Shown here: positions 1 to 64,000 of the stretch, one piece after another
Numbering within the stretch: the first letter of the stretch is position 1
Layout of the letters: each line of letters starts with the position of its first letter
NCBI RefSeq assembly: GCF_003026215.1
Contig: NZ_PYOC01000001.1
Coordinates: 744,001 to 808,000, forward strand
DNA from: Photobacterium indicum
Lineage (GTDB): Bacteria; Pseudomonadota; Gammaproteobacteria; Enterobacterales; Vibrionaceae
DNA length: 64,000 nt
Direction of reading: 5' to 3'
The notes under the pieces: model-generated
Told to the model about the DNA's origin: nothing
The model's database searches: none
The model's input: the letters and a program-made list of their open reading frames with translations, nothing else
Program-made: the position numbers and the translations under genes

Positions 1-618
1 AACCACGATTTTTTCAGCCATGGTCATTGCTTCAATTTGATCATGCGTTACGTAGATCATGGTACAGCCGAGCTGTTTGTGCAGCTTAGCAATTTCGATG
101 CGCATTTGAACACGAAGCGCGGCATCTAGATTCGATAGTGGTTCATCAAGTAGGAATACATTGGGCTGAGACACAATGGTACGACCAATCGCAACACGTT
201 GACGTTGACCACCAGAAAGTGCTTTAGGTTGGCGTTCAAGTAAGTGTCCAAGCTGAAGAATATCAGCTGCGTTATTAACGCGTTTTTTGATCTCGCCTTT
301 ATCTGCTTTGGCTAATTTCATACCGAAAGACATGTTGTCGAAGAGATTTAAGTGCGGATAAAGAGCATATGATTGGAATACCATCCCAACCCCACGATCA
401 GAAGGCGGAACGTCATTCATGCGTTCTTTGCCGAAGTATAAATCGCCCGACGTGATATCTTCCAAACCAGCGATGCAACGAAGAAGAGTTGATTTACCAC
501 AGCCTGATGGACCAACAAATACTACAAATTCCCCTTCAGCGATCTCGAGATCAACATTTTTGGAAATCAGGTTATCTCCATATGCTTTACATACATTTCG
601 TAAAGTGACACTCGTCAT
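1..618 (-). CDS. malK: Maltose/maltodextrin ABC transporter ATPase MalK (N-terminal 206 residues, cut by window edge)
   Basis: Cytoplasmic ATPase that powers the MalFGK2 maltose/maltodextrin importer. Visible motifs, in order, are Walker A (GPSGCGKST, about residues 36-44), the Q-loop ([10 protein letters not shown]), the signature [13 protein letters not shown], Walker B ([12 protein letters not shown]) and the H-loop ([10 protein letters not shown]). The start ATG is the complement of 616-618, giving [14 protein letters not shown]. The frame is open to base 1, so the C-terminal regulatory domain lies outside the window. It is divergent from malE, malF and malG across about 620 bp that carry MalT- and CRP-like sites, the arrangement known from enterobacteria and vibrios. 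The identification is secure from motifs plus context. Confidence 0.95.
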
Positions 619-969
619 CGAGCCTTTTCCTCTAAGTTGTGTTGCCTGCAAGACCTTATTAATAAGACATAGTATTCATGCCGAGTCTTGCGGGTAAAGA
701 ATTTTTTGGTGTAGTGAAGAAAAAAATGGGTAGCGTAAGTATCATCCAGGCAGTGGAAGAATGGCTACCCTGACCAAATTCCTACTACTTACTTCCCCAA
801 GAAGTAATAGGATGCTGTCGTTTTCAATAAAGTGTTATTAAAAAATAAAATCTGCATAAAGTAGAGCAGTTAAAGCTTCTTCATCTACCCCATAGGGTAT
901 GTTTCTCATCTTACGCAACTATCACGATGAAACATCATCCTTGAAAAGAATTTAAAAGGGGGATAAAGG

Positions 970-979
970 GGGGAGGAGT
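970..979 (+). promoter_or_regulatory. MalT-box-like site in the malK-malE intergenic region
   Basis: GGGGAGGAGT matches the enterobacterial MalT box GGGGA(T/G)GAGG at 9 of 10 positions. Weaker matches lie at 1117-1126 (AGGGATGGGG, 8/10) and on the minus strand at 933-942 (AAGGATGATG, about 7/10). Several MalT boxes are expected between divergent malK and malEFG. Assignment is by consensus only. Confidence 0.5.
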
Positions 980-1036
980 GTTTGGATCACACTTTGATAT
1001 ACCGGTTACTGATGTGCCCTTTTAATCCAAGTACTA

Positions 1037-1052
1037 TGTGCGTTGTATCACA
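1037..1052 (+). promoter_or_regulatory. CRP-cAMP binding site upstream of malE
   Basis: TGTGC-GTTGTA-TCACA has the exact TGTGA-N6-TCACA spacing with one mismatch. A weaker site (AATGA-CGGAGA-TCACG) follows at 1089-1104. Catabolite control of mal genes by CRP is well established in enterobacteria. Confidence 0.6.
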
Positions 1053-1242
1053 ATCAGGCCACGTTTTTAGATCTGCGTCACTAATTGAAATGACGGAGAT
1101 CACGCTTTTAAATCTTAGGGATGGGGGCGTAGGGCTCAGGATGATGCCGAGGGTTCATTACTGGTGGATGATACAGACTGCAAATTGTGCTGCAGAGGAT
1201 TTTCTGGAGTACAACATATAACAATCATGAAGGATGTTAGCA

Positions 1243-2424
1243 ATGAAGAAAGTCCTCAGTACTGTCGCATTTTGTACCCTTGCAGCTTTAGGTTCTGTCT
1301 CTGCACATGCAGCGATTGAAGAAGGCCAATTGACCATTTGGATTAATGGTGACAAAGGTTACAACGGCTTGGCAGAAGTAGGTAAACAGTTTGAAGAAGA
1401 CACAGGCATAAAAGTGACAGTTGCTTTTCCTGATGGTCTATCTGAGAAATTTCCTCAGGTAGCGGCTGCTGGTGATGGTCCAGATATCGTATTTTGGGCG
1501 CACGATCGCTTTGGTGGTTACGCCAAATCTGGTTTGTTAGCTGAAGTTAAACCATCTAAAGAACTAAAAGATAAAATCATCGATTTTACTTGGGATGCTG
1601 TGCAGTACGAAGGTAAGTACATCGGCTACCCAGTTGCAGTTGAAGCACTTTCTTTAATTTATAACAAGGATCTTGTTCCAAACCCACCTAAGAACTGGGA
1701 AGACGTTGAAGCACTAGACAAGAAACTTCAGAAAGATGGTAAGAAAGCCATCATGTGGAACCTAAAAGAACCGTACTTCACATGGCCACTACTGTCTGCT
1801 GACGGTGGCTACGCGTTCAAGTTTACTGCTGAAGGCTACGATGTAAAAGATGTAGGTGTTAACAATGCTGGCGCGAAGCGTGGCATGACGTTTATTAAGA
1901 GCCTTATTGACAAAAAAGTGATCTCTGCCGATATGGACTACAGCATCTCAGATGCTGAGTTTAACAAAGGTAATGTAGCAATGACTATTAACGGCCCATG
2001 GGCATGGGGTAACGCTGATAAGTCAGGCATTAACTACGGTGTTGCTGTGCTTCCTAAGCTAAATGGTAGCCCATCTAAGCCATTCGTAGGTATTTTGACT
2101 GCGGGGATTAGCTCTGCGTCACCAAACCAAGATTTAGCTGTTGAGTTCATCGAAAACTACCTACTGACTGATGAAGGTCTAGGTAAGGTTAACGATGACA
2201 AGCCACTAGGTGCTGTTGCGCTGAAATCATTCCAGAAGAAGCTAAACAAGGATACCCGTATTGCTGCCACTATGGATAACGCAATGAACGGTGAAATCAT
2301 GCCTAACGTTCCGCAGATGGCTGCATTCTGGTATGCCCAGGGTAATGCAATCAAAAACATTGTTGATGGTCGTCAGGACATTAATGGTGCGCTAGATGAA
2401 GCCGCAGGTCACATGCTTAAGTAA
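1243..2424 (+). CDS. malE: Periplasmic maltose/maltodextrin-binding protein MalE
   Basis: Periplasmic substrate-binding subunit of the maltose importer. The start at 1243 ([17 protein letters not shown]) is preferred over the in-frame ATG at 1234, because AAGGA ends about 8 nt upstream of 1243. The product is 393 aa with a Sec signal peptide cleaved near AHA-AIEEG. The mature part begins [20 protein letters not shown] and contains [20 protein letters not shown] and [13 protein letters not shown], all typical of MalE. It is first in malE-malF-malG. A GC-rich hairpin follows the stop, which commonly lets malE be expressed above malFG. Confidence 0.96.
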
Positions 2425-2434
2425 TTCTTTTTAC

Positions 2435-2458
2435 GGGGAGGGGTAACCTTCCCCATTT
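2435..2458 (+). terminator. malE-malF intergenic hairpin (attenuator-like)
   Basis: GGGGAGG, a short GGTAA loop and CCTTCCCC form a GC-rich hairpin followed by ATTTTA, 10 nt after the malE stop. It probably stabilises malE mRNA or partly terminates transcription, as the REP hairpins between E. coli malE and malF do. Confidence 0.5.
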
Positions 2459-2489
2459 TATTGTCATTTTTTGCTAGCAAGGAGCTGAG

Positions 2490-4064
2490 ATGCAGTCGGT
2501 TCAAGGTGCAGGGCTTTTGGATTCAAAACAAGAACGCCCTAAATTAAATTATCGTAAGTGGCTTAAATGGTCGCTTCTAGGCATGATCGGTGTTGTTAAT
2601 GGTTATGCTACCGTATTGATGTATGCTCAAGGTGAAATACCTTTTGCTCTTCTTACCGTTGTTCTAACCGCACTTGCTCTTTATATTTTTGGAAGCAACA
2701 AAACATACGCTCATCGCTACATTTTCCCTGGTGTTGCAGGGATGCTTGTTTTTATTATTTTCCCATTGGTTTATACCATAGGGCTGGCGTTTACCAACTA
2801 CAGTGCATCAAACCAGTTAACATTGGAAAGAACGCAGTCGGTCTTGGAACAGCGTAGTTTCCAGTCGGGTGAAAGTTACGGTTTTGATCTCTACAAAGTA
2901 GAGAATGGTCATCAGCTGATTATTAAAGCAGATGGTGAGCTATTGGCTTCTGATGTCTTCGAACTCGCCAATACAACCTCTGAAGCGATGACTCTTCGTC
3001 AAGTTGATAGTGTTCAGGGTGAAAAAGAGAAGATCAAATCAATCGTTAAAAACCGCGCTAACTTAACAAAACTTGAGTTAGTGATGCCTGATGGTCATGA
3101 GATTCGCATGAGTGGCCTACGTAAGTTTGCTGCCGATACAGATCTCTTTACGCTTCAGGAAGATGGTCTTAGCATGCTGAATAACCAAACTCAGCAAATG
3201 TATCAGCCAAATATGGAAATTGGTTTTTATCAGCCTATTGACGCAGACGGTAAATTTGTAGATAAGCCGATCTCTCCTGGATTTGTTGTAACAGTGGGTG
3301 GTGCTAATTTCGAACGAGTGATGACGGATGATGGCATTAAAGAACCTTTTATTGATATCTTTATCTGGACAGTAGTTTTTGCTTTTTTAGCGGTCGCATT
3401 AACACTGGCTTTAGGTATGGTACTAGCGTGTCTCGTTCAGTGGGAGCCATTAAAAGGTAGCAGTATTTATCGCGTACTTCTTATTCTCCCTTATGCGGTA
3501 CCAGCGTTTATTTCTATCTTGATATTCAAGGGTTTATTTAACCAGAGTTTTGGTGAGATAAATTTATTTCTTGAAGCCATATTAGGGATTAAACCATCTT
3601 GGTTCTCTGATCCAATTATGGCTCGAGTGATGGTTGTGTTAGTGAACACTTGGCTTGGCTTCCCGTATATGATGATTTTATGTATGGGTCTGTTGAAGTC
3701 GATTCCTGATGACCTATATGAAGCGTCTGCTATTGATGGTGCGGGTCCTATTCAGAACTTTTTCACAATCACACTTCCGATGATGATTAAGCCTTTGACA
3801 CCACTGCTTATTGCTAGCTTTGCATTTAACTTCAATAACTTTGTAATGATTCAGCTATTGACTGCTGGTGGCCCTAATATGGTGGGTACTTCAGAACCGG
3901 CTGGTTACACTGATTTGCTAGTAAGTTATACCTACCGTATTGCCTTTGAAGGTGGTGGTGGTCAAGACTTTGGTCTTGCTGGTGCAATCGCAACAATTAT
4001 TTTCTTATTGGTGGGTGGTATGGCGCTACTTAATCTTCGATTCACTAAGCTTTCACAAGACTAA
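2490..4064 (+). CDS. malF: Maltose ABC transporter permease MalF
   Basis: Inner-membrane permease of the MalFGK2 importer. It is 524 aa, close to E. coli MalF (514). There are three N-terminal membrane segments (about residues 25-100), a large periplasmic loop (about 105-285), then the permease core with the EAA loop ([16 protein letters not shown], about 410-425) that docks on MalK. An AAGGAG ribosome site sits 5-6 nt before the ATG. It follows malE after 65 nt and is separated from malG by 11 nt, indicating one operon. Confidence 0.96.
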
Positions 4065-4075
4065 GGAGAGACGTT

Positions 4076-4966
4076 ATGGCTATGGTTCCATCGAGGTCAT
4101 TGAAATATAGAGTTTGGGCAACACATATAGGCTTGTGTATTTTCTTATCAATGATTATCTTTCCGTTGTTGATGATAATTGCAATTTCATTCCGTGAGGG
4201 TAACTTTGCAGGTGGTGAGATAATCCCGACTAACCCAACATTGGATCACTGGCGCTTAGCTCTCGGATTTGCTGTAACTAACAATGATGGCAGTATAACG
4301 CCACCACCATTCCCTGTTTTACTATGGTTATGGAATACAGTAAAAGTTGCAGGTATTACATCAGTTATCATTGTTGCACTATCGACAACAAGTGCTTATG
4401 CATTTGCTCGTATGCGTTTTAAAGGGAAGAACACAATCCTTAAAGGGATGATGATTTTCCAAATGTTCCCTGCAGTACTTGCATTGGTTGCTCTATATGC
4501 ATTGTTTGACCGTTTAGGCCAGTATATTCCATTCATGGGATTGAATACGCATGGTGGTTTGATCTTTGCCTACTTAGGAGGAATAGCACTTCACGTATGG
4601 ACTATTAAAGGTTACTTTGAAACGATTGATGTTTCACTGGAAGAAGCTGCAGCACTTGATGGTGCTACGCCGTGGCAAGCATTCCGCTATGTTCTGCTCC
4701 CATTATCAGTGCCAATTCTAGCGGTTGTTTTCATCCTGTCGTTCATCGGCTTGGTTGGAGAAGTACCTGTGGCATCATTGCTATTAACTGATGTGAATAA
4801 TTACACGTTAGCAGTTGGTATGCAGCAATATCTATACCCTCAGAACTACCTATGGGGTGATTTCGCAGCGGCTGCTGTACTATCGGCAATACCTATTACT
4901 ATTGTGTTTTTGCTTGCTCAAAAATTCCTAGTCGGCGGTTTAACTGCAGGTGGTGTAAAGGGTTAA
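4076..4966 (+). CDS. malG: Maltose ABC transporter permease MalG
   Basis: Second permease subunit of the maltose importer, 296 aa, the same length as E. coli MalG. It has about six membrane segments and the EAA loop [16 protein letters not shown] (about 182-197). It ends in [12 protein letters not shown], the usual MalG tail that reaches into MalF/MalE. The AAGGAG ribosome site lies between the malF stop and this start, so translation is probably coupled. An intrinsic terminator follows. Confidence 0.96.
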
Positions 4967-4989
4967 TAATAACCAGCAAAAAATAGAAA

Positions 4990-5015
4990 GCTTGCCTAAA
5001 TGGCAGGCTTTTTTT
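4990..5015 (+). terminator. Intrinsic terminator of malEFG
   Basis: GCTTGCC-TAAAT-GGCAGGC forms a 7-bp stem (one G-U pair) followed by seven T residues, 23 nt after the malG stop. Confidence 0.8.
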
Positions 5016-5083
5016 GCTTATATTTGGCGCTGAAAATGGTCCAGAAATACACGTGATTGAATGATCTTTAAACGGTATCGTAC

Positions 5084-5349
5084 TATGCCCAAGTTACCTC
5101 AAGATGCTCGTTTCAGCGAGAATTTGTTGGGCACTAGGCAAGGCACTTATTTATAGACCTAGTCGTTCTACGTTGAAAATAAGTAACACGGCATAGAGCC
5201 CAACAAAACTCGCCCTTCGGGAGTGATTCAGCGTATTTACTTCTGTGTCAAATGTGTTTGAAAGGGAATGCCATTCCTACACACATTTTCCTTGAATTAA
5301 ATACGCTGAAAACACTCTGAATCCTGCATCTTGAGGTAGCTTGGGTATA
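5084..5349. repeat. Intergenic repeat element, full-length copy A (266 bp)
   Basis: The ends are imperfect inverted repeats: TATGCCCAAGTTACCTCAAG at the left, and at the right the complement of TATACCCAAGCTACCTCAAG. Inside is a second inverted repeat, GTTGGGC near 5127 paired with GCCCAAC near 5200. No reading frame. The same element is nearly identical at 8030-8295, internally deleted at 7097-7236, and truncated or collapsed at 43530-43595 and 44581-44653. The layout resembles a MITE or large REP-type element. Confidence 0.85.
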
Positions 5350-5496
5350 GGTATTAAAGGAAATGAAATATTCATCTTAAGGATGAACGTTAGGGTTTTA
5401 AAGCGACGCTATGACTGCTAATATCATACTCGTAGGGAATTATCTCTTGAGTGAAGACTTAATGGTCAAATTTGTTTTTCTTCAGTCAGATATAAC

Positions 5497-5732
5497 AAGA
5501 AGCCTACATTAAAAGAGCTTCTTGGTTAAAGGATAACAATAACAATAAGGCTCATTCCTTTTCACTTAGGAATGAGTCACTCCTAAGTGTAGAGCTTAAC
5601 TAATGGTTTGGTCGCCGATCTGTTAAGAATTCTATGCTTAACTTAATATTGGCGTTGCTGCATAGCTGGACTTAGCTTTTGTTAGATAAGTTTTATTAGT
5701 AACCAGAACCCGGTGCTTTCACCGGGTTTTTT
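5497..5732 (+). ncRNA. Candidate structured RNA ending in an orphan terminator
   Basis: This stretch has no credible protein but several stems in a row: AAGAAGC/GCTTCTT (5497-5523), CTCATTCC/GGAATGAG (5551-5576), CACTTAGGA/TCCTAAGTG (5563-5589) and GTTAAG/CTTAAC (5622-5642). It ends in a strong terminator (5707-5732) with no upstream coding gene on this strand. Stems two and three share GGA at 5569-5571 and cannot form together. Its 5' end and promoter are not located. It could be a trans-acting small RNA or decayed DNA, so confidence is modest. Confidence 0.35.
5707..5732 (+). terminator. Strong intrinsic terminator without an upstream coding gene
   Basis: AACCCGGTG-CTTT-CACCGGGTT is a perfect 9-bp stem followed by a T run. 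The nearest plus-strand gene (malG) already has its own terminator 700 nt upstream. Confidence 0.8.
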
Positions 5733-5751
5733 GTATCTGGTGTTTTTGAAA

Positions 5752-5802
5752 CGAATTAAACATACTGAGATCACTCTGAATCCTGAGGTGACTTGGGTGT
5801 AT
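5752..5802. repeat. Degenerate right end of the 266-bp repeat family
   Basis: GAATTAAAC..CTGA..TCACTCTGAATCCTG followed by GAGGTGACTTGGGT matches the right end of the element at 5084-5349, with a small deletion. Confidence 0.6.
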
Positions 5803-5827
5803 AGAGTAGTCATGCGCTTAGGCGGGG

Positions 5828-7069
5828 TTAATGGGAAAGACGGTTACGGCCAGATTCTTTGGCTCTATATAATGCGTCATCAGCCGCTTTTAATACTATG
5901 CCTGGATTAGAGGTTAGTTTGCTATCTGCAATCCCAATACTTACTGTTACATGAATATAGCGATGTATAACGTTATTTTTTCGCGTCATACTGCCTTGCT
6001 TATCATTGTCTGGACGTTCAGCATAATTTCGAAGTACTAAATTATATTCTGCAATAGCGATACGTAATTTTTCTAAATGTACTTCACATTGCTCACTTTT
6101 CTTACCTTTAAATAAAATGGTAAATTCTTCGCCACCATATCGGAACATTTGTGCACCTCCTCCTACCTTCGTTATTAGCTGAGCCACTAACGTTAAAACG
6201 TTGTCACCCGTTTTATGACCATATAAATCATTGAATTTTTTGAAATGATCTATATCTAGCATGGCTAAAGTGTAGGTTTTTCCGAGATTCTTTAATTCTG
6301 TTTCTAGTGCTCGTCGTCCTGGAATATTGGTGAGTTGATCGATAAAGGCTTGTTCGTGGCTACAAATAATAAGATTAAACATATGCAGTAGGGCAGCTAA
6401 CGTGAAGGCTGAGCAAGAGACTAAGCCATACTGAAAAAAAATGAATGTTAAGCTGGAGAATAGTACCCCTATAAATACTGCTTGGTCAGAGCCATAATTA
6501 CGAAATAAAATCATAAACGTGCTAGTACCAGCGACCACGACTCCCCAGATAATGAATAAAAGAGGAAGAGGAGAGAAGTGTAATTGTGTTAGCAACCCTG
6601 AATCCCACAACGATGAAAGATCCGCTTTTTCAATATATTGAATGAAGATAGTTGACCAAATGATTTGTATTGCAATAAATAAACAAAAGTAGCCTCCAAA
6701 TAAAGACCATAACCGTTTATCTGGTAGTTTATGCACGAGTAATAAATTGAGCGGTAATAGAGTCGCCAGTAAATAATAAATGAGTTTTGTTGTATTATTG
6801 GTCAGTGGGGCTTGTAAGTGATTTTGTACAATGTAGTACGCAATTATCATCAATAATGCGACAAGGCTCGTACGTCCTTGATTAAATGGTTGGCTAAGAA
6901 TAATGATAAGAGCAAAAAGGATATAAGGCAGTATTAGCAGCAAATTCTGATAAGCAAGCAACGTTTCACGACTTTCTTTTAATGAGATAACCATTAAGAA
7001 AGAGAGTAATGATGGTATTCCAAAGCGAAATCCAGGATTTCTGAAAATGGAAAATGATAGTAGCTGCAC
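5828..7069 (-). CDS. Membrane-bound diguanylate cyclase (GGDEF)
   Basis: 413-aa inner-membrane protein predicted to make c-di-GMP from two GTP. Residues 1 to about 235 form six to eight hydrophobic segments with no recognisable sensory domain. A GGDEF domain follows (about 245-413), with LDIDHFKKFNDLYGHKTGD and active-site RYGGEEF. The inhibitory I-site RxxD that normally precedes it is replaced by GGGA, so product inhibition through that site is unlikely. It stands alone between repeat-rich intergenic regions, and its downstream end abuts the candidate RNA region on the other strand. Its signal is unknown. Confidence 0.9.
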   Translation of the reverse strand: MQLLSFSIFRNPGFRFGIPSLLSFLMVISLKESRETLLAYQNLLLILPYILFALIIILSQPFNQGRTSLVALLMIIAYYIVQNHLQAPLTNNTTKLIYYLLATLLPLNLLLVHKLPDKRLWSLFGGYFCLFIAIQIIWSTIFIQYIEKADLSSLWDSGLLTQLHFSPLPLLFIIWGVVVAGTSTFMILFRNYGSDQAVFIGVLFSSLTFIFFQYGLVSCSAFTLAALLHMFNLIICSHEQAFIDQLTNIPGRRALETELKNLGKTYTLAMLDIDHFKKFNDLYGHKTGDNVLTLVAQLITKVGGGAQMFRYGGEEFTILFKGKKSEQCEVHLEKLRIAIAEYNLVLRNYAERPDNDKQGSMTRKNNVIHRYIHVTVSIGIADSKLTSNPGIVLKAADDALYRAKESGRNRLSH

Positions 7070-7096
7070 TTAAAGCAATTCCTTTGTCGTTAAGTC

Positions 7097-7236
7097 TATA
7101 CCCAAGTTACTCGTTTCAGCGTATTTACTTCTGTGTCAAATGTGCTTGAAAGGGAATGCCATTCCTACACACATTTTCCTTGAATTAAACACGCTGATAT
7201 TACTCTGAATCCTGCATCTTGAGGTGACTTGGGTAT
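7097..7236. repeat. Intergenic repeat element, internally deleted copy B (140 bp)
   Basis: It starts TATACCCAAGTTAC and ends with CTTGAGGTGACTTGGGTAT, like copies A and C. The internal GTTGGGC...GCCCAAC stem is missing: the sequence jumps from CTCGTTTCAGC straight to GTATTTACTTCTGTGTC. The rest of 7070-7396 shows nothing recognisable. Confidence 0.8.
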
Positions 7237-7396
7237 GTATGAAGTTCAAGTCACATACATATACAATAGCCGACGTTGAGATGTTTGCTCAGTTGTCTTA
7301 ATGCATTGCATTTTATTCTACAAATATTTGAGGGTTTTATTGGCATGATAATGCAGAAGGAGCCTTAAGGCCCCTAGCTGGTAACGCTGTAGGTAT

Positions 7397-7939
7397 TTAC
7401 TTAATAAGGTAAGGAAATAGCTTTCTTTTTTGTGCGTCTGTTAGATTCTCTACACATTCAACATTGCGCTCAGGAATACCATCAGGATCAGGGTAGTGTT
7501 TTAGCACTTTTTCCATGCTTTCTTCTCTAATCAGGTGAAAGATAGGGTAAGGCGAACGATTAGTGAGGTTTTCTGCATCTTCTGGCTCGGCACCATAAAA
7601 ACAGTAATCAGGGTGGAAGCTGGCAATTTGATAGATGCCACTTTTGTTCATTTGAATGACAAGCCCTTCAACCAAATCAAGAAACTGATTATAGTCATCG
7701 AATTCTTTAAATAAGTTGGGTGCAACCACCAAGGTTGTTTCTAATTCTTCTACTGGCGTTTGATCCAATGTTTGCAATTCTTGATAGATAGTTTCCAATA
7801 AAACATCTTCTGAAGCGTCTTCGCAAACTTGTATTTTTATTTGTTTATTACGATTAGGTTTTGCGGCAAAAGGACATAAATTCAGGCCAATAACGACATC
7901 TTCTAACCATTGCTGAACATCTTTTTCTACTTGTGACAT
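7397..7939 (-). CDS. DUF1415 family protein
   Basis: 180-aa soluble protein of unknown function. The N-terminal VQQWLEDVVIGLNLCPFAAK and the later IASFHPDYCFYGAEPEDAENL with NRSPYPIFHLIRE are typical of the DUF1415 family in gammaproteobacteria. Conserved Cys and His residues (NLCPFA, FHPDYCF) might bind metal or act catalytically, but no activity is known to me. It is a single gene flanked by two copies of the intergenic repeat. Confidence 0.8.
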   Translation of the reverse strand: MSQVEKDVQQWLEDVVIGLNLCPFAAKPNRNKQIKIQVCEDASEDVLLETIYQELQTLDQTPVEELETTLVVAPNLFKEFDDYNQFLDLVEGLVIQMNKSGIYQIASFHPDYCFYGAEPEDAENLTNRSPYPIFHLIREESMEKVLKHYPDPDGIPERNVECVENLTDAQKRKLFPYLIK

Positions 7940-8029
7940 AGCTGACTCTGCATTTGTTGTAATTATGAAATGAATTGTATCAATCGAGAGATATAATTTT
8001 TGTTTTATTTGTTCAATTCATCTAGCGAT

Positions 8030-8295
8030 TATACCCAAGTTACCTCAAGGTGCTCGTTTCAGCGAGAATTTGTTGGGCTCTAGGCAAGGCACTTATTTAT
8101 AGACCTAGTCGTTCTACGTTGAAAATAAGTAACACCGCATAGAGCCCAACAAAACTCGCCCTTCGGGAGTGATTCAGCGTATCTACTTCTGTGTCAAATG
8201 TGTTTGAAAGGGAATGCCATTCCTACACACATATTCCTTGAATTAAATACGCTGATATCACTCTGAATCCTGCATCTTGAGGTAGCTTGGGTATA
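8030..8295. repeat. Intergenic repeat element, full-length copy C (266 bp)
   Basis: Nearly identical along its whole length to 5084-5349. It begins TATACCCAAGTTACCTCAAG and ends with the complement of TATACCCAAGCTACCTCAAG, with the internal GTTGGGCTCTA/TAGAGCCCAAC inverted repeat. It fills most of the gap between the DUF1415 gene and the rnb terminator. Confidence 0.9.
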
Positions 8296-8300
8296 TAAAT

Positions 8301-8330
8301 AAAAAGGCCAGCTTCTTATGGCTGACCTTT
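8301..8330 (-). terminator. Intrinsic terminator of rnb
   Basis: Read on the minus strand, AAGGTCAGC-CATAAGAA-GCTGGCCTT with a following TTTTTA is a 9-bp stem (one G-U pair) just after the rnb stop. Confidence 0.75.
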
Positions 8331-8351
8331 CATTTTAAAAAGAGAAAATGA

Positions 8352-10358
8352 TTATGCTTTCTCTTCTTCTTTTTCTGTTGCATCTGAATCAACTTCAGGC
8401 GCAGGAAACTGCTGTACAGGTTTAGCAACAAGTTGGCGTGTTGCTGTTCGAATTTCCGCTAGCTTCACTTCAAATGTATCACCTAGTTGATATTCTTGTA
8501 CTGTATCAATAGAAACTGTACCTAAATCACCGCTACAAACAATACGTTGCTTATTATCAACAATTAACGACCCCGGAATAAATGCCGAAGCACCAATCTC
8601 AAGTAAACGAACTCGAATACCAGCACGATTAATGTCGAAGATTTCAGCAGTAAAGACAGCTTCATCCTTCACTGCATTTTTTAGCAAGCGAATGTAAAGC
8701 CAATCAGCAACTCCACGCTCTGCCATACGGTGTGTACGACGGTGTAATGCAATCTCTTCACCGACAGTATCGTCAGGTTTCTGAGATGGCTCGTTGCCTG
8801 TAATAACAGCTTTAAGAAGACGATGGTTAATCATATCGCCATACTTTCGAATAGGAGATGTCCATGTCGCGTAAGCATCTAATCCCATAGCGTAATGCGG
8901 AGCTGGTTGATTACCAACCTCACTGTAAGCTTGGAATTTACGTAGGCGGTTATCTAAATACGTTGAATCAAGCGTATTTAACCAACGGCGAAGCGCACTG
9001 AAACCTTCTAGGGTTTTCAGTTCTTCTTTTTCAAATGGCGCTTCAACTTTTTGCAAGAATTCCATCGCGGTATCAAGTTTTTCAGGATGGAAACCATTAT
9101 GAATATTGAAAACACCTGTACCGAATTTATCTCTTAATACTCGACCCGCACAAATGTTCGCTGTAATCATTGCTTCTTCGATCATGCGATTTGAAGTACG
9201 GCGAGGATCAGTATGAATTGCGACAACATCGTTGTCTTCACTGAGCTCGAAACGGTAATCTGGACGATCAGGGAATACTACTGCGTTATTTGAACGCCAT
9301 TTGCTACGTACATTAGCAAATTGATGAAGCGCATCGATTTGTTCTGCAATAACGTCGTTAGCCATTAACTTTTCTGACTGACCTTTTTCAATCAGATCTG
9401 ATACATCGTCATACGCTAAACGAGCCTGAGATTTAATCCATGCAGCAAAGAACGTGATGTCGTCTTGAATATCACCTTCGCTATCAACCGTTACACGGCA
9501 ACAAATAACAGGACGTTTCTCGTTTTCAATCAATGAACATAGTTCATCGCTTAATTCACGAGGAAGCATTGGGATATTACGACCAGGTAGATAAACGGTG
9601 AATCCGCGCTTACGTGCTTCATCATCCATTTTATCGCCAACAGAGATGTAAGATGTTGGATCGGCAATCGCAATCGTGATTTCGAAGTTACCATCATCTT
9701 TCTTAACCGTATGAATCGCATCATCCATATCTTTGGTTGACTCACCATCGATAGTAATGAACGGAATATCGGTTAAATCTTGGCGCTCTAAACCTTCGTC
9801 TAGCATATTCCAGCTATCTTGCGGTGCAGGCTCTGCGTTAGGCAGTTCATAGCGGGCAAGTGTTACCCACCACGGTGCAATTTTATCGTTACTGTCTGTG
9901 ATTTTTTCATTAATCACACAAGTAAACGGTTTGTTTGAATTTGTTAGCGGGTGGCTATTTAGATTTGCTACAACCCAGTCGCCTTCTTTCAGCTCTTCTG
10001 GATTCAACCCTTTTATAGCGCGTGCTTTTATTGCGTCTTTTAGCTGTGGGTGATCAGGCACAACGTTTAATCGGTTGTGGATCATCTTCACGCGGCCAAT
10101 AAAGCGTGTCAGGTTCTGCTCTACCAGCTCCTGAGGTTCAGCAACTTCACGCTCTTTTTCTGTACGAAGCACAGCAATCACGCGGTCACCGTGCATTACG
10201 TTTTTCATATAATTAGGCGGAATAAAAAAGCTTTCTTTATTATCAGTTTCTAGAAAGCCAAAGCCACGGTCAGTCGCTTTTACGTTACCTTCTTTTTTAG
10301 GAAGGGTTTCTTGAATTTGTTTTTTAAGCTGGGCTAGCAGCGGATTATCTTGAAACAT
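8352..10358 (-). CDS. rnb: Exoribonuclease II (RNase II)
   Basis: Processive 3'-5' exoribonuclease that degrades single-stranded mRNA in the cytoplasm. The start at 10358 gives [20 protein letters not shown], which matches the N-terminus of E. coli RNase II; the frame extends upstream to 10454 but those residues look non-coding. The product is 668 aa (E. coli 644). Order: two cold-shock RNA-binding domains ([20 protein letters not shown]), the RNB catalytic domain with [20 protein letters not shown] and [10 protein letters not shown] carrying the metal-binding aspartates, and a C-terminal S1 domain (about 580-645). The acidic tail (ATEKEEEKA) is an extra. Confidence 0.95.
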
Positions 10359-10482
10359 TATGCTCGGTCTCAGAATATTAACCCAGACACTATACGTATT
10401 TGGGGCGCTAAAACCAAGATTGTGGAATGTATATTTTGTGAAGATTTGTGCCATTGTCGAAAAACGGTGGCTTTCTATCTAT

Positions 10483-10532
10483 ATATAGGGCCAAGGGCAG
10501 ATAATAAATATAGGGTCAAGAGCAGTTAATAA
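10483..10532. repeat. Tandem 25-bp duplication upstream of rnb
   Basis: Two adjacent 25-bp units (10483-10507 and 10508-10532) both follow ATATAGGGYCAAGRGCAG then WTAATAA, with three substitutions between them. They lie about 125 bp upstream of the rnb start and could affect its promoter. Confidence 0.7.
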
Positions 10533-10985
10533 ATGGCACGCAAAATGAAATGATTTCAGCAATACAGTGCAATAACGCTATCCTTATACAATTACCAAAA
10601 TGGTGATAGCTCTCTTCTATGTACGGTGTTTTTCGAGTCGTTGTACTTTTCTCTGGCAATAACATTAGAAATAAAATGCCTTTCCCACATTTATAGTCTG
10701 TATTTCTAGAAGAGTAAGTAAGGTGAAGAAGTGCTTTTATGCTGCGGGATAGTGCCAATAAGAAGTAATGCTCATAAGGATAATGACCAAGACACATACT
10801 TTTTGTCTAAATAGTAAGTGTTTGGAAGTTATTTTGTGACAGCCTTCAATTTTTTCTGGCCTTTTATCGCGTAATGGAGCAGAATATGCGCCTCATATCG
10901 TCGAGGCCCATGCTTGTGGTTGCTATTGCAGAACTTGTAAAGCAGAAGGGGCCCCGTTTACGTTAGATTATTTATTGGGATCCCA
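10533..10985. other. Long non-coding stretch before deaD
   Basis: About 450 bp with no credible gene. A 30-codon frame at 10874-10966 lacks a ribosome site. The region probably holds the deaD promoter and a long leader, as is usual for cold-shock helicase genes. Just before the deaD start is the palindrome TGGGATCCCA instead of a clear Shine-Dalgarno sequence. Confidence 0.4.
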
Positions 10986-12866
10986 ATGCCAGAATCTGTT
11001 ACAGAATTTCGCCAATTAGAATTGGCTGACACACTTTTATCCGCTCTTGACTCAATGGGCTTCGTTTCACCAACGCCTATTCAGGCAGCATCTATTCCTC
11101 TACTTCTTACTGGTGTTGATGCACTTGGTAAGGCACAGACTGGTACTGGTAAAACGGCTGCGTTTTCACTACCTGTTCTAAATAAAGTAGACCTTTCTCA
11201 GCATAAGCCTCAGGCTATCGTAATGGCTCCTACACGTGAGCTTGCGATTCAGGTTGCTGCAGAAATCAAAGTCCTTGGTCAGAACATTAAAGGTCTTAAA
11301 GTTTTAGAGATTTACGGTGGTGCTTCTATCGTTGATCAAATGCGAGCACTTAAAAATGGTGCTCACATTGTTGTTGGTACTCCAGGTCGTGTTAAAGACC
11401 TTATTTCACGTGATCGTCTGCACCTTGATGAAGTTAGTACGTTTGTACTAGATGAAGCTGACGAAATGTTGAAAATGGGTTTTGTTGATGACGTTACTTG
11501 GATCATGGAACAAGCTCCAGCATCTGCACAACGCGTATTGTTCTCGGCTACTATGCCTCCAATCGTTAAGCAAATTGTTGACCGTTTCCTACGTAGCCCA
11601 GAGCGCATTGACGTAGCTGGCGAAAACCGTACTGTATCTCAAGTTTCACAGCAGTTCTGGATCGTTAAAGGCGTAGAAAAAGACGAAGCAATGATTCGTA
11701 TGCTTGAGACTGAAGAGAACATCGATGCGTCAATCGTATTCGTTCGTACTCGTCAAGATACTGAGCGTCTAGCTGATTGGTTATCTTCGCGTGGTTGTAA
11801 AGCAGCAGCTCTACACGGTGATATTCCTCAGTCTTTACGTGAGCGTACTGTTGACCATATTAAACGTGGTGTTATCGACGTTCTTGTTGCAACTGATGTT
11901 GTTGCTCGTGGTCTTGATGTTCAGCGTATCACACACGTATTTAACTACGACATTCCGTTCGATGTAGAATCTTACATCCACCGTATCGGTCGTACTGGTC
12001 GTGCTGGCCGTTCTGGTAAAGCGATCCTATTGGTTCGTACAAACCAAATTCGTATGCTACGCACTATCGAGCGTGTTACTAAATCTCGTATGGAAGAAAT
12101 TCAACTTCCTAACCGTGATGCAGTTGCCGCTGCTCGCTTGACTCGTTTAGGTCAAGAACTAGAATCACAGAAAGAACAAGCAACGCTTGAAGCTTTTGTT
12201 GAACTAGTAGGTAAATTACAAGAAACAATCAATGTTGATGCACCAACGCTTGCTGCGATGCTTCTTCAACGTCAACAAGGTAACCGTCCTTTATTCTATA
12301 AAGGTCCAGACCCAATGATTGCAGCGATTGAGCGTGAACAGCAGCGTCGTGAGCGTCGTGGTAACGATGATCGTGGTTCTCGCAACGAACGTGGCGGTGA
12401 GCGTCGTTCAAACAACAGCGCTGATTGGGATACTTACCAATTACAAGTTGGCCGTGAGCAAGGTATTCAGGTTAAAGATATCGTTGGCGCAATTGCAAAC
12501 GAGCTTGGCCTAAGCAAAGAGTTCATTGGTGCTATTAAACTAGCTCCTTCACATACTTTTGTTCAGCTTCCTAAGAAGATGTCTGCAGAAGTTTCAGCAC
12601 AACTTAAGAAGCTACGCATTCGTCAAAACGATGTAAAAGCTGTTGTTGTTGAAGGTGAAGTTCTTCGCGAACACCGTCCACGTAACAGTGGTAGCCGTGA
12701 TGGCGGCCGTGGTGGATACCGTGGTAACCGTGATAGCAACGGTGGCAATGGTGGCGAGCGTCGTTTCGATCGCAACCGTGGTAGCGATAACCGTGGTGGA
12801 AACCGTGGTAGCTCGAACAGTGATCGTCCACGCCGTCACAGCGGTGAGCGTAACAACAACGCTTAA
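10986..12866 (+). CDS. deaD: Cold-shock DEAD-box RNA helicase DeaD/CsdA
   Basis: ATP-dependent RNA helicase involved in ribosome assembly and mRNA turnover, especially in the cold. It is 626 aa (E. coli DeaD about 629). Motifs in order: Q motif (SPTPIQAASIPLLL), I (AQTGTGKT), Ia (APTRELAIQ), II (VLDEADEML), III (FSATMPP), V (VATDVVARGLDV) and VI (HRIGRTGRAGR). A DbpA-like RNA-binding domain follows (about 485-560), then an R/G/N-rich tail (about 565-626). There is no obvious Shine-Dalgarno sequence. A strong terminator follows. Confidence 0.96.
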   Translation: MPESVTEFRQLELADTLLSALDSMGFVSPTPIQAASIPLLLTGVDALGKAQTGTGKTAAFSLPVLNKVDLSQHKPQAIVMAPTRELAIQVAAEIKVLGQNIKGLKVLEIYGGASIVDQMRALKNGAHIVVGTPGRVKDLISRDRLHLDEVSTFVLDEADEMLKMGFVDDVTWIMEQAPASAQRVLFSATMPPIVKQIVDRFLRSPERIDVAGENRTVSQVSQQFWIVKGVEKDEAMIRMLETEENIDASIVFVRTRQDTERLADWLSSRGCKAAALHGDIPQSLRERTVDHIKRGVIDVLVATDVVARGLDVQRITHVFNYDIPFDVESYIHRIGRTGRAGRSGKAILLVRTNQIRMLRTIERVTKSRMEEIQLPNRDAVAAARLTRLGQELESQKEQATLEAFVELVGKLQETINVDAPTLAAMLLQRQQGNRPLFYKGPDPMIAAIEREQQRRERRGNDDRGSRNERGGERRSNNSADWDTYQLQVGREQGIQVKDIVGAIANELGLSKEFIGAIKLAPSHTFVQLPKKMSAEVSAQLKKLRIRQNDVKAVVVEGEVLREHRPRNSGSRDGGRGGYRGNRDSNGGNGGERRFDRNRGSDNRGGNRGSSNSDRPRRHSGERNNNA

Positions 12867-12901
12867 TCTGCTATAAGTCACGTACTAAAATACGTTGATT
12901 G

Positions 12902-12931
12902 AAAAAGCCGCTACTTGATAGCGGCTTTTTT
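12902..12931 (+). terminator. Intrinsic terminator of deaD
   Basis: AAAAAGCCGCTA-CTTGA-TAGCGGCTTTTTT: perfect stem plus T run, 35 nt after the stop. Confidence 0.9.
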
Positions 12932-12984
12932 GTATCTGATTTTTGTCCCGCCCTGAGATAAGTTGACACATTGGAGACTTATCT

Positions 12985-13149
12985 ATGAATACTTCTAGAA
13001 CAACAATCATAAAGCGCTCTCAGCGTGATTATACAATGGGCTTTATTAACCAACTAGGGAAAGGTGAAATGACCTACAAGCAAGCACAAGACCACTATGG
13101 TATAGGTAGTTTATTAGATAACTGTGTAGGAAAAATCGCTTTTAATTAG
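12985..13149 (+). pseudogene. Decayed IS3-family transposase orfA fragment
   Basis: A 54-codon frame, MNTSRTTIIKRSQRDYTMGF followed by INQLGKGEMTYKQAQDHYGI, resembles the helix-turn-helix N-terminus of IS3/IS911-type OrfA proteins, which normally read on through a KQAQxxYGIxGRSTVLxWL-like stretch. Here the helix region is shortened and the reading diverges after YGIG and stops. No orfB or matching inverted repeats are visible nearby. The bases from 12947, just before the frame, look like the usual leader of such elements. It is an old insertion relic between deaD and the RelA/SpoT-like pair. Confidence 0.6.
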
Positions 13150-13190
13150 CCATGGATTGCAGATGATTAGTGATTATAAGCATGCAGGGA

Positions 13191-13214
13191 AGGCTCTAAC
13201 CCTGCATTTTGAGA
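13191..13214. repeat. Degenerate right end of the 266-bp repeat family
   Basis: CCCTGCATTTTGAGATAGTTT then GGG matches the right terminus (CCTGCATCTTGAGGTAGCTT then GGG) with several substitutions. The rest of 13150-13281 holds only a 9-bp hairpin, TGGAAGCTA/TAGCTTCCA, at about 13233-13261. Confidence 0.45.
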
Positions 13215-13281
13215 TAGTTTGGGGGTAGGGGACATGGAAGCTACACGATATGTCTAGCTTCCACAGTATGAGGGGAGGGAA

Positions 13282-14064
13282 TTAAACAGCTATGGTCTCA
13301 GGCTGTAAATATTGCTGCCATGCATTTTGGTATAGGTTTAAAGACTCAGTTCTAAGTTTTTCTATCTGTGCTAATTCAAACTCAGAGATGTTACGTTCTT
13401 CTGTCATACTTGTGCGTTCGATACGTTGGATTTCTTCGTATATCTTGTGTTCAGCACCATTTTTTACCGTAGATATGGCTTCTAAGTGAAGTTGAACTTC
13501 TGCAATCACTTGGCTTTTTGGTAAGCGTACTAATAATTTAAAATCACGGTAGCCAGAAGCTGTCGGGCTTTTAAAGCGATTTTTAACCGCAACAACAGAG
13601 ACTTCTTTATTCAGCAATTCTAGTGATTGCATCAAACTCGGTATATCATTTGCTACTAATGAGCATCGTGCCAAATCGGTAATACGATGAGTTTCACCTT
13701 GTAACTCTGTCTTGATTTTTTCTTTAGCGCGTTCTTCTGATTTAACTGCTGGCACTAAAGCTTGAGTGTTTGAATGCAATGCTATCTCACGAGCCAGAAG
13801 ATCTAATTCTTGCTGGGCATGTGTTGCTGCATGATACAGTTGGTTAAAATTACTGTAAGGCTGGGTAATATTCTGTTCTGTCCAGCTATTGACGTTATAA
13901 AGGCCACTTAGGCTACGCTGAAAAGACTTTTTACCTTCTTGTGTTTGGTAAGGGGAAACTTCATAGTCAGAATCTGAATATTGAGGTAGTGGTGCAGCGA
14001 TCGAAGTACGACCGAAGACGATAAGGAGAACGAAGAAAGTACGAAGTACAGATTTCATGTGCAT
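13282..14064 (-). CDS. Secreted RelA/SpoT-fold (nucleotidyltransferase-like) protein, copy 1
   Basis: 260 aa with an N-terminal Sec signal (MHMKSVLRTFFVLLIVFGRT, cleavage near SIAAP), so it is predicted to leave the cytoplasm. Residues about 108-215 resemble the RelA/SpoT synthetase fold: a basic segment (SEERAKEKIKTEL), THRITDLARCSLVANDI with D130 at the metal-binding Asp, SGYRDFKLLVRLP at the GYR loop, AEVQLH with E189 at the catalytic Glu of E(I/V)Q(I/L)R, and KNGAEHKIYEE with H206. Family synthetases pyrophosphorylate guanosine nucleotides; whether this one does is unknown. A good ribosome site (AGGAG, 7 nt) precedes the start. It is a paralog of the next gene. Confidence 0.7.
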   Translation of the reverse strand: MHMKSVLRTFFVLLIVFGRTSIAAPLPQYSDSDYEVSPYQTQEGKKSFQRSLSGLYNVNSWTEQNITQPYSNFNQLYHAATHAQQELDLLAREIALHSNTQALVPAVKSEERAKEKIKTELQGETHRITDLARCSLVANDIPSLMQSLELLNKEVSVVAVKNRFKSPTASGYRDFKLLVRLPKSQVIAEVQLHLEAISTVKNGAEHKIYEEIQRIERTSMTEERNISEFELAQIEKLRTESLNLYQNAWQQYLQPETIAV

Positions 14065-14266
14065 AAAACAACTCCTGTGAAACCCCTAGTAGGGCTTTCC
14101 ATCAAAAACATACATATAAACGGTGACGTAAAAAGTGTGTATGTGTTCTGTGGTTTGTTCTAATAATATTCCTCATATCTTTTGAATGAATGCATATAAT
14201 AGCGGGTATACCTGAACATAAGATGAATTTAGGTCTACGATAAAAAATACGATGTTTTTTTGTGAT

Positions 14267-14290
14267 AAAGGCCACATATTAGTAGCCTTA
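14267..14290 (-). terminator. Weak terminator downstream of RelA/SpoT-like copy 2
   Basis: On the minus strand AAGGCTAC-TAATAT-GTGGCCTT followed by TATC is a short hairpin between the two paralogous genes. The T run is poor. Confidence 0.35.
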
Positions 14291-14316
14291 ATGATAGTGA
14301 ATATAAAATGTAGGAA

Positions 14317-15099
14317 TTAACTTACGGCCAATTTAGGCTGTAAATATTCTTGCCATACAGAGTGGTAAAGATGAAGTGACTGATTACGCAATTGTCTTAT
14401 TTTTGCTGACTCTATATCATTTAACTGACGATTATTTGCTTTAGCAGTACGTTCAATTGTTTGAATCTGTTCATATAATTGGTGTTCTTTACCATTTTTA
14501 ATATCAGATATACCCTCTAAATGAAGCTGTATTTCTGCAATATGTTGGCTGTTTGGAAGACGAACTAACATTTTTAAATCTCGATATCCTGATTTTGCGG
14601 GTTGTTTGAAACGGTTTTTCACTTCAACAATCGTCACTTCTTTACTCATAAGTTCAAAGGCCTGCACTAAACTACCTATGTCATCGGCAACTAAAGAGCC
14701 TCGTGCTAGGTCTGTTAATTTATGTACACTTCCATTTAATTCCGTTGCTATTTTATATTCGGCTCTGTCTCGTGATTTAATGCCCGGTGATGAAGCTCTT
14801 GTACCAGTCATCATCGACGTTTGTTGAATGAGTTGCTCTAATTCATGTTGAGCAATATAGGCTTGTTGATATAGAGAATCGAGATCATTCTGATCTTGCA
14901 CAATGTGCAGCTGCCTCCACGTTGGGATCGCATAGAGACCACTTAGCGATCCTTGGAAAGATTTTTTTGACTTCTGCGCTGATGAGGGAAGTTCGGATTC
15001 TGAATCGGTGTAATTAGGCAAACTGGCTGTAGCGATAGGGCTACGACCTAATACAAATAAAAGAACAAAGCAGGTGCGAAGTATAGATTTGGTACCCAT
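14317..15099 (-). CDS. Secreted RelA/SpoT-fold (nucleotidyltransferase-like) protein, copy 2
   Basis: 260 aa from the start at 15099 (MGTKSILRTCFVLLFVLG), chosen because AGGAG lies 7 nt upstream; the in-frame ATG at 15117 has no such site. A Sec signal peptide ends near IATAS. It is collinear with copy 1 and similar throughout: SFQGSLSGLY, VHKLTDLARGSLVADDI (D130), SGYRDLKMLVRLP, AEIQLH (E189), KNGKEHQLYE. Both metal/catalytic acidic residues of the RelA/SpoT synthetase fold are kept. The 252-bp gap to copy 1 and a hairpin suggest separate transcription. Possible roles are a secreted toxin or an envelope enzyme; none is proven. Confidence 0.7.
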   Translation of the reverse strand: MGTKSILRTCFVLLFVLGRSPIATASLPNYTDSESELPSSAQKSKKSFQGSLSGLYAIPTWRQLHIVQDQNDLDSLYQQAYIAQHELEQLIQQTSMMTGTRASSPGIKSRDRAEYKIATELNGSVHKLTDLARGSLVADDIGSLVQAFELMSKEVTIVEVKNRFKQPAKSGYRDLKMLVRLPNSQHIAEIQLHLEGISDIKNGKEHQLYEQIQTIERTAKANNRQLNDIESAKIRQLRNQSLHLYHSVWQEYLQPKLAVS

Positions 15100-15413
15100 T
15101 AAAGCTCCTGTATGCACATAACTTAGAAATTAAAACTGCCAAAGTGTGCTGGTTCGGATGAACAACATATCCGTGTACATAAGATATCTGTCTTCATTAT
15201 CTTGTTTCAATGGGTGAATTGATAAAATGAGAGGTGGTAATATTAAGGTTGTGACGTGCTTCCCATTGTGTATATTTTGAATGATTCATATCAGCTGAAA
15301 CTCCTATTAAGGTGTTACGAAATATGTAGTTCTTACTGATGCTCTTAACTTAGCTGTTACCATTGCTTAGTGGTAAACTAGCTTTGTTTCTTATTTCAAT
15401 AAATGGGTGAATT
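15100..15413. other. Intergenic region without recognised features
   Basis: About 310 bp between divergent genes. It presumably holds both promoters, but no operator, terminator or small gene is recognisable. Confidence 0.4.
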
Positions 15414-15743
15414 GTGCAGCAGAATCTAGCGATTGTATTTGTAGTTATTTGGTTGGGATTAACCGTTGGCAGTGTAATGCTGTTTCAACGTGGTTCAGAT
15501 GTAAAGCGTAAGCGTAAACTATGGCCAATTTATACCATTTTCACTAACACTGTGATTGGTGGGTTTATTATTTATATGCAGCCGCCGATTGTACTCATGT
15601 TTAGTTTGTTGGTTTTGCTTATTCCAGTGACTTTCTTAACTATTCGTTCTACTAAATTTTGTGAAGCATGCGGTCAAGTTACACGGACGCCATTTTTCTT
15701 AAAGCCAGCAACGAAGTGCAGCCATTGTCAAAAGCCTCTGTAA
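15414..15743 (+). CDS. Small membrane protein with C-terminal zinc-ribbon motif
   Basis: 109 aa, not assigned to a family. There are three hydrophobic segments (about residues 5-25, 40-55 and 57-76), then a short cytoplasmic tail with CEACGQ...CSHCQ (about 87-106), a two-CxxC zinc-ribbon pattern. The start is a GTG at 15414 with only a weak GGGTGA upstream, so the N-terminus is uncertain. It is divergent from RelA/SpoT-like copy 2. A perfect 11-bp hairpin follows. Confidence 0.55.
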   Translation: MQQNLAIVFVVIWLGLTVGSVMLFQRGSDVKRKRKLWPIYTIFTNTVIGGFIIYMQPPIVLMFSLLVLLIPVTFLTIRSTKFCEACGQVTRTPFFLKPATKCSHCQKPL

Positions 15744-15796
15744 CATTAGTTAACGGTAACATTAGCTAACAACGTGAATGTGTTGGTTTCGAAAGT

Positions 15797-15831
15797 AAAC
15801 TTGGTTTAGGTTTGTAGCTGAAACCAAGTTT
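15797..15831 (+). terminator. Hairpin downstream of the zinc-ribbon membrane protein
   Basis: AAACTTGGTTT at 15797-15807 and AAACCAAGTTT at 15821-15831 form a perfect 11-bp stem with a 13-nt loop. A T-rich stretch (TTGTTTTT) follows a few bases later, so it is a plausible terminator in either direction. Confidence 0.5.
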
Positions 15832-15858
15832 ATCGTTGTTTTTGAATTGCTAGCCCAA

Positions 15859-16215
15859 TTATGCACTTTTTGTAATAAGTGGATCGACACTAAAATTGAT
15901 ACCCACCCAACCATATTTCATAAAATTGCGAATATTCATGTGATCGACGTTGTCAGGGTTTTGTAATACATCAATACGATAATAGTTACCAAAACACGCT
16001 AGGGTTTCTGCTTCAGACAATTCATGTTTTTTAGCAAAAGAGAAGATACGGCAAGAACCTTCATTAGTGCCTATTGCATTGGTGAGTGTTTCATTACCTA
16101 AACCATTTGTAAAAGATGCAGGCGAAAAATCATAATGCTTATTAATGGTTTCAATGACTGTTTCAAATGCGATCGATTCAGGGTGAGTTTTTAATCTATG
16201 AATAAGCGCTTCCAT
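15859..16215 (-). CDS. HopJ-family protein
   Basis: 118 aa. The start at 16215 (MEALIHRLKTHPESIAFETV) is preferred over the upstream in-frame ATG at 16308, because a GGAG site precedes it and the upstream gene's terminator lies inside the longer version. The sequence carries FTNGLGNETLTNAIGTNEGS, the hallmark of the HopJ family, plus LACFGNYYRIDVLQNP. The family was named for a plant-pathogen type III effector, but homologs are common in free-living marine bacteria without such a system. No secretion genes are nearby. The function is unknown. Confidence 0.8.
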   Translation of the reverse strand: MEALIHRLKTHPESIAFETVIETINKHYDFSPASFTNGLGNETLTNAIGTNEGSCRIFSFAKKHELSEAETLACFGNYYRIDVLQNPDNVDHMNIRNFMKYGWVGINFSVDPLITKSA

Positions 16216-16279
16216 GGCTTTATTTCTCCAAAATTGATAGTGCTTGGTTTTAACCATACCGATTAGTTTATTAAAGAAT

Positions 16280-16303
16280 AAAAAAGGGCTATAAAGCCCT
16301 TTA
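16280..16303 (-). terminator. Intrinsic terminator of the DUF2750 gene
   Basis: On the minus strand AAAGGGCT-TTAT-AGCCCTTTTTT, with a T run, lies 41 nt past the stop at 16344. It separates the DUF2750 gene from the HopJ gene. Confidence 0.8.
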
Positions 16304-16343
16304 AACATATTTGTTATGATACTACTTAGCGTTGCTAAGAGGC

Positions 16344-16736
16344 CTATTTACTTTTTTTAGCTTGTTGCTTTAGCTCAAAATCAAGCTCATCTGGGAATAT
16401 GACTAAGCCATCTTCATTTTCATTAGGGAAAACAACGATAGCAAGACCATCATCTTCTAGTCCATGCGTCCAGCGGCTGTGCCATTTGTTTATTGAGATA
16501 GCTTCTGCTTTGCATGTATCCCATTCGCCTGTCGCCCAAGCTTCTGCGAATTCTTTGTTTGGCCATACTGGAACACAATCTTCGTCATCTGTATTTAGCA
16601 TAACGCAACCATGTTCATCGATCAGGATCCAAATTTCACGATTAGTGACAACTTCTTTAACTAGGTATTTGAAACGTTTTTCTGCATCATAACCTTTTAT
16701 CGTTTCGACCATCGTTGGCTCTAAAGGTGTAGACAT
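16344..16736 (-). CDS. DUF2750 family protein
   Basis: 130-aa soluble acidic protein of unknown function. The start at 16736 (MSTPLEPTMVETIKGYDAEK) has CAGGAAC upstream and replaces an in-frame ATG at 16784. Typical DUF2750 features are KRFKYLVKEVVTNREIWILI, VPVWPNKEFAEAW and a C-terminal FPNENEDGLVIFPDELDFEL. The family is scattered through gammaproteobacteria, often encoded as a single gene, as here. Confidence 0.75.
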   Translation of the reverse strand: MSTPLEPTMVETIKGYDAEKRFKYLVKEVVTNREIWILIDEHGCVMLNTDDEDCVPVWPNKEFAEAWATGEWDTCKAEAISINKWHSRWTHGLEDDGLAIVVFPNENEDGLVIFPDELDFELKQQAKKSK

Positions 16737-16876
16737 GATTTTGTTCCTGTTGCATCTGAGTATAAGGCTAATATGATAAATCAAAATTGCACTTTAGTCT
16801 TATATTGCACCTGGAAACTTTATGACAAGTTTATAACCGAGGTCCTTAAGGTGCTTGCAAAGCTCACTTTGAACAT

Positions 16877-16903
16877 AAAAAACCGCTATGTAAGCGGTTT
16901 TTT
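16877..16903 (-). terminator. Intrinsic terminator downstream of the FapF-like gene
   Basis: AAAAAACCGCT-TATGT-AGCGGTTTTTT-type perfect hairpin, 34 nt beyond the stop at 16937. It is symmetric and could work both ways. Confidence 0.85.
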
Positions 16904-16936
16904 AGGGCTTGAACCCGGACCATATAAAGATCGTGA

Positions 16937-17938
16937 CTATTTTAGGGTGTAAGGAATACGAACAGTAAGTTGGAAGTCAGGGGCATCTGCTGTTAATCCT
17001 GCTGATGCACCAACATTGATAGTGGTATCACGGCTAACAGCATAGTTAGCACCTACAGAAAGGGAGTCTAGCTGTAAAACTTTTGCATTAAAGTTTTCAA
17101 CACCACTGACCTTTGATTTAAAGATTGTCTTGTGACTCAAGCCAAGGCTGAATGAGAACTTAGGGTTAACAGCAAAGCCCATACCGGCACCAAACGAAAT
17201 GGTATCGCCAAGGTCAATGGATGCTTTTGTTCCTGCTAAATCAACATCATCTTCAATATTCCAGATATAGCTCGTATTCATGTAAATCACAGCAGGATCG
17301 ACTGGCATTATCATCGTTAAGCCAGGCTCTATGCTTGGAAAGCCTGAACCTGTTGGCAAATCATCAGGTGAACCTTCATAAGGTGAGTCGCCTGTTGTGC
17401 TTTTGAAGCGTAAACTACCTATCCAATAAGGGGCGGTATTCATATTGAATTGGTATTTAAACCCCGCCTCAATGTCACCTAAACCATTTCCATCTAAATC
17501 AATTAATATATCTTCGTCTTGTCCTATACCAGCAGAACGCTCTGAAATAGAGTCGCTTCTATATACCCAAGGGATTCGCACCTCTACTTCAAATCGGTTT
17601 GTTATGCCGTAACGACCAGATAGACCAAATGTTATTGTTGTTCTATCAATATCACTCGCTTGTATTAACCCTACAATTAAAGAGGGTAATACCGAATAAC
17701 CAACAACAGAGATCGTATTTGATGAATTTTGCGTATAAGACAGTGAGGAATCAATAACAAATGACCCCCTTGGTGTTAAGACACCTGGCTGTTCAAAAAT
17801 GTCAGCAACAGTTTGAACTCGTTTAGGTTTTTCTTCTTCAGCATTTTTACTAGGTTCTGTTTCCTCTGCTGCAATAACGGCTGCGTTAGAACATAAAGCA
17901 AGAAGCGCAATCAGGCTTTTATATTTGAATTCTTTCAC
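16937..17938 (-). CDS. FapF-like outer-membrane beta-barrel protein
   Basis: 333 aa. The start is taken as the GTG at 17938 (VKEFKYKSLIALLALCSNAA), with GAGGA 5-6 nt upstream and a signal peptide ending near VIAAEE; a longer frame begins at 18004. After a charged linker comes VADIFEQPGVLTPRGSFVID, then alternating beta strands with VGYSVLPSLIVGLIQ, YGITNRFEVEVRIPWVYRSD and a final strand ending in FQLTVRIPYTLK. This pattern resembles FapF, the secretin-like barrel that exports Fap amyloid subunits in Pseudomonas. It is divergent from the subunit genes, unlike the single Pseudomonas operon. The fap assignment is inferred from memory of the family. Confidence 0.65.
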   Translation of the reverse strand: MKEFKYKSLIALLALCSNAAVIAAEETEPSKNAEEEKPKRVQTVADIFEQPGVLTPRGSFVIDSSLSYTQNSSNTISVVGYSVLPSLIVGLIQASDIDRTTITFGLSGRYGITNRFEVEVRIPWVYRSDSISERSAGIGQDEDILIDLDGNGLGDIEAGFKYQFNMNTAPYWIGSLRFKSTTGDSPYEGSPDDLPTGSGFPSIEPGLTMIMPVDPAVIYMNTSYIWNIEDDVDLAGTKASIDLGDTISFGAGMGFAVNPKFSFSLGLSHKTIFKSKVSGVENFNAKVLQLDSLSVGANYAVSRDTTINVGASAGLTADAPDFQLTVRIPYTLK

Positions 17939-18313
17939 GATTTCCTCACTTCGGTACAAAGGTAGTCCATAAAAAAGTGTAAGTTGGTAACAAAATAATA
18001 CCAAGCAATATAAAAAGAGTAGTAGATGATAAGTTAAGCTGTTAATTATTTGTCTCAGAATAATGTCTTATATATGAGATGAGCATGAATCAGTCTTATA
18101 AGTAATAAATGTAATGTTTATGAGTTGCTGTTTTTTTAATTGGAAGAGTTAATATATAAATTGCTGGAATTAATATTAAGTTTTTATATTTAAAAACATT
18201 TGAAGTTATCAAAAATAATACAAGGTTATAATTTTACAACACTACTATTAAGTTATCTCGCAGCACATTGCGGGTAACAATAAAAAAACAACAAACATAT
18301 TTGGAGTAACACT
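17939..18313. promoter_or_regulatory. AT-rich divergent promoter region of the Fap-like locus
   Basis: About 375 bp, very AT-rich, between the FapF-like gene and the first subunit gene. It must contain divergent promoters. No sigma-54 (GG-N10-GC) promoter or clear palindrome stands out. AAACATATTTGGAGTAACA directly before the 18314 gene recurs before the 19586 gene. Confidence 0.4.
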
Positions 18314-19003
18314 ATGCGTAAAACTAATCTCGCACTTCTTGTGGCAGTTGTTGTTAGTTCACCAATAGCTTTAGCTAATTACTATCCACCGGCACCTGTT
18401 AATTCAGGGAATGACAATACAGACATTTATAAAAACGATGTTGGTAATAAAGACATTGACATTGATAAAGAAGATAGTCATGACCTTTATGTTGATGTTG
18501 ATGATTCATTTAATCATGAATCGAACTACGACACTACAACAGATACTGAGACAAATTATACCAAAAATATTAGCCGTGATTATGATAATGACACATTGAC
18601 AATGAAGAATGTCAATAATGATGAGAGTTACTATAACCAAGACAATAGCGATAATAGTACAGTTTGGAAAGATACTCTTAATGTAACTGAAGATATTAGC
18701 TGGGATGTTAATTTAGAAGAGAACCATTATGTATCTACTTCTTATTTAAGTGGTTATGTTACTGACAACGAAGTGACATATGGTGGTGCATGTTGTGATG
18801 GTGATGGTGGCGGCTATGGTCATCGTGGTGGTTATAATGATGATGATGGTGGTATGGGTGGAGACTTCTTTGTTGACCAGTCTAACTCTATGATGGATTC
18901 ATTTAACGGTTCTTCTGGTATCAGCATGGCTGGTCAAAATGCGGGTAATAACTCAATGCTTCAGCAAAGTGCTAGCACAAATGCTGTTCTTGTTGGCTAT
19001 TAA
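18314..19003 (+). CDS. Secreted N/D-rich amyloid-subunit candidate 1
   Basis: 229 aa. The Sec signal (MRKTNLALLVAVVVSSPIAL, cleavage near ALA-NYY) is followed by a low-complexity region rich in Asn, Asp, Ser, Thr and Tyr (about 35-140), then VTYGGACCD with adjacent cysteines (about 154-162), a Gly/Asp-rich segment, and a C-terminal SGISMAGQNAGNNSMLQQ motif. It shares all these blocks with the 19586 product (DNDTLT-KN, DNSDNS, GGACCD, AGQN-GNN). The composition and Q/N motif resemble Fap-type amyloid subunits, but this is not a clear FapB or FapC. A GGAG ribosome site precedes the start. Confidence 0.6.
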   Translation: MRKTNLALLVAVVVSSPIALANYYPPAPVNSGNDNTDIYKNDVGNKDIDIDKEDSHDLYVDVDDSFNHESNYDTTTDTETNYTKNISRDYDNDTLTMKNVNNDESYYNQDNSDNSTVWKDTLNVTEDISWDVNLEENHYVSTSYLSGYVTDNEVTYGGACCDGDGGGYGHRGGYNDDDGGMGGDFFVDQSNSMMDSFNGSSGISMAGQNAGNNSMLQQSASTNAVLVGY

Positions 19004-19047
19004 GATAATTACTGAGGATTACTTGGTGTAATTCTCAGGAGGATGTT

Positions 19048-19380
19048 ATGAAATATTTAACACTGATAGTTGCAGTATTAATTACTTGTAGTGCTGCTGC
19101 AGATGAGTTGGATATTCTAGCAAGTTCTGAAATGCTAAGCGATACATCAATGAATCAATCTCGTGGCGGTCAATATGAGTTGAACATAGATGTAATGCAT
19201 GCTGAATCAGACATGTACGGTGATGTTCAAGGAAATGGTGCCTACAATAATACGACAGGTGCCAATATGATAACTGAGGGTGCATTTGGTGAGTCATCTG
19301 GTATTTTTAATGTAGTTCAAAATACTGGTAATAATGTTCTTATCCAAAATGCAACAGTAGTGAACTTGACGTTGAAGTAA
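19048..19380 (+). CDS. Small secreted protein with RGG pro-segment and QN motif
   Basis: 110 aa. The Sec signal (MKYLTLIVAVLITCSAA) is followed by a short segment ending LSDTSMNQSRGG (about residues 31-42), which fits the double-glycine leader pattern LSxxELxxIxGG. The C-terminus has SSGIFNVVQNTGNNVLIQNA, the same QN-x-GNN motif as the large subunits. A strong AGGAGG ribosome site lies 45 nt after the previous gene, so they are probably co-transcribed. It may be a minor or nucleating fibre subunit matured by the C39 peptidase encoded at 20380. The function is inferred from context. Confidence 0.55.
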   Translation: MKYLTLIVAVLITCSAAADELDILASSEMLSDTSMNQSRGGQYELNIDVMHAESDMYGDVQGNGAYNNTTGANMITEGAFGESSGIFNVVQNTGNNVLIQNATVVNLTLK

Positions 19381-19397
19381 GCTGTTAGCGTATCTAA

Positions 19398-19422
19398 GCT
19401 GACATATAAAGAATATGTCAGC
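19398..19422 (+). terminator. Intergenic hairpin after the small RGG protein gene
   Basis: GCTGACATA-TAAAGAA-TATGTCAGC, a perfect 9-bp stem without a T run. It may protect mRNA or partly terminate. Confidence 0.4.
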
Positions 19423-19585
19423 GACGACTCTACAGACCACTAATTAGGGGTTGTTTTATAGGGACTAACATCATCACTTAATACATGATTGCTTGTTTAT
19501 AATTAGCATTGTGTCGAAAAGATATAAATAATAAACCCTATGTTTAAGTTATTACAATAATAAATAACATATTCGGAGTAATATC

Positions 19586-20215
19586 ATGCGTAAATCAAAT
19601 ATCGCACTATTAGTAGCAGTTGTATTCGCATCACCACTAGCATTAGCTGTTACACAAGACAGTAATAATACCATTAAAGTAATAGAAGATTCTTATAATA
19701 CGGATGTTGATGTTGATAAGGTAGATAGCCATGACAAAGACATCTATGTGACTAATGTTGGCAACACTGAATACAATGATACGGTAGATTATACAGACGA
19801 AACTAATACTGAAATCGATAAATCAAGTACTTATGATAACGATACATTAACCTTGAAAAATATTGGTAATGATAGAAGCGTTTGGAAACAAGATAATAGT
19901 GATAACTCGATGAATTCGACTTATGACACTACGATGGACTACTCTGAAGCTTGGGATGTTAACATCGAGATCGATACGTATATGTCGGCTGCTGAGTTAG
20001 ATGGTGCAGTTATGGGCTCAAATGTGACATATGGTGGTGCATGCTGCGATAGTGGAAAGAGTGGTTCGGGGGGAGATTTCACTGTTAATCAAACCAACTC
20101 TATGTCTAACTCTTTTGGCGATGCCTCTGGTATCAGTATTGCGGGTCAGAACGTAGGTAATAACGCGTTGGTACAGCAAACTACAAGTACAAATGCGGCT
20201 TTGGTTTCTCCTTAG
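19586..20215 (+). CDS. Secreted N/D-rich amyloid-subunit candidate 2
   Basis: 209 aa and a paralog of the 18314 product. Sec signal MRKSNIALLVAVVFASPLAL; Asn/Asp/Thr-rich central region (about 25-130) with DNDTLTLKNIGNDRSVWKQD and DNSDNS; VTYGGACCDSGKSG (about 145-158); then FTVNQTNSM and a C-terminal SGISIAGQNVGNNALVQQ. It lacks the longer Gly/Asp segment of its neighbour. Even the 5' leader (ACATATTCGGAGTAATATC) parallels the first gene, pointing to tandem duplication with the small RGG gene in between. Probably a fibre subunit; the role is inferred. Confidence 0.6.
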   Translation: MRKSNIALLVAVVFASPLALAVTQDSNNTIKVIEDSYNTDVDVDKVDSHDKDIYVTNVGNTEYNDTVDYTDETNTEIDKSSTYDNDTLTLKNIGNDRSVWKQDNSDNSMNSTYDTTMDYSEAWDVNIEIDTYMSAAELDGAVMGSNVTYGGACCDSGKSGSGGDFTVNQTNSMSNSFGDASGISIAGQNVGNNALVQQTTSTNAALVSP

Positions 20216-20233
20216 TCAATATAGCTATTTGTT

Positions 20234-20251
20234 AAGGGCCTTAGGGCCCTT
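20234..20251 (+). terminator. Hairpin between subunit 2 and the C39 peptidase gene
   Basis: AAGGGCC-TTAG-GGCCCTT with a weak following TATTAATTT. It may reduce read-through from the abundant subunit mRNA into the peptidase gene. Confidence 0.45.
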
Positions 20252-20379
20252 ATTAATTTCCCAAAATTGTTACAAATGAGACAAAAATATTAATCAATTA
20301 GTTAATACTTGAAATATAAATACATTAAATAAATTGTATGTTAAACACTACGATTTGTTTGAGCATATAACATAATGGT

Positions 20380-21060
20380 ATGTTTATGAAAACGTCTCTG
20401 TTTATTATTGCTGGCTTTTTTCTTAGTTCATCAGTTTTTGCTCTCGATTATTTTCCGAGTAGAGGTGCATATAATGTCAAAGTTAAAAGTTACCAAGAGA
20501 AAGTTTTTGGCGATGTGCAAAGGCAACAATATGACTTTAGTTGCGGTTCTGCGGCTGTTGCATCTTTATTAACTTATCATTATGGTTTAGAAACATCCGA
20601 AAATACTGTATTTGAATATATGTTCAAATACGGAGATAAAGAAAAAATAGAGCAACAGGGTTTTTCCATGCTAGATATGAAAAAATATCTGGAAGCTCAA
20701 GGGCTAACGGCAAATGGATATAAGTTACCGTTAATGAAATTAAAGAAATTAGGCGTTCCAGGTATTACAATTGTAAACTTTGATGGCTATATGCATTTTG
20801 TTGTAATAAAAGGTATGAATAGCAGTCAAGTTATACTCGGAGACCCCTCTCGGGGTACACTAACAATGGATATCGATGATTTCGAAGCTGGTTACAAAGG
20901 ATTAGTATTATTAGTTAAGAATAACGTTAAAGTTGGCAAAGAAAGTTTCATAAAACAAGAAAATTATAGTGTTTACACGCCCTCTCCTGTTTCAGAGGCT
21001 GTAACTAGAGAATCACTTGCAACCTTTAGTATTACTCTACCTGGGGCAAATGATTATTAG
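20380..21060 (+). CDS. Secreted C39-family cysteine peptidase (FapD-like)
   Basis: 226 aa, possibly 224 from the second ATG at 20386 (MKTSLFIIAGFFLSSSVFAL), with a Sec signal. The domain at about 35-190 has the C39 triad: Cys in QQYDFSCGSAAVASLL, His in GYMHFVVIKG, Asp in LGDPSRGT. The order and spacing match C39 peptidases, which cleave after double glycine in bacteriocin and related leaders; a C39 protein (FapD) is part of Pseudomonas fap operons. Here it is free and exported rather than fused to an ABC transporter. It sits between genes for small secreted proteins whose pro-segments end in RGG, its likely substrates. A tail of about 40 residues follows the domain. Confidence 0.75.
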   Translation: MFMKTSLFIIAGFFLSSSVFALDYFPSRGAYNVKVKSYQEKVFGDVQRQQYDFSCGSAAVASLLTYHYGLETSENTVFEYMFKYGDKEKIEQQGFSMLDMKKYLEAQGLTANGYKLPLMKLKKLGVPGITIVNFDGYMHFVVIKGMNSSQVILGDPSRGTLTMDIDDFEAGYKGLVLLVKNNVKVGKESFIKQENYSVYTPSPVSEAVTRESLATFSITLPGANDY

Positions 21061-21068
21061 AGGCTAGT

Positions 21069-21569
21069 ATGAAAAAAACATCAAAATGGTTTTTTGCATC
21101 TGTAATAGGAGGTGCGGCCTTTTGGGCTAGCGCATCAATAAATCACGAAACTATAGATGATTTTGGTTTACTTACAATGAGTGAAACTGAAATGTCATCG
21201 ATAAGAGGTGGTTTCGTATCCATTAATGATACATTAATTAATATTGGATTATCTATCTCGACAGCGCTAAATGGCGAAAAGGTATTTACCTCCTATATTG
21301 CAGATCTAACGATAGATAATGGGGTGCTAACATCCTCTTCATCATCAGCTAAACCTGTAAGTGTAGTCCAAAATGGTGAAGGTAACACAGCACCAGAAAC
21401 GATAAGTATTGATACTGGTAGTATCGCGAGTATTATTCAAAATACAAGTGACAATACAACGATACGAGTAGAAACTCAGTTAGATATACAGGCTGATGTG
21501 AATAGCTATCTTGAAAGACAAGTTATTAACAATAGAATAGAGAATTCTATATTGTATTCTTCTTATTGA
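21069..21569 (+). CDS. Secreted protein with double-glycine pro-segment, co-transcribed with the C39 peptidase
   Basis: 166 aa, starting 8 nt after the peptidase stop. The N-terminal signal (MKKTSKWFFASVIGGAAFWA) is followed by MSETEMSSIRGG (about 37-48), which matches the classic LSxxELxxIxGG leader at nearly every conserved position. The remainder is Ser/Thr/Asn/Ile-rich with two Q/N motifs (VVQNGEGNT, IIQNTSDNT) like those of the other subunits. It is a candidate FapE- or FapB-like minor component processed by the neighbouring peptidase. It is not a recognised family to me; assignment is by motif and context. Confidence 0.55.
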   Translation: MKKTSKWFFASVIGGAAFWASASINHETIDDFGLLTMSETEMSSIRGGFVSINDTLINIGLSISTALNGEKVFTSYIADLTIDNGVLTSSSSSAKPVSVVQNGEGNTAPETISIDTGSIASIIQNTSDNTTIRVETQLDIQADVNSYLERQVINNRIENSILYSSY

Positions 21570-21600
21570 TTGAAATTATTATGGTTCGTACAATTGAAAT

Positions 21601-21634
21601 AAGGCATGGTGATTTAATTACTGTGCCTTTTTTG
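21601..21634 (+). terminator. Terminator of the peptidase-subunit operon
   Basis: AAGGCATGGTGAT and ATTACTGTGCCTT pair into a 13-bp stem with a few G-U pairs, followed by TTTTTT. Confidence 0.75.
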
Positions 21635-21853
21635 TTGTTTTCATTATGCCGATAGTGTTGCTGATTAAAATATTCATAATTTATTATAAATTAGAGGAAC
21701 TTTTAAAGTTGAATAAGTCTCTGATTTAGTAGGTCTATTTTTAATGTTGATTTATATGTCACATAAATAGGCGGTTTAAGAGTCATTTTCTTACTTCTGA
21801 TACCCTACATACGTGTCATTTATTGCCTATATTCTTAATACATTAAAAATAAT

Positions 21854-23230
21854 ATGTACATTGATAGCGTGGTGATTTCGATGGTGACTCAATCTAAAAA
21901 TAAATCAATAAATGGTCGTCTTGTTGCAATTGGTTGTAATTATGAACCTTGGATTGCGCTTCTTGAACAATCAGGATGGAAAACACATTGTTGTTATGAT
22001 CTTAGGACAGCAGATTCAATACTAGAAGAGTACAGCCCATGCATATGCATTGTTGATTTAAGCAATAACGATTTTAGCTTAAATAGTATTTCTTTGAGGG
22101 CAAATAAAACTAAGCAAGTACGTTGGATTGCGTTAATTAAAAATGAGCAGCTAGAAACGGATGCTATCTGTCAGTTTATTAATAATTATTGTGTCGATTA
22201 CTTTTCAATGCCGATACCTAGCACCTTACTCTTAGACACTGTCGGACATCAACTTGGTATGCTTGAGATAGAAGCAAAAACTTGGGTTGAGGTAACGTCA
22301 CAGCACGATATGGGACTGTATGGTGACTCTAAATCGGTAAAGCAACTTCGTGATATGGTTAGACGTGTAGCATCAACAGAAGTGAATGTTTTTCTTACTG
22401 GTGAAAATGGTACAGGAAAAGAACTTATCGCGAAATCAATTCATAATTTGTCTAAGCGTAAAAATGCACCTTTTATTAATGTTAATTGCGGCTCACTAAC
22501 ATCAGATGAAGAGAAAATTGCATTTTTAAATTCGGCAACAAAACTTCATGATGATGAAAAGCCCAAATTTAATGGTACTATTTTACTCGATAATGTTGAA
22601 GAATTGTCAAAAGAACTACAAGATGAATTGTTAAGATATTTACAGGCACCTGCAGGGGAGTCTATAAATGAAGACGTAAATTGCGATATACGTATAGTCG
22701 TTTCATCAAGTGCAGATCTTGAAACTGCAGTAGCTAACGGTGAATTTAGTAAAGAGCTCTACTATCGCTTGAATGTGTTCCATATTAAAGTGCCGACTCT
22801 TAGAGAGCGTGGTTCTGATATTTATCTTTTAGCAGAAAAGTTTTTAGGTCAATTTTCTAATGAATATAATACTTTAGCATCGAGTTTCTCTGAAGACTCT
22901 AAGCAGTTACTCTTACGCTATAGTTGGCCTGGTAATGTAAGAGAGTTAATGAATCAAGTAAAGCGTGCAGCATTGCTTGCTGAGGGTAGCGAAGTAAAAG
23001 CTGAGCATTTTGATTTGCCAAGTAAATCTAACCTTAAGCAAAGCTTGCGTAATATTAAAGATGAAGCGGAAAAAGATGTATTAGTCGCTGTACTTGAAAC
23101 ACACCGTGGTCAAGTTGCTTCAGCGGCCAAAGATCTGGGTGTATCTCGCGCTACTATGTATCGTCTATTAAATAAACACAATATAGTTCCTGATGTTCGA
23201 TATTATAATAATGGGCAAATGGGTGAATAG
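21854..23230 (+). CDS. VpsR-like NtrC-family transcription regulator lacking the GAFTGA loop
   Basis: 458 aa. A degenerate receiver-like domain (about 20-140, CICIVDLS at the phospho-Asp position) is followed by an AAA+ domain (about 155-395) with Walker A GENGTGKE and arginine region YYRLNVFHIKVPTLRERGSDI, and a Fis-type HTH (QVASAAKDLGVSRATMYRLL). The L1 loop GAFTGA that contacts sigma-54 is absent (NSATKLHDDEKPKFNG instead), and Walker B is GTILLDN rather than D-E. VpsR, the c-di-GMP-responsive biofilm activator of V. cholerae, shows the same losses and works with sigma-70. Its location suggests control of the Fap-like genes. The start could be the ATG at 21881; neither has a clear ribosome site. 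Confidence 0.75.
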   Translation: MYIDSVVISMVTQSKNKSINGRLVAIGCNYEPWIALLEQSGWKTHCCYDLRTADSILEEYSPCICIVDLSNNDFSLNSISLRANKTKQVRWIALIKNEQLETDAICQFINNYCVDYFSMPIPSTLLLDTVGHQLGMLEIEAKTWVEVTSQHDMGLYGDSKSVKQLRDMVRRVASTEVNVFLTGENGTGKELIAKSIHNLSKRKNAPFINVNCGSLTSDEEKIAFLNSATKLHDDEKPKFNGTILLDNVEELSKELQDELLRYLQAPAGESINEDVNCDIRIVVSSSADLETAVANGEFSKELYYRLNVFHIKVPTLRERGSDIYLLAEKFLGQFSNEYNTLASSFSEDSKQLLLRYSWPGNVRELMNQVKRAALLAEGSEVKAEHFDLPSKSNLKQSLRNIKDEAEKDVLVAVLETHRGQVASAAKDLGVSRATMYRLLNKHNIVPDVRYYNNGQMGE

Positions 23231-23250
23231 TTTTATTCCGAATCAAAGAT

Positions 23251-23281
23251 AAAAAAGCTCGATTAATCGAGCTTTTTTTTT
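23251..23281. terminator. Bidirectional terminator after the VpsR-like gene
   Basis: AAAAAAGCTCGATTAATCGAGCTTTTTTTTT: perfect palindromic stem flanked by A and T runs. It serves the VpsR-like gene and the convergent 43-codon ORF. Confidence 0.9.
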
Positions 23282-23297
23282 GAATATTCAATGGCAA

Positions 23298-23429
23298 CTA
23301 ATTTAATATAATAATATCGTCATCATGTTCGTTGTATTCATCTTGCATCAGGTATAAATCATTCGGCTGAATAACTAAGAGTTCATCTTCAGTTGGCACT
23401 ACCAAAGTATTTTTGTTTAAAGCATCCAT
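23298..23429 (-). CDS. Small acidic protein of 43 residues
   Basis: Begins MDALNKNTLVVPTEDELLVI and ends in an acidic stretch NEHDDDIIILN. A strong GGGAGAAG ribosome site sits 3 nt from the ATG, and a perfect terminator lies 17 nt beyond the stop, so it has the layout of a complete gene. It is highly acidic with no signal peptide or membrane segment. No family is recognised. It is convergent with the VpsR-like gene. The remaining 260 bp upstream (23430-23689) show nothing. Confidence 0.5.
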   Translation of the reverse strand: MDALNKNTLVVPTEDELLVIQPNDLYLMQDEYNEHDDDIIILN

Positions 23430-23689
23430 AATCTTCTCCCTTGTTATTTATGTTTCTTCCATTAATTATAAGATGTCGTCATTGAGTCATATGAAATGTT
23501 GATTAAGCATCTATAAGCTCAATTGTAGTGGTTGAAAATGACAGTAATGTGAAAGGTTGATCGTGATCTCACAATCGGTTTGGTTTTGATTGTTTTATGA
23601 ACACATTATGACTGTTATTCTATTTTTAATGTCTTTTTTTATATTGATACTATGAGGCTGTAAGTGGCGTCGAAGGGCGTTTATAGAAG

Positions 23690-25132
23690 CTAGTGGCTGG
23701 GTATAAATAAGTAGTTCTTATGTCTTAACGCAGCTTGTTGACTTGTCGCATTTTGTAGAGAAAATATTTGTTTGTAAACAGTATAATAGCGGTTAATGTT
23801 ACCCACGTAAGTAATGGGCTCAAGTCCGACATGTTTACGTGTTATTACTTCAACATTGTTAAACCATTTTGTACTGTCATAGCCTTGCTCTTCTGCAAGT
23901 CTACGCATTCTATTGATACGTCCTGGTCCTGCGTTATAGCTTGCTAAAGCAAAAAACATTTTATTCATGTCGTCAATGTCATCTGTGTCATAATATCTGT
24001 TCAATATGAAATCCATGTATTTTACACCAGCATGAATGTTGTTATCAATGTTATAGATATTTGAAATATTAATATAAGGTTCTTTTGCTGTTTGAGGTAG
24101 AACTTGCATGATACCTACAGCGCCAGCATGTGAGCGTTTAGTCTGGTCAAATTGAGACTCTTGAAAAGCTTGTGCTGCAATTAATAACCAATTCATGTCA
24201 TACATATTGCTGTAACGAACAAATCGTTTTTCAAGCTTTTTGAATTTAGCTATATTGGTAGCACTTACCACTTTTTGAAACCATGCTTTGCTGTTTAAAT
24301 AACGATTGAAGATAATATTACCATTTAGAGTTCCGTATCGATTCTTTTCAATAAAGTTGTTAACTAATTCTGCTAATTCTGGACTGTCTTTTCTAAAAGC
24401 CCAACCAATTGCTCCCCCTTTTCTGATGGGAAACTCAGTATGCATTTTTAAATCGTCAGTCACTAAATCCCAAAACTCTGCTTTATGATTATCCAGCACT
24501 GTCATTGGGATAATTTTCTGCTGGATCATTTGTAATAATTCATAGTCTTGAAGCGTTTCTTCAATGAAGTGTACGTACATTGTTTCAAGGCCTTGTTTCG
24601 CGAGTTTTTTGTTAATGCGGTTTACACTTCGGTAGTAACTAGAACTTGCCCTGATCCAGACATTTTTTTTAGATAAATTTTTTAATTGAGTGATAGGACT
24701 TTTATCTGTATGGGTAATAAAAATTTCATTGATATTACTAAGAATAGGAGAGCTGAAATCAACGGTTTTTTTTCGTTGACGTGTAATGGTCAAATTTGCT
24801 GCAACGATGTCACCGACTCCGGCCTGAAGTGCAGGAAGTAATTGATCTCGGTTGATGGGAATAACTTGTAAATGCAACTTTTGTTTCGTGCTGTTCAGTA
24901 CATGTTGTTCAAATAACAGCAGCATTTCAGAGGTTATACCTTTTGGATGGCCTTTATCTAGGTAGTAAAAACCAAGGTCGGCAGATACAAGTATTCTGAT
25001 TACACCATGCTCGCTTATTTGAGTCAGATCACCAGTAAATTTAGTGTTGTTAATGGGAGAGACTTCGAGTGCGAACGATGTTGAAATGAAAGCATTAAAG
25101 CATAGTAATGCAATGACAAATCTTTTTAGCAT
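23690..25132 (-). CDS. MltF-like lytic transglycosylase with solute-binding domain
   Basis: 480 aa, exported by a Sec signal (MLKRFVIALLCFNAFISTSFAL). Residues about 35-275 form a periplasmic solute-binding-protein type 3 domain (GVIRILVSADLGFYYLDKGH, GVGDIVAANLTITRQRKKTVDF). Residues about 300-440 form an SLT domain with catalytic Glu in AQAFQESQFDQ, GAVGIMQVLPQTAK and ASYNAGPGRI. This is the layout of MltF, which cleaves the glycan strand of peptidoglycan to 1,6-anhydro-muropeptides. No lipobox is seen. It is probably a paralog, since vibrios usually carry mltF elsewhere. Confidence 0.88.
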   Translation of the reverse strand: MLKRFVIALLCFNAFISTSFALEVSPINNTKFTGDLTQISEHGVIRILVSADLGFYYLDKGHPKGITSEMLLLFEQHVLNSTKQKLHLQVIPINRDQLLPALQAGVGDIVAANLTITRQRKKTVDFSSPILSNINEIFITHTDKSPITQLKNLSKKNVWIRASSSYYRSVNRINKKLAKQGLETMYVHFIEETLQDYELLQMIQQKIIPMTVLDNHKAEFWDLVTDDLKMHTEFPIRKGGAIGWAFRKDSPELAELVNNFIEKNRYGTLNGNIIFNRYLNSKAWFQKVVSATNIAKFKKLEKRFVRYSNMYDMNWLLIAAQAFQESQFDQTKRSHAGAVGIMQVLPQTAKEPYINISNIYNIDNNIHAGVKYMDFILNRYYDTDDIDDMNKMFFALASYNAGPGRINRMRRLAEEQGYDSTKWFNNVEVITRKHVGLEPITYVGNINRYYTVYKQIFSLQNATSQQAALRHKNYLFIPSH

Positions 25133-25211
25133 GAACGATAACTCAATAAGGTAATGTTATTGAGTATAGTCAATTCACCTTTTTAAGTGATTAGGGTCAT
25201 GAAATGTGTGT

Positions 25212-26318
25212 CTATGCTGCTTTGTATTGATCGCGTCCTGCTTCTTTCGCTTTGTAGAGTTGGTCGTCAGCTTCTTGCACTAGTTGCTCTGGTCCCTTTT
25301 GAGTTTTCCATGTCGTTATGCCTTGGCTAAGTGTAACGAAATCATTCACGCTAGAAGATGGATGGGGTATTGCTTCTTGTTGTAGGGTGCGATGAATACG
25401 TTCGGCGACTTTTTTGGCACCTTCTAAATGGGTATTGGGTAGAATAATAATAAACTCCTCACCACCATAGCGAGAAACAGAGTCTGATGTACGTAATAGG
25501 CTTTTTTGTAAGGTGCGGGCAACACGTTTTAAGCATAAGTCACCAGCAGGGTGACCAAGGTTATCGTTGTAATGTTTAAAATGGTCGATATCAATTAAGA
25601 TAACAGACAGCGGTAAATGATTACGTTTTGCTAAATGGCAATGCTTATCTATTTCATATTCGAAAAATCGTCTGTTATAAAGGTTAGTTAACTGATCTTT
25701 GGTTGCTAGGTCAGAAAGCTTTTTTACCAATCTTTGATTTTCATGATCTTTTTCAACACTGTTATAAAACCAACGGTATAGCGTTCTACGGCCTGTTTCT
25801 ACAATAATACAGATAGCCAGCACTTTTTCTATCGGCAATAACAACAGATGTCCAGCCTCAATGTAGTTTGCCCAAGTACTTACCAATAAGACGGGAAATA
25901 TTGCAGCGTAAACGGCCTGACGAAGTGCATAGAACCCTAATAAAGAAGTCATCATGATTAAATCTGCCGCTATTTCAGCACTGGGCCACATTTGCCCAAT
26001 GAAAGCGATGTGGTAAATAGCTAATGCCCAGCTAATGCCAAACAGTAAGGCGTAGAGTGTGGCTGTTTTGCGCCACTGTTGAGGGGGGGATTGCGAGTGG
26101 TAGAGAGCAATTCCTATCAAATAGACAATTGCTTGAAATGAGTATTGAGTCCAAGAACGATCTAAATACAGAGCGTTTTCTTTAATACCATTAAGCCAAA
26201 TAGGGCCAACTATCATTAGTAAAATAATAAGAGAGATTGTTGCCGCCCATCGAAAACCAATCCGTATGTTTCTATAAGTTACGTCGTCTAACTGTTTAGC
26301 TAATGTTTGCTCATCCAT
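25212..26318 (-). CDS. Membrane-bound diguanylate cyclase (GGDEF) with I-site
   Basis: 368 aa from the ATG at 26318 (MDEQTLAKQLDDVTYRNIRI). About six membrane segments (25-185) are followed by a short coiled linker and a GGDEF domain (about 205-365) with LIDIDHFKHYNDNLGHPAGD and active site RYGGEEF. RTSD precedes the active site at the I-site position, so feedback inhibition by c-di-GMP is possible, unlike the cyclase at 5828-7069. It is transcribed in the same direction as the MltF-like gene after a 79-bp gap. Confidence 0.9.
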   Translation of the reverse strand: MDEQTLAKQLDDVTYRNIRIGFRWAATISLIILLMIVGPIWLNGIKENALYLDRSWTQYSFQAIVYLIGIALYHSQSPPQQWRKTATLYALLFGISWALAIYHIAFIGQMWPSAEIAADLIMMTSLLGFYALRQAVYAAIFPVLLVSTWANYIEAGHLLLLPIEKVLAICIIVETGRRTLYRWFYNSVEKDHENQRLVKKLSDLATKDQLTNLYNRRFFEYEIDKHCHLAKRNHLPLSVILIDIDHFKHYNDNLGHPAGDLCLKRVARTLQKSLLRTSDSVSRYGGEEFIIILPNTHLEGAKKVAERIHRTLQQEAIPHPSSSVNDFVTLSQGITTWKTQKGPEQLVQEADDQLYKAKEAGRDQYKAA

Positions 26319-26511
26319 GGCACATTCTTCTATCAATTCATTATCAAGTTGAGTGTACTTTATAAAGGAAAAGGCAAGGAATTTATTTTCATAAATGGGA
26401 GGAGATTACACAATAAAATTGTTGACAAAAATGATTGTAAAAAACGTTACATGCAAAAATTTGGCACTGTTCAAATTCATTGCTTGTTCACTGTACTACG
26501 ATCAAAATAAA

Positions 26512-26525
26512 CTGATTTAGATCAA
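26512..26525 (+). promoter_or_regulatory. FNR box upstream of nrdD
   Basis: CTGAT-TTAG-ATCAA differs from the FNR consensus TTGAT-N4-ATCAA at one base. It lies 110 bp before nrdD, an FNR-activated gene in E. coli. Confidence 0.75.
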
Positions 26526-26635
26526 TGTTTGTTTCTCTGAAATCTCGCCTAATACACCACATATTGTATTTGCCCTCTCACTAAAGCCTATATTTTGTGT
26601 TTTAAGTGACAGTGTCATGTTAGTAGGAGCTTTGT

Positions 26636-28771
26636 GTGAAACCTGTAGTGATTAAGCGTGATGGATGCCGTGTACCGTTCAATACTCAACGTATTAAAGA
26701 GGCGATATTAGGTGCAGCCCAGTCAGTTGATGAAGTAGACGTAGAAGCAATGAATGAAGCCTACGCAGCTTCTGTAGCTGATGGTGTATTGTCTCAATTT
26801 TTGTCAGTTGAAGAAGTTGAAATTCACGCTATTCAAGATGCAGTTGAAAACCATTTGATGGTTGGCCCACACAAAGCGGTTGCGCGTGCTTATATTGAAT
26901 ATCGACACGATCGTGATATTGCGCGTGATAAGAAAAGCCTACTCAATAATGAAATTCGAGGGTTGATCGAACAGAGCAATGCATCGTTATTAAATGAGAA
27001 CGCAAACAAAGACAGTAAAGTGATTCCTACTCAGCGTGATTTGCTAGCGGGTATTGTGGCAAAGCATTACGCTAAGCAACATTTGTTGCCTCGTGACATT
27101 GTAATGGCACACGAGCAGGGCGATATTCACTATCATGATCTAGATTATTCACCGTTTTTCCCTATGTTCAACTGTATGTTGATCGATCTTGATGGCATGT
27201 TGACGCATGGTTTTAAAATGGGTAACGCTGAAATTGATACTCCTAAATCAATTTCAACGGCTACAGCGGTTACCGCACAAATTATTGCTCAAGTTGCTAG
27301 CCATATTTATGGCGGTACAACTATAAACCGTATTGATGAAGTACTAGCACCTTATGTAACCGTGAGCTACGAGAAGCATTTGAGTGTTGCGACAGAGTGG
27401 GGCATTGCTGATCCAGAAGCGTTTGCTCGCTCTCGTACCGACAAAGAATGTTATGACGCATTCCAATCTCTAGAATATGAAGTCAATACGTTACATACCG
27501 CTAATGGACAAACGCCGTTTGTGACATTTGGCTTTGGTTTGGGCACTTCTTGGGAATCACGTTTAATCCAACAATCTATCTTAAGTAATCGTATTGCAGG
27601 ATTGGGTAAGAATCGTAAAACAGCGGTATTCCCTAAGCTTGTATTTGCCATTAAAGATGGTTTAAACCATAAGCAAGATGATCCAAACTACGATATTAAA
27701 ACGCTTGCACTAGAGTGTGCATCGAAGCGTATGTACCCTGACATTCTTAATTACGACAAAGTAGTTGAGATCACGGGCTCATTTAAAACCCCAATGGGTT
27801 GTCGTAGTTTCTTAGGTACTTATGAAGAAAATGGAAAGTTGATTCATGAAGGTCGTAATAACATTGGTGTTGTTAGCCTTAACTTACCGCGTATTGCCTT
27901 ACAAGCTGAAGGTAGTGAAGCGCGTTTCTATGCATTATTAGACGACCGCCTAGTTCTAGCTCGTCGTGCCCTTGAAACACGTATTGCACGCCTAGATGGT
28001 GTTAAAGCACGTGTTGCACCTATTCTTTATATGGAAGGGGCGTGTGGTGTTCGTTTGAATGCTGATGATGATGTGTCAGAAATCTTCAAAAATGGTCGAG
28101 CGTCTATTTCGCTTGGCTATATTGGTATTCACGAAACAATCAATGCTATTTTTGGCACTGAAGCACATGTCTACGATGACGAGACACTACGTCAAAAAGC
28201 CGTTGATATTGTTAAGTACTTAAAAGCTGCGACAGATAAGTGGCAAGCAGAAACAGGTTACGGTTTCAGTTTATACAGTACGCCAAGTGAAAATCTATGT
28301 AGCCGCTTTTGTGCGATTGACGCGAAAGAGTTTGGTGTAGTAGAAGGTGTAACTGACAAAGGTTATTACACGAACAGTTTTCACCTAGATGTAGAAAAAC
28401 AAGTAAACCCATACGATAAAATTGATTTTGAAATGCCATATCCAGAAGTGACGAGTGGTGGTTTCATTTGTTATGGCGAATATCCAAATATTCAACATAA
28501 CGTCGAAGCTTTAGAGAACGTATGGGATTACAGTTACACGCGTGTACCATATTACGGAACAAATACGCCGATTGATGAATGCTATGAATGTGGCTTCATG
28601 GGTGAATTTGATTGTACGAGTAAAGGTTTTACATGCCCTAAATGTGGTAACCATGAACCGTCGAAAGTGTCTGTAACGCGTCGTGTGTGTGGTTATTTAG
28701 GCAGCCCAGATGCCCGTCCGTTTAACTTTGGCAAGCAAGAAGAAGTGAAACGTCGCGTTAAGCACATGTAA
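26636..28771 (+). CDS. nrdD: Anaerobic ribonucleoside-triphosphate reductase NrdD
   Basis: Class III ribonucleotide reductase that makes dNTPs without oxygen. It is 711 aa with a GTG start and a TAGGAG ribosome site 6 nt upstream. An N-terminal ATP-cone (VIKRDGCRVPFNTQRIKEAI) precedes the catalytic barrel. Near the C-terminus is a zinc site (CYECGFMGEFDC, CPKCG) and the glycyl-radical loop RRVCGYLGSPDARPF. NrdG, its activase, is encoded next. The FNR box fits anaerobic induction. Confidence 0.97.
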   Translation: MKPVVIKRDGCRVPFNTQRIKEAILGAAQSVDEVDVEAMNEAYAASVADGVLSQFLSVEEVEIHAIQDAVENHLMVGPHKAVARAYIEYRHDRDIARDKKSLLNNEIRGLIEQSNASLLNENANKDSKVIPTQRDLLAGIVAKHYAKQHLLPRDIVMAHEQGDIHYHDLDYSPFFPMFNCMLIDLDGMLTHGFKMGNAEIDTPKSISTATAVTAQIIAQVASHIYGGTTINRIDEVLAPYVTVSYEKHLSVATEWGIADPEAFARSRTDKECYDAFQSLEYEVNTLHTANGQTPFVTFGFGLGTSWESRLIQQSILSNRIAGLGKNRKTAVFPKLVFAIKDGLNHKQDDPNYDIKTLALECASKRMYPDILNYDKVVEITGSFKTPMGCRSFLGTYEENGKLIHEGRNNIGVVSLNLPRIALQAEGSEARFYALLDDRLVLARRALETRIARLDGVKARVAPILYMEGACGVRLNADDDVSEIFKNGRASISLGYIGIHETINAIFGTEAHVYDDETLRQKAVDIVKYLKAATDKWQAETGYGFSLYSTPSENLCSRFCAIDAKEFGVVEGVTDKGYYTNSFHLDVEKQVNPYDKIDFEMPYPEVTSGGFICYGEYPNIQHNVEALENVWDYSYTRVPYYGTNTPIDECYECGFMGEFDCTSKGFTCPKCGNHEPSKVSVTRRVCGYLGSPDARPFNFGKQEEVKRRVKHM

Positions 28772-28810
28772 TGTAAATATTTATGTAGATTCATTAAAAA
28801 GAACGTTTAA

Positions 28811-28831
28811 GAAGTGCCTGTTTGGCACTTC
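28811..28831 (+). terminator. nrdD-nrdG intergenic hairpin
   Basis: GAAGTGCC-TGTTT-GGCACTTC followed by TTGCGTTTTG: a perfect 8-bp stem that may attenuate read-through into nrdG. Confidence 0.5.
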
Positions 28832-28872
28832 TTGCGTTTTGTTTATTCGTTTCAAGGTTGAGGAAACAAAAC

Positions 28873-29346
28873 ATGCACTACAACAATTACTATCCAGTTG
28901 ATGTGGTTAATGGTCCTGGTACACGTTGTACGCTCTTTGTATCGGGATGTGAGCATCAATGCCGTGGGTGTTATAACAAAAGCACTTGGCGACTAGATAA
29001 TGGGCATGCGTTTACTCAAGAAATGGAAGACAACATCATTAATGATTTAAATGATACGCGTATCAAGCGTCGTGGGTTGTCACTATCTGGTGGTGATCCC
29101 CTTCATCCTGCTAATCTCGCTTCTGTATTAAAACTTGTCATGAGAGTTAAAACGGAATGTGTAGGAAAAGATATTTGGTTGTGGTCTGGTTATGTTTTGG
29201 CTGAATTGACTGAGCACCAACAGCAAATAGTAGACTTAATTGATGTGCTGGTCGATGGTAAGTTTGAGCAAGGTAAGCGAGACCCATCCCTTGTGTGGAA
29301 GGGTAGCGAGAACCAAGTTATCCACTATTTTAATGAGATTGAATAA
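28873..29346 (+). CDS. nrdG: Anaerobic ribonucleotide reductase activating enzyme NrdG
   Basis: 157-aa radical-SAM enzyme that forms the glycyl radical on NrdD. The start at 28873 (MHYNNYYPVDVVNGPGTRCT) has GAGGAAAC upstream; an earlier in-frame start at 28822 would include the intergenic hairpin. The 4Fe-4S cysteines are in CEHQCRGC (about residues 27-34), followed by LSLSGGDPLHPAN and IDVLVDGKFE. It follows nrdD in the usual order. Confidence 0.96.
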   Translation: MHYNNYYPVDVVNGPGTRCTLFVSGCEHQCRGCYNKSTWRLDNGHAFTQEMEDNIINDLNDTRIKRRGLSLSGGDPLHPANLASVLKLVMRVKTECVGKDIWLWSGYVLAELTEHQQQIVDLIDVLVDGKFEQGKRDPSLVWKGSENQVIHYFNEIE

Positions 29347-29501
29347 ATTAAGCTCATAATGAACGTTATTGAGTAAAGTGTTTATTTGTAAAGCATTGCG
29401 TTGTGTGAAAATCACTCCAACGTTAATTTTTTGTGAATATTTCATACTGGTATACTGAGTTATCCACTGTTTCTGTGTATAACTGTGGGAGAAGAAGGTG
29501 T

Positions 29502-29633
29502 ATGAAATTGGCTTGCACCTTTTTGGTGGGAATATTGCACAATATTGAAGCGCTTTTATTATGCTCAAAACAGCGATGGAAGCGCTTTTTGTGGGTATTC
29601 ATACTACTTTTCTTTCATCTTTTGCTCATCTAA
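29502..29633 (+). CDS. Possible small membrane protein of 43 residues
   Basis: MKLACTFLVGILHNIEALLL followed by a hydrophobic C-terminal helix (about residues 28-43). AAGG lies 4 nt upstream of the ATG. No family is recognised. It may be a chance frame in the nrdG to DUF2960 gap, which otherwise shows nothing; confidence is low. Confidence 0.25.
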   Translation: MKLACTFLVGILHNIEALLLCSKQRWKRFLWVFILLFFHLLLI

Positions 29634-29671
29634 GGTACATTCCCATCTTTCCTGATCCGTAGGAGCCCGTC

Positions 29672-29935
29672 ATGGCACGTACAATCCTTTATACTTATAA
29701 AGATGAAGAAAAAGAGCTTACTTTTTCATACGAAGAATACCATTCAATTCAAGAAGCCGTTGCCGCTGCTGAAGGAATTGATATTACTGCGTACTTAAAA
29801 ATGGAACAGCAAATTGAAGCTGTGACTCGCGACAAAAAAGCAGTAAGAGACTACCGTGATAACCATTTCAGAAAGCTAGGTTTTGGTCGTATTACCCTAG
29901 CTCAAAAAGAAAACCGTGGTGTCGGTAAGAAATAA
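29672..29935 (+). CDS. DUF2960 family protein
   Basis: 87-aa basic soluble protein, beginning MARTILYTYKDEEKELTFSY with a TAGGAG ribosome site. The central IQEAVAAAEGIDITAYLKME and C-terminal RKLGFGRITLAQK fit a small family seen mainly in Vibrionaceae and relatives. The function is unknown. Single gene with its own terminator. Confidence 0.65.
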   Translation: MARTILYTYKDEEKELTFSYEEYHSIQEAVAAAEGIDITAYLKMEQQIEAVTRDKKAVRDYRDNHFRKLGFGRITLAQKENRGVGKK

Positions 29936-29970
29936 CTAACGGATTGTAATGTTTTTACAACGCGTAAAAT

Positions 29971-29997
29971 GGGTACTCACTGAGTATCCTTTTTTTT
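29971..29997. terminator. Terminator shared by the DUF2960 gene and the convergent CREST gene
   Basis: GGGTACTC-ACT-GAGTATCC followed by eight T residues, 35 nt after the DUF2960 stop. The first bases of the T run overlap the end of the convergent gene. Confidence 0.8.
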
Positions 29998-30798
29998 GAC
30001 TGCTACTTTCTTTTCCTGTGTGTTGCTATCATCTTTCTTTCGCTCCCTGAATCCTATATAAATAAAGTAAGCCCCCAATGCTGCAATAACGTGTTTGACA
30101 GAGTGTCCACTTATTCCCCCCAACAATGCATATATTTCGTCGTCGTTAGATTCTGCCCATTTTGATAATACATAGGCAATGAGCGCGTATAGATAATACT
30201 GCCTGTGAGTAAATCGAGAGCAAAAGAAATAAAGAATAATGGGGAAGTGTATAATTGGGATGACTTGAATTAACACATAAGCAGACATATCTCCACGACC
30301 GTTTTGTAGCGTTGTTATATACCAATACACAATAGATAAAAAGCCATACACAATCATGGGGAAAAATAACCAACGACCGGCATCTCGTGATACAAACTCC
30401 GTTAAAATAATGCAATAGAGTGCGATAAAAGCGAGGGTGATCGGTATTCTGTCGAACATTAAGGTGAAATCGTTAGGGGTTAAGTGGTAATAACTTGATG
30501 CAAAGAAAGTGAGCATGATAGCGAAGAAAAAGAAGGGGTATTGCAGTACAATATTTGGTTCAATGGCCACCGAACGTTGCCTGAATAATTGTAACCCTTT
30601 AAGCCCAACATATAAAAAGGGGAGGTTAGAGATTACATTCCAAAAATTCGGAATCGAAAAAAACATGCGTTGATCAGCGTAGTCATAAAAGTTACCGCTT
30701 TGTTTTATAGGGGAGAAGATAATAGCGGCAAGAGTAAGAACAGCAGCAATAACAATAAGCCCTGTGACTTTCTTGTGATAAGAAGATAGCTTCACCAT
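29977..30798 (-). CDS. CREST-superfamily membrane hydrolase (alkaline ceramidase-like)
   Basis: 273-aa integral membrane protein with seven to eight hydrophobic segments. Its conserved polar residues match the CREST group (ceramidases, PAQR receptors, Per1): FWNVISNLPFLYVG, SSYYHLTPND, FDRIPIT (Asp) and a late GHSVKHVIAALG with two His. In the family these bind a zinc and hydrolyse lipid amide bonds; the substrate here is unknown. The start ATG is 8 nt from the stop of the globin gene, so the two form an operon with the globin first. Confidence 0.7.
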   Translation of the reverse strand: MVKLSSYHKKVTGLIVIAAVLTLAAIIFSPIKQSGNFYDYADQRMFFSIPNFWNVISNLPFLYVGLKGLQLFRQRSVAIEPNIVLQYPFFFFAIMLTFFASSYYHLTPNDFTLMFDRIPITLAFIALYCIILTEFVSRDAGRWLFFPMIVYGFLSIVYWYITTLQNGRGDMSAYVLIQVIPIIHFPIILYFFCSRFTHRQYYLYALIAYVLSKWAESNDDEIYALLGGISGHSVKHVIAALGAYFIYIGFRERKKDDSNTQEKKVAVKKKDTQ

Positions 30799-30806
30799 TA
30801 TTCACC

Positions 30807-31214
30807 TCATAATTTACACTCAGCTTTCATAATAGTAATACCTTCGTTGAAACATTGTCGCCATGCTTGTTCTACTGACTGATTATAAGCAGGGTCGCAT
30901 TCTTTAATTGTATCGATTAAGCATTCAAACCAAAGGTCAATATCTAAAGGTTTTATTCCTAATCCATCGGGTCCATGGCGTTTACCAAACTTTTTTACTG
31001 TTGCTCTCGCTTGTTCTGATGTTGCAGCGAGCATAATGATTAGCAATGATGCTTTAATCATTTTCATCTGATTTTTCATATCAACATGTGTGAACATCGC
31101 ACGAAATTTTTCATTTTTTTCAAAAAAATGCTCATAAAAAAGAGGCATGAAATGAGGGTTTCGGTTACATCTGGCATAACTGTCGTTAAAAACTTCATAA
31201 ATATCCATATTCAT
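30807..31214 (-). CDS. Single-domain bacterial globin
   Basis: 135 aa, possibly 133 from the second ATG. The globin pattern is visible: FNDSYARCNRNPHFMPLFYE, FRAMFTHVDMKNQMKMIKAS, GKRHGPDGLGIKP with the proximal-type His (about residue 79), and WFECLIDTIKECDPAYNQSV. It probably binds haem for NO, O2 or redox sensing or detoxification. It lies directly upstream of a CREST-type lipid hydrolase gene (8-nt gap). Confidence 0.75.
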   Translation of the reverse strand: MNMDIYEVFNDSYARCNRNPHFMPLFYEHFFEKNEKFRAMFTHVDMKNQMKMIKASLLIIMLAATSEQARATVKKFGKRHGPDGLGIKPLDIDLWFECLIDTIKECDPAYNQSVEQAWRQCFNEGITIMKAECKL

Positions 31215-31502
31215 CCTTCATTTACTTATTCATACATTATTGACTTTCTTTCTCATTGTTGTTTGAAAGCTATGAGGTTAATAAGTATATCAGGCATATT
31301 TATTAATCGTTGATCAATAGCTGAGATATTGATTTAACCCATATAATAAACACGATATTTCATTTTTTGATTGATTTATAGTCGCCATATTGATTTATCT
31401 TCCCTCTATATGGTTGCTTTCTTTGCTTTGTGTTTGAATGGTGAGCGCTTGATTCTAAAAGGGTTTACAGCCATGCTTTAGAACCGTATTATTCACCGCG
31501 TT

Positions 31503-31593
31503 GGAGAGATGGCTGAGTGGTCGAAAGCACCGGTCTTGAAAACCGGCAAGGGTTTATAGCCCTTCTAGGGTTCAAATCCCTATCTCTCCGCCA
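31503..31593 (+). tRNA. tRNA-Ser (anticodon TGA)
   Basis: 91 nt including an encoded CCA. The acceptor stem GGAGAGA/TCTCTCC, the anticodon arm CCGGT-CTTGAAA-ACCGG with TGA, a long variable arm (class II, as for Ser) and the T arm TAGGG-TTCAAAT-CCCTA are all present. Confidence 0.97.
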
Positions 31594-31599
31594 CATTTA

Positions 31600-31631
31600 G
31601 AAAAGGGCGCTGTTTTATCAGCGCCCTTTTT
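31600..31631. terminator. Bidirectional terminator between tRNA-Ser and the response-regulator gene
   Basis: AAAAGGGCGCTG-TTTTAT-CAGCGCCCTTTTT: a perfect stem with A and T runs on both sides, 7 nt after the tRNA. Confidence 0.9.
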
Positions 31632-31647
31632 GCATTTCTTCAAGCTG

Positions 31648-32328
31648 CTACTTAACCATCTGATACAAACGGCGAGGTCTACCGCCCGTATTGTAGTTTA
31701 ACACTAAGTTAATTGAGCCTTCTGACTCTAGAAACTCTAGATAACGCCTTGCTGTAACACGGCTGACGTTCATGCGTTCACCAATTTCATCGGCAGAGAA
31801 ATCATGTAACTTCTCTTTATTCAAAATTGCCTTCAATGAGGCGAGGGTAGTGGCATCAATGCCTTTCGGTGTTTGGCGCAATTGTTTTGCAGGCGCTTTA
31901 CGTAAGATCTGATCGATGTCGCCTTGGTCAACAGTGGCTCTACGAGAAAACTGCTGTTTGTATAGCTGATAATCGTTTAACGCTTGGTTAACGCGAGACA
32001 TGCGAATTGGTTTTACTAAATAATCAATCACACCCAGCTGAACAGCTTTTTCGACCGTGGTTGTTTCACGCTCAGCGGTCGTCATAATGAAATCACAATC
32101 TGCTTTTTGTTCACGTAGGTGGCGAATAACATCAATGCCATTACCATCAGGCAGCGTTATATCGACAAAGATTAATGTTGGTTTATATGCCTCGAATTGA
32201 GTAAAGGCTTCTGAGCAGCTTTCACTAACAGCAACAACAGTAAAATCAGGATGTTGATTGATAGTGGATTCGAGTGTGTAGCTTGCGCGAATATCATCTT
32301 CAAGAAGCATTACAGTCGTTTTAGTCAT
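31648..32328 (-). CDS. Response regulator of the CitB/DcuR/DpiA family
   Basis: About 226 aa. The receiver domain (TVMLLEDDIRASYTLE, phospho-Asp in LIFVDITLPDGNGI, Lys in DYLVKPI) is joined to a C-terminal HTH (SADEIGERMNVSRVTARRYL, GGRPRRLYQ), the layout of regulators for C4-dicarboxylate or citrate uptake. The start at 32328 lies inside the last codons of the kinase gene (ATGACTAA), so translation is probably coupled; an in-frame ATG at 32343 is an alternative. Its likely target is the transporter gene at 34173. Confidence 0.88.
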   Translation of the reverse strand: MTKTTVMLLEDDIRASYTLESTINQHPDFTVVAVSESCSEAFTQFEAYKPTLIFVDITLPDGNGIDVIRHLREQKADCDFIMTTAERETTTVEKAVQLGVIDYLVKPIRMSRVNQALNDYQLYKQQFSRRATVDQGDIDQILRKAPAKQLRQTPKGIDATTLASLKAILNKEKLHDFSADEIGERMNVSRVTARRYLEFLESEGSINLVLNYNTGGRPRRLYQMVK

Positions 32329-33925
32329 AATTGGCGATTTCATTTTTATCTAAGTAAATGCTGAACAGCGTAGTATGTTGCTCTGTACGTTCCCAATCAA
32401 TACTTCCGTGAAAGTAATTGACCAGTTGTTTGACCAAGTACAAGCCTATACCACTTTGTTCATCGCTATATTTCGAGCTTACACCGAATTCCAAAATGTT
32501 TTCTGATATGTTTTCGGGTACCCCTGCGCCGCTGTCTTGAATCTCTAAAATGATGTGATTACTGCGATCGCTCAGGTACACATTTATTTCAGGTTCTGCG
32601 TTGTTCCTATTTTGCCATGCCGCGAGCAGGGCATTATCTATAAGGTTGCCTATCATAGTGACGAGTTTTTCTGATATGTTTTTCTCATAACTTGATAGAT
32701 TTGTATCCACATCGATCGTGTATTTCACTCCAATTTTTGATGCTTTATTGAATTTTGCGAGCAATAAGCCTGCTACAGAGCTATCTGTCACAGACAATAC
32801 AATTTTATGAATAATTGATTGGTAGTTATCCGTTTCTTGTTGGATGAAATCAACGGCTTCATCGTATTTTCCGATTTGTAACATGCCTGAAAGCACATTG
32901 AGCTTATTGGAGTACTCGTGTGTTTTACTGCGAAGTAACTCAGTGTAATTTTTTAGGTAGTTGACTTCGTGTTCAAGCTCGCTTTGGTCAAGGTTTGCGA
33001 AGAATACAATTGCGTGACCAAGCAAACCTTTTTGGGTGTTTATTGGGTAGACATTGGCTCGGTATTTCAATTTACCAATATTGAAATCCCCTTGATGGAA
33101 TACCCCATGATTAGCGAGAACCAGATGACTTAACGGCATGGAATAGCGTGACAAAGGCTGATTAACATAGTCGTATCGACCCAGTATCCCCATGGAAAGC
33201 ATCTTAATTGCGCTGTTATTAATCGTCGATATATTCATGTCGCTATCTACTGCAATAATAGCGTCACGAATACTATCAAGCACCATTTCATGTTCGTTGA
33301 ATTTATTCACGATAAATTCCGGCTCATAGTCTAGAAAGGTACGTTTCATTTTAAAGACAAAAGCAATTATTGTGCTAATACCAAGTAGGTAGACGACGCT
33401 GATAAGCACACCAATATGACCATATTGCTGTAGCAAAAGATCCGTTGTTTTCTCTGATAAATACCCTATGCAGATTGCACCGATGACTTTTCCATCTAAA
33501 TAAATAGGAGAAAAATTACGGATAGCTTTGCCCAGTGAGCCTGATGCCGTACTACTGTATTCGGAACCTTGTTCCAGTACAGGATAAATGTCATTACCAA
33601 TGAAGTGCTTGCCGACTTTACCTGGATCTGGGTGGTTTAATCGAATCGCATTTTTGTCGACGACCACGATAAAGGAAGCATCTGTACGTGTCTTGATATC
33701 TTCCATATAGCTTTGAAGATTGTAATTTTGCTGCTTATTTTGAGTATCAACGGCATTAATGACCTTTGGGTCATGGGCGATCACACGAGCAAGTTCTAAC
33801 CCCCTCGCTTCAATACCTTCCTGATGTAAATTTTGCAGTAAAAAAAAGATTGCAGTGGTTACGACGATAACAATAGAAGAGGTGGTAGCAACTGTAGTTA
33901 AGGCCAAATAGCTCTTAAGTTTCAT
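32321..33925 (-). CDS. Sensor histidine kinase of the CitA/DcuS/DpiB family
   Basis: 534-aa inner-membrane kinase. A first membrane helix (about 8-30) is followed by a periplasmic PAS/Cache domain (about 35-170; FSPIYLDGKVIGAICIGYLS), a second helix (about 172-195), a cytoplasmic PAS (about 215-320), a dimerisation segment with His in LRSKTHEYSNKLNVLSGMLQ, and a HATPase domain (NLIDNALLAAW, DSGAGVPE, GIGLYLVKQLV). Relatives sense citrate, malate, fumarate or succinate outside the cell. It is divergent from a 2-hydroxycarboxylate transporter gene. Confidence 0.9.
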   Translation of the reverse strand: MKLKSYLALTTVATTSSIVIVVTTAIFFLLQNLHQEGIEARGLELARVIAHDPKVINAVDTQNKQQNYNLQSYMEDIKTRTDASFIVVVDKNAIRLNHPDPGKVGKHFIGNDIYPVLEQGSEYSSTASGSLGKAIRNFSPIYLDGKVIGAICIGYLSEKTTDLLLQQYGHIGVLISVVYLLGISTIIAFVFKMKRTFLDYEPEFIVNKFNEHEMVLDSIRDAIIAVDSDMNISTINNSAIKMLSMGILGRYDYVNQPLSRYSMPLSHLVLANHGVFHQGDFNIGKLKYRANVYPINTQKGLLGHAIVFFANLDQSELEHEVNYLKNYTELLRSKTHEYSNKLNVLSGMLQIGKYDEAVDFIQQETDNYQSIIHKIVLSVTDSSVAGLLLAKFNKASKIGVKYTIDVDTNLSSYEKNISEKLVTMIGNLIDNALLAAWQNRNNAEPEINVYLSDRSNHIILEIQDSGAGVPENISENILEFGVSSKYSDEQSGIGLYLVKQLVNYFHGSIDWERTEQHTTLFSIYLDKNEIANYD

Positions 33926-34172
33926 ATAGGTCTTAGAATAGCAACGTTCATGACGAGACAGTATAACGGGCTATCTGCGGGTATTAATAGATGCTGAGTC
34001 AGAATTAATGATGTTTAGGCTGCTATTTTACAACATCTTCCCATCACAGCAGCGTGTACAAAAGTTACAAAAGGTAAAGATAGTTACATTAATGGGGCAC
34101 TCAATATTCCAGCTTGTAAGTGTTGTTAGACTACAGAAGAAATAATAATAACCATACACGAACAGGTGAGAC

Positions 34173-35462
34173 ATGTTTACCAATGACGTAATTACAATAA
34201 AAGATAAGCGTACGATTAACATTATTTTTGCGCTATCTGCAGCTGTTATATTATTTGCTACCATTCAAAATAAAATGCCACCGGGGATTATTGGTGCCAT
34301 CGGTGTGATGACCGTTGTCGGCTATATATTAAATGTGCTCGGCAACAAGACGCCTATTGTTAGTCAATTTTTTGGAGGGGGTGCCATTGTTATCATTTTC
34401 GGTTCCTCATACATTTTCCACAGTGGCATCATTCCTCATGAAACTGCTAATACGATCACCACGTTTGTAAAAGATGGTGGTTTCTTGTCTTTCTTTATCG
34501 CGAGTTTGGTGACAGGTTCGATTCTGGGTATGGATACTAATGTGCTGAAGAAAGCAGCATTGAAGTACATTCCGGTTATCCTTGGCGGTGTAATATGTGC
34601 ATTTTTGTTTACCGGTCTTGTCGGTAGCGTCTTGGGAGAGGGTTTCTTTGAATCTGTCATGTTAATTGCTCTACCTATCATGGGCGGTGGCATGGGGGCT
34701 GGTGCAGTACCTTTAGTTGAAATTATGTCGGGTAACTCTAGTATGTCGGCTGAAATGTTGATGTCGAAAATGGTACCTGCGTTGGCTATCGGTAATGCCA
34801 TTGCCATTGTAATGGCTGGTTTATTAGACAAGCTTGGTAAGTTCTACCCCTCTCTTACGGGTAACGGTCAGCTTATGCGTAGTACTGGTGAAGCGCAGAG
34901 TGAGGATGAACAAAAACAAGAACAACCAATATCAATCAATATACTGGGTATTGGTGCGCTGCTTGCTATAACAATGTATTTCGTCGGCACGATGCTAAGC
35001 AGCGTTATTAACATGCACACCTATGCACTAATGATCATCTTTGTTGCGTTAGTGAAAGTCATGGGTTTTATTCCCCGCGAGTTAGAAAAAGCTGCGCATG
35101 GTTGGTACCAGTTTGTTGTTGATAACTTAACTCCTGCACTGCTCGTTGGTATTGGTGTTGCTTATACCGATTTGAACCAAATCATAGCTTCTTTAAACCT
35201 TGTGTATTTCCTGATGGTATTTGCGACCGTACTTGGTGCAATTGTTGGTACTGCAATCGTTGGGCGTTTGATGGGTTTCCACCCCATTGAAGCAGCGCTT
35301 ACTGCTGGTTTATGCATGGCCAATATGGGTGGTACCGGTGATGTTGCAGTACTTGCTGCAAGTAAGCGTATGGAACTTATGCCTTTTGCTCAAATATCAT
35401 CACGAATCGGCGGTGCTTTCATGTTGATCCTGGCCACACTTATTCTTGAAATGCTGAAATAA
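34173..35462 (+). CDS. 2-hydroxycarboxylate:cation symporter (CitS/MaeN family)
   Basis: 429-aa membrane protein with about 11 helices. The repeat motif GGGMGAGAVPL (about 169-179) and its counterpart CMANMGGTGDVAVLAAS (about 390-406) are the GGxG re-entrant loops of the 2HCT family, which import citrate or malate with Na+ or H+. The ATG has AGGTGA upstream. The divergent CitA/CitB-like pair probably induces it. Citrate and malate cannot be distinguished from the sequence alone. Confidence 0.9.
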   Translation: MFTNDVITIKDKRTINIIFALSAAVILFATIQNKMPPGIIGAIGVMTVVGYILNVLGNKTPIVSQFFGGGAIVIIFGSSYIFHSGIIPHETANTITTFVKDGGFLSFFIASLVTGSILGMDTNVLKKAALKYIPVILGGVICAFLFTGLVGSVLGEGFFESVMLIALPIMGGGMGAGAVPLVEIMSGNSSMSAEMLMSKMVPALAIGNAIAIVMAGLLDKLGKFYPSLTGNGQLMRSTGEAQSEDEQKQEQPISINILGIGALLAITMYFVGTMLSSVINMHTYALMIIFVALVKVMGFIPRELEKAAHGWYQFVVDNLTPALLVGIGVAYTDLNQIIASLNLVYFLMVFATVLGAIVGTAIVGRLMGFHPIEAALTAGLCMANMGGTGDVAVLAASKRMELMPFAQISSRIGGAFMLILATLILEMLK

Positions 35463-35479
35463 GTGTTTTGGTTGGCGTT

Positions 35480-35527
35480 ATACCATTCTGGATAAGTAAA
35501 TAATCAGATGCTTGTCTAGATTGGTAT
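35480..35527. repeat. 48-bp imperfect palindromic repeat, copy 1
   Basis: The outer arms ATACCATTCTGGATAAG and, on the other strand, ATACCAATCTAGACAAG form a hairpin. A near-identical copy in the opposite orientation lies at 42923-42970, and matching bases extend about 10 bp outside (GGCGTT). The rest of 35463-36030 shows no recognisable gene; it must carry the sdaC promoter. Confidence 0.8.
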
Positions 35528-36030
35528 TATGGGTGTGGCTAACGTAAATATGTTCTATAAAAAAACAAAAAAGATTAAGTTGTAAACATCTAACATATTT
35601 TTTCATAACTATACTTTAGGATTAGTTCTACATGTGTTTGATATTTACTCAAACACCTCGAATTACTCCTAAATTATTAGCTGTACCACGACTAATCCCC
35701 TATACTGCTCGGCCTTCATTGAGGGTTTCATTAGTTTTAATAAGGTTATTATAGAGATAGCCAGCAGACATTGTTGCTTAATGCCAGCATGGATACACTT
35801 GATATGACCACGGAACTGTCAATCACAAACATCACATACACAGTTGTTTGTCGAATTCACCATTATCACTCTCTACATCGTATCGTTTCGCAATCATCTT
35901 TTTTTGCTGCGTCACGTATGTAGTTCGCTTGTTGCGCGTTCTCTCTCATCGGTTTTACCGGTACATGGAAGATATGACACTCAGACCCTTTGAAGGCTAT
36001 AACACTATACCTATAAAGGAGATGTCCACT

Positions 36031-37323
36031 ATGGACTCTGTTAAAAATAATACAGCGAATACTTCGGCAAGCAGCGTAAAAAAACTGGGGTGGAGTAAAA
36101 GTGACACCGTATGGGTGCTTGGTTTATACGGTACAGCCGTAGGTGCTGGTACACTATTTCTTCCAATTAATGCTGGTGTGGGTGGTTTACTCCCTCTGAT
36201 CATGATGGCAGTGCTTGCACTTCCTATGACTTTCTTTGCTCACCGCGCCATGACTCGTTTCGTTTTATCAAGTGTAAACCCAGGTGCAGATATAACTGAG
36301 GTAGTTGAAGAGCACTTTGGTGTGGGTATGGGTAAAGTCATTACTTTGCTGTATTTCTTTGCTATCTATCCAATTTTATTGGTATACAGTGTTGCTTTGA
36401 CTAACACCGTTGAAAGCTTCATGGTAAACCAGTTAGGGATTATGCCTCCAGCACGTGCTTTACTTGCTTTAGGTTTGATCATTGCTTTAATGGCTATTGT
36501 ACGTTTAGGCGAACAGTTGATTATCAAAGCCATGAGTATATTGGTGTTCCCGTTTGTTGCTGTGCTTTTAATGCTAGCGATGTATTTGGTTCCTTACTGG
36601 AACGGCTCAATTTTCGAGAACGTTATGCCGACTGACGGTGGTTACAGCACCATTATGATGGCGGTATGGTTGATTTTACCCGTGATGGTTTTCTCTTTTA
36701 ACCACTCACCAGTGATTTCATCATTCGCAGTGGCAAAACAGAAAGAATACGGTGCCGATGCAGAAATACAATGTTCGCGCATTTTAGCGCGTAGCCACAT
36801 TATGATGGTTGCCACTGTGATGTTCTTCGTGTTCAGCTGTGTACTTAGCTTATCTCCAGCAAACTTGGCTGAAGCAAAAGCACAGAATGTTTCTATTCTA
36901 ACGTATTTGGCAAATCACTTTGACACGCCAGTCATTGCTTATGCAGCACCAGTAGTAGCAATTATTGCGATCACTAAATCTTTCTTAGGTCACTATTTAG
37001 GTGCTAGCGAAGGCTTGAATGGTTTGGTGGTAAAAGTTGCACGAGGCCGTGGTAAAACTATCGCGCCAAAAGCACTGAATACTTTCACAGCGTTATTCAT
37101 GTTGTTGACCACTTGGGCTGTAGCAACGATTAACCCAAGCATTTTAGGAATGATTGAAAGCCTTGGTGGCCCGATTATTGCGATGCTGCTGTTCATCATG
37201 CCTATGTATGCTATCAAGAAAGTGCCTGCGATGCGTAAGTACTCTGGTGCATTGAGTAATGTCTTTGTTACAGTGATTGGTTTATGTTCAATATCTGCGA
37301 TTTTCTATTCTCTCGCACAGTAA
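36031..37323 (+). CDS. sdaC: Serine/H+ symporter SdaC (HAAAP family)
   Basis: Inner-membrane serine importer. The start at 36031 (MDSVKNNTANTSASSVKKLG) lies 9 nt after AAGGAG and gives 430 aa (E. coli SdaC 429). Another ATG at 36022 touches the ribosome site, and the frame extends upstream to 35848 without coding character. It has 11 membrane segments. VLGLYGTAVGAGTLFLPINA, EVVEEHFGVGMGKVITLLYF and PILLVYSVALTNTVESFM match SdaC closely. No serine deaminase gene is adjacent. A terminator follows. Confidence 0.93.
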   Translation: MDSVKNNTANTSASSVKKLGWSKSDTVWVLGLYGTAVGAGTLFLPINAGVGGLLPLIMMAVLALPMTFFAHRAMTRFVLSSVNPGADITEVVEEHFGVGMGKVITLLYFFAIYPILLVYSVALTNTVESFMVNQLGIMPPARALLALGLIIALMAIVRLGEQLIIKAMSILVFPFVAVLLMLAMYLVPYWNGSIFENVMPTDGGYSTIMMAVWLILPVMVFSFNHSPVISSFAVAKQKEYGADAEIQCSRILARSHIMMVATVMFFVFSCVLSLSPANLAEAKAQNVSILTYLANHFDTPVIAYAAPVVAIIAITKSFLGHYLGASEGLNGLVVKVARGRGKTIAPKALNTFTALFMLLTTWAVATINPSILGMIESLGGPIIAMLLFIMPMYAIKKVPAMRKYSGALSNVFVTVIGLCSISAIFYSLAQ

Positions 37324-37369
37324 TGACAGACCGTAAGTAACAGAAAAAGATCATGATAACGATTAATGT

Positions 37370-37397
37370 CGTTCACCTAAGGTGAACGGCATTTTTA
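37370..37397 (+). terminator. Intrinsic terminator of sdaC
   Basis: CGTTCACC-TA-AGGTGAACG followed by GCATTTTTATT, 46 nt after the stop. Confidence 0.7.
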
Positions 37398-37463
37398 TTG
37401 CCTGTTATTTATCGCTTGTGTTGAATATCTAAGCTTCTTTTTGAAGTCGCTCGAATAGCGTAC

Positions 37464-37997
37464 TTATCGCACGCGCGTGAAATGACTTTGCACTAGCTGG
37501 TTAATAAGGGTTTCACTACCCGTTAGCTCAAACGATCGTGGGGTAACTAATTCGCCGAACAATGGCGATCCACCGCCTAACAATACAGGAATGGTTGTGA
37601 TAATCATTTCATCAATCAGATCTTCTTTTAGGAAGTGCTGAATCGTGATACCACCATCAATGTATAGGTTGTTGTAACCTTGTTCATTGAGCGATGCTAC
37701 TACAGTGGTGAGTGGGCCTTTCACGAGAAATATTTTGTCTTCATACCCTTCAGGTACACGTGTCATCGTGTTACTTAATACGAACACTGGTCGAGTATAA
37801 GGCCAGTCGCAATCAAAACTTAGCACCATATCTAGTGTGTTACGCCCCATCACTAACGCATCAATACGCTCAATGAAATCGTTATAGCCGAGATCAGAGC
37901 CGTCAGGGTTAGGAGTGGCATGTAACCAATCGACAGATCCATTTTTATCCGCAATATAGCCATCAAGACTGGTTGCAATATACACAATGTTTGGCAT
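37464..37997 (-). CDS. Dihydrofolate reductase-family (RibD C-terminal) protein
   Basis: 177 aa from 37997 (MPNIVYIATSLDGYIADKNG), chosen for the GGGAGC ribosome site; an in-frame ATG at 38036 is rejected. The RibD_C fold is shown by VDWLHATPN, ALVMGRNTLDMVLSF, NNLYIDGGITIQHFL and TTIPVLLGGGSPLFGE. It is probably a cytoplasmic NADPH-dependent reductase of unknown substrate. It is divergent from a TetR regulator with a palindrome in the shared 125-bp promoter, so it is probably the TetR target. Confidence 0.85.
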   Translation of the reverse strand: MPNIVYIATSLDGYIADKNGSVDWLHATPNPDGSDLGYNDFIERIDALVMGRNTLDMVLSFDCDWPYTRPVFVLSNTMTRVPEGYEDKIFLVKGPLTTVVASLNEQGYNNLYIDGGITIQHFLKEDLIDEMIITTIPVLLGGGSPLFGELVTPRSFELTGSETLINQLVQSHFTRVR

Positions 37998-38079
37998 GGT
38001 TAGCTCCCGTAAAATAGTACTAATGCTAATCAACACTTACTGTGTATGGCTTGCATTTGAATTATGTTGCTCTACAATA

Positions 38080-38094
38080 TTCTACGCTGTAGAA
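38080..38094. promoter_or_regulatory. Candidate TetR operator
   Basis: TTCTAC-GCT-GTAGAA is a perfect 15-bp palindrome, 29 bp before the TetR gene and 83 bp before the divergent reductase gene. A half-site TCTAC lies at 38071. Confidence 0.5.
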
Positions 38095-38122
38095 ATTAAG
38101 ATAAGTCTATCGGGGAGAGTGA

Positions 38123-38689
38123 ATGTCTGTCAAGGAAAAGAAACGAGGTCGTCCAAGTGGACCATCGGGGCAATTGAGCGCAGATAAAATCATTATTGCA
38201 GCTAAATTTTTGATGGTAGATAACGGGAAAATACCCAGTATCCGTCAATTAGCGGGTAGCTTAGATGTCGATGCAATGGCGATTTATCACTACTTTGCGA
38301 ATAAAAATGCGTTGTTAGAAGCGGTAACGGTCTCGCTCATTGAAGCCATTTATGAACCGAAAGGCACTGAAGCTTGGCAAACAGAATTGACGACATTGTG
38401 TAATAGTTATTTGTTGTTGTTACAAGGGCATCCTGGTTTGCTACAAACCTTCTTAGGGATGACGTCGACAGGACCTGCCAATGTTTTTGTGGCTCGCGTT
38501 TATATAGCTATCGCGCCATTGAATCTTACGCCTGAACAAGTGAAAGATGCATTGGATCTGCTAGTGGATTACTTACATGGCTTTGCTTTGTCTCTAGAGT
38601 GTGGTGGGGCAGCGAGTGGTTTGACAATAGTACACGCTGAAGGCCCATTACGTTTTTATATTCGAGCGCTCGAAAAACAAAGCGTATGA
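38123..38689 (+). CDS. TetR-family repressor
   Basis: 188 aa. The N-terminal DNA-binding domain (about 22-68; IPSIRQLAGSLDVDAMAIYH then YFANKNALLEAV) follows a basic arm (KEKKRGRPSGPSG). The C-terminal ligand domain is unassigned. It is divergent from the RibD_C reductase gene with a palindrome between them. A hairpin without T run follows at 38733-38756. Confidence 0.9.
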   Translation: MSVKEKKRGRPSGPSGQLSADKIIIAAKFLMVDNGKIPSIRQLAGSLDVDAMAIYHYFANKNALLEAVTVSLIEAIYEPKGTEAWQTELTTLCNSYLLLLQGHPGLLQTFLGMTSTGPANVFVARVYIAIAPLNLTPEQVKDALDLLVDYLHGFALSLECGGAASGLTIVHAEGPLRFYIRALEKQSV

Positions 38690-38732
38690 CGAAACGTAGA
38701 TGATAATAAAAGTGATCTGCCATAAAAATAAT

Positions 38733-38756
38733 AAGGCGATCATCGCTGATCGCCTT
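38733..38756. terminator. Hairpin between the convergent TetR and MFS genes
   Basis: AAGGCGATC-ATCGCT-GATCGCCTT: perfect 9-bp stem. The T run is missing on the plus strand. Confidence 0.45.
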
Positions 38757-38810
38757 CGAGTGATTTTCTGAATTGATGTGCTTTGTGCTTAAACGTGTTT
38801 CACTTTGTGC

Positions 38811-40007
38811 TTAAGCATTTGTTGTGACCGTTATTAGTACCTTTTTGTCAGCGTGTTTATCCAATGCGCCGCTTAGACGGGTTAGCAATAAAGCGATAAT
38901 CACAATGATAGCTCCGACCCAAGTGGTATTCATCAAATCAGATTTTGCGACAATCATACCACCTCCCCATGATCCCAGTGCAATTCCGACATTAAATGCT
39001 GCAATGTTTAAACCAGATGCAACATCAACAGCATCTGGGGTATATTTTTCTGCCAATTTCACTACGTAAACTTGCAGTCCCGGTACGTTACCAAAGGCGA
39101 ATGCACCCCAAATTAAGATAGTGATAACGGCGGTAATTGGGTTGGATGCAGTAAAAGTAAAAGTGAATAACACCGCAGCTAGGCCTGAAAATATAATGGT
39201 CAGCGCTTTTATTGGCCCCATTTTATCGGCCATTTTGCCGCCCCAGATATTACCGACAGCAACTGATGCGCCATACACCAACATAATTAGACTTATCATG
39301 CTGGAATCAAAGCCCGAGACATCTTCTAAGATAGAAGCCAAGTAAGTGAAAGCAGTGAATGAGCCGCCGTAACCAACTGCTGTAATCGCGTACACCAATA
39401 ACAAACGTGGTTGAGTTAAGACTTTTAACTGCGCAGACAGGTTGGCTGCTGGTGGTTGTTTTAGGTTATTCGGAACTAACACCATACTGCCGACAAGGGC
39501 GATTAGACCAAGAATAGCAACGACTAAGAACGTAGCTTGCCAGCCGTAAGTTTGACCAATGTAAGTGCCAAGAGGTACGCCAGTGACCAAAGCGACGGTT
39601 AATCCGGTAAACATGATGGCAATTGCGCTAGCCGCTTTTTCTTTCGAGACCAAGCCTGTTGCTATCGTCGAACCAATAGAGAAAAAGACACCGTGCGCTA
39701 AACCAGTCAAAATACGCGCCGTGATTAATGTGTTATAACCAGGGGCTTGCCATGCAAGTACATTACCTGCAACAAACAAACTCATGACTGCCAGTAAGAC
39801 ATGCTTACGGTTCCACTTGCCAGTTAATGCCGTGAGCACTGGAGCACCAACGGCAACACCTAAGGCGTATAAACTGACGAGTAATCCTGCAGAGGGAAGG
39901 GAAACGTGTAAATCATTTGCCATGGTTGGAATCAATCCGACGATAACAAATTCTGTAGTGCCGATGGCAAAGGCGCTAAGCGTCAATGCAAGAAGTGCTA
40001 ATGGCAT
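38811..40007 (-). CDS. MFS transporter of the DHA1 family (AraJ/YdhP-like)
   Basis: 398 aa with 12 membrane segments. MPLALLALTLSAFAIGTTEF with VIVGLIPTMANDL is typical of the DHA1 group that includes AraJ, YdhP and drug or metabolite exporters. The motif A-like loop is LTGKWNRKHVL and the motif C-like segment is VALVTGVPLGTYIGQTYGW. The substrate is unknown. It is divergent from a LysR regulator, which may control it. Confidence 0.88.
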   Translation of the reverse strand: MPLALLALTLSAFAIGTTEFVIVGLIPTMANDLHVSLPSAGLLVSLYALGVAVGAPVLTALTGKWNRKHVLLAVMSLFVAGNVLAWQAPGYNTLITARILTGLAHGVFFSIGSTIATGLVSKEKAASAIAIMFTGLTVALVTGVPLGTYIGQTYGWQATFLVVAILGLIALVGSMVLVPNNLKQPPAANLSAQLKVLTQPRLLLVYAITAVGYGGSFTAFTYLASILEDVSGFDSSMISLIMLVYGASVAVGNIWGGKMADKMGPIKALTIIFSGLAAVLFTFTFTASNPITAVITILIWGAFAFGNVPGLQVYVVKLAEKYTPDAVDVASGLNIAAFNVGIALGSWGGGMIVAKSDLMNTTWVGAIIVIIALLLTRLSGALDKHADKKVLITVTTNA

Positions 40008-40132
40008 AATATAATCTCGACGTTGAATAAAGAAAGCAACGTACTTTCCGTTAATGAACTAAATGATGCGTGCATTATTCGCGATTACAACTTTGTGAAA
40101 AACAGTGCTACTTACAAATTACTTTTGTTATT

Positions 40133-40158
40133 ATTGCAATAGTTCTGGGTATTGTAAT
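40133..40158. promoter_or_regulatory. Two ATTGYAAT boxes between the MFS and LysR genes
   Basis: ATTGCAAT (40133-40140) and ATTGTAAT (40151-40158) are spaced 18 bp apart just before the LysR start; a candidate autoregulatory site. Confidence 0.3.
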
Positions 40159-40176
40159 GATATGAAGGGATAAACT

Positions 40177-41058
40177 GTGCTCACACGTTCGGACGATTTA
40201 ACCATTTTGCTAATGGTTGTTGACTGCGGCGGGTTCTCTGCTGCCGCCGATTTGTTGGATATTCAAGTTGCACGTGTATCGCGTGCGGTCAGTAAAGTGG
40301 AGAAACAACTGGGTGTTACGATATTGAATCGCACAACCCGACGCATTGAATTAACCGATGAAGGGCGGCAATTTGTCGAGTCGGTGCGAGAGGGTTTAAA
40401 ACTGATTCAACGGGCAGAAGAGGATCTTGTATCTCGTGGTGAGTTACCCAAAGGACGTTTACGTGTAGATGCTGCTAGTCCATTTGTTTTCCACCAATTA
40501 GTACCTTTGATTCAAGCGTTTAAAGTTGAGTATCCCGATATTGAGTTGGTGCTGACGTCTAACGAAGGTTTTGTTGATTTGTTAGAGAAGAAAACAGATG
40601 TAGCAATTCGTATTGGCATGCTTACAGATTCAACCTTGCATGCTCGTTCATTGGGAAAGAGCCCGTTGTATATTGTTGCGTCACCAGAATACCTTGCGCG
40701 ACGAGGAATGCCACAAAAGCCAGATGAGCTGAACAGGCATGATCTTATTGGCTTTACTGGGGCAAAAGTGTTGAATCATTGGCCGTTGAAAGGTTTCCAA
40801 TATATTGAACCGACAATTATGTCGAGTAACGGTGAAACGGTGCGACAGTTGGCAATTGCTGGGAATGGCATAGCGTGCTTATCTGGCTTCATGGTCAAAG
40901 ATGATCTTGAGACTGGACGACTGGTCGCGATATTAGAGTCTGACAAACTCCTCAATACAGGCCGAGAGCAAGTCAATGCGGTGTACTATCAATCATCTTC
41001 TGTGGCACGACGTATTTCAGCGTTTATTGATTTTATTAAGCCTAAGCTAAGTTTATAG
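40177..41058 (+). CDS. LysR-family regulator
   Basis: 293 aa. GTG start with AAGGGA 6 nt upstream. The HTH (about 5-62) reads SRAVSKVEKQLGVTILNRTT; the substrate-binding domain runs from about 92 to 290 (LRVDAASPFVFHQLVPLIQA, DVAIRIGMLTDSTLHARSLG, GNGIACLSGFMVKDDLETGR), of the CrgA/AaeR type. The most likely target is the divergent MFS gene, possibly also the DsbA-like gene downstream. Confidence 0.92.
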   Translation: MLTRSDDLTILLMVVDCGGFSAAADLLDIQVARVSRAVSKVEKQLGVTILNRTTRRIELTDEGRQFVESVREGLKLIQRAEEDLVSRGELPKGRLRVDAASPFVFHQLVPLIQAFKVEYPDIELVLTSNEGFVDLLEKKTDVAIRIGMLTDSTLHARSLGKSPLYIVASPEYLARRGMPQKPDELNRHDLIGFTGAKVLNHWPLKGFQYIEPTIMSSNGETVRQLAIAGNGIACLSGFMVKDDLETGRLVAILESDKLLNTGREQVNAVYYQSSSVARRISAFIDFIKPKLSL

Positions 41059-41216
41059 CACGTTAATTAGCAGTTATAAGTTCCGTCATAGTTGTCGAAA
41101 ACGTTCACTTATCAATTTACATTGTTTGAGAACGGCGGTTTAACTTGGTGGCTTAAGTTGAATGTATTCGGACGAGTTTGCTACTGTGAAATTTCAGACT
41201 AGAAAGGACTCACATT

Positions 41217-41834
41217 ATGTCGGCAATAAAACCTACCTTGTATTATATCTATGATCCCATGTGTTCGTGGTGCTGGGGATACAAACCTGTTTGGCTACAG
41301 ATTAAAGATGTGGTCTCTAATGACGTCGAGATTGTGTATGTATTGGGTGGATTAGCACCAGATTCAGGTGTGCCGATGTCAGAAGCGATGCAGCAACAAA
41401 TTGCGTCGTATTGGAAGAAGATAGAAAACTACCTCGGTACCCAGTTTAATTATGACTTCTGGCACCAAAACATGCCGCGCCGATCTACTTATCCAGCCTG
41501 TCGTGCCATTCTTGCTGCCCGCGAGCAAAGGGCAGAACAAGGCATGTTAGATGCTATTCAACATGCGTATTATCTTGATGCGAAGAATCCGAGTGACAAT
41601 GACATTTTGATTGGTTTAGCTAAAAGCATCGGCTTAGATTGTGAGAAATTTGAAGCGGACTTTTTATCGCCAACGACACATGATGCCCTGTTGCGTGAGA
41701 TTGCTTTTGCGCGCTCGATAGGAGGTAACAGTTTCCCGTCTCTATTTGTGCAAACAGAAAAAGGTGTAGGGGAATTGGTGATCAATTATGAAGATGCAGA
41801 AACGACGATTGCGCAGATAAGAAGTTTGATTTAA
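41217..41834 (+). CDS. DsbA-family thioredoxin-fold protein
   Basis: 205 aa without a signal peptide, so cytoplasmic. The N-terminal active site CSWCWG (about 16-21) follows a first strand (PTLYYIYDPM). Later come AYYLDAKNPSDNDILIGLAK and the cis-proline loop GGNSFPSLFV (about 172-181). It belongs to the FrnE/DsbA-like group; it may reduce or isomerise thiols or act on glutathione conjugates. The ribosome site is an upstream AAAGGA. It lies downstream of the LysR gene after 158 bp. Confidence 0.82.
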   Translation: MSAIKPTLYYIYDPMCSWCWGYKPVWLQIKDVVSNDVEIVYVLGGLAPDSGVPMSEAMQQQIASYWKKIENYLGTQFNYDFWHQNMPRRSTYPACRAILAAREQRAEQGMLDAIQHAYYLDAKNPSDNDILIGLAKSIGLDCEKFEADFLSPTTHDALLREIAFARSIGGNSFPSLFVQTEKGVGELVINYEDAETTIAQIRSLI

Positions 41835-41911
41835 TGGCCTGTTACTATCAGTTAATGGAAGTGGCGCCATTTCTGGCGTCACTTTAAATAAGAGAATGTT
41901 GTGTGGGTTGA

Positions 41912-42694
41912 TTATTGCGATTGAGCTGCTAACCAGTTGGCGGTAACAGTATCAATCGGTTGGTTTTCACGTGATACTTTATAGTCTAATTCAGCAATGA
42001 TTTCATTCGAGAAACGCAATGTATCTAACGTTTCTAGCTGTTCTTTGGTGAACAATTCTTTTTTACTTTCTCTGAGTAACAACACCGCACGATCGACAAT
42101 GCCCAGCAACCCTTTTGGTTCTTTGATTTCACGAATATTATAACGGTAGTGCAAGAATTGCGGCTTCCAAAGCGGCACAATGAACCATTCTTTGTTTTCA
42201 ACAGCTTGTTCGAAAGTACTAAAACAGGCTTCTTCAGTACCAGTATGGAATGCATACCCCGCATCATTAAGACCATATTCTTCCATCATCTTAATCGAAA
42301 AACGGGTAATACCTGCACCAGGGTTAATACCTTGGATATCATTTTTCATTTTCTTCACGACATCAGGTTTTACTAGGTCACCCACTTCTGCGACATCCTC
42401 AGACGGCACATAATCAGGCACGCCCCACAATGCATATGGTTCGTAATGTAAGCCAAGTTCAATTAGTGGTTCAATTTCTTCCACCTCTGATTTATACATA
42501 CCATGACTTGAAGGTAACCATGCAGATGTCAGTAGATCAATATCACCGTCTTTCAGTTTTTTGAAGTTCTCTTGATGGGGTGAGTACACACACTCTACTT
42601 CAAAACCCATGTTATGTAATACATGCGAAATTAATGACGCTGTAATGCGATGGAAAGAGAGGTCGGTTACGCCTAATGTTAATTTCTGTGACAT
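41912..42694 (-). CDS. OpuAC-like glycine-betaine-type binding protein without signal peptide
   Basis: 260 aa from 42694 (MSQKLTLGVTDLSFHRITAS), with AGGTG upstream. The OpuAC/ProX domain covers the whole chain: VYSPHQENFKKLKDGDIDLL, TSAWLPSSHGMYKSEVEE, NPGAGITRFSIKMMEEYGL and WKPQFLHYRYNIREI. Such domains normally bind quaternary amines in the periplasm and have a signal peptide; none is present here and no permease or ATPase gene is adjacent. It may be a cytoplasmic solute-binding or sensory protein. An upstream start with a signal was looked for and not found. Confidence 0.75.
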   Translation of the reverse strand: MSQKLTLGVTDLSFHRITASLISHVLHNMGFEVECVYSPHQENFKKLKDGDIDLLTSAWLPSSHGMYKSEVEEIEPLIELGLHYEPYALWGVPDYVPSEDVAEVGDLVKPDVVKKMKNDIQGINPGAGITRFSIKMMEEYGLNDAGYAFHTGTEEACFSTFEQAVENKEWFIVPLWKPQFLHYRYNIREIKEPKGLLGIVDRAVLLLRESKKELFTKEQLETLDTLRFSNEIIAELDYKVSRENQPIDTVTANWLAAQSQ

Positions 42695-42922
42695 GATTTT
42701 CACCTTCTTGGGTTGAATTCGTTGTTTGGATACGAGAAAAGCATAACCTCAGAATGGTGAGTTAAAAACAGGGTAACATTTGAAGCATTCTCTAATATTT
42801 TTTGATAATTAAAGACACTCATCACCACCGTAGGAACTATTTGTTTGTATCGAGAGAAAATACTCTCTTGGTAATGTCCTCGAATTGATTGATAGGACGT
42901 ATTTCGATTTGATTTCTATGTA

Positions 42923-42970
42923 ATACCAATCTAGACAAGTATCTGATCATTTACTTATCCAGAATGGTAT
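42923..42970. repeat. 48-bp imperfect palindromic repeat, copy 2
   Basis: Reverse-complement copy of 35480-35527 with only a few differences, including the flanking AACGCC. It occupies part of the 398-bp gap 42695-43092, in which nothing else is recognised. Confidence 0.8.
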
Positions 42971-43092
42971 AAACGCCGACTTATCAGTAATACTGACCGA
43001 GCTGGCGTTGTAGTATTTATCGATACCTTGAAGGCAATAAGCGTTATTGATCGCTTATTTTTAATTTGAAAGTGCTTAGTATTGAAGAATGA

Positions 43093-43383
43093 TTAAGCGA
43101 TCTTGGTCATTTCATTTAACACGAAGCTGTCTACTGCGCCGTCAGTGGCTGCCATGTAGTCTTTTAAGTGTTGGTTTCCCATGTGCGTTTGCCATAGTTC
43201 ACGTGATATCCAGTTCTCGTAAAACATGAAATGTGCTGGGTTTTCGTTGTCTTGGTGAAGGTTGTAATTGATGCAACCTTCCTCTGCGCGTGTCACGTCG
43301 ATCAGTTTAAGTAGCTCAGTTTTTACCAATTCCACTTTATCGGCTTTAGCTATGATGTTTGCAACAATTGTTAGGTTAGCCAT
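43093..43383 (-). CDS. Antibiotic-biosynthesis-monooxygenase (ABM/YgiN-like) protein
   Basis: 96 aa, the usual length of this dimeric alpha/beta-barrel family. LTIVANIIAKADKVELVKTE, RAEEGCINYNLHQDNENPAH, FMFYENWISRELWQTHM and HLKDYMAA are characteristic. Members include the quinol monooxygenase YgiN and autoinducer-degrading proteins; the substrate here is unknown. Single cytoplasmic gene. Confidence 0.85.
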   Translation of the reverse strand: MANLTIVANIIAKADKVELVKTELLKLIDVTRAEEGCINYNLHQDNENPAHFMFYENWISRELWQTHMGNQHLKDYMAATDGAVDSFVLNEMTKIA

Positions 43384-43529
43384 GCTCTTGTCCTCAATAT
43401 TGGTTTTGTGACTCTCTTGTTTACGAGGTAAATCATAGCCCTTGTTAATTATGTTATAAACAGCATAATTACGGAATCATTTTCAAAAAACATTAGATAA
43501 TATGTTGTTTGTAGACTTGCCCGTTGTAC

Positions 43530-43595
43530 TATACCCAAGTTACCTCAAGATGCTTGTTTCAGCGAAAATTGGTTGGGCTCTAGGCAAGGCACTTA
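43530..43595. repeat. Truncated left part of the 266-bp repeat family
   Basis: TATACCCAAGTTACCTCAAG through TTGGGCTCTAGGCAAGGCAC matches the first 66 bp of copies A and C, then stops. The right half is absent. Confidence 0.8.
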
Positions 43596-43597
43596 AT

Positions 43598-43631
43598 AAA
43601 AGTCGATGGCTGTATTAGCGACCGACTTTTT
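43598..43631 (-). terminator. Terminator downstream of the YdcH-like gene
   Basis: On the minus strand AAAAGTCG and CGACTTTT flank a partly paired loop, followed by ATT. It abuts the truncated repeat. Confidence 0.5.
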
Positions 43632-43667
43632 GTGTTTATTCATTACGGTACAGCGTAATAGATTCGC

Positions 43668-43910
43668 TTAATTGCTGGCAATTAAACGTAGATGCAATGC
43701 GTCTTTCAATTCAGCTCTATTGTGTTTTAGTTGGAGCATTGATCCATCACCGATGGGGGAGTCTTGTAATTCCAGTTCACGGATTTCTTTATCAAGCGCA
43801 TTGTAATGTTTCGTGTCTTTTGCAAATGCGTCGTCTACGTTAATCAGTTTTGCGATTGTATCTTTATACTCGGGAAATTCTTTAAGAAGAGAATGATCTT
43901 CACCTAACAT
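43668..43910 (-). CDS. YdcH/DUF465 family protein
   Basis: 80 aa from 43910 (MLGEDHSLLKEFPEYKDTIA), with GAGG 6-7 nt upstream; a start at 43940 would add ten residues without a ribosome site. FPEYKDTIAKLINVDDAFAK with YNALDKEIRELE and LKHNRAELKDAL form a helical hairpin typical of YdcH/YdcI-type proteins of unknown role. Confidence 0.8.
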   Translation of the reverse strand: MLGEDHSLLKEFPEYKDTIAKLINVDDAFAKDTKHYNALDKEIRELELQDSPIGDGSMLQLKHNRAELKDALHLRLIASN

Positions 43911-44033
43911 AAATGCCTCGCGTTGGTCTGTGGTTAACAAATGGATGGATGAGTTTTTGGTAACAACTTATCTTCTATCTAATCATAGGTTAGCAATAAG
44001 TTAAAGCCTTGTTGAAATATCAAGATAGATTAC

Positions 44034-44069
44034 AAAAAGCCCAATAAACCGTGTTGTGATTTATTGGGC
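44034..44069 (-). terminator. Intrinsic terminator of the VOC gene
   Basis: On the minus strand GCCCAATAAA and TTTATTGGGC form a 10-bp stem followed by TTTTT. Confidence 0.85.
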
Positions 44070-44146
44070 ATAATTAGATTCGGCGTCTGTATAGCGTTTA
44101 GCTAGAAATCACCGCGATGGTCTTTTTTTGCTAACCGTATTTTTAT

Positions 44147-44527
44147 TTAGCTTACGCGATGAACAGCGCAAACTTTATTACCTGACGGGTCACGTAAATA
44201 CGCTAGGTATAGCTGACCGATAGCACCTTCTCGTATTGCTGGTGGCTCTTCACATGTAGTACCGCCATTGGCTACTCCTGCTGCATGCCAAGCATCTGCT
44301 ATTTCAGTACTTTCTGCTGAAAAACCGATAGTGCTACCATTACCATGGCATGCTGGTTCGCCATCAATTGGCTTACTTAATGCGAAAATACCACTTGTTG
44401 TGAAGTAAAAACAACGTCCTTTTTCGTCAAGAACACCTGGCTCATAGCCCATAGCACCTAAGATTGCATCGTAAAATGTTTTTGATTGTTGAATATCGTT
44501 TGCGCCAACCATGATATGACTAAACAT
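44147..44527 (-). CDS. VOC (glyoxalase/bleomycin-resistance) superfamily protein
   Basis: 126 aa. Two beta-alpha-beta-beta-beta units: MFSHIMVGANDIQQSKTFYD, then GNGSTIGFSAESTEIADAWH and QLYLAYLRDPSGNKVCAVHR. A metal site of the H/E type is possible (His4, Glu/His in the second half). The substrate is unknown. Single gene with its own terminator. Confidence 0.85.
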   Translation of the reverse strand: MFSHIMVGANDIQQSKTFYDAILGAMGYEPGVLDEKGRCFYFTTSGIFALSKPIDGEPACHGNGSTIGFSAESTEIADAWHAAGVANGGTTCEEPPAIREGAIGQLYLAYLRDPSGNKVCAVHRVS

Positions 44528-44580
44528 TAATACTTTCCTTGTTTGAATTTTTAATAAAATATGATGTTGCTTGTGCTATC

Positions 44581-44653
44581 TATATCTACGTTACCTCAAG
44601 ATACTCGTTTCAGCAAAACTCTGAATCCTGCATATTGAGGTGACTTGGGTATA
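44581..44653. repeat. Collapsed copy of the 266-bp repeat family
   Basis: The left end (TTACCTCAAGATACTCGTTT) is joined directly to the right end (CTCTGAATCCTG, TTGAGGTGACTTGGGTATA), with the whole middle removed. It lies just before the metC promoter region. Confidence 0.75.
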
Positions 44654-44738
44654 AAGTCCCCAATAGCTATTTAATTATGATAACTTGGGCTTATAGCAAA
44701 AACGAGCATTGTCTTTTAAAAGGATCTTTGGGTTTATC

Positions 44739-45926
44739 ATGGAAAAAAAAGCATTAGATACAAAAATTATAACAGCGGGTCGCTCGAAAAAGTGGACCCA
44801 GCATCTAGTTAATCCACCTGTAAGCCGTGCATCAACAATTGTATTTGATACCGTTGCTGAAATGAAACATGCGACTGCCAACCGTGCTAATAGAGAGCTC
44901 TTTTATGGACGCCGTGGTACGAATACGCATTTTGCTTTTCAAGACGCAATGGTTGAACTGGAAGGTGGTGTTGGTTGTGCATTATATCCTTGTGGTACGG
45001 CTGCTATTTCAAATGCCATTTTATCGTTTGTGAAAACAGGCGATCATATCTTAATGGTTGATGGCACTTACGAGCCAACGCGAGACTTCTGTGACAAAAT
45101 TTTAGATAAGATGGGCGTTGAAACAACCTATTATGACCCGATGATCGGCGAAGGTATTCGCGATCTTATTCGCCCGAATACAACGGTTCTATTCTTAGAG
45201 TCTCCATGCTCTATCACGATGGAAGTACAAGATGTGCCGTTACTCGCAAGCATTGCACATGAGCATGATATTGTCGTGATGTTGGATAATACGTGGGCAT
45301 CACCGATCAATTTCCAACCATTTGATCATGGCGTTGATATTTCGATTCAAGCGGCAACAAAATATATTGTGGGTCATTCTGATGTAATGTTAGGTACAGC
45401 AACAGCGAATGAACGCTGCTGGGATCAATTACGTGAAGGTAGCTATTTGATGGGGCAGTGCACCTCGCCAGATGATGTTTATCTTGCTATGCGCGGGCTA
45501 CGTACATTAGGTGTTCGTTTAAGGCAGCACGAAAAAAACAGCATTAAAGTTGCTCAATGGTTATCTGAGCGCGAAGAAGTGGATCATGTTCGCCATCCTG
45601 CTTTTGAAAGCTGTGAAGGTCATGAAATTTACAAGCGTGATTTCAAGGGGTGTAACGGTTTATTCTCTTTGGTACTGAAGCGCGGTAATACTGCAGCGTT
45701 AACGGCGTTATTAGACGGCATGGAACACTTCAGCATGGGCTATTCATGGGGCGGTTTTGAAAGCCTAATATTAGCGAATGAAAATGTTAACTCTATACGT
45801 ACAGCGAAAAAGAAAGAATTTGTTGGGCCAATGCTGCGTCTACACGTGGGCTTAGAAGATGTTGATGATTTGATTCGAGATCTTGAAAAAGGTTTTGAAC
45901 GTTTTAATGCTGTGCTTGAGCAATAA
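44739..45926 (+). CDS. metC: Cystathionine beta-lyase MetC
   Basis: PLP enzyme that converts cystathionine to homocysteine, pyruvate and ammonia in methionine synthesis. The start at 44739 (MEKKALDTKIITAGRSKKWT) gives 395 aa, the E. coli length. LFYGRRGTNTHFAFQDAM, YPCGTAAISNAIL, VVMLDNTWASP, the PLP-lysine segment SIQAATKYIVGHSD and AYSWGGFESLIL match MetC. No MetJ box (AGACGTCT) is seen upstream. A long hairpin follows at 45962-45999. Confidence 0.94.
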   Translation: MEKKALDTKIITAGRSKKWTQHLVNPPVSRASTIVFDTVAEMKHATANRANRELFYGRRGTNTHFAFQDAMVELEGGVGCALYPCGTAAISNAILSFVKTGDHILMVDGTYEPTRDFCDKILDKMGVETTYYDPMIGEGIRDLIRPNTTVLFLESPCSITMEVQDVPLLASIAHEHDIVVMLDNTWASPINFQPFDHGVDISIQAATKYIVGHSDVMLGTATANERCWDQLREGSYLMGQCTSPDDVYLAMRGLRTLGVRLRQHEKNSIKVAQWLSEREEVDHVRHPAFESCEGHEIYKRDFKGCNGLFSLVLKRGNTAALTALLDGMEHFSMGYSWGGFESLILANENVNSIRTAKKKEFVGPMLRLHVGLEDVDDLIRDLEKGFERFNAVLEQ

Positions 45927-45961
45927 CAGCTGTTTATACTAGTAAGTAAGCCGAAACTCAA

Positions 45962-45999
45962 TAGTGAAGGCATAGTAACGAATGTCACTATGTCTTCAC
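45962..45999. terminator. Hairpin between the convergent metC and pgaD genes
   Basis: AGTGAAGGCATAGT and ACTATGTCTTCACT pair over 14 bp (one G-U pair) around a 10-nt loop; no clear T run. Confidence 0.5.
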
Positions 46000-46048
46000 T
46001 TGCATGTATATACGCAATGACTTCACCTATATTCTTAGTCATAACTCA

Positions 46049-46612
46049 TTAAGACGATCTTTCTTCATACTCTGGGTTCTTCTTTTCTACGATGTGACTG
46101 TGAACATTATGGGTAAGACCATACGTTTTTTCTTCGTCTTCTCGAGATAAAATAGAAACAGGCTTTGGGCTTTTAACTTTTTCTAAATTAATGCTTATAC
46201 TCCGCATATATTTTTTAGCAATGATAGATTTAGCATTTATGCTGAGTTGTTTATTGTGTTCCCATAATTTTTCCCATTGCCAAATAAGTACATGATATCT
46301 AACCCAAAGGTGATACGTGATCATAATGGCACAAAAAAGAGTCACAAATATAATTGCACAATTTTCTAAACTTATTGAGTGGATAAAATCTAAACCATTA
46401 GCGGAGTCATAGTTCGTTTTTATAAAGGGCTGAAATATTAAGAAGAACCATCCTCCCCAAGTGACGATAGCGATAGCGGCATCTCTTAGGTGATGTTGCC
46501 ATGTTTTTTTACAGGCTTTGCAGATAATAAGCCCTCTAATATCATCATGATTTTTCTGCTGATGTGAATGAATGTATCTTGATTTTATCTTCGTTTTTGG
46601 GTTAATCATCAT
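46049..46612 (-). CDS. pgaD: PgaD-like poly-N-acetylglucosamine synthesis subunit
   Basis: 187-aa inner-membrane protein with two helices (about 50-70 and 88-110: TWGGWFFLIFQPFI, CAIIFVTLFCAIMITYHLWV), the PgaD layout. PgaD binds PgaC and is required for polymer synthesis; in E. coli the PgaC-PgaD complex is stabilised by c-di-GMP. The first ATG overlaps the end of pgaC by 11 nt. It is longer at both ends than E. coli PgaD (137 aa). Identification rests largely on gene order. Confidence 0.8.
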   Translation of the reverse strand: MMINPKTKIKSRYIHSHQQKNHDDIRGLIICKACKKTWQHHLRDAAIAIVTWGGWFFLIFQPFIKTNYDSANGLDFIHSISLENCAIIFVTLFCAIMITYHLWVRYHVLIWQWEKLWEHNKQLSINAKSIIAKKYMRSISINLEKVKSPKPVSILSREDEEKTYGLTHNVHSHIVEKKNPEYEERSS

Positions 46613-47864
46613 CTCTGAATACCTCTCCGCGATCAGGGCTTTCCCATACAGCTTTTTCCCCTTTTTTACGTATTAGAGCCTTGGGAACAGCGATAGTGAC
46701 GGTGATAACATTCAGAAACCAATAGAACATAGGGTACCAAATACACCATAAAAAATTTCGACGTAACATAACGTCATAGTGACGGTCTATCATCAGACTT
46801 ACTGTAAATTGCATTAAACAAATTAATACCAGTACAAAGCCCGACCATTCAAATGTGACCAGTTGATAAGTTGTAGGTTGTCCGCTGAGCGTAAAAAACT
46901 GAATAAAGTAAGAAATCATGAGGTATGCAAGGCTATAACACCAAAAAACACTCATTAAGTATTCGAATATTAATGGCCAAAGTTTCGTTTTTCCCTTTAC
47001 GATAACGTTCATGCCCTGCTTAAAGAAAACCTCTGCGCCACCTTGTGCCCAGCGTAGCCGTTGCATGTATAAGCCACGTAATGTTTCAGGCATTAACACC
47101 CAACAACGCGCTTGTGGTTCATAGCGAATTTGCCAGTCGTTTATTTGCAGTTTCCAGCTGACATCAATATCTTCAGTGATCATGTCTGTGCTCCAGCCAC
47201 CAATATCCATAATGGCTGATTTTCGGAACGCACAAACCACACCTGAAACGGTATATATTGTGCCGTAAATACGTTGTGCTCGTTTTATGAGACCGATAAT
47301 TGATGAAAACTCACCCGTTTGGATTTTTCCAATAATGGTTGTTCGTGTACGTACCCTTGGATTACCCGTTACAGCACCCACTTTAGGGCAATCTTGGAAG
47401 TGCTTCACCATCCATCGTAATGCATTCAAATCGAGTAGGGCATCACCATCGATACACACCAAAATGTCACTGGTCGAATACTGAGTACCATTGTTTAATG
47501 CTGCGGCTTTTCCTTGGTTCTTTTGATGAACAACAATGAGGCGAGGCTCATGTTCCGCGATGTTATTTAATCGTGTTGCAGTATCATCTTTACTGCCATC
47601 GTTAATGGCGATGATTTCAAAATTAGGGTAATTCTGTTTCAGTAAGTAATTGATCGTTTCATTGACGTTAGCGCCTTCGTTATAACAAGGAACCATAATA
47701 GAAACTTTCGGATATTCATCGAGTTGTAAGGGACCCTGTCGTGCAATTTTTAGCTGCGCCCGCTCCCAATGGAAATAGTAATAAATACCACCACCGATCC
47801 ATACCAGTGCCATTATCGCTGGGTAAATGAAAATGAATATATAGAATGTCTCTAGCCAATTCAC
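46602..47864 (-). CDS. pgaC: Poly-beta-1,6-N-acetylglucosamine synthase PgaC
   Basis: 420-aa family-2 glycosyltransferase in the inner membrane that polymerises and exports N-acetylglucosamine. An N-terminal helix (about 5-27) precedes the GT domain with EIIAINDGSKDDT, VCIDGDALLDL, MITEDIDVSW and QRLRWAQGG. C-terminal helices run from about 290 to 395. The ATG overlaps the pgaB stop by 4 nt, so translation is coupled. Confidence 0.95.
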   Translation of the reverse strand: MNWLETFYIFIFIYPAIMALVWIGGGIYYYFHWERAQLKIARQGPLQLDEYPKVSIMVPCYNEGANVNETINYLLKQNYPNFEIIAINDGSKDDTATRLNNIAEHEPRLIVVHQKNQGKAAALNNGTQYSTSDILVCIDGDALLDLNALRWMVKHFQDCPKVGAVTGNPRVRTRTTIIGKIQTGEFSSIIGLIKRAQRIYGTIYTVSGVVCAFRKSAIMDIGGWSTDMITEDIDVSWKLQINDWQIRYEPQARCWVLMPETLRGLYMQRLRWAQGGAEVFFKQGMNVIVKGKTKLWPLIFEYLMSVFWCYSLAYLMISYFIQFFTLSGQPTTYQLVTFEWSGFVLVLICLMQFTVSLMIDRHYDVMLRRNFLWCIWYPMFYWFLNVITVTIAVPKALIRKKGEKAVWESPDRGEVFRDDD

Positions 47865-49828
47865 TCGCTTTCTCCAATGGTATTACTGTTTGAAAATACA
47901 GGGCGCAAGGTCTTTTGATCTGGCACACCACGAATAAAATCATCAGGGTAATAGCCGTAATTCTGAATACCTGCTTTGCTAATTATCTCCATTTGTCGTG
48001 AGAGCTCAGAGGCTGGAATATCTTTACCATTCTTCCAATTTTTAGCTTGCAGCTCGAAAATCAATTTACTGCTGGGTACTGTTTTAAGCGCAATATTCGC
48101 AATATTTTCGAGCCATTTATCAGGTGATTTTGCCGATTCCATATAAGGCATCGCCATCACTGCGGTATAGTCATAACTGTTTGAAAAAGCAATCAAGTTT
48201 TGCGAAAACCATTCTTCACTTTTCGGGTTTATAACGGGTTGTGCATAGATGTTTCTGGCCAGCTTTAACTCAATGCCATCACCCGATAAATATTGGCGTG
48301 TACTGTTTGCCAACTCTAGGGTGAAATCAATTAAATATTGGGTTTTATATTTAGACCATGAGGTCATTTTTTGAGGATTATTACGAATATTAGAGACAGA
48401 TTTCCCTAGTCCCCATTTCTGATATTGTTTTAGTGCCGCTGGTGTTGCATCTTCAAAATCCGTTAATAGTGCGTCGTCGTGGAATAAAAGCCCAGAGAAC
48501 TTTCCGTACGCACCCAAATCGGTATAGATCTCATTTATTGCTTTCCGATTTTTTGTCGAAAACGGAGAAAGACGAAGGTATCGCTTAGGGGCTGGGGCGT
48601 TAAACCGACTATCTGTTACATAGTCATATTTATTTCCTAAATTAAAGCCAAGTACTGGCATCCACGCATACACAGTTACCCCTGCACGGGTGCTAAGTTG
48701 CCACGAAACACGATTGAAAATATCGGCTCGTACGGGTAAATGTCGGTTTTGGAAATACAGAGCATCTGCTATGCCATTACCATCGGGATCGGCAAAAGCT
48801 TGAAGGTAAACAGTGTCTATACCAAAGTTATAAATACGAGAAATTAACGTGTCCATATTACGGTTCATAACGGCCGGATTAGCGTCATAAACATAATCAA
48901 GATCGACATGCACAACCCGTTTAGGCCCTTCATATTCTGGCTCCCCACGTAAGATTTCATCGAGCCTTTCAAGTGTCATCTCTTGCTCAATTAAATAACG
49001 TTTTACGTTACGTCCCGAGTCACTCACATAGTTAACGCCTTCATCGAGTGAAAAGGTGTACGGCATACCCACCTTTGCAGCAGTATTAATCGAGTCTTGG
49101 CTATATGCACCGTATGGCCATACTAGAATGCGCGGGGCTTTAATTAAGTTAGATACAAATTGGTCACGGCTTTGCGTTAAGTCTGAGTAAATACGTTTAT
49201 TATATTGTTTTAATGATTCGTATTGTTTCTTGATAGGATTATACGCAGGGGTTGTTGCTGCGGGCTGCTCATTACCATACGGATTCGCATTAATACCATA
49301 GTGTGAGTCAAAAGAATGAGAGGCAAACTCTACAATACCTGAACGCTCCATTTCTCGAATCTGTTCCCACGATAAGAATCGTTTCCGAGATATCATCGCT
49401 TTACCGTATTCGATTTTTTTATTGGCATCTGGCACTAACCATTTTCCTACCAAGGCAAAAATAGCAGGGTAGTTATAAAGCTTTAATAATGGATAAACCG
49501 TACTGTAGAAGCTTTCGTAGCCATCGTCGAAGGTGAGTAAGATTGCATTAGAGGGCAATGAGCTACGACCTGCTTTTGCATCAATAATTTGCTGATAGCT
49601 TACGGGGTTATAGCCTTCTTGTTTGAACCAATTGAAATGTTCAATTAAACGATCACGTGTAAGTGTATCGGGAAATATACGCAAGTTTGGGGTTAACCCC
49701 ACATCAATAAAATCGTGATAACACAGTACGACATAGGTGTTGTTTGCACGTTCAGTCTTGGTTGATGTTGCCGCCGACAATGGGAAGTAAATGAATAATG
49801 TTAGGGTTAGCCAAAATAATATCTTCAT
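47861..49828 (-). CDS. pgaB: Poly-N-acetylglucosamine N-deacetylase PgaB
   Basis: 655 aa, periplasmic, with signal MKILFWLTLTLFIYFPLSAA. The N-terminal polysaccharide deacetylase domain (about 30-285) has TFDDGYESF and SHSFDSHYG, giving the metal-binding Asp and His residues. The C-terminal glycoside-hydrolase-like domain (about 310-640; KRVVHVDLDYVYDANPAVMN, YAWMPVLGF, AVMAMPYME) is as in PgaB, which partly deacetylates the polymer for export. E. coli PgaB is a lipoprotein; no lipobox Cys is seen here. It overlaps both neighbours by 4 nt. Confidence 0.95.
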   Translation of the reverse strand: MKILFWLTLTLFIYFPLSAATSTKTERANNTYVVLCYHDFIDVGLTPNLRIFPDTLTRDRLIEHFNWFKQEGYNPVSYQQIIDAKAGRSSLPSNAILLTFDDGYESFYSTVYPLLKLYNYPAIFALVGKWLVPDANKKIEYGKAMISRKRFLSWEQIREMERSGIVEFASHSFDSHYGINANPYGNEQPAATTPAYNPIKKQYESLKQYNKRIYSDLTQSRDQFVSNLIKAPRILVWPYGAYSQDSINTAAKVGMPYTFSLDEGVNYVSDSGRNVKRYLIEQEMTLERLDEILRGEPEYEGPKRVVHVDLDYVYDANPAVMNRNMDTLISRIYNFGIDTVYLQAFADPDGNGIADALYFQNRHLPVRADIFNRVSWQLSTRAGVTVYAWMPVLGFNLGNKYDYVTDSRFNAPAPKRYLRLSPFSTKNRKAINEIYTDLGAYGKFSGLLFHDDALLTDFEDATPAALKQYQKWGLGKSVSNIRNNPQKMTSWSKYKTQYLIDFTLELANSTRQYLSGDGIELKLARNIYAQPVINPKSEEWFSQNLIAFSNSYDYTAVMAMPYMESAKSPDKWLENIANIALKTVPSSKLIFELQAKNWKNGKDIPASELSRQMEIISKAGIQNYGYYPDDFIRGVPDQKTLRPVFSNSNTIGESE

Positions 49829-52236
49829 TGTGGGAACCTCACATTAAAGTTGGCGAAGAGGTAAGTACTATATTCTCCTTCTCCGTCATAAACCCCTTTG
49901 CTTCGACCAATACCATAGCTAAAATCGACTTGTTTTTGCCATATCCATTTTTGGGCGTAACTCACGTCCCAGTTGTAGTCAGATCCAAAGTCCTCTTGCC
50001 AGTAACTGCCAATGCCTGTTTTCAGGTTTTGGTCAAAGCCCCAGCTATCGTTAATACGGTAATGATAATCTTGCGTGAGAATGAGTGAGCCAGAGTGGTC
50101 TGATTTGGGATTGAAGTAACTCGCTGTTTCAATTTCTTCATTAAATGAAGCACCGTAAGAGGCAGATCCGCGAACAGTATAGCTATTTGTTCTATATAGC
50201 AGACCTTCGATCCAAGTTAGATAGGTAAAGCGTTCATTACCATCAGTAAAGTCAGAGTACTTGCCTGATAATCCTAGATTGATCTCAGACTTAACGCGAT
50301 AGATGAGGTAGGTGTCAAAATCATCCATATTTGCACCATCAAACAAGGCGCGAAGTGGGGTATTATCAGAATTATACTTATAGCTGCCTGAAATAAACCA
50401 TTGATCATTAATTAGATAATCAGCAGTGGTCCAGAAATAGGCTTTATCATTTAAATGTCCACCGATGCCTGTTTCAACGAATAAAGTCACGGGTGATAAA
50501 GGAATTTCTGCTCCTATACCACTATAACGGGCGTACAGATTGTTTTCTTCAAACTCACCAAAACTCATCTGGTCGCGGAAAAAGAAATTATACCCATCCA
50601 AAACTCGCCCAGTATATAGGTGTGTATCGTAAGTCCAATCTTTTGATGCTTGGACTAAAACGTTGCCATTACTGTCTGTTTCTCCTCGGCGGTATTCGCC
50701 TGTCCATGTTGGCGCTGCTGCCTTTTTAACGTCATTGTTGATGATGTATTGATCGCTAGCGGGGTACAGGTTGTTTAAATTATCGAGATTTTTTTGAAGC
50801 CCTCGCCAATCTTTACGTTCAAGTTTTGCCATCAACTTGCCTCTGTCCGTTATACCTCTATCTTGAGGTGAAAGCAGTTGGCTAGCTTGTTCAAAATAAC
50901 GTTCAGAAGCAAAGGTATTGCCTTTCCAGCGTTCAATGTCCCCTTTAATGGCCAACAGATAAGGATTCCCCGGTGCATTGCTAAGCAATTTATCAATTGT
51001 TTCAGTTGCTTGGGGGAAATCTCCCCGCCATGCGTAATGCAACGCTTCTAATTGCATAAGGGTTTGATATTCATCGTTTACTTTCTGTGTACTTCCGGTA
51101 AAGTCCCAGCGGTTTTTAGGAATATTAGGCTTTTCAGAGTCAATCAGCGCTTTGGCTTTGTCATACTGCTCAGTGTCCATATACGCGTAATATAACTTGA
51201 TGGTGACTGGTAAGTTTTTAGGTTCTTCTTGGTGAATAGCACTAAAAATGGATTCCGCTTTACTGGGTTGCATCGTTCCTAAATAATAATCGCCAAGTGC
51301 TTCTTGAGCATAGCGCGGTAATGGCTGCTCTTTTTCTAGTTGTTCTGCGAGAGGGCTAGCCGTTTTATAGTCTTTTAATGTCACGAGGGCATAAAAGTAG
51401 TCTAATGACGCGCTTTTATAAAGAGGATGGTCTTTAGGTGCTTTATCAATAACTTGTTGCAATAAAACAGAGCTTCGTGTGATAGTCGGTGCACTTTTGG
51501 CTTTGATACCATCACGCAGTAAGGTGCTTGCCTCATAATAGTCGAACCATAAGTTATCAGCCGATGTAAACCATTCAGGATGCTGGGTTAATAATTCTTT
51601 TACCGCAGGCGATGCGCCCAGTTGAACGGCACTGGTATATAGCCCAACACCTGCCGTTTTATTATTGGGTTCGGCGGTTAGCCAACTTTGCCAAGCAAAC
51701 ATTTCACCAACGTGATCGTCTAGCGCCTGTGATACATAGATCCAATTTTGATAAAAGTGTGCATCTAATGGAAATCGTTGACGATATTCTCGTAATCCTT
51801 CTTTAGCACTCGCTAAATCGTTCGCTTCGGCACTTGATAAAGCTAATCCTAACCAAGCATCACGATTGTTAGGTGATCGTTGTGTTAGGTAGCGATAATA
51901 TTTTGCTGAAGTTTGGTAATATCCTTCATTTCTGAACGCCTTTGCGACAATTTCAACCGACTCAGGGCTGAGCCCACGCGGTTGGCATGACTGGCAAGCG
52001 TCAACAATCGCTTTCGAATTTTCTTGCCAAGATAAAATGGCAATCAGATCGTTAAGAACAAGAGGATCTTTTGTCTGATCATAAAGTGTTGTTAACCCTC
52101 GTGCTGCAGACGATATATTTCCATTTTTTGCTTGCACAACGAAACCTTCTCTTTTCTCATCAATACTGCTTTTAGCACTTACAGCAGATGATAAGAGTAG
52201 GGCTAATGTGTATACCACAAAGGCTGCCGTCTTCAT
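49825..52236 (-). CDS. pgaA: Poly-N-acetylglucosamine outer-membrane exporter PgaA
   Basis: 803 aa (E. coli 807). Signal MKTAAFVVYTLALLLSSAVS; periplasmic TPR-like helical repeats (about 30-500; NRDAWLGLALSSAEANDLAS, RYAQEALGDYYLGTMQPSKA); then a C-terminal beta-barrel (about 515-803) ending in YSTYLFANFNVRFPQ. It exports partly deacetylated polymer across the outer membrane. It is first in pgaABCD, with AAGG upstream of the start. Regulation is not visible in the AT-rich leader. Confidence 0.93.
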   Translation of the reverse strand: MKTAAFVVYTLALLLSSAVSAKSSIDEKREGFVVQAKNGNISSAARGLTTLYDQTKDPLVLNDLIAILSWQENSKAIVDACQSCQPRGLSPESVEIVAKAFRNEGYYQTSAKYYRYLTQRSPNNRDAWLGLALSSAEANDLASAKEGLREYRQRFPLDAHFYQNWIYVSQALDDHVGEMFAWQSWLTAEPNNKTAGVGLYTSAVQLGASPAVKELLTQHPEWFTSADNLWFDYYEASTLLRDGIKAKSAPTITRSSVLLQQVIDKAPKDHPLYKSASLDYFYALVTLKDYKTASPLAEQLEKEQPLPRYAQEALGDYYLGTMQPSKAESIFSAIHQEEPKNLPVTIKLYYAYMDTEQYDKAKALIDSEKPNIPKNRWDFTGSTQKVNDEYQTLMQLEALHYAWRGDFPQATETIDKLLSNAPGNPYLLAIKGDIERWKGNTFASERYFEQASQLLSPQDRGITDRGKLMAKLERKDWRGLQKNLDNLNNLYPASDQYIINNDVKKAAAPTWTGEYRRGETDSNGNVLVQASKDWTYDTHLYTGRVLDGYNFFFRDQMSFGEFEENNLYARYSGIGAEIPLSPVTLFVETGIGGHLNDKAYFWTTADYLINDQWFISGSYKYNSDNTPLRALFDGANMDDFDTYLIYRVKSEINLGLSGKYSDFTDGNERFTYLTWIEGLLYRTNSYTVRGSASYGASFNEEIETASYFNPKSDHSGSLILTQDYHYRINDSWGFDQNLKTGIGSYWQEDFGSDYNWDVSYAQKWIWQKQVDFSYGIGRSKGVYDGEGEYSTYLFANFNVRFPQ

Positions 52237-52652
52237 TGTTTAAACCTTAATTATTTTTATATTAGGTTTTTATATTGTTTTTATGCAATGTTGATTTCTA
52301 TATTTTAGTTTAAAGTGATGTGGTTCGAATCTTATTAGCGGCTCTTAAATGAGAATTTGAAGGTAATAAATGCTTTTCTTTGTTTTTATGATGAGGTTTG
52401 GATTTAACTTTTTGTTATTTAATGTTTTTGTTATTTAATGTTTTTGTTTAAGGCGTTGTTATTTGTTTTTAATGATGTCTTATATTATTAAGGTTGTCTT
52501 ATTTTTTATTTTTATTCTTATTGTTGATAGTGTGTCTTTATATTAAATACGCACCTTTTAAGAGGTTAAGGTAATAAGGTTTTATTAGTGTAAGCTATAC
52601 ATCCATAAAGTCACCCAATATCTCGACAATTATACCATTTTCATACTTCTTA
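52237..52652. promoter_or_regulatory. AT-rich leader/promoter region of pgaABCD
   Basis: About 416 bp with no gene. It contains a 16-bp direct repeat, TTTTTGTTATTTAATG, present 2.5 times at 52409-52448. No clear operator or terminator is recognised. Confidence 0.4.
52409..52448. repeat. 16-bp direct repeat (2.5 copies) upstream of pgaA
   Basis: TTTTTGTTATTTAATG at 52409-52424 and 52425-52440, plus TTTTTGTT at 52441-52448, all identical. Confidence 0.85.
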
Positions 52653-53537
52653 CTATTTATTCAATAAAAACTCTTTAAAATGAATGGCGACGGCAGAAGC
52701 GGTGGCGGGTGGCTGATAGTAGAGGTTGAGGCTCCATACGCTGGTATCGAAATCATCCAATAGTGAAATAAGCTGGCCGCTTTCTATCTCTGGTTCAACG
52801 AGAAATGCGGGTAAATAAGCGATGCCAGCGCCTTTTGTTACACCTTGAAGCAGTAGATCACTGTCGTTAACTTCTAAAGACTTAGGTACTTTTATTATCT
52901 GGCTTTCACCATTTTTGGTGAAAATCCAATCATTACTGCCCGTTAACGTCGTGGCAAATAAGCATTGATGCTGGGTTAAATCAGAGGGTTTTTGTGGCGT
53001 GGGTTGACGGTCAAGATAGTGTTGTGAGGCAACAACGCGAAATGGGCTTTGCATTATTTCACGGCGCACAAGGTGTAAATCATGTTCACGATAGCCTTGA
53101 TAAGAGGCATTGGCGCTAATTGTTAAGTCGCTTTCTGCCGCATGGTCTAATGCCCAAGGAGTAATATTGAGGTTAAAAGTGACATCTGGGTTAGTTATAA
53201 GGTATTCACTGATCATGTCCATTAAATAATGATTGGCATAAACAGGTGTACAAACAATATCAATATGCCCTTTGTCGTGTAGCTGAAACTCCTGCATTTG
53301 ACGGCATAAATGTTCGGAATTATCGACCATAGGTGAAAAATCATCGAATAGCTTTTGACCAGCAGGGGTAGGGGTTAATAAGCGGTTGCTACGACGGTGT
53401 AGCGGCATGCCAAATTTTTGTTCTAGATCTTGTAGCCAGCGGCTGCCTGCCGAGACTGAAATATTGAATTTACGTGCAGCAGCAGAAATAGAACCTGTTC
53501 TTACTACATATACAAAGAAAGCCATTTTATCCAGCAT
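52653..53537 (-). CDS. LysR-family regulator
   Basis: 294 aa. N-terminal HTH (about 3-60; YVVRTGSISAAARKFNISVS) and a LysR substrate domain (about 88-290; VCTPVYANHYLMDMISEYLI, VTKGAGIAYLPAFLVEPEIE). GGGAAT precedes the start. It lies between pgaA and the inositol transporter gene, reading the same way as both, with a 109-bp gap to the transporter stop. Its target is unknown; it could belong to either neighbour. Confidence 0.9.
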   Translation of the reverse strand: MLDKMAFFVYVVRTGSISAAARKFNISVSAGSRWLQDLEQKFGMPLHRRSNRLLTPTPAGQKLFDDFSPMVDNSEHLCRQMQEFQLHDKGHIDIVCTPVYANHYLMDMISEYLITNPDVTFNLNITPWALDHAAESDLTISANASYQGYREHDLHLVRREIMQSPFRVVASQHYLDRQPTPQKPSDLTQHQCLFATTLTGSNDWIFTKNGESQIIKVPKSLEVNDSDLLLQGVTKGAGIAYLPAFLVEPEIESGQLISLLDDFDTSVWSLNLYYQPPATASAVAIHFKEFLLNK

Positions 53538-53646
53538 GATGTATTCCCTTTTAGCTAACGTTCATTGAATATGAAAATAGGCTCTCATATGAAAAGCCTA
53601 TTTCTTGAAAGTTAATCAGTAATAAATATTGTACGTATTTATTTGA

Positions 53647-55089
53647 TTAAGCGCTTGCTTCTGCAACTTCACGTTTTTTATTCTTACCCAGCTTTTCAGC
53701 CATGACTTTTTCCATGTCTTCCAAACTAACGCCTTTCGTTTCAGGTACGTACTTAACAACAACATACATACATATGATAGAAAGAACCGCGAAAACCCAG
53801 AAGCTGAATGCACCATTAAAGTGCTCTTTTAGGTAGGCATTTTCATTTAACATAGGGAAAGACTGAGTAACAATGAAGCCAGTGAACCATTGTGCGCCAA
53901 CAGCAATTGCCATCGCACGAGAACGGATGCTATTCGGGAAGATCTCTGAAATCATAGTCCAACATGCACAACCCCAAGATGTTGCATATGCAACAACATA
54001 CAGGCAGAGTGCAAATAAAGCTGCATAGCCTTCAGTACCGGTATAAAGCACATAACCGACAATCGTCATACCTAGCGCACAACCGAAAGTACCGTATTTC
54101 ATTAGTGGTAAACGACCGACTTTATCAATTAGATACATACCTAAAGCATTACCAAAAATAAAGACAACGCCCACGAAGGTGGTTTGGAATAATGCGTTTT
54201 CAGTACCACCAGCAATCGGTTTTAGTATTTCTGGTGTGTAGTACATGATGACATTAATACCAGTTAACTGCTGTGCTGCCGCAACAAAAGTACCAATAAC
54301 CAGAATAGAAAATAGTAATGGAGAACGTAAGCTGACTTTATTATTTTTTGATGCATTAGCAGGGACTAAAGATTTTTGTATTTCAAGAATAACGCGGTCG
54401 GCATGTTCAGGGTTAGAAATGCGAGAAAGGGTTTCTTTTGCTTGAGCAAGGTGACCTTTTAATACTAACCAGCGTGGTGATTCAGGGATAATCAATAAGA
54501 GACAGCCAAATAATAAGGCTGGCAGAACTTCTGACGCCAGCATCCAGCGCCAGCCAATATCAACCAGCCATGCTTCAGACATACCCTTTGCAATCAGGTA
54601 GTTAACGTAGAACACACCCGTTTGACCAATAACGGCAGATTGTTGGAACATACTAACAGCACGTCCCCTGAAATCTTTTGGGGCGACTTCAGACATATAC
54701 ATAGGCGAGACAACACACGCTAAACCAACTGCAATGCCACCTACAATTCTAAATAACACATAGATGGTAAAGGTAGAGGCAAGGGCAGAGCCTATAGCGG
54801 AAATAATAAATAGAAGAGCCGCTAAGAATAATGCTTTTCTACGTCCATATTTAAGGGCACACCAGCCAGCGCTGACTGCACCAATAATACTGCCTAATAC
54901 AACACTGGAAACAGCCCATCCCGTCTGTGCTGGTGTTAAGTTGAAATACTCTCTTATCGGTCCGATAGCACCAGAAATAACGGCGGTGTCATATCCTAAT
55001 AAAATCCCTCCAAGAGCCGCGATACAACAAATTCTAATGATGTAACTAAGGTTATGTTTTCGTGATGATGTCTCGATACTTGATGACAT
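53647..55089 (-). CDS. MFS sugar transporter, probably myo-inositol:H+ symporter
   Basis: 480 aa, 12 membrane segments. Sugar-porter signatures: GILLGYDTAVISGAI in helix 1, KYGRRKAL, IPESPRWLVLKG, QQLTGINVIMYYTPEI, DKVGRLPLMKYG and VPETKGVSLEDME. Family members carry xylose, galactose, glucose or inositol; the divergent iol operon points to inositol. GGAG sits 8-9 nt before the ATG. The 537-bp shared intergenic region holds palindromes that may be operators. Confidence 0.85.
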   Translation of the reverse strand: MSSSIETSSRKHNLSYIIRICCIAALGGILLGYDTAVISGAIGPIREYFNLTPAQTGWAVSSVVLGSIIGAVSAGWCALKYGRRKALFLAALLFIISAIGSALASTFTIYVLFRIVGGIAVGLACVVSPMYMSEVAPKDFRGRAVSMFQQSAVIGQTGVFYVNYLIAKGMSEAWLVDIGWRWMLASEVLPALLFGCLLLIIPESPRWLVLKGHLAQAKETLSRISNPEHADRVILEIQKSLVPANASKNNKVSLRSPLLFSILVIGTFVAAAQQLTGINVIMYYTPEILKPIAGGTENALFQTTFVGVVFIFGNALGMYLIDKVGRLPLMKYGTFGCALGMTIVGYVLYTGTEGYAALFALCLYVVAYATSWGCACWTMISEIFPNSIRSRAMAIAVGAQWFTGFIVTQSFPMLNENAYLKEHFNGAFSFWVFAVLSIICMYVVVKYVPETKGVSLEDMEKVMAEKLGKNKKREVAEASA

Positions 55090-55240
55090 TATTTACTCCA
55101 TTAAATTTTCCATCAGCATGTATAACCATCTATATACATGTTTCAGGGTTTAATCCCGCCTTCTAACTGTAGGGAAAGGGCTAAGGATTACTTAATACGC
55201 CTTTAATTGTTTCTAATAGTTATATTTTGAAAATATGCAT

Positions 55241-55256
55241 TGATAAATATTTTTCA
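55241..55256. promoter_or_regulatory. Candidate iol operator, copy 1
   Basis: TGATAAATATTTTTCA matches the perfect palindrome at 55501-55516 at 15 of 16 positions. It is placed near the promoter of the divergent transporter gene. Confidence 0.4.
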
Positions 55257-55412
55257 TTGTGGCGTTTTTAATCATCATATGTATTCCATTGCATTCTTGC
55301 TATAGCTTGAAATGATTTTTCTCTTAAAATGATACCTGTGTCATACAATAGTAAATATTTATCACTTAATGTCGTCAATGTAAGTCATTGTTTTTTATTG
55401 GTTAAATGTTTT

Positions 55413-55428
55413 TGTGATCTTGATCTTA
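55413..55428 (+). promoter_or_regulatory. Weak CRP-like site in the iol control region
   Basis: TGTGA-TCTTGA-TCTTA has one perfect half-site and a poor second half at the correct spacing. Confidence 0.3.
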
Positions 55429-55440
55429 TATCGCCGCTAG

Positions 55441-55462
55441 CCCTGTGTTTACGGGGTTTTTT
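55441..55462 (+). terminator. Terminator-like hairpin inside the iol control region
   Basis: CCCTGT-GTTT-ACGGGG followed by TTTTTT, 165 bp before iolE. It may end a short leader or small RNA. Confidence 0.45.
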
Positions 55463-55500
55463 CATAAAATACAAAGTTGTGGGGAAAGTGTTTTTTTGTT

Positions 55501-55516
55501 TGAAAAATATTTTTCA
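55501..55516. promoter_or_regulatory. Candidate iol operator, copy 2 (perfect palindrome)
   Basis: TGAAAAATATTTTTCA, a perfect 16-bp palindrome 111 bp before iolE. A likely target for the RpiR-family regulator encoded at 62784; this is inference from position and symmetry. Confidence 0.5.
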
Positions 55517-55626
55517 TTTGTGTTTTTTTTTATTATATTGATTGCCAGTGAAACGAAACAAGTGTCGATTGGAAAATAATTAATCACACTACCTTAATCC
55601 TATAAATTAAATGCTGGAGAACGAAC

Positions 55627-56520
55627 ATGAGCAAAGTTCAATACGGAATCAGCCCTTTGACTTGGACTAATGACGACATGCCAGAACTTGGCGGTGAGAT
55701 TGCTTTAGAAACGTGTTTGAGTGAAATGTCAGAAGCTGGCTTCACTGGTACTGAATTAGGTACGAAATACCCTCGTGAACCTGAAGTGCTTATTCCTCTA
55801 CTAGAACAATACAATCTTGTTCTGGCTTCAGGCTGGTTTAGCGGTAATTTGATGACACTTACAGCAGAAGAAGAAATTGCAGCAATGCAAGTGCACATCA
55901 AACTACTGAAAGCTGCTGGCTGTAAGGCAATGGTATATGGCGAAGTGAGCAACTCTGTTCATGGCGACATTAATACACCACTTTCACACCGCGTCATTTT
56001 GACAATGGATGAGTGGAAAGTATACGCAGAGAAGCTGACTGTTGTTGCTGATTACTTATTAAATGAACATGGTATCAAACTGTCTTTCCACCACCATGTG
56101 GGCACAATTTGTGAGACAGAAGACGACATTAACCTTCTAATGGAACTGACTGGCGATTCTGTTCACCTAACGCTTGATACCGGCCATATCACATACGGTG
56201 GCGGTAACCCTGTAACAATGATTAAGCGCTGGGGCCATCGCATTGGTCACATGCATTTTAAAGACCTTCGATTAGGTGTTATGAAGACGGCGCGTGATGC
56301 AGACAAATCATTCCTTAATGCAGTTCTTGATGGTGTATTTACCGTTCCTGGTACTGGCGACGTTGACTATGACGATGTTTTCGCTGCACTGAAAGAGCGT
56401 AATTACGAAGGTTGGTTATTAGTTGAAGCAGAGCAAGATCCTGCAAAAGCGAATCCACTTGAGTTTGCTAAAACGGCTTATACAAACATTACTGGCTACG
56501 CAACTAAGTACGGTTTGTAA
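55627..56520 (+). CDS. iolE: Inosose dehydratase IolE
   Basis: 297 aa. It dehydrates scyllo-inosose (2-keto-myo-inositol), the second step of myo-inositol breakdown. AP-endonuclease-type TIM barrel: YGISPLTWTNDDMPELGGEI, GFTGTELGTKYPREP, LSFHHHVGTICETEDDINLL, LTLDTGHITYGGGNPVTMI, IGHMHFKDLR and VPGTGDVDYDDVF, with the metal-binding Glu/Asp/His residues present. It is first in the plus-strand iol operon. Confidence 0.95.
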   Translation: MSKVQYGISPLTWTNDDMPELGGEIALETCLSEMSEAGFTGTELGTKYPREPEVLIPLLEQYNLVLASGWFSGNLMTLTAEEEIAAMQVHIKLLKAAGCKAMVYGEVSNSVHGDINTPLSHRVILTMDEWKVYAEKLTVVADYLLNEHGIKLSFHHHVGTICETEDDINLLMELTGDSVHLTLDTGHITYGGGNPVTMIKRWGHRIGHMHFKDLRLGVMKTARDADKSFLNAVLDGVFTVPGTGDVDYDDVFAALKERNYEGWLLVEAEQDPAKANPLEFAKTAYTNITGYATKYGL

Positions 56521-56557
56521 TAACGACGTTTGTCGCTTTGTAATATTCAAAGCCGCC

Positions 56558-56581
56558 ATCGGGGAATGGATGTTCCCCGAT
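56558..56581 (+). terminator. iolE-iolD intergenic hairpin
   Basis: ATCGGGGAA-TGGATG-TTCCCCGAT: a perfect 9-bp stem without T run, probably an mRNA-processing or stability element. Confidence 0.5.
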
Positions 56582-56669
56582 TAAAGAACTGACTACACAA
56601 ATAATGGATAACACCGTGTAGGCAGGGCAGGGATGCCAATTTTTAGTGTGATGATGTTCGAGGAAGAAG

Positions 56670-58541
56670 ATGAAAACTGTACGCCTAACTGTTGCTGAAG
56701 CATTTGCTAATTACTTAGCGGCACAAAAAATTGAAATTGATGGCAAAGTTGAGCAGCTATTTGGTGCTGCGTTTGCCATCTTTGGCCATGGCAATGTAAC
56801 GTGCTTTGGTCAGCAATTAAAAAATATTGAAGATAAAATTCCGACGTGGCGTGGCCAAAACGAACAGTCAATGGCAACCGCTGCTATTGCTTATGCTAAA
56901 GCTAACCAACGTCGCCGTATTGGTATTGCAACTAGCTCTATCGGTCCTGGTGCAACGAATATGATAACGGCTGCGGGTATTGCCCATACAAACCGTTTAC
57001 CTTTATTGTTAATTTCAGGTGATGCGTACATTAGTCGCCTACCTGATCCTGTATTACAGCAGCCAGAGAATTTCCATAATCCTTCTATTACGTGTAATGA
57101 TGCCTTCAAGCCGTTAACACGTTACTGGGACCGCATTGTCTCTCCGGCTCAGATCATCCAGTCTTTGCCGCATGCACTAAACACCATGTTAGACCCTGAA
57201 ACATGCGGTCCAGTATTTATTGGCTTACCGCAAGATGTTCAAGGCATGGCTTACGATTTTCCAGAAGCTTTCTTTGCCGACAAAGTACATCGCATTCGTC
57301 GTCCAGAGCCTGAAATGTTGGTGATTGAAGAAGCGAAAGAAATCCTATTAAACGCAGAGCGTCCGCTAATTATATCTGGTGGCGGTGTGCACTATTCACT
57401 CGCAACCGATGAATTAGCCGACTTTGCCGCAAAGCATAATATCCCAGTTGTCGAGACAATTGCTGGCCGTGCAACAATGTTGCAAGACAACCCTCTAAAT
57501 GCTGGCCCAATTGGTGTTACAGGTTCAAATTCAGCCAATTACATGGCAGAACATGCCGATGTTGTTTTGGCTATTGGTACTCGCCTGCAAGATTTTACAA
57601 CCGGTTCATGGTCGGTATTCCGCAATCCAGACATGAAACTTATCAGTATTAACGTAGCTAAATTCGACGCCATTAAGCATATGTCATACCCAGTGTTGGG
57701 TGATGCAAAAGCGTGCATGACAAAACTTTCAGGTGTGTTGGGTGATTGGCGTTCAGCGCAAGCGTGGGCAGATACGGCAAAAGAACAAGCAGATGAATGG
57801 AAGGCGGAAGTTTACCGTCGTACTCACCCTAAGAAAGGTGAGCTTTTACCGGGCACTTCTTCTTACGCTGAAGTCATTGGCAAGTTAAATACACAAATGG
57901 AAAAAGGTGACACCGTACTGACAGCTGCGGGTGGTTTACCTGCTGAATTATCAATGAACTGGCAGAACTACCAAATTGGTAAGTTCGATATCGACTTTGG
58001 CTTCTCTTGCATGGGTTACGAGATTGCAGGTGGCTGGGGTGCCAAGATAGCTAACCCTGATAATGATGTTGTTGTTCTGGTGGGTGATGGTTCTTATCTA
58101 ATTCAGAATTCTGATATCTATTCATCAGTATTAACGGGTCAGAAAATGATTCTGGTTGTGTGTGATAACGGCGGTTTCGCGGTTATCAATAAACTTCAGA
58201 ACAATACCGGTAATGAGTCGTTTAATAACCTTTTAGAAGATTGTCGTCGTCCTGATGGTGAGCTAGCACGGGTTGATTTTGCAAAGCACGCAGAATCACA
58301 AGGTGCAATCAGTGAAAAGCTCACATCGATCGACCAGTTTGATGCCGCATTTGTACGCGCTAAAGAAGCAGATCGTACTTACGTTATCGTTGTTGATATC
58401 GACCCTGTTTCACCAGCGGCTTGGTCTAAATGCGATTGTTGGTGGGAAGTTGGTTTACCAGAAGTTACTCGCAATGAAGGCACAGAGCAAAAAGTGGCTG
58501 ATTGGCAAGAAGGTAAAAACCTACAGCGTCGGGGTGTTTAA
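56670..58541 (+). CDS. iolD: 3D-trihydroxycyclohexane-1,2-dione hydrolase IolD
   Basis: 623-aa thiamine-diphosphate enzyme that opens the ring of 3D-(3,5/4)-trihydroxycyclohexane-1,2-dione in inositol catabolism. The N-terminal PYR domain has WRGQNEQSMATAAIAYAKAN with the ThDP-activating Glu; a central domain follows (about 215-345), then the C-terminal PP domain with VVLVGDGSYLIQNSDIYSSV and VVCDNGGFAVINK. It is preceded by GAGGAAGAAG. It starts 149 nt after iolE. Confidence 0.96.
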   Translation: MKTVRLTVAEAFANYLAAQKIEIDGKVEQLFGAAFAIFGHGNVTCFGQQLKNIEDKIPTWRGQNEQSMATAAIAYAKANQRRRIGIATSSIGPGATNMITAAGIAHTNRLPLLLISGDAYISRLPDPVLQQPENFHNPSITCNDAFKPLTRYWDRIVSPAQIIQSLPHALNTMLDPETCGPVFIGLPQDVQGMAYDFPEAFFADKVHRIRRPEPEMLVIEEAKEILLNAERPLIISGGGVHYSLATDELADFAAKHNIPVVETIAGRATMLQDNPLNAGPIGVTGSNSANYMAEHADVVLAIGTRLQDFTTGSWSVFRNPDMKLISINVAKFDAIKHMSYPVLGDAKACMTKLSGVLGDWRSAQAWADTAKEQADEWKAEVYRRTHPKKGELLPGTSSYAEVIGKLNTQMEKGDTVLTAAGGLPAELSMNWQNYQIGKFDIDFGFSCMGYEIAGGWGAKIANPDNDVVVLVGDGSYLIQNSDIYSSVLTGQKMILVVCDNGGFAVINKLQNNTGNESFNNLLEDCRRPDGELARVDFAKHAESQGAISEKLTSIDQFDAAFVRAKEADRTYVIVVDIDPVSPAAWSKCDCWWEVGLPEVTRNEGTEQKVADWQEGKNLQRRGV

Positions 58542-58590
58542 TTTACCTGCCGTTTAACTGAATTTTTCAACGCAATTTTATGACATTTTT

Positions 58591-58623
58591 GGTACTGCCT
58601 TTACACAAACTGTCGGCAGTACC
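58591..58623 (+). promoter_or_regulatory. Hairpin directly before the Gfo/Idh/MocA gene
   Basis: GGTACTGCC (58591-58599) and GGCAGTACC (58615-58623) form a perfect 9-bp stem ending 6 nt before the ribosome site at 58629-58632. It could limit processing or affect initiation. Confidence 0.45.
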
Positions 58624-58641
58624 GCCATGGAGATTATGATT

Positions 58642-59820
58642 ATGTTTAATGAAGAACGCCGTTTTGAACAACCAATCCGCTGGGGCATGGTCGGTGGTGG
58701 ACGTGGCAGCCAGATTGGCTACGCACACCGCAGTGCAGCACACCGTGATGGTCTATTTAAATTAGTTGCTGGTGCATTTGATTTAGATGCAGAACGCTGT
58801 CGTGAATTTGGTGTCAACCTTGGTTTAGATGCCGATCGTTGTTACAGCAATTATAAAGAGTTTTTTGCAGCTGAATCTAAGCGTTCTGATGGCATTCAAG
58901 CCGTATCGGTTGCCACTCCTAACTCAACACACTATGAAATTTGTAAAGCAGCGTTAGATGCGGGCTTACATGTTGTGTGTGAAAAACCCATCACATTCAC
59001 CAGTGAAGAAGCTGAAGAATTAAAAGCGATTGCAGCCGAAAAGAACTGTGTGATCGGCGTAATGTACGGTTATAGCGGTTTCCCAATGGTACATCAAGCA
59101 CGTGAAATGGTTGAGCGTGGTGATTTGGGCGACATTCGAGTCGTGAACATGCAATTTGCCCACGGTTTCCACAACGAAGAATATGAATTAAATGATCCAG
59201 GTCTTAAGTGGCGTGTAAGCCCTGCGGCATCGGGTCCGACTTATGTATTGGGTGATATCGGCACGCACGCTTATTACTTATGTGAAGTAATGACAGGGCT
59301 AGAAATTGATCGTCTAGCGTGTATGCGCCAAAGCTTTATTGCGTCACGTCAGCCACTAGAAGATAACGCACACGTCATGATGGAATTCAAAGGCGGTGCA
59401 GTGGGTACGTTATGGGCTTCTGCTGTTAACGCGGGTTCAATGCATGAACAACGCATTCGTATTGTCGGTTCAAAAGCATCCATCGAATGGTGGGACGAGC
59501 ATCCAAACCAGCTTCGTTATGAAGTACAAGGTGAAGCTCCACGCGTTCTTGACCGTGGTATGGGGTATTTATACCAAGATGTGGAAGGTGTTGCTGCTAA
59601 CCGTATCGGTGGCGGTCACGCAGAAGGCTTCTTTGAATCATGGGCAAACTTGTATCACCGCTTTGCACTAGCATTTGATGCTGCAGATCGTGATGATCAA
59701 GCAACATTAGAGAGCATTTGGTTCCCAGGTGTTGACGCTGGTATTGAAGGCGTTCGCCTTTGTGAGAAATGTGTTGAATCTGCTGACCAAGGTGCCGCTT
59801 GGGTCGCTTATAACGACTAG
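58642..59820 (+). CDS. Gfo/Idh/MocA-family dehydrogenase of the inositol cluster
   Basis: 392 aa. The start at 58642 (MFNEERRFEQPIRWGMVGGG) has GGAG 9 nt upstream; ATGs at 58627 and 58636 are alternatives. Rossmann NAD site GMVGGGRGSQIGYAH, VVCEKPITFTSEEAEELK with the EKP lysine, and DIGTHAYYLCEVMTG with the catalytic Asp-His pair. Family enzymes oxidise inositols or related sugars with NAD(P)+. It may be an inositol 2-dehydrogenase or act on a stereoisomer; it does not look like the classic IolG. Confidence 0.85.
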   Translation: MFNEERRFEQPIRWGMVGGGRGSQIGYAHRSAAHRDGLFKLVAGAFDLDAERCREFGVNLGLDADRCYSNYKEFFAAESKRSDGIQAVSVATPNSTHYEICKAALDAGLHVVCEKPITFTSEEAEELKAIAAEKNCVIGVMYGYSGFPMVHQAREMVERGDLGDIRVVNMQFAHGFHNEEYELNDPGLKWRVSPAASGPTYVLGDIGTHAYYLCEVMTGLEIDRLACMRQSFIASRQPLEDNAHVMMEFKGGAVGTLWASAVNAGSMHEQRIRIVGSKASIEWWDEHPNQLRYEVQGEAPRVLDRGMGYLYQDVEGVAANRIGGGHAEGFFESWANLYHRFALAFDAADRDDQATLESIWFPGVDAGIEGVRLCEKCVESADQGAAWVAYND

Positions 59821-59832
59821 GGAATGATAACG

Positions 59833-60828
59833 ATGACAAAGATTGCACTTCAGCAAGATCGCCTGCTGGATGCCATCGTACTAGGTCGCGCGGGAGTAGA
59901 TTTATACGCCCGCGAAGCCAACACCGATATGGCAGACATTTCAGGGTTTAATAAATTTGTAGGCGGCTCTGCTGCCAATATCGCCGTCGCGATCAGCAAG
60001 TTAGGCGGCAAAACAGGTTTCATTGGTTGTGTGGCAGATGATGCGTTTGGTGGTTATGTACGTGGTTACATGACAGAGCAAGGTATTAATCTTGACGGCA
60101 TGATGACCGACAATTCAGGTTCACGTACCTCTGTTGCGTTTACTGAAATGAAGCCAAACGATTGTACGGTACTTATTTACCGTAACAAGGCATCAGATTT
60201 AACACTAAAGCCAGAACAAGTTGATCCGGCATACATTGCACAAAGCAAAATGTTGGTTGTAACAGGTACGGCGTTATCTGAAAGCCCAAGCCGCGAAGCA
60301 ACGCTAATCGCTATGGAACATGCCCGTCGCAGCAATACCGTTGTAGTGCTCGATGTTGATTACCGTCCGTACTCGTGGCGCACCGATGTTGACGCATCTA
60401 TTTACTACGGTATTGCAGCTGGCTTGTCTGACATCGTGATTGGTAATCGCGAAGAGTTCGACATGATGGAAACCGTATTAGCACCAGGTAATACAGATGA
60501 TGATGCCACGGCAGACCGATTCTTACGTGCAAATACACAGGTTGTGATTGTAAAGGCGGGCGAGCTAGGTTCGAAAGTGTACTGCAAAGATGGTCACAAA
60601 TTCCAACAGGGTATTTTCCGTGTTGAAGTTAAGAAGCCTTTTGGTTCAGGTGATTCATTCGCAGGCGGCTTGATTTGGACATTAGTGAACGGCGGCGAGT
60701 TGGAAGACGGTGTGAAACACGGTTCAGCGGCAGCAGCAATTAATGTGAGTGGTAATAGCTGCACCGAAGCCATGCCAACGAAAGAAGTACTATTCGATTT
60801 TATTGAGACCCGAGAACAAGACCTTTAA
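59833..60828 (+). CDS. iolC: 5-dehydro-2-deoxygluconokinase IolC
   Basis: 331-aa PfkB-family kinase that phosphorylates 2-deoxy-5-keto-gluconate (DKG). The start at 59833 (MTKIALQQDRLLDAIVLGRA) follows AGGGA by 9 nt; the ATG at 59824 is an alternative. FVGGSAANIAVAISKLGGKT, IVIGNREEFDMM and the PfkB signature PFGSGDSFAGGLIW with the catalytic Asp are visible. It begins 12 nt after the dehydrogenase gene. Confidence 0.94.
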   Translation: MTKIALQQDRLLDAIVLGRAGVDLYAREANTDMADISGFNKFVGGSAANIAVAISKLGGKTGFIGCVADDAFGGYVRGYMTEQGINLDGMMTDNSGSRTSVAFTEMKPNDCTVLIYRNKASDLTLKPEQVDPAYIAQSKMLVVTGTALSESPSREATLIAMEHARRSNTVVVLDVDYRPYSWRTDVDASIYYGIAAGLSDIVIGNREEFDMMETVLAPGNTDDDATADRFLRANTQVVIVKAGELGSKVYCKDGHKFQQGIFRVEVKKPFGSGDSFAGGLIWTLVNGGELEDGVKHGSAAAAINVSGNSCTEAMPTKEVLFDFIETREQDL

Positions 60829-60991
60829 TTATTTGATAATGGTAAATAAAGGTTAATTAGGTCAGCCGGATCAGCAGACTGTATCTTGAATAAAGATCGT
60901 TAATGCATACCATCATGATTCGGCTCTTTTATATAAAACTTACCCAAAAGAAACGATAAAACTAAAAATGGGTAATGGAGGAGAAAGTAAT

Positions 60992-61864
60992 ATGGGTAAG
61001 CATATCCCACCGTTTGATAATAAAAATCAGCCAATAATTGACATTAATGATGATGTTTCACCGCTGTGTTATTTCAACCCTGTACGTTTAAAGCAAGGCG
61101 AAACACATACCCACACTGTAGATGGTTATGAATCTGTTATCGTGCTTGCTGGTGGTACTTGCTGCATTACAGTGTCTAATAGCAGCGCTGAAGAAATGGT
61201 GTTTGACAACATTGGGCAACGTGCATCGGTATGGGAAGGAAACCCAGAATCTGTGTATGTTCCTGTGGGCTCTACCGCTGTTATCGAATGTGTAAGTGAA
61301 CAAGCAGATATCATGATAGCTGGTGGTCGCTATGAAGAAACGTTAGAACCTTTTGCCGTATTACAAGATAACGTTGATATGGTGCAGTACGGCTCTGATG
61401 ACACTAAAACACACCGAAAAATTAAGCACGTACTGGGTCAGAGCAATGCAGATAAGCGTGGCCGTTTATTAGTGAGTGAACTGTTTACTGTTGGCGCTGG
61501 TGGCTGGTCTGGTTTTCCTCCCCATAAACATGATGAAGATCGTACTAAGCCAGATGGAAGCAAAGAAACATTGTACGAAGAAGTGTACCAGTTTCGTTTT
61601 AACCCTGATTTTGGTTTTGGTGCTCAATTCTTGTATGAGCATGAAGATGATTTTGGTCCGGTCTATCACGTTCGAACTGGCAGTGTGATTGCGATTGATA
61701 AAGGTTACCACCCAAGTGTCGCGGCACCAGGTTACGAGATGTATTACTTCACCATCATTGTAGGAAAAACGTCTAAATCGCTTGTTCAGCACTTTGATCC
61801 TCACCATGAGTATCAAGTGAATACGATTCCAGGCATCAAGGACATGATCGCCAAATTCAAATAA
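60992..61864 (+). CDS. iolB: 5-deoxy-glucuronate isomerase IolB
   Basis: 290 aa from 60992 (MGKHIPPFDNKNQPIIDIND), preceded by GGAGGAG. It isomerises 5-deoxy-glucuronate to DKG. Two cupin halves are visible: ETHTHTVDGYESVIVLAGGT with early metal-binding His, and GWSGFPPHKHDED, EEVYQFRFNPDFGFG and YYFTIIVGKT. It follows iolC after 163 bp, in which no terminator is seen. Confidence 0.95.
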   Translation: MGKHIPPFDNKNQPIIDINDDVSPLCYFNPVRLKQGETHTHTVDGYESVIVLAGGTCCITVSNSSAEEMVFDNIGQRASVWEGNPESVYVPVGSTAVIECVSEQADIMIAGGRYEETLEPFAVLQDNVDMVQYGSDDTKTHRKIKHVLGQSNADKRGRLLVSELFTVGAGGWSGFPPHKHDEDRTKPDGSKETLYEEVYQFRFNPDFGFGAQFLYEHEDDFGPVYHVRTGSVIAIDKGYHPSVAAPGYEMYYFTIIVGKTSKSLVQHFDPHHEYQVNTIPGIKDMIAKFK

Positions 61865-61876
61865 CAAGGAAACGTT

Positions 61877-62704
61877 ATGCTAGTTAACTTAAATGACTTA
61901 TTACCTCAGGCTGCAGCATCCGATTATTCTGTGCCTTGTTTCAATGTTTTTGGTTATGAAGATGCTCGTGCTGTTGTAGATGCAGCAGAAGAAATGAACA
62001 AAGCTGTTATTTTGGCTTGTAACAAAGATGTCGTCGACTTCTATGGTGTTGAAATTGCGGCTGCAATGTTTTTACAGCTAGCGCACGATAGTTCAGTACC
62101 TGTTTGCTTGCATTTGGATCATACTTACGATGAAGAAATTATTTATCGTGCTTTAAAAGCAGGGTTTAGTTCAGTCATGTTTGATGGCTCTCAGTTATCG
62201 CTTGAAGATAATATTGCACGTACTAAAAAGGTGGCTGAGGTTGCCCATGCTTGCGGGGCATCCATCGAAGGCGAGATTGGCTCTGTACCTTATGAAGAAG
62301 GCCGTGATCACATTAAAACAATTGATACGTCCCCTGATGATGCTGCGCGCTTTGCAGAAGAAAGTAACGTAGATTGTGTCGCCATTTCGGTGGGAAATGT
62401 TCACCGCTTAACGACACCCACAAGCACAATTGATTTTGGTCTACTCGATCAGATTGCGAGTAAGGTGAGTAAGCCATTAGTTATTCACGGTGCAAGTGGT
62501 ATTCGAAATGAAGACATGGCAAAACTGAAAATAAGCCGTGTGTCTAAATTCAATATCGGAACGTGCTTACGACAGGCTTTAGGTCATAATTTGCGCGATT
62601 TTATGAACAATGAGCCTGACAAATTTGACCGTATTTACTTCATGAAAAAGGCGATGCCTTATGTAAAAGAAGAAGCGATTCGCAACTTTAAACTATTGTC
62701 TTAA
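61877..62704 (+). CDS. iolJ: Class II aldolase, probably DKG-phosphate aldolase (IolJ-like)
   Basis: 275 aa, starting 12 nt after iolB with an AAGGAAAC ribosome site. The class II zinc-aldolase motifs are VCLHLDHTYDEE, ASIEGEIGSVPYEEGRD, AISVGNVHRL, LVIHGASGIRNEDM and SKFNIGTCLRQAL. In the iol setting it should split DKG-6-phosphate into malonate semialdehyde and dihydroxyacetone phosphate. The symbol rests on context; the motifs alone also fit fructose- or tagatose-bisphosphate aldolases. Confidence 0.88.
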   Translation: MLVNLNDLLPQAAASDYSVPCFNVFGYEDARAVVDAAEEMNKAVILACNKDVVDFYGVEIAAAMFLQLAHDSSVPVCLHLDHTYDEEIIYRALKAGFSSVMFDGSQLSLEDNIARTKKVAEVAHACGASIEGEIGSVPYEEGRDHIKTIDTSPDDAARFAEESNVDCVAISVGNVHRLTTPTSTIDFGLLDQIASKVSKPLVIHGASGIRNEDMAKLKISRVSKFNIGTCLRQALGHNLRDFMNNEPDKFDRIYFMKKAMPYVKEEAIRNFKLLS

Positions 62705-62709
62705 AATAC

Positions 62710-62738
62710 ATACCCTAAGAAATAGCATCTTAGGGTAT
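62710..62738 (+). terminator. Hairpin after the aldolase gene
   Basis: ATACCCTAAGA-AATAGCA-TCTTAGGGTAT: a perfect 11-bp stem followed by TATTGTTATT, a weak or processing terminator before the regulator gene. Confidence 0.5.
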
Positions 62739-62783
62739 TATTGTTATTAATTAGATACTTTCGACCGAGGAGAAGCGTTAGGT

Positions 62784-63626
62784 ATGGAAGCTGAAAATAC
62801 TTTATTAGAAGTGCCAAACGACCTCGACACTCTACGTGATTTGATTGTTAAGCGTTATGATAAGTTGAGTCAACGACTCCAGCAAGTTGCTGACTATGTA
62901 ATGGCTCAACCGATGCTTGTTGCGGTTGAAACGATGGCGACGATAGCAGAACAGGCCAATGTTCCGTTATCTACACTGAGTCGTTTTGCTAATACGATGG
63001 GGTTCTCTGGCTTTAGTCAGATGCAAGCGTTATTTCGTGACCAATATTTGAATCGCCCTCGTGATTACAAAGAACGAGTACGTCAAGCACGCGAGCAAGA
63101 TTGCTTTGAACCTGAATCACCAACAACTATTTTTCAGGATTATGGTGTCGCTAACATTGAAGCAATGGAACAGCTTCAAGTATCCGTTTCGCCTCAGAAA
63201 CTTGAGCGAGCAGTATCGTTAATGGACAAAGCAGATACTATATATATTCAAGGGATGAGAAGGGCGTATCCCGTTGCATTTTACCTTTGGTATGCGTTAA
63301 TGAAGTCTGATAACAATGTTGTATTGCTTGATGACCATGGTGGTATGTTAACCCCTATGACGCGCCGTATTAGCGAAAATGATGTATTAGTAACCGTGAC
63401 TTTTACACCTTATGCGCCGGAAACTAGCGAACTGATTAAGCAAGCATTTGAAAAAAAGGTTCCTATTATTGCGATAACCGATAATCAAATGAATTCTCAG
63501 GGCAGTAAAATGGATGTTTGCTTCGAAGTACAAGAGGGGGAAGTAATGGGCTTCCGTTCTTTAAGTAGTTCAATGTATTTAGCGCAAACATTAGCGGTGA
63601 GCTTAATGTGCCGAGAAACTAAATAG
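62784..63626 (+). CDS. RpiR/MurR-family transcription regulator of the iol cluster
   Basis: 280 aa. The N-terminal HTH_6 domain (about 12-90; ETMATIAEQANVPLSTLSRF, NTMGFSGFSQMQALFR) is joined to a C-terminal SIS sugar-phosphate domain (about 130-270; DTIYIQGMRRAYPVAFYLWY, PIIAITDNQMN). RpiR-type IolR proteins repress inositol genes in several proteobacteria. It probably binds the palindromes at 55241 and 55501. It may be co-transcribed with iol genes or have its own promoter (79-bp gap). Confidence 0.88.
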   Translation: MEAENTLLEVPNDLDTLRDLIVKRYDKLSQRLQQVADYVMAQPMLVAVETMATIAEQANVPLSTLSRFANTMGFSGFSQMQALFRDQYLNRPRDYKERVRQAREQDCFEPESPTTIFQDYGVANIEAMEQLQVSVSPQKLERAVSLMDKADTIYIQGMRRAYPVAFYLWYALMKSDNNVVLLDDHGGMLTPMTRRISENDVLVTVTFTPYAPETSELIKQAFEKKVPIIAITDNQMNSQGSKMDVCFEVQEGEVMGFRSLSSSMYLAQTLAVSLMCRETK

Positions 63627-63660
63627 TTAATAGTTAATAGTTAATAGTTAATAGTTAATA
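63624..63660. repeat. Heptanucleotide tandem repeat at the regulator stop codon
   Basis: TAGTTAA is repeated five times (63624-63658) plus TA. The first TAG is the stop codon of the RpiR-family gene. Copy-number change would not alter the protein. Confidence 0.95.
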
Positions 63661-63662
63661 AG

Positions 63663-63688
63663 AAAGCTGACAGAAGTCAGCTTTTTTT
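63663..63688. terminator. Terminator between the RpiR-family gene and the convergent isomerase gene
   Basis: AAAGCTGAC-AGAA-GTCAGCTTTTTTT: a perfect stem with T run on the plus strand. Confidence 0.85.
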
Positions 63689-63706
63689 GTATCTAAATAA
63701 TAGGGC

Positions 63707-64000
63707 TTATCGAGAGGAATATTGAGGTTCAACTAACGTTTTCATACCGTGTAGCATCGCTTCTGCAATATCGTAATGGTCAGATTCCCATAGCTGATCG
63801 TTTAGAAATTCACCCGAATAAAACCCGTCGTAACCTGTACTTTTTATTGCCTCTACCCATTCTTGCAGTGGGATATCCCCTTCACCAAGAATGTAGCCGC
63901 GCAGTTCTTTCTCATCGACCCAAGGTTGACCACTAGCAGGACGTTTTCCATCAGAAAGGTGAACGTTATAGATTAAACACTTATCAATTTTTGCCATATC
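63707..64000 (-). CDS. Sugar-phosphate isomerase/epimerase-family protein (IolH/IolI-like), C-terminal part
   Basis: The last 97 codons of a TIM-barrel protein are present; the frame is open to the window edge, so the true start lies beyond 64000. CLIYNVHLSDGKRPA and GEGDIPLQEWVEAIKSTGYD then GFYSGEF are the end of an AP-endonuclease-2-type barrel, as in IolI (inosose isomerase), IolH and related isomerases. It is convergent with the regulator gene. Its exact reaction cannot be set from this fragment. Confidence 0.75.
   Translation of the reverse strand, partial: DMAKIDKCLIYNVHLSDGKRPASGQPWVDEKELRGYILGEGDIPLQEWVEAIKSTGYDGFYSGEFLNDQLWESDHYDIAEAMLHGMKTLVEPQYSSR

Follow-up and report, generated by a model that had tools for sequence, protein, structure and literature searches.

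A putative C39-type leader behind the Sec signal of a FapE-position protein in a Fap-like locus of Photobacterium indicum

The 64,000-nucleotide stretch of Photobacterium indicum DNA analyzed here (the window) carries a Fap-like locus at 16937-23230, which encodes a FapF-like barrel, two N/Q-rich proteins, a C39 peptidase and two Sec-exported proteins with RGG pro-segments (Table 1). It is probably an operon for Fap-type export whose FapD clade is sister to that of Pseudomonas, and the protein in the FapE position (21069 protein) bears what reads as an almost textbook C39 leader. The sequences establish that this leader exists, in which register it lies, that it is conserved and that it co-occurs with the peptidase. 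With a probability of about 0.7, the proteins follow a route of Sec export and subsequent predicted removal of the FapE-type leader by FapD, by which a component would be freed for the export of the N/Q-rich proteins through FapF.

Table 1. Features of the Fap-like locus (positions in the window).
Feature	Position	Strand	Remark
FapF-like outer-membrane beta-barrel	16937..18004	-	NCBIfam FapF NF058560, 159 bits (cut-off 700)
Sec-exported N/Q-rich protein, C-terminal Q/N motif, FapB/C-like by position	18314..19003	+	
110-aa Sec-exported protein, leader and one Q/N motif	19048..19380	+	
Leader core LSDTSMNQSRGG of the 110-aa protein, residues 30-41, partial fit	19135..19170	+	
Second N/Q-rich protein	19586..20215	+	Same family as 18314 by HMM
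FapD-like stand-alone C39 cysteine peptidase, Sec-type signal, 226 aa	20380..21060	+	
Catalytic Cys55 codon	20542..20544	+	
Catalytic His139 codon	20794..20796	+	
Catalytic Asp155 codon	20842..20844	+	
FapE-position Sec-exported protein, C39-type leader, 166 aa, starts 8 bases past the peptidase gene	21069..21569	+	
Leader core MSETEMSSIRGG of the 21069 protein, residues 37-48, predicted cut before Phe49	21177..21212	+	
VpsR-domain enhancer-binding regulator	21854..23230	+	Pfam VpsR 163 bits, Sigma54_activat 120 bits

Sec signals were assigned by eye and with a crude hydrophobicity rule. The open reading frames at 19048, 20380 and 21069 were found as described in the original prediction, with Sec-type signals (by eye) and the C39 peptidase encoded between the two RGG proteins. 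The peptidase scored 79.8 bits against Pfam C39 PF03412 (cut-off 22). Its Cys-His-Asp triad, predicted to be intact, was confirmed: C55, H139 and D155 are invariant in an alignment of 19 sequences, and among 116 sequences from two clades each is conserved to at least 98%. Like FapD of the canonical Fap system, it is a stand-alone enzyme with a Sec-type signal (by eye) and catalytic Cys, His and Asp. Its open reading frame holds no fused ABC transporter, unlike a PCAT exporter, and no ABC exporter was present among the neighbouring frames listed. In the FapD tree, with labels assigned locus by locus, the clade of the window is sister to the Pseudomonas clade; the label of L101 preceded its check, which then agreed with it. 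In 42 of 43 loci, a homolog of the FapF-like barrel is encoded close to the peptidase; the one left is a 3.4-kb contig. The VpsR-domain regulator is possibly the regulator of the operon; it was present in 21/21 Photobacterium loci and in 0/22 Vibrio/Thaumasiovibrio loci, some of the latter on short contigs. The window has 52 sigma-54-like -24/-12 sites against an expectation of 56, and thus no excess.

The protein encoded after the peptidase carries RGGF in 42 of the 43 loci and RAGF in one (window included). Within residues 2-56, R46, G48 and F49 are the sole invariant positions (n = 20 sequences). In 36 distinct sequences, selected by R[AG]GF only, hydrophobic residues were found at -15, -12, -7 and -4 in 88, 94, 100 and 100%, respectively, and in at most 16% at each of the other twelve leader positions. 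The 21069 protein itself displays the complete C39 double-glycine substrate pattern, i.e., hydrophobic residues at -4, -7, -12 and -15 together with GG. The stop-to-stop frames of the window (30,804 positions) were scanned with a motif model whose training set comprised solely 19 distinct Vibrio/Thaumasiovibrio leaders. The 21069 leader ranked first (21.4 bits) and the 19048 leader second (18.3 bits), followed by a third match of 10.8 bits. In 500 shuffles of these frames, the best score averaged 11.3 bits with a maximum of 18.4; 18.3 was reached once and 21.4 never. A separate control of 40 shuffles covered only scanned segments with Gly at -2.

The RGG pro-segment had been predicted to co-occur with the C39 gene, and this was borne out in 197 Vibrionaceae genomes, for which peptidase and partner lists were matched by hand. 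A stand-alone FapD-like gene was present in 49 genomes, and in 48 of them a partner of full length lies no more than about 1 kb away; peptidase gene and RGG-partner gene were found together in 48 of the 197 genomes. The one exception is a genome with Pseudomonas-type FapD only. In a genome with both FapD types, one is accompanied by MRGK↓Y and the other by YRGG↓F (arrows, candidate cuts).

A matching segment was present in FapE of Pseudomonas. When a model from 34 Vibrionaceae leaders was applied to candidate frames (at least 90 aa, crude signal rule, FapF excluded; mechanical calls, chance frames included), the FapE-position frame topped all 696 other candidates, in 40/40 Pseudomonas loci. 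In other Gammaproteobacteria, the same model gave at least 10 bits in 25/29 FapE-position frames vs 4/494 others, and R-G is present in the remaining four as well; in 32 more distant C39 loci, no FapE-position frame reached 10 bits. The Pseudomonas segment consists of LRG or MRG, then R/K, then Y/F, with R at P1 in 34/40 and K in 6/40. GG is kept in 14/14 retrieved loci of the window's FapD clade outside the Vibrionaceae, plus Cupriavidus. Not every homolog has the double glycine, whereas leader register and R-G are found throughout. P1 type and FapD clade switched together only once in the tree, so their match may be plain ancestry. An acidic S1 pocket accounting for Arg/Lys at P1 was rejected, since the R/K clade of FapD is without an acidic specificity residue and mostly has R135 and K138 instead.

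By hhalign with the leader included, the 21069 family matched Pseudomonas FapE with a probability of 96.3% and a pairwise E of 1.5e-9 (E-values uncalibrated), while the mature halves alone gave 0.4%, near the column-shuffled controls (0.1-0.5%). This lack of a detectable relation once the leader is removed looks as if the leader had been kept for an enzyme, and it weakens the identification of the 21069 protein as FapE by descent. FapA carries a similar block of the VxSG type, and a C39-type segment is also present in FapA- and FilA-type proteins of other stand-alone C39 loci. In the register counts, all rows except Vibrionaceae FapE were chosen by patterns fixing -7 and/or -4 (for FapA and FilA also -12); unbiased are the Vibrionaceae FapE row, -12 in FapE, -15 in FilA and -4 in FapA. 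One FapE (L132) is absent from the profile comparison and register counts and included in the P1 counts and motif transfer, and one FapA (L147) is absent from the register count.

The original prediction had both pro-segments fit the double-glycine leader. This holds for the 21069 protein and partly for the 19048 protein, which has S instead of E at -8 and S instead of I at -4. In the latter, -12, -7 and GG of the full C39 pattern are present, with Ser at both -4 and -15; most members of its family have Ser at -4, and hydrophobic residues are nearly absent at -15. A homolog was found in 42 of 43 loci (the remaining one is a short contig), and the aligned segment ends in RGG in 34/42, RGK in 5, RGQ in 1, RGT in 1 and RAG in 1; the 34 include four rows with over-long starts (L007, L008, L009 and L021) that have RGG per alignment. 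The prediction had also made conservation of RGG among homologs decisive, and the 21069 family withstands this, as RGG is kept in 42/43 loci, with conservation in the 19048 family being weaker. Judged by these residues, the 110-aa protein fits a C39 leader worse than the 21069 protein. As an observation speaking against cleavage, P1 is K, Q or T in 7/42 members of the 110-aa family and R/K in Pseudomonas FapE.

The 110-aa protein as a FapA homolog was rejected (profile comparison probability 0.5%), and a search of the window and the loci of its relatives with the FapA HMM gave no match at E 0.1. Loss of fapA is described as frequent in known Fap operons, too (PMC3792158). No C39-type leader was seen in the N/Q-rich proteins 18314 and 19586, and a leader on such proteins was rejected, their GG motif YGGACC being far from the N-terminus (12 family proteins). 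Imperfect Fap repeats characterize canonical FapB/FapC; compared with 39 Pseudomonas FapC, the N/Q-rich proteins gave a profile probability of 3.3%, with a weak alignment falling on a repeat. To call the RGG proteins fibre-forming was an overstatement; the 21069 protein is in the position of FapE, which is reported as a minor fibre component.

Pseudomonas FapD is already known as a C39 peptidase that reaches the periplasm by Sec; FapC secretion depends on its Cys38 and was abolished by C38A (PMC5557850). A free periplasmic C39 peptidase in a Fap-like operon was therefore rejected as a novelty, and the proposed two-step Sec-then-C39 route, which leader and co-occurrence partly support, is not wholly new in view of this precedent. 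FapE is given as the likely FapD substrate (PMC5557850). In PMC5557850 and PMC6173800, the substrate is reported as undetermined, and Fap proteins are said to be without canonical C39 sequences. By mass spectrometry, N-terminal peptides of FapE were missing, and FapA-D peptides were detected throughout (PMC5557850). The new FapE N-terminus may have been missed with trypsin because the cut would follow Arg/Lys and the next tryptic peptide is short, i.e., 6 residues in 7/8 FapE sequences (the strain of the study was not identified among these). C39 leaders are reported to have hydrophobic residues at -15, -12, -7 and -4 (PMC7018657), and cleavage by C39 is described as occurring behind GG, GA or GS. 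No paper naming a recognition segment in Fap or Fil was found in a search that reached few subscription papers.

According to the favoured reading, the 21069 protein and, less surely, the 19048 protein would be exported by Sec and lose the signal peptide. A second leader would remain for recognition by C39, with an R-G-x end and hydrophobic residues at -15, -12, -7 and -4. In the periplasm, the FapD-like peptidase would dock on this segment and cut after it, before Phe49 in the 21069 protein and before Gln42 in the 19048 protein. This would free a minor or starter component, and the FapF barrel could then export the N/Q-rich proteins. Periplasmic C39 activity and its requirement in secretion would be as in the Pseudomonas literature, and we infer that the peptidase docks and cuts at the leader and that secretion is licensed by this cut. 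Aligned with Pseudomonas, the window leader points to one FapE bond near residue 40 as candidate FapD target; FapD activity is needed in Fap secretion, and the leader match makes the substrate question a one-peptide assay.

The segment could instead be a docking element only, whose helix is bound by FapD or FapF for the recruitment of FapE-type proteins, with the peptidase activity directed elsewhere, e.g., at FapF, which was proposed as alternative FapD target (PMC5557850). The leader register is indeed better conserved than GG, and R, K, Q or T at P1 in many homologs is odd for a C39 cut. However, docking would not require GG, and its conservation (42/43 in Vibrionaceae, 14/14 same-clade loci elsewhere and Cupriavidus) counts against this alternative, as does the apparent loss of the N-terminus of Pseudomonas FapE in the published data; it is considered unlikely, albeit the most serious competitor. 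Decidedly less probable is that RGG is conserved for structural reasons in the mature protein or as a sorting signal, the site being the target of a different periplasmic protease or of none. The Phe after RGG is invariant as well and the next block of the family, INIGLSI, is conserved, but the four-point hydrophobic register is that reported for C39 leaders, and similar segments occur in FapA- and FilA-type proteins of other stand-alone C39 loci. Hardly credible is the export of ordinary double-glycine peptides from the cytoplasm by a C39-bearing ABC exporter, the stand-alone peptidase being unrelated: the genome does hold a second C39 match, in an open frame whose 712 aa are typical of C39 ABC exporters, but this frame sits on another contig (C35), both proteins and the peptidase have Sec-type signals, and the presence of the RGG partner follows that of the stand-alone FapD-like gene in 48/49 genomes.

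Beyond cleavage in the window, it is conceivable, at somewhat less than even odds, that one leader code is read by all C39 peptidases of the periplasm, i.e., FapD, those of the window clade and those of the FilB type. This would be the PCAT code placed after a Sec signal, with a P1 no longer restricted to Gly but extended to Arg/Lys/Gln. The substrates would be FapE ([LM]RG[RK]↓[YF]), FapA (VxSG↓), FilA (VTGQ↓) and the two RGG proteins of the window, and Sec-then-C39 maturation would be a general export checkpoint of these barrel systems.

With the peptidase-containing ABC transporters ComA, LahT and PCAT1, the window enzyme shares the C39 catalytic residues, and their double-glycine leaders are reported to have GG and hydrophobic residues at -15, -12, -7 and -4, too; in contrast to these systems, the enzyme is stand-alone with a Sec-type signal, and its putative substrates start with a Sec-type signal. 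The putative pilus system Fil of Acinetobacter (FilA-FilB-FilC) likewise has a stand-alone C39 peptidase beside a barrel gene. A segment of the type [LM]DDxxLxxVTGQ occupies the same register in FilA-like proteins of Pseudomonas; in A. baumannii FilA, the sequence is MDDAALSAATGQ. However, this segment ends in TGQ and not in RGG, and the window matches are below the NCBIfam cut-offs (peptidase vs FilB 109 bits, cut-off 475; barrel vs FilC 62 bits, cut-off 630). Pseudomonas Fap (FapABCDEF) differs in that its leader ends in RG[RK]↓[YF] instead of RGG↓F, and the window FapD belongs to a sister clade, is without a FapA match beside it and, like the window FapF, is far under the NCBIfam equivalog cut-off (NF058616, 138 vs 330 bits; FapF, 159 vs 700 bits). 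Both systems have in common the Sec-exported stand-alone C39 peptidase, the FapF-type barrel and the FapE-position gene directly after FapD, with the leader register shared at -12, -7 and -4.

The genes of the locus are listed below in their order in the window. The window belongs to a Photobacterium-like genome: the closest FapD-like proteins to the window peptidase, from P. profundum and P. frigidiphilum, were 97-98% identical to it.

Layout of the Fap-like locus in the window (positions in nt)
Feature	Position	Strand	Remarks
Whole locus	16937-23230		Gene order as in the following rows
FapF-like barrel	16937-18004	minus	NCBIfam best match FapF, far below equivalog cut-off
N/Q-rich protein	18314-19003	plus	
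110-aa protein with leader-like pro-segment	19048	plus	
Second N/Q-rich protein	19586-20215	plus	
Stand-alone C39 peptidase	20380	plus	NCBIfam best match FapD, far below equivalog cut-off
166-aa protein	21069	plus	Starts 8 bases past the peptidase gene
VpsR-domain enhancer-binding regulator	21854-23230	plus	

The N/Q-rich proteins of several Photobacterium species, including both in the window, have in common an internal motif, V[TK]YGGACC, which contains paired cysteines. By eye, a perfect 10-base inverted repeat with a 5-base loop and no T run was seen at 19398-19422, in the intergenic space downstream of the 110-aa gene. Outside the locus, two related minus-strand ORFs with signal-like N-termini (13282-14064 and 14317-15117) matched a RelA/SpoT region weakly, below the cut-off; a secreted pair of this kind would be odd. 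Elsewhere in the window's genome, a second C39 match (G000 C35:315480-315863, 32.9 bits) lies within an open frame of 712 aa, a length typical of C39 ABC exporters.

The original prediction described pro-segments in the 110-aa and 166-aa proteins, and both are present as written. A motif model built from Vibrio and Thaumasiovibrio relatives alone, applied to 30,804 positions across the frames of the window, ranked the two first and second, with 21.4 and 18.3 bits (third, 10.8). Of 500 shuffles, one had a best score as high as 18.3 and none reached 21.4. Published C39 leaders are described as binding through hydrophobic residues at -4, -7, -12 and -15 from the cut and as ending in GG, GA or GS (PMC7018657, PMC10885120). 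The claimed fit to the leader consensus was complete for the 166-aa protein (MSETEMSSIRGG) and partial for the 110-aa protein (LSDTSMNQSRGG), which has Ser at -8 and -4. In the Vibrionaceae family of the 166-aa protein, with sequences chosen by R[AG]GF alone, hydrophobic residues occupied -15, -12, -7 and -4 in 88, 94, 100 and 100%, and at most 16% at every other of 16 positions. Of all the evidence for a C39 leader in this segment, this register is the strongest single item.

A GTDB scan with the window peptidase yielded 42 loci in Photobacterium, Vibrio and Thaumasiovibrio, or 43 including the window; several are near-copies, leaving 36 distinct leaders. The peptidase and a gene of the 166-aa type were present in all 43. 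The barrel and the 110-aa gene each occurred in 42, both absences falling on one 3.4-kb contig (L032). As anticipated, the motif was conserved in the 166-aa type, as R-G-G-F in 42 of 43 and R-A-G-F in Vibrio sinensis; R46, G48 and F49 were the sole invariant residues across residues 2-56 (20 aligned sequences). In the 110-aa family, R-G-G was kept in 34 of 42, alongside RGK (5), RGQ, RGT and RAG (1 each). The predicted co-occurrence with the C39 gene also held: among 197 Vibrionaceae genomes, 49 carried a stand-alone FapD-like gene (at least 120 bits; the two gene sets were matched by hand), including all 48 with a full-length gene of the 166-aa type, and each of the 48 pairs shared a contig at a distance of about 1 kb or less. 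The remaining genome, G159, has only a Pseudomonas-type FapD. In G003, a 53-residue C-terminal match to the 166-aa family was found and the peptidase was absent.

OprF served to recognise 148 Pseudomonadaceae genomes, of which 43 held a FapD match above the cut-off, at 44 places in total; 40 of these places were fetched. In all 40, the FapE-position protein carried such a segment, with the end [LM]RG followed by R in 34 and K in 6, and Y or F as the next residue; it occupies residues 39-50 in the 39 proteins with an assigned start. With the Vibrionaceae-trained model, all 40 outscored each of the 696 other signal-like ORFs in the same loci. FapA was present in every locus; in 39 of 40 it fitted a permissive pattern built around ELSDxDFAxVxSG, and the free -4 position was hydrophobic in all 34 distinct ones. 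A second Pseudomonas C39 gene adjoined a FilA-like protein with a GQ-ended segment in 18 of 20 fetched loci, nearly always [LM]DDxxLxx[VI][TS]GQ. These Sec-type proteins (L148-L166 except L150) lie just upstream of the stand-alone C39 and a barrel gene; their segments, such as MDDSALSGVTGQ, have hydrophobic residues at -15, -12, -7 and -4.

In the window's GTDB-drawn class, a search for FapD-like genes (E of 1e-20 or lower) gave 50 places in 43 of 369 genomes, the window's own included; 41 of the places were fetched, the window being among the other nine. All 29 fetched loci at about 137 bits or more (L045-L073) encoded an R-G-ended segment in the protein after FapD (RG[RK] 15, RGG 14). In these loci, the Vibrionaceae-trained model gave the FapE-position ORF at least 10 bits in 25 of 29, versus 4 of 494 other ORFs, three of which lie upstream of FapD and look FapA- or 110-aa-like (L045, L046, L065). 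In the other 12 fetched loci (L074-L084, L104), no FapE-position ORF reached 10 bits. Outside Vibrionaceae the counterpart of the 110-aa protein was more variable, with RGM, RAM and RAK endings. Aeromonas caviae has LRGRY after FapD, and in Cupriavidus metallidurans CH34 RGG proteins flank FapD on both sides. In one FapE-position protein (L067:5649-6866, minus strand), about 285 residues precede the end of the RGG segment, among them a stretch resembling a membrane anchor and a long part resembling a coiled coil, as if the leader divided two modules.

A quick-search tree of 64 FapD sequences had two sides (SH-aLRT 100), and the residue just before the predicted cut (P1, G versus R/K) switched once, on the branch splitting them. 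Since the change is single, the match between P1 and FapD clade may reflect ancestry rather than repeated co-adaptation. The clade-specific residues 135 and 138, beside the active-site His, revealed no acidic pocket in the R/K clade. One Vibrionaceae genome, G162, holds Pseudomonas-type and window-type systems together (L086, L099), with a different ending beside each; in the tree, the window-type FapD of this genome matched the Vibrio maerlii sequence exactly. The 166-aa family aligned with Pseudomonas FapE at 96% probability with the leader (RGGF on RGRY) and 0.4% without it; thus, the part common to both is mainly the leader. Common to the 110-aa and 166-aa families are the leader and a QN motif at the C-terminus; the two families align at 96% probability with the leader and 60% without it.

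A VpsR-domain gene adjoined the operon in every one of the 21 Photobacterium loci and in none of the 22 from Vibrio and Thaumasiovibrio, some of them on short contigs. Since the c-di-GMP-sensing enhancer-binding protein BrfA controls fapA in P. fluorescens (PMC13101488), c-di-GMP control of the window operon is plausible by analogy.

The proposed route would begin with Sec export and signal removal, after which FapD would dock on the second leader and probably cut after R-G-x, the exact bond in the R/K clade being likewise presumed. The released FapE-type protein might then license export through FapF. The observation behind the original prediction of Sec export followed by periplasmic GG cleavage is real and better supported than could be known from the window; its interpretation was partly right and had partly been proposed in print. 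Rouse et al. (2017; PMC5557850) showed that FapD is active in the periplasm, that Cys38 is required for FapC secretion and that N-terminal peptides (about 70 residues) were missing in FapE alone; they described the Fap proteins as lacking a canonical C39 sequence and called the FapD target unclear. A 2025 review still describes FapD as thought to process FapE and FapF (PMC12822426). The window clade provides a near-canonical C39 sequence, and the finding offers a precise, testable answer to the FapD substrate question.

What the first reader, a model, noticed from the sequence alone, without database searches (positions are those of the whole stretch)
19048..21569. Sec-exported amyloid-type proteins with double-glycine pro-segments beside a free periplasmic C39 peptidase
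The 19048 and 21069 products both have a Sec signal, then a short pro-segment ending LSDTSMNQSRGG or MSETEMSSIRGG. Both fit the bacteriocin leader LSxxELxxIxGG, and they are alike in S, T, M, R and GG. Between them is a signal-peptide-bearing C39 peptidase with an intact Cys-His-Asp triad. C39 domains classically cut after GG, but usually inside ABC exporters from the cytoplasm. Here the geometry suggests a two-step route: Sec export, then GG cleavage in the periplasm to release fibre-forming proteins with Q/N motifs. I know of no description of GG-leader processing in a Fap-like system.
Basis: partly seen in the sequence, partly recalled or inferred. Interest (0 to 1): 0.85.

Follow-up and report, generated by a model that had tools for sequence, protein, structure and literature searches.

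The report
Two-step leader trimming of Fap-like proteins
A marine bacterium's amyloid-like secretion operon encodes a periplasmic protease next to proteins that carry, just behind their export signal, the cutting tag known from bacteriocins; related amyloid operons of Pseudomonas type keep the same tag, which suggests what that protease cuts there, a question left open in print.

Summary
The 19048 and 21069 products each have a Sec-type signal, then a short pro-segment ending RGG, and flank a free C39 peptidase with intact Gln-Cys-His-Asp. The locus is of a kind sister to Fap: its C39 clade is sister to FapD, it has a FapF-like pore, and the 21069 product stands where FapE stands and is a distant relative of it. 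The gene directly downstream of the C39 has RGG in 35 of 36 window-clade entries and [RKH]G[RK] in 40 of 41 FapD-clade entries, with -12, -7 and mostly -4 hydrophobic and Gly at -2, as in double-glycine leaders. Both leader-bearing families occur in exactly the 10 of 295 genomes of the order that hold the window's C39 clade (one chance-level match apart). Best reading: after Sec export, the periplasmic C39/FapD removes a bacteriocin-type leader. That names a likely FapD site; print leaves the target open and says that Fap proteins lack canonical C39 sequences (PMC5557850). Cleavage itself is not shown. GG as such is not universal: -1 varies; Gly or Ala at -2 is the constant.

The parts
18314..19003 (+). 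Large signal-bearing Asp/Asn-rich protein with C-terminal GQNxGNN..QQ motif; candidate main fibre subunit, no leader motif behind the signal
   Evidence: no family match; role inferred from position and sequence
19048..19101 (+). Sec-type signal of the small 19048 protein (residues 1-18, Ala18 in 115 of 119 family members)
19102..19170 (+). Pro-segment (residues 19-41) ending LSDTSMNQSRGG; leader positions -12 to -1 at 19135-19170
   Evidence: -12 L/V/I 118/119, -7 M/L 118/119, -3 R 118/119, -2 G/A 119/119, -1 G 105/118
19171..19380 (+). Predicted mature part of the small protein, starting QYELN, with conserved QNTGNNVLIQN C-terminus (stop codon included)
19586..20215 (+). Paralogue of 18314-19003 (209 aa), signal-bearing, no leader motif
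20380..21060 (+). Free Sec-exported C39 peptidase, sister clade of FapD; Q49 20524-20526, C55 20542-20544, H139 20794-20796, D155 20842-20844
21069..21134 (+). Sec-type signal of the FapE-like protein (residues 1-22; cleavage point judged by eye)
21135..21212 (+). Pro-segment (residues 23-48); leader MSETEMSSIRGG at 21177-21212
21213..21569 (+). Predicted mature part of the FapE-like protein, starting FVSIN (stop codon included)
16937..18004 (-). FapF-like outer membrane pore, divergently encoded, short N-terminus
   Evidence: NF058560 159.4 bits, cut-off 700
21854..23230 (+). VpsR-domain sigma-54-type regulator next to the locus (regulatory link inferred only)
   Evidence: PF20161, 163 bits

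Best explanation
This is a Fap-like amyloid secretion locus of a clade sister to canonical Fap. Its small subunits (FapE-like 21069 and the 19048 protein) cross the inner membrane by Sec and lose the signal peptide. They then present a bacteriocin-type leader in the periplasm (hydrophobics at -12, -7 and mostly -4, Arg at -3, Gly at -2). The periplasmic C39 peptidase binds that leader and cuts at it, most likely after position -1 (RGG|F and RGG|Q here; RGR|Y or RGK|Y in canonical FapE), releasing the mature subunit for passage through the FapF-like pore. Shown: the genes, the motif, its conservation and position, intact catalytic residues, co-occurrence, and a -1 residue that follows the C39 clade. 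Inferred: the cleavage, its exact bond, the order of steps, and the purpose of the leader (likely docking to the peptidase and holding the subunit back until the pore is ready). The confidence of 0.8 is for a cut at this motif by this C39 in either register; the register after -1 has about 0.6.
Against: No cleavage data. In FapE of the FapD clade the -1 residue is Arg/Lys, unusual for C39 (recalled: Gly, Ala or Ser), and in distant 19048-type proteins -1 and -3 vary; L095 has no R-G there. TIGR01847 and TIGR03949 each matched only 1 of 68 leader pieces, below cut-off. The link to FapE is weak by sequence: the 21069-type profile found nothing in the 9 of 295 genomes with a FapD-clade C39, and the window's own protein does not match the FapE model. 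The missing FapE peptides in print reach to about residue 70, beyond the predicted cut near residue 40, so they may have another cause. The own genome also has a second C39 in a 712-aa ORF of exporter size elsewhere. The AlphaFold model of the FapE-like protein is poor (mean pLDDT 56.6). Both C39 clades are one group each, so the -1 switch may be a single event.
Confidence: 0.8

Rival explanations
1. The motif is cut by the same C39 but one residue earlier (RG|G, RG|R), so that the constant Gly/Ala is at P1 and the variable residue starts the mature protein. (A variant of the best explanation; its share lies inside the 0.8.)
For: -2 is Gly in 68 of 68 picked FapE-type leaders (Gly was fixed by the pattern) and G/A in 119 of 119 of the 19048 family, while -1 varies; Gly/Ala at P1 is usual for C39 (recalled).
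Against: The hydrophobic positions -12, -7, -4 match canonical leaders only if the cut is after -1; Arg would stand at P2, where C39 needs Gly (recalled).
Confidence: 0.2
2. The RGx segment is not cut but is a docking or export signal for the FapF-like pore, or for the C39 acting as chaperone.
For: C39-like domains without catalytic activity exist (stated in PMC5557850); a similar motif stands ahead of the barrel in 9 of 93 FapF-like proteins (by eye), so it may be a shared contact site.
Against: Catalytic Gln, Cys, His and Asp are invariant in 98 of 98 free C39 sequences; FapD C38A abolishes secretion.
Confidence: 0.1
3. The C39 mainly cuts the FapF-like pore or the large fibre proteins, and the pro-segments of the small proteins are removed by other periplasmic proteases or stay in the mature protein.
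For: Cleavage of FapF was suggested in print; some FapF-like proteins carry LxxxRGG-like motifs ahead of the barrel.
Against: The window FapF-like protein has no such motif, nor have most others, whereas the downstream gene has it almost always; the large proteins 18314 and 19586 have no leader.
Confidence: 0.08

Closest known systems
Fap system of Pseudomonas (FapABCDEF; FapD C39 peptidase, FapE, FapF)
   Same: Sec-exported free C39 followed directly by a FapE-type gene with L(-12)..E(-8)L/M(-7)..(-4)R(-3)G(-2)x; FapF-like pore; Q/N-rich subunits. 40 of the 68 leader pieces of both clades match NF058559 FapE (not broken down by clade).
   Different: C39 lies in a sister clade; the window's FapD and FapF matches are far below the curated cut-offs and its 21069 product has no FapE match; -1 is Gly instead of Arg/Lys; a second small leader protein (19048) stands upstream; the FapF-like gene runs the other way and its product has a short N-terminus.
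Double-glycine leader processing by C39 domains of ABC exporters (PCAT1, ComA, LahT150)
   Same: C39 fold and catalytic residues; leader spacing -12/-7/-4/-2.
   Different: Peptidase is free and carries a Sec signal; substrates first carry a Sec signal; no ABC exporter among the neighbouring proteins scanned.
FilA/FilB/FilC putative pilus system (NCBIfam)
   Same: Free C39 (FilB), FapF-like neighbour, and in 6 of 11 loci of that C39 clade a signal-bearing protein with an MxDxxLSxVTGQ-like motif behind the signal. FilB matches were checked for 3 of the 11 and a FilA match for 1.
   Different: Other C39 clade; -1 is Gln in most; 5 of 11 loci showed no such gene by the pattern used in the stretch read.

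Membership tests
Peptidase C39 (PF03412) | Profile match over cut-off and intact Gln/Cys/His/Asp | tested here: met
   79.8 bits, cut-off 22; Q49, C55, H139, D155 invariant
FapD equivalog (NF058616) | Curated score of 330 bits | tested here: not met
   138 bits; sister clade, not inside the FapD clade
FapF equivalog (NF058560) | Curated score of 700 bits | tested here: not met
   159.4 bits; homologous, though
FapE equivalog (NF058559) | Curated score of 250 bits | tested here: not met
   No match of the window's own protein; relative P0012 15.7 bits at residues 18-72; linked to FapE by an iterative profile search
Canonical Fap operon | fapA to fapF gene set | tested here: inconclusive
   C39 followed by a FapE-like gene and a FapF-like gene nearby are there; 18314, 19048 and 19586 match no model, but I did not check that these libraries hold FapA, FapB and FapC models
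Double-glycine leader peptides (TIGR01847) | Model score over 15.7 bits | tested here: not met
   13.4 bits for the 21069 piece, match ending at the GG; none for 19048
Double-glycine leader peptides (TIGR01847) | Hydrophobics at -12, -7, -4 and Gly at -2 | tested here: met
   -4 and -2 were part of the search pattern, -12 and -8 were not; -4 is Gln in 10 of 68 and in the 19048 product it is Ser
Double-glycine leader peptides (TIGR01847) | Cleavage after the Gly pair by a C39 domain | not testable with these tools
   needs N-terminal sequencing
Functional amyloid | Fibres with amyloid properties | not testable with these tools
   only Q/N motifs and homology to Fap parts

The most novel reading that the evidence does not exclude
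Sec export followed by C39 cleavage of a bacteriocin-type leader is the general maturation route of FapF-type fibre systems: FapE in canonical Fap, the FapE-like and 19048-type proteins here, some FapF-like pores, and FilA-type proteins of the FilB systems, each C39 clade having its own residue at -1 (Gly; Arg/Lys; Gln). The leader is then the long-sought FapD recognition site and a checkpoint for secretion.
Probability: 0.45. Interest if true: 0.85.

Novelty: new variant of a known kind. Interest (0 to 1): 0.72.

Why it matters
FapD was shown in 2017 to be a periplasmic C39 protease needed for secretion, with no known target, and that paper says that Fap proteins lack canonical C39 sequences. 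The window's relatives, which keep a full GG, make the leader visible, and the alignment then shows it in FapE of the FapD clade too. That turns an open question into one simple experiment with a predicted bond, would explain why tryptic peptide mapping need not show it (the predicted FapE ends follow Arg or Lys, as tryptic ends do), and would extend leader-peptide logic from cytoplasmic exporters to the periplasm.

Tried and rejected
Considered and rejected: (a) cytoplasmic ABC export of these proteins: both have a Sec-type core in front of the leader, and no exporter is among the neighbouring proteins scanned; a C39-bearing ORF of 712 aa exists elsewhere in the genome and was not studied. 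(b) Leader on the large proteins 18314 and 19586: none behind the signal; RGG inside the Gly-rich stretch of 18314 is absent from its paralogue. (c) GG as the invariant: refuted for FapE of the FapD clade and for distant 19048-type proteins. (d) C39 columns that separate the two clades (65, 67, 51, 57 among others) as S1 pocket: the clades differ at many sites, so this was not used as evidence. (e) FapB-type genes: Gly at the -2 place in 39 of 39 and I/L/V at -12 in 33 of 39 (L157 gave none), but the Gly may belong to the amyloid repeat, and peptides throughout FapA to FapD are reported, read there as no processing; kept as a lead only. (f) The AlphaFold model of the FapE-like protein shows a short helix at 39-45 just before RGG but is too poor to use.

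Limits of the sampling: 95 stretches around free C39 genes were fetched out of the tables; weaker or fragmentary ones (for instance in G340, G467, G496, G502, G526, G565, G597) were not. The window plus these give 98 C39 entries: 36 window-clade, 41 FapD-clade, 21 others. Loci whose E-values overlap between the FapD clade and the others were sorted after the motif scan; the tree (quick method) then gave the window clade (SH-aLRT 100) and the FapD clade (97) as one group each. One search used 68 leader pieces, one a locus, picked by a pattern that fixes -7, -4, -3, -2, -1 and +1; L092, L165, L129, L166, L167, L161 and L171 are not in it. The 30 proteins (24 loci, 6 database proteins) were chosen by me among those with RGG; L126 and L129, with Leu and Ile at +1, are not in it. 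Genes were called by a simple longest-ORF rule, which misses genes in GC-rich loci. One search also listed G188 at E 0.008 in a 637-aa ORF, taken as chance. The filter found no 19048-type gene in 9 of 35 window-clade loci (L091-L094, L130, L164, L168, L170, L171), and for several others its pattern hit the wrong place; searches show one in most of these 9, so I give no full count. Literature: nine searches in an open-access library only; no paper found there that describes such a leader behind the Sec signal in Fap; the listing (Fil system) gave nothing of use.
Full report
What is there. The window reads, in order: a FapF-like outer membrane pore on the minus strand (16937-18004), a large signal-bearing protein (18314-19003), the small 19048 protein, a paralogue of the large protein (19586-20215), the C39 peptidase (20380-21060) and the 21069 protein, then a VpsR-domain regulator (21854-23230).

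The downstream protein is FapE-like. Growing a profile from six members of the 21069 family (the window's own included) through the ORFs around 98 free C39 genes reached the gene that directly follows the C39 in FapD-clade loci, among them all eight whose C39 is over NCBI's FapD cut-off (loci). In later rounds this profile also drew in FapB-type and 19048-type proteins, so I do not use it alone. NCBI's FapE model matches a relative of the window protein weakly (P0012, 15.7 bits) and 40 of 68 leader pieces of both clades. Against it: the window's own product has no match, and a profile of the window's type of this protein found nothing in the 9 genomes of 295 with a FapD-clade C39. It is a distant relative in the same place, not a member by the curated cut-off.

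The motif. The gene directly downstream of the C39 has RGG in 35 of 36 entries of the window's clade; the exception, L171, has a truncated C39 of 183 aa. Thirty-one of these were found by pattern, L095, and L129, L166 and L167 by looking at the loci that the pattern had missed. In the FapD clade it is RG[RK] in 38, KGK in L103 and HGK in L159, together 40 of 41; L161 has TGK. Around it the positions are those of double-glycine leaders. In 29 and 39 pieces of the two clades: -12 I/L/V/M 27 and 39; -10 Asp/Glu 16 and 36; -8 Glu 15 and 31; -7 Leu/Met all; -4 Leu, Met, Ile, Tyr or Gln in all but one; -3 Arg 29 and 37; -2 Gly all; -1 Gly in all 29, Arg/Lys in all 39; +1 Phe 28 of 29, Tyr/Phe 39 of 39. 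The pattern that picked them fixed -7, -4 and -3 to +1, but not -12, -10 or -8. In a full-length alignment of 30 chosen proteins of the window's clade, R46 G47 G48 F49 are the only invariant columns.

The small 19048 protein. Among 119 family members: -12 L/V/I 118, -11 Ser 73, -7 Met/Leu 118, -3 Arg 118, -2 Gly/Ala 119, -1 Gly 105 of 118. More distant proteins in the same place keep the -12/-7/-2 pattern but vary at -3 and -1: RGR, RGM, RGT, RGQ, RAK, RAM, SGR; L095 has no R-G. This is a result against GG as such and for a leader with Gly/Ala at -2.

Co-occurrence. Of 295 genomes of the order, 10 have a C39 of the window's clade. The 21069-type family (E 1.6e-27 or better) and the 19048-type family (E 1.7e-9 or better) occur in exactly these 10, beside or close to the C39. 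One further genome gave a chance-level match (E 0.008). Signal-bearing ORFs in the downstream slot have a strict leader in 47 of 54 cases, distant ones in 3 of 134; with a score from the recalled bacteriocin consensus alone, 6 or 7 points of 7 are reached by 22 of 54 against 3 of 134.

Clade-specific -1 residue. The C39 tree has the window's clade (36 rows, SH-aLRT 100) beside the FapD clade (41 rows, 97), with the rest outside. No window-clade locus has RGR/RGK and no FapD-clade locus has RGG in the downstream gene among the entries above. Two genomes hold both clades, and in each the leader beside each C39 fits its own clade (G306: L111 and L135; G731: L155 and L170). Since each clade is one group, this may be one change only.

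What print says. PMC5557850 (passages and the whole of section 8): FapD is a periplasmic C39, its knockout and its C38A mutant do not secrete FapC, its target is unclear, Fap proteins lack canonical C39 sequences, GG/GA in FapE or FapF may be cut, and FapE lacks peptides in its first 70 or so residues. PMC6173800 (passages): substrate yet to be determined. PMC12822426 (passages): FapD is thought to process the FapE N-terminus and FapF. PMC3792158 (passages): FapD and FapF are likely part of larger families; the passages shown mention no leader. PMC11787515 and PMC12392863 (passages): nothing on the site. In L148 the predicted cut in FapE is behind residue 40 (my count from the sequence).

How it most likely works. 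Sec brings the small subunits into the periplasm; the C39 binds the leader, cuts after RGG (RGR/RGK in FapE), and the trimmed subunit goes through the FapF-like pore. Shown here: sequence, conservation, position, co-occurrence. Shown in print for FapD: catalytic Cys needed for secretion. Inferred: the cut, its register, and why. The main doubts are the register (the constant Gly at -2 could instead be P1) and whether Arg/Lys at -1 is accepted.

Wider leads. Nine of 93 FapF-like proteins, each 397 aa or longer, have an L/I-x-x-x-R-[GA]-x motif ahead of the barrel (L122 LDTQRGG, L129 LAEQRGG, L165 LATKRGG, and L135, L160, L164, L166, L167, L169; a tenth, L159, lacks the -7 hydrophobic; read by eye). 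In 6 of 11 loci of the FilB-holding C39 clade a signal-bearing protein has an MxDxxLSxVTGQ-like motif right behind the signal. These would make the route general, but they are not tested further, and no chance level was worked out for them.

Noticed in passing
window 16937-18004 (-): FapF-like pore with a short N-terminus, divergently encoded; 159 bits to NF058560 against a cut-off of 700.
   Followed up: partly
L122, L129, L135, L160, L164, L165, L166, L167, L169 (FapF-like genes): The stretch ahead of the barrel carries an L/I-xxx-R[GA]x motif like the leaders, hinting that the C39 also cuts some FapF-like pores (by eye).
   Followed up: partly
L175, L176, L177, L178, L139, L137: Signal-bearing proteins near FilB-type C39 genes have a leader-like MxDxxLSxVTGQ motif directly behind the signal; a FilA match was checked for the one in L175.
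   Followed up: partly
FapB-type genes upstream of the C39 in 39 FapD-clade loci: Gly at the -2 place in 39 of 39 and I/L/V at -12 in 33 of 39, a degenerate leader-like spacing that is weakest in the loci over the FapD cut-off.
   Followed up: partly
window 18314-19003 and 19586-20215: Two paralogous large Asp/Asn-rich signal-bearing proteins share a GGACCD stretch with a Cys pair and a C-terminal GQNxGNN motif; no family match.
   Followed up: no
window 21854-23230 and 25212-26336: VpsR-domain sigma-54-type regulator and a MASE5-GGDEF diguanylate cyclase near the locus, suggesting biofilm and c-di-GMP control.
   Followed up: no
window 13282-14064 and 14317-15117 (-): Two tandem paralogues with signal-like N-termini and weak RelA_SpoT matches below the gathering score.
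   Followed up: no
window 15859-16308 (-): HopJ-domain protein (PF08888, 151 bits; family name only).
   Followed up: no
G000:C35:315480-315863: Second C39 domain of this genome, in a 712-aa ORF of exporter size.
   Followed up: no
homologues of the 19048 product: Many are named 'carbon storage regulator' in public records, probably a wrong name carried along: the proteins are signal-bearing and Q/N-rich.
   Followed up: no
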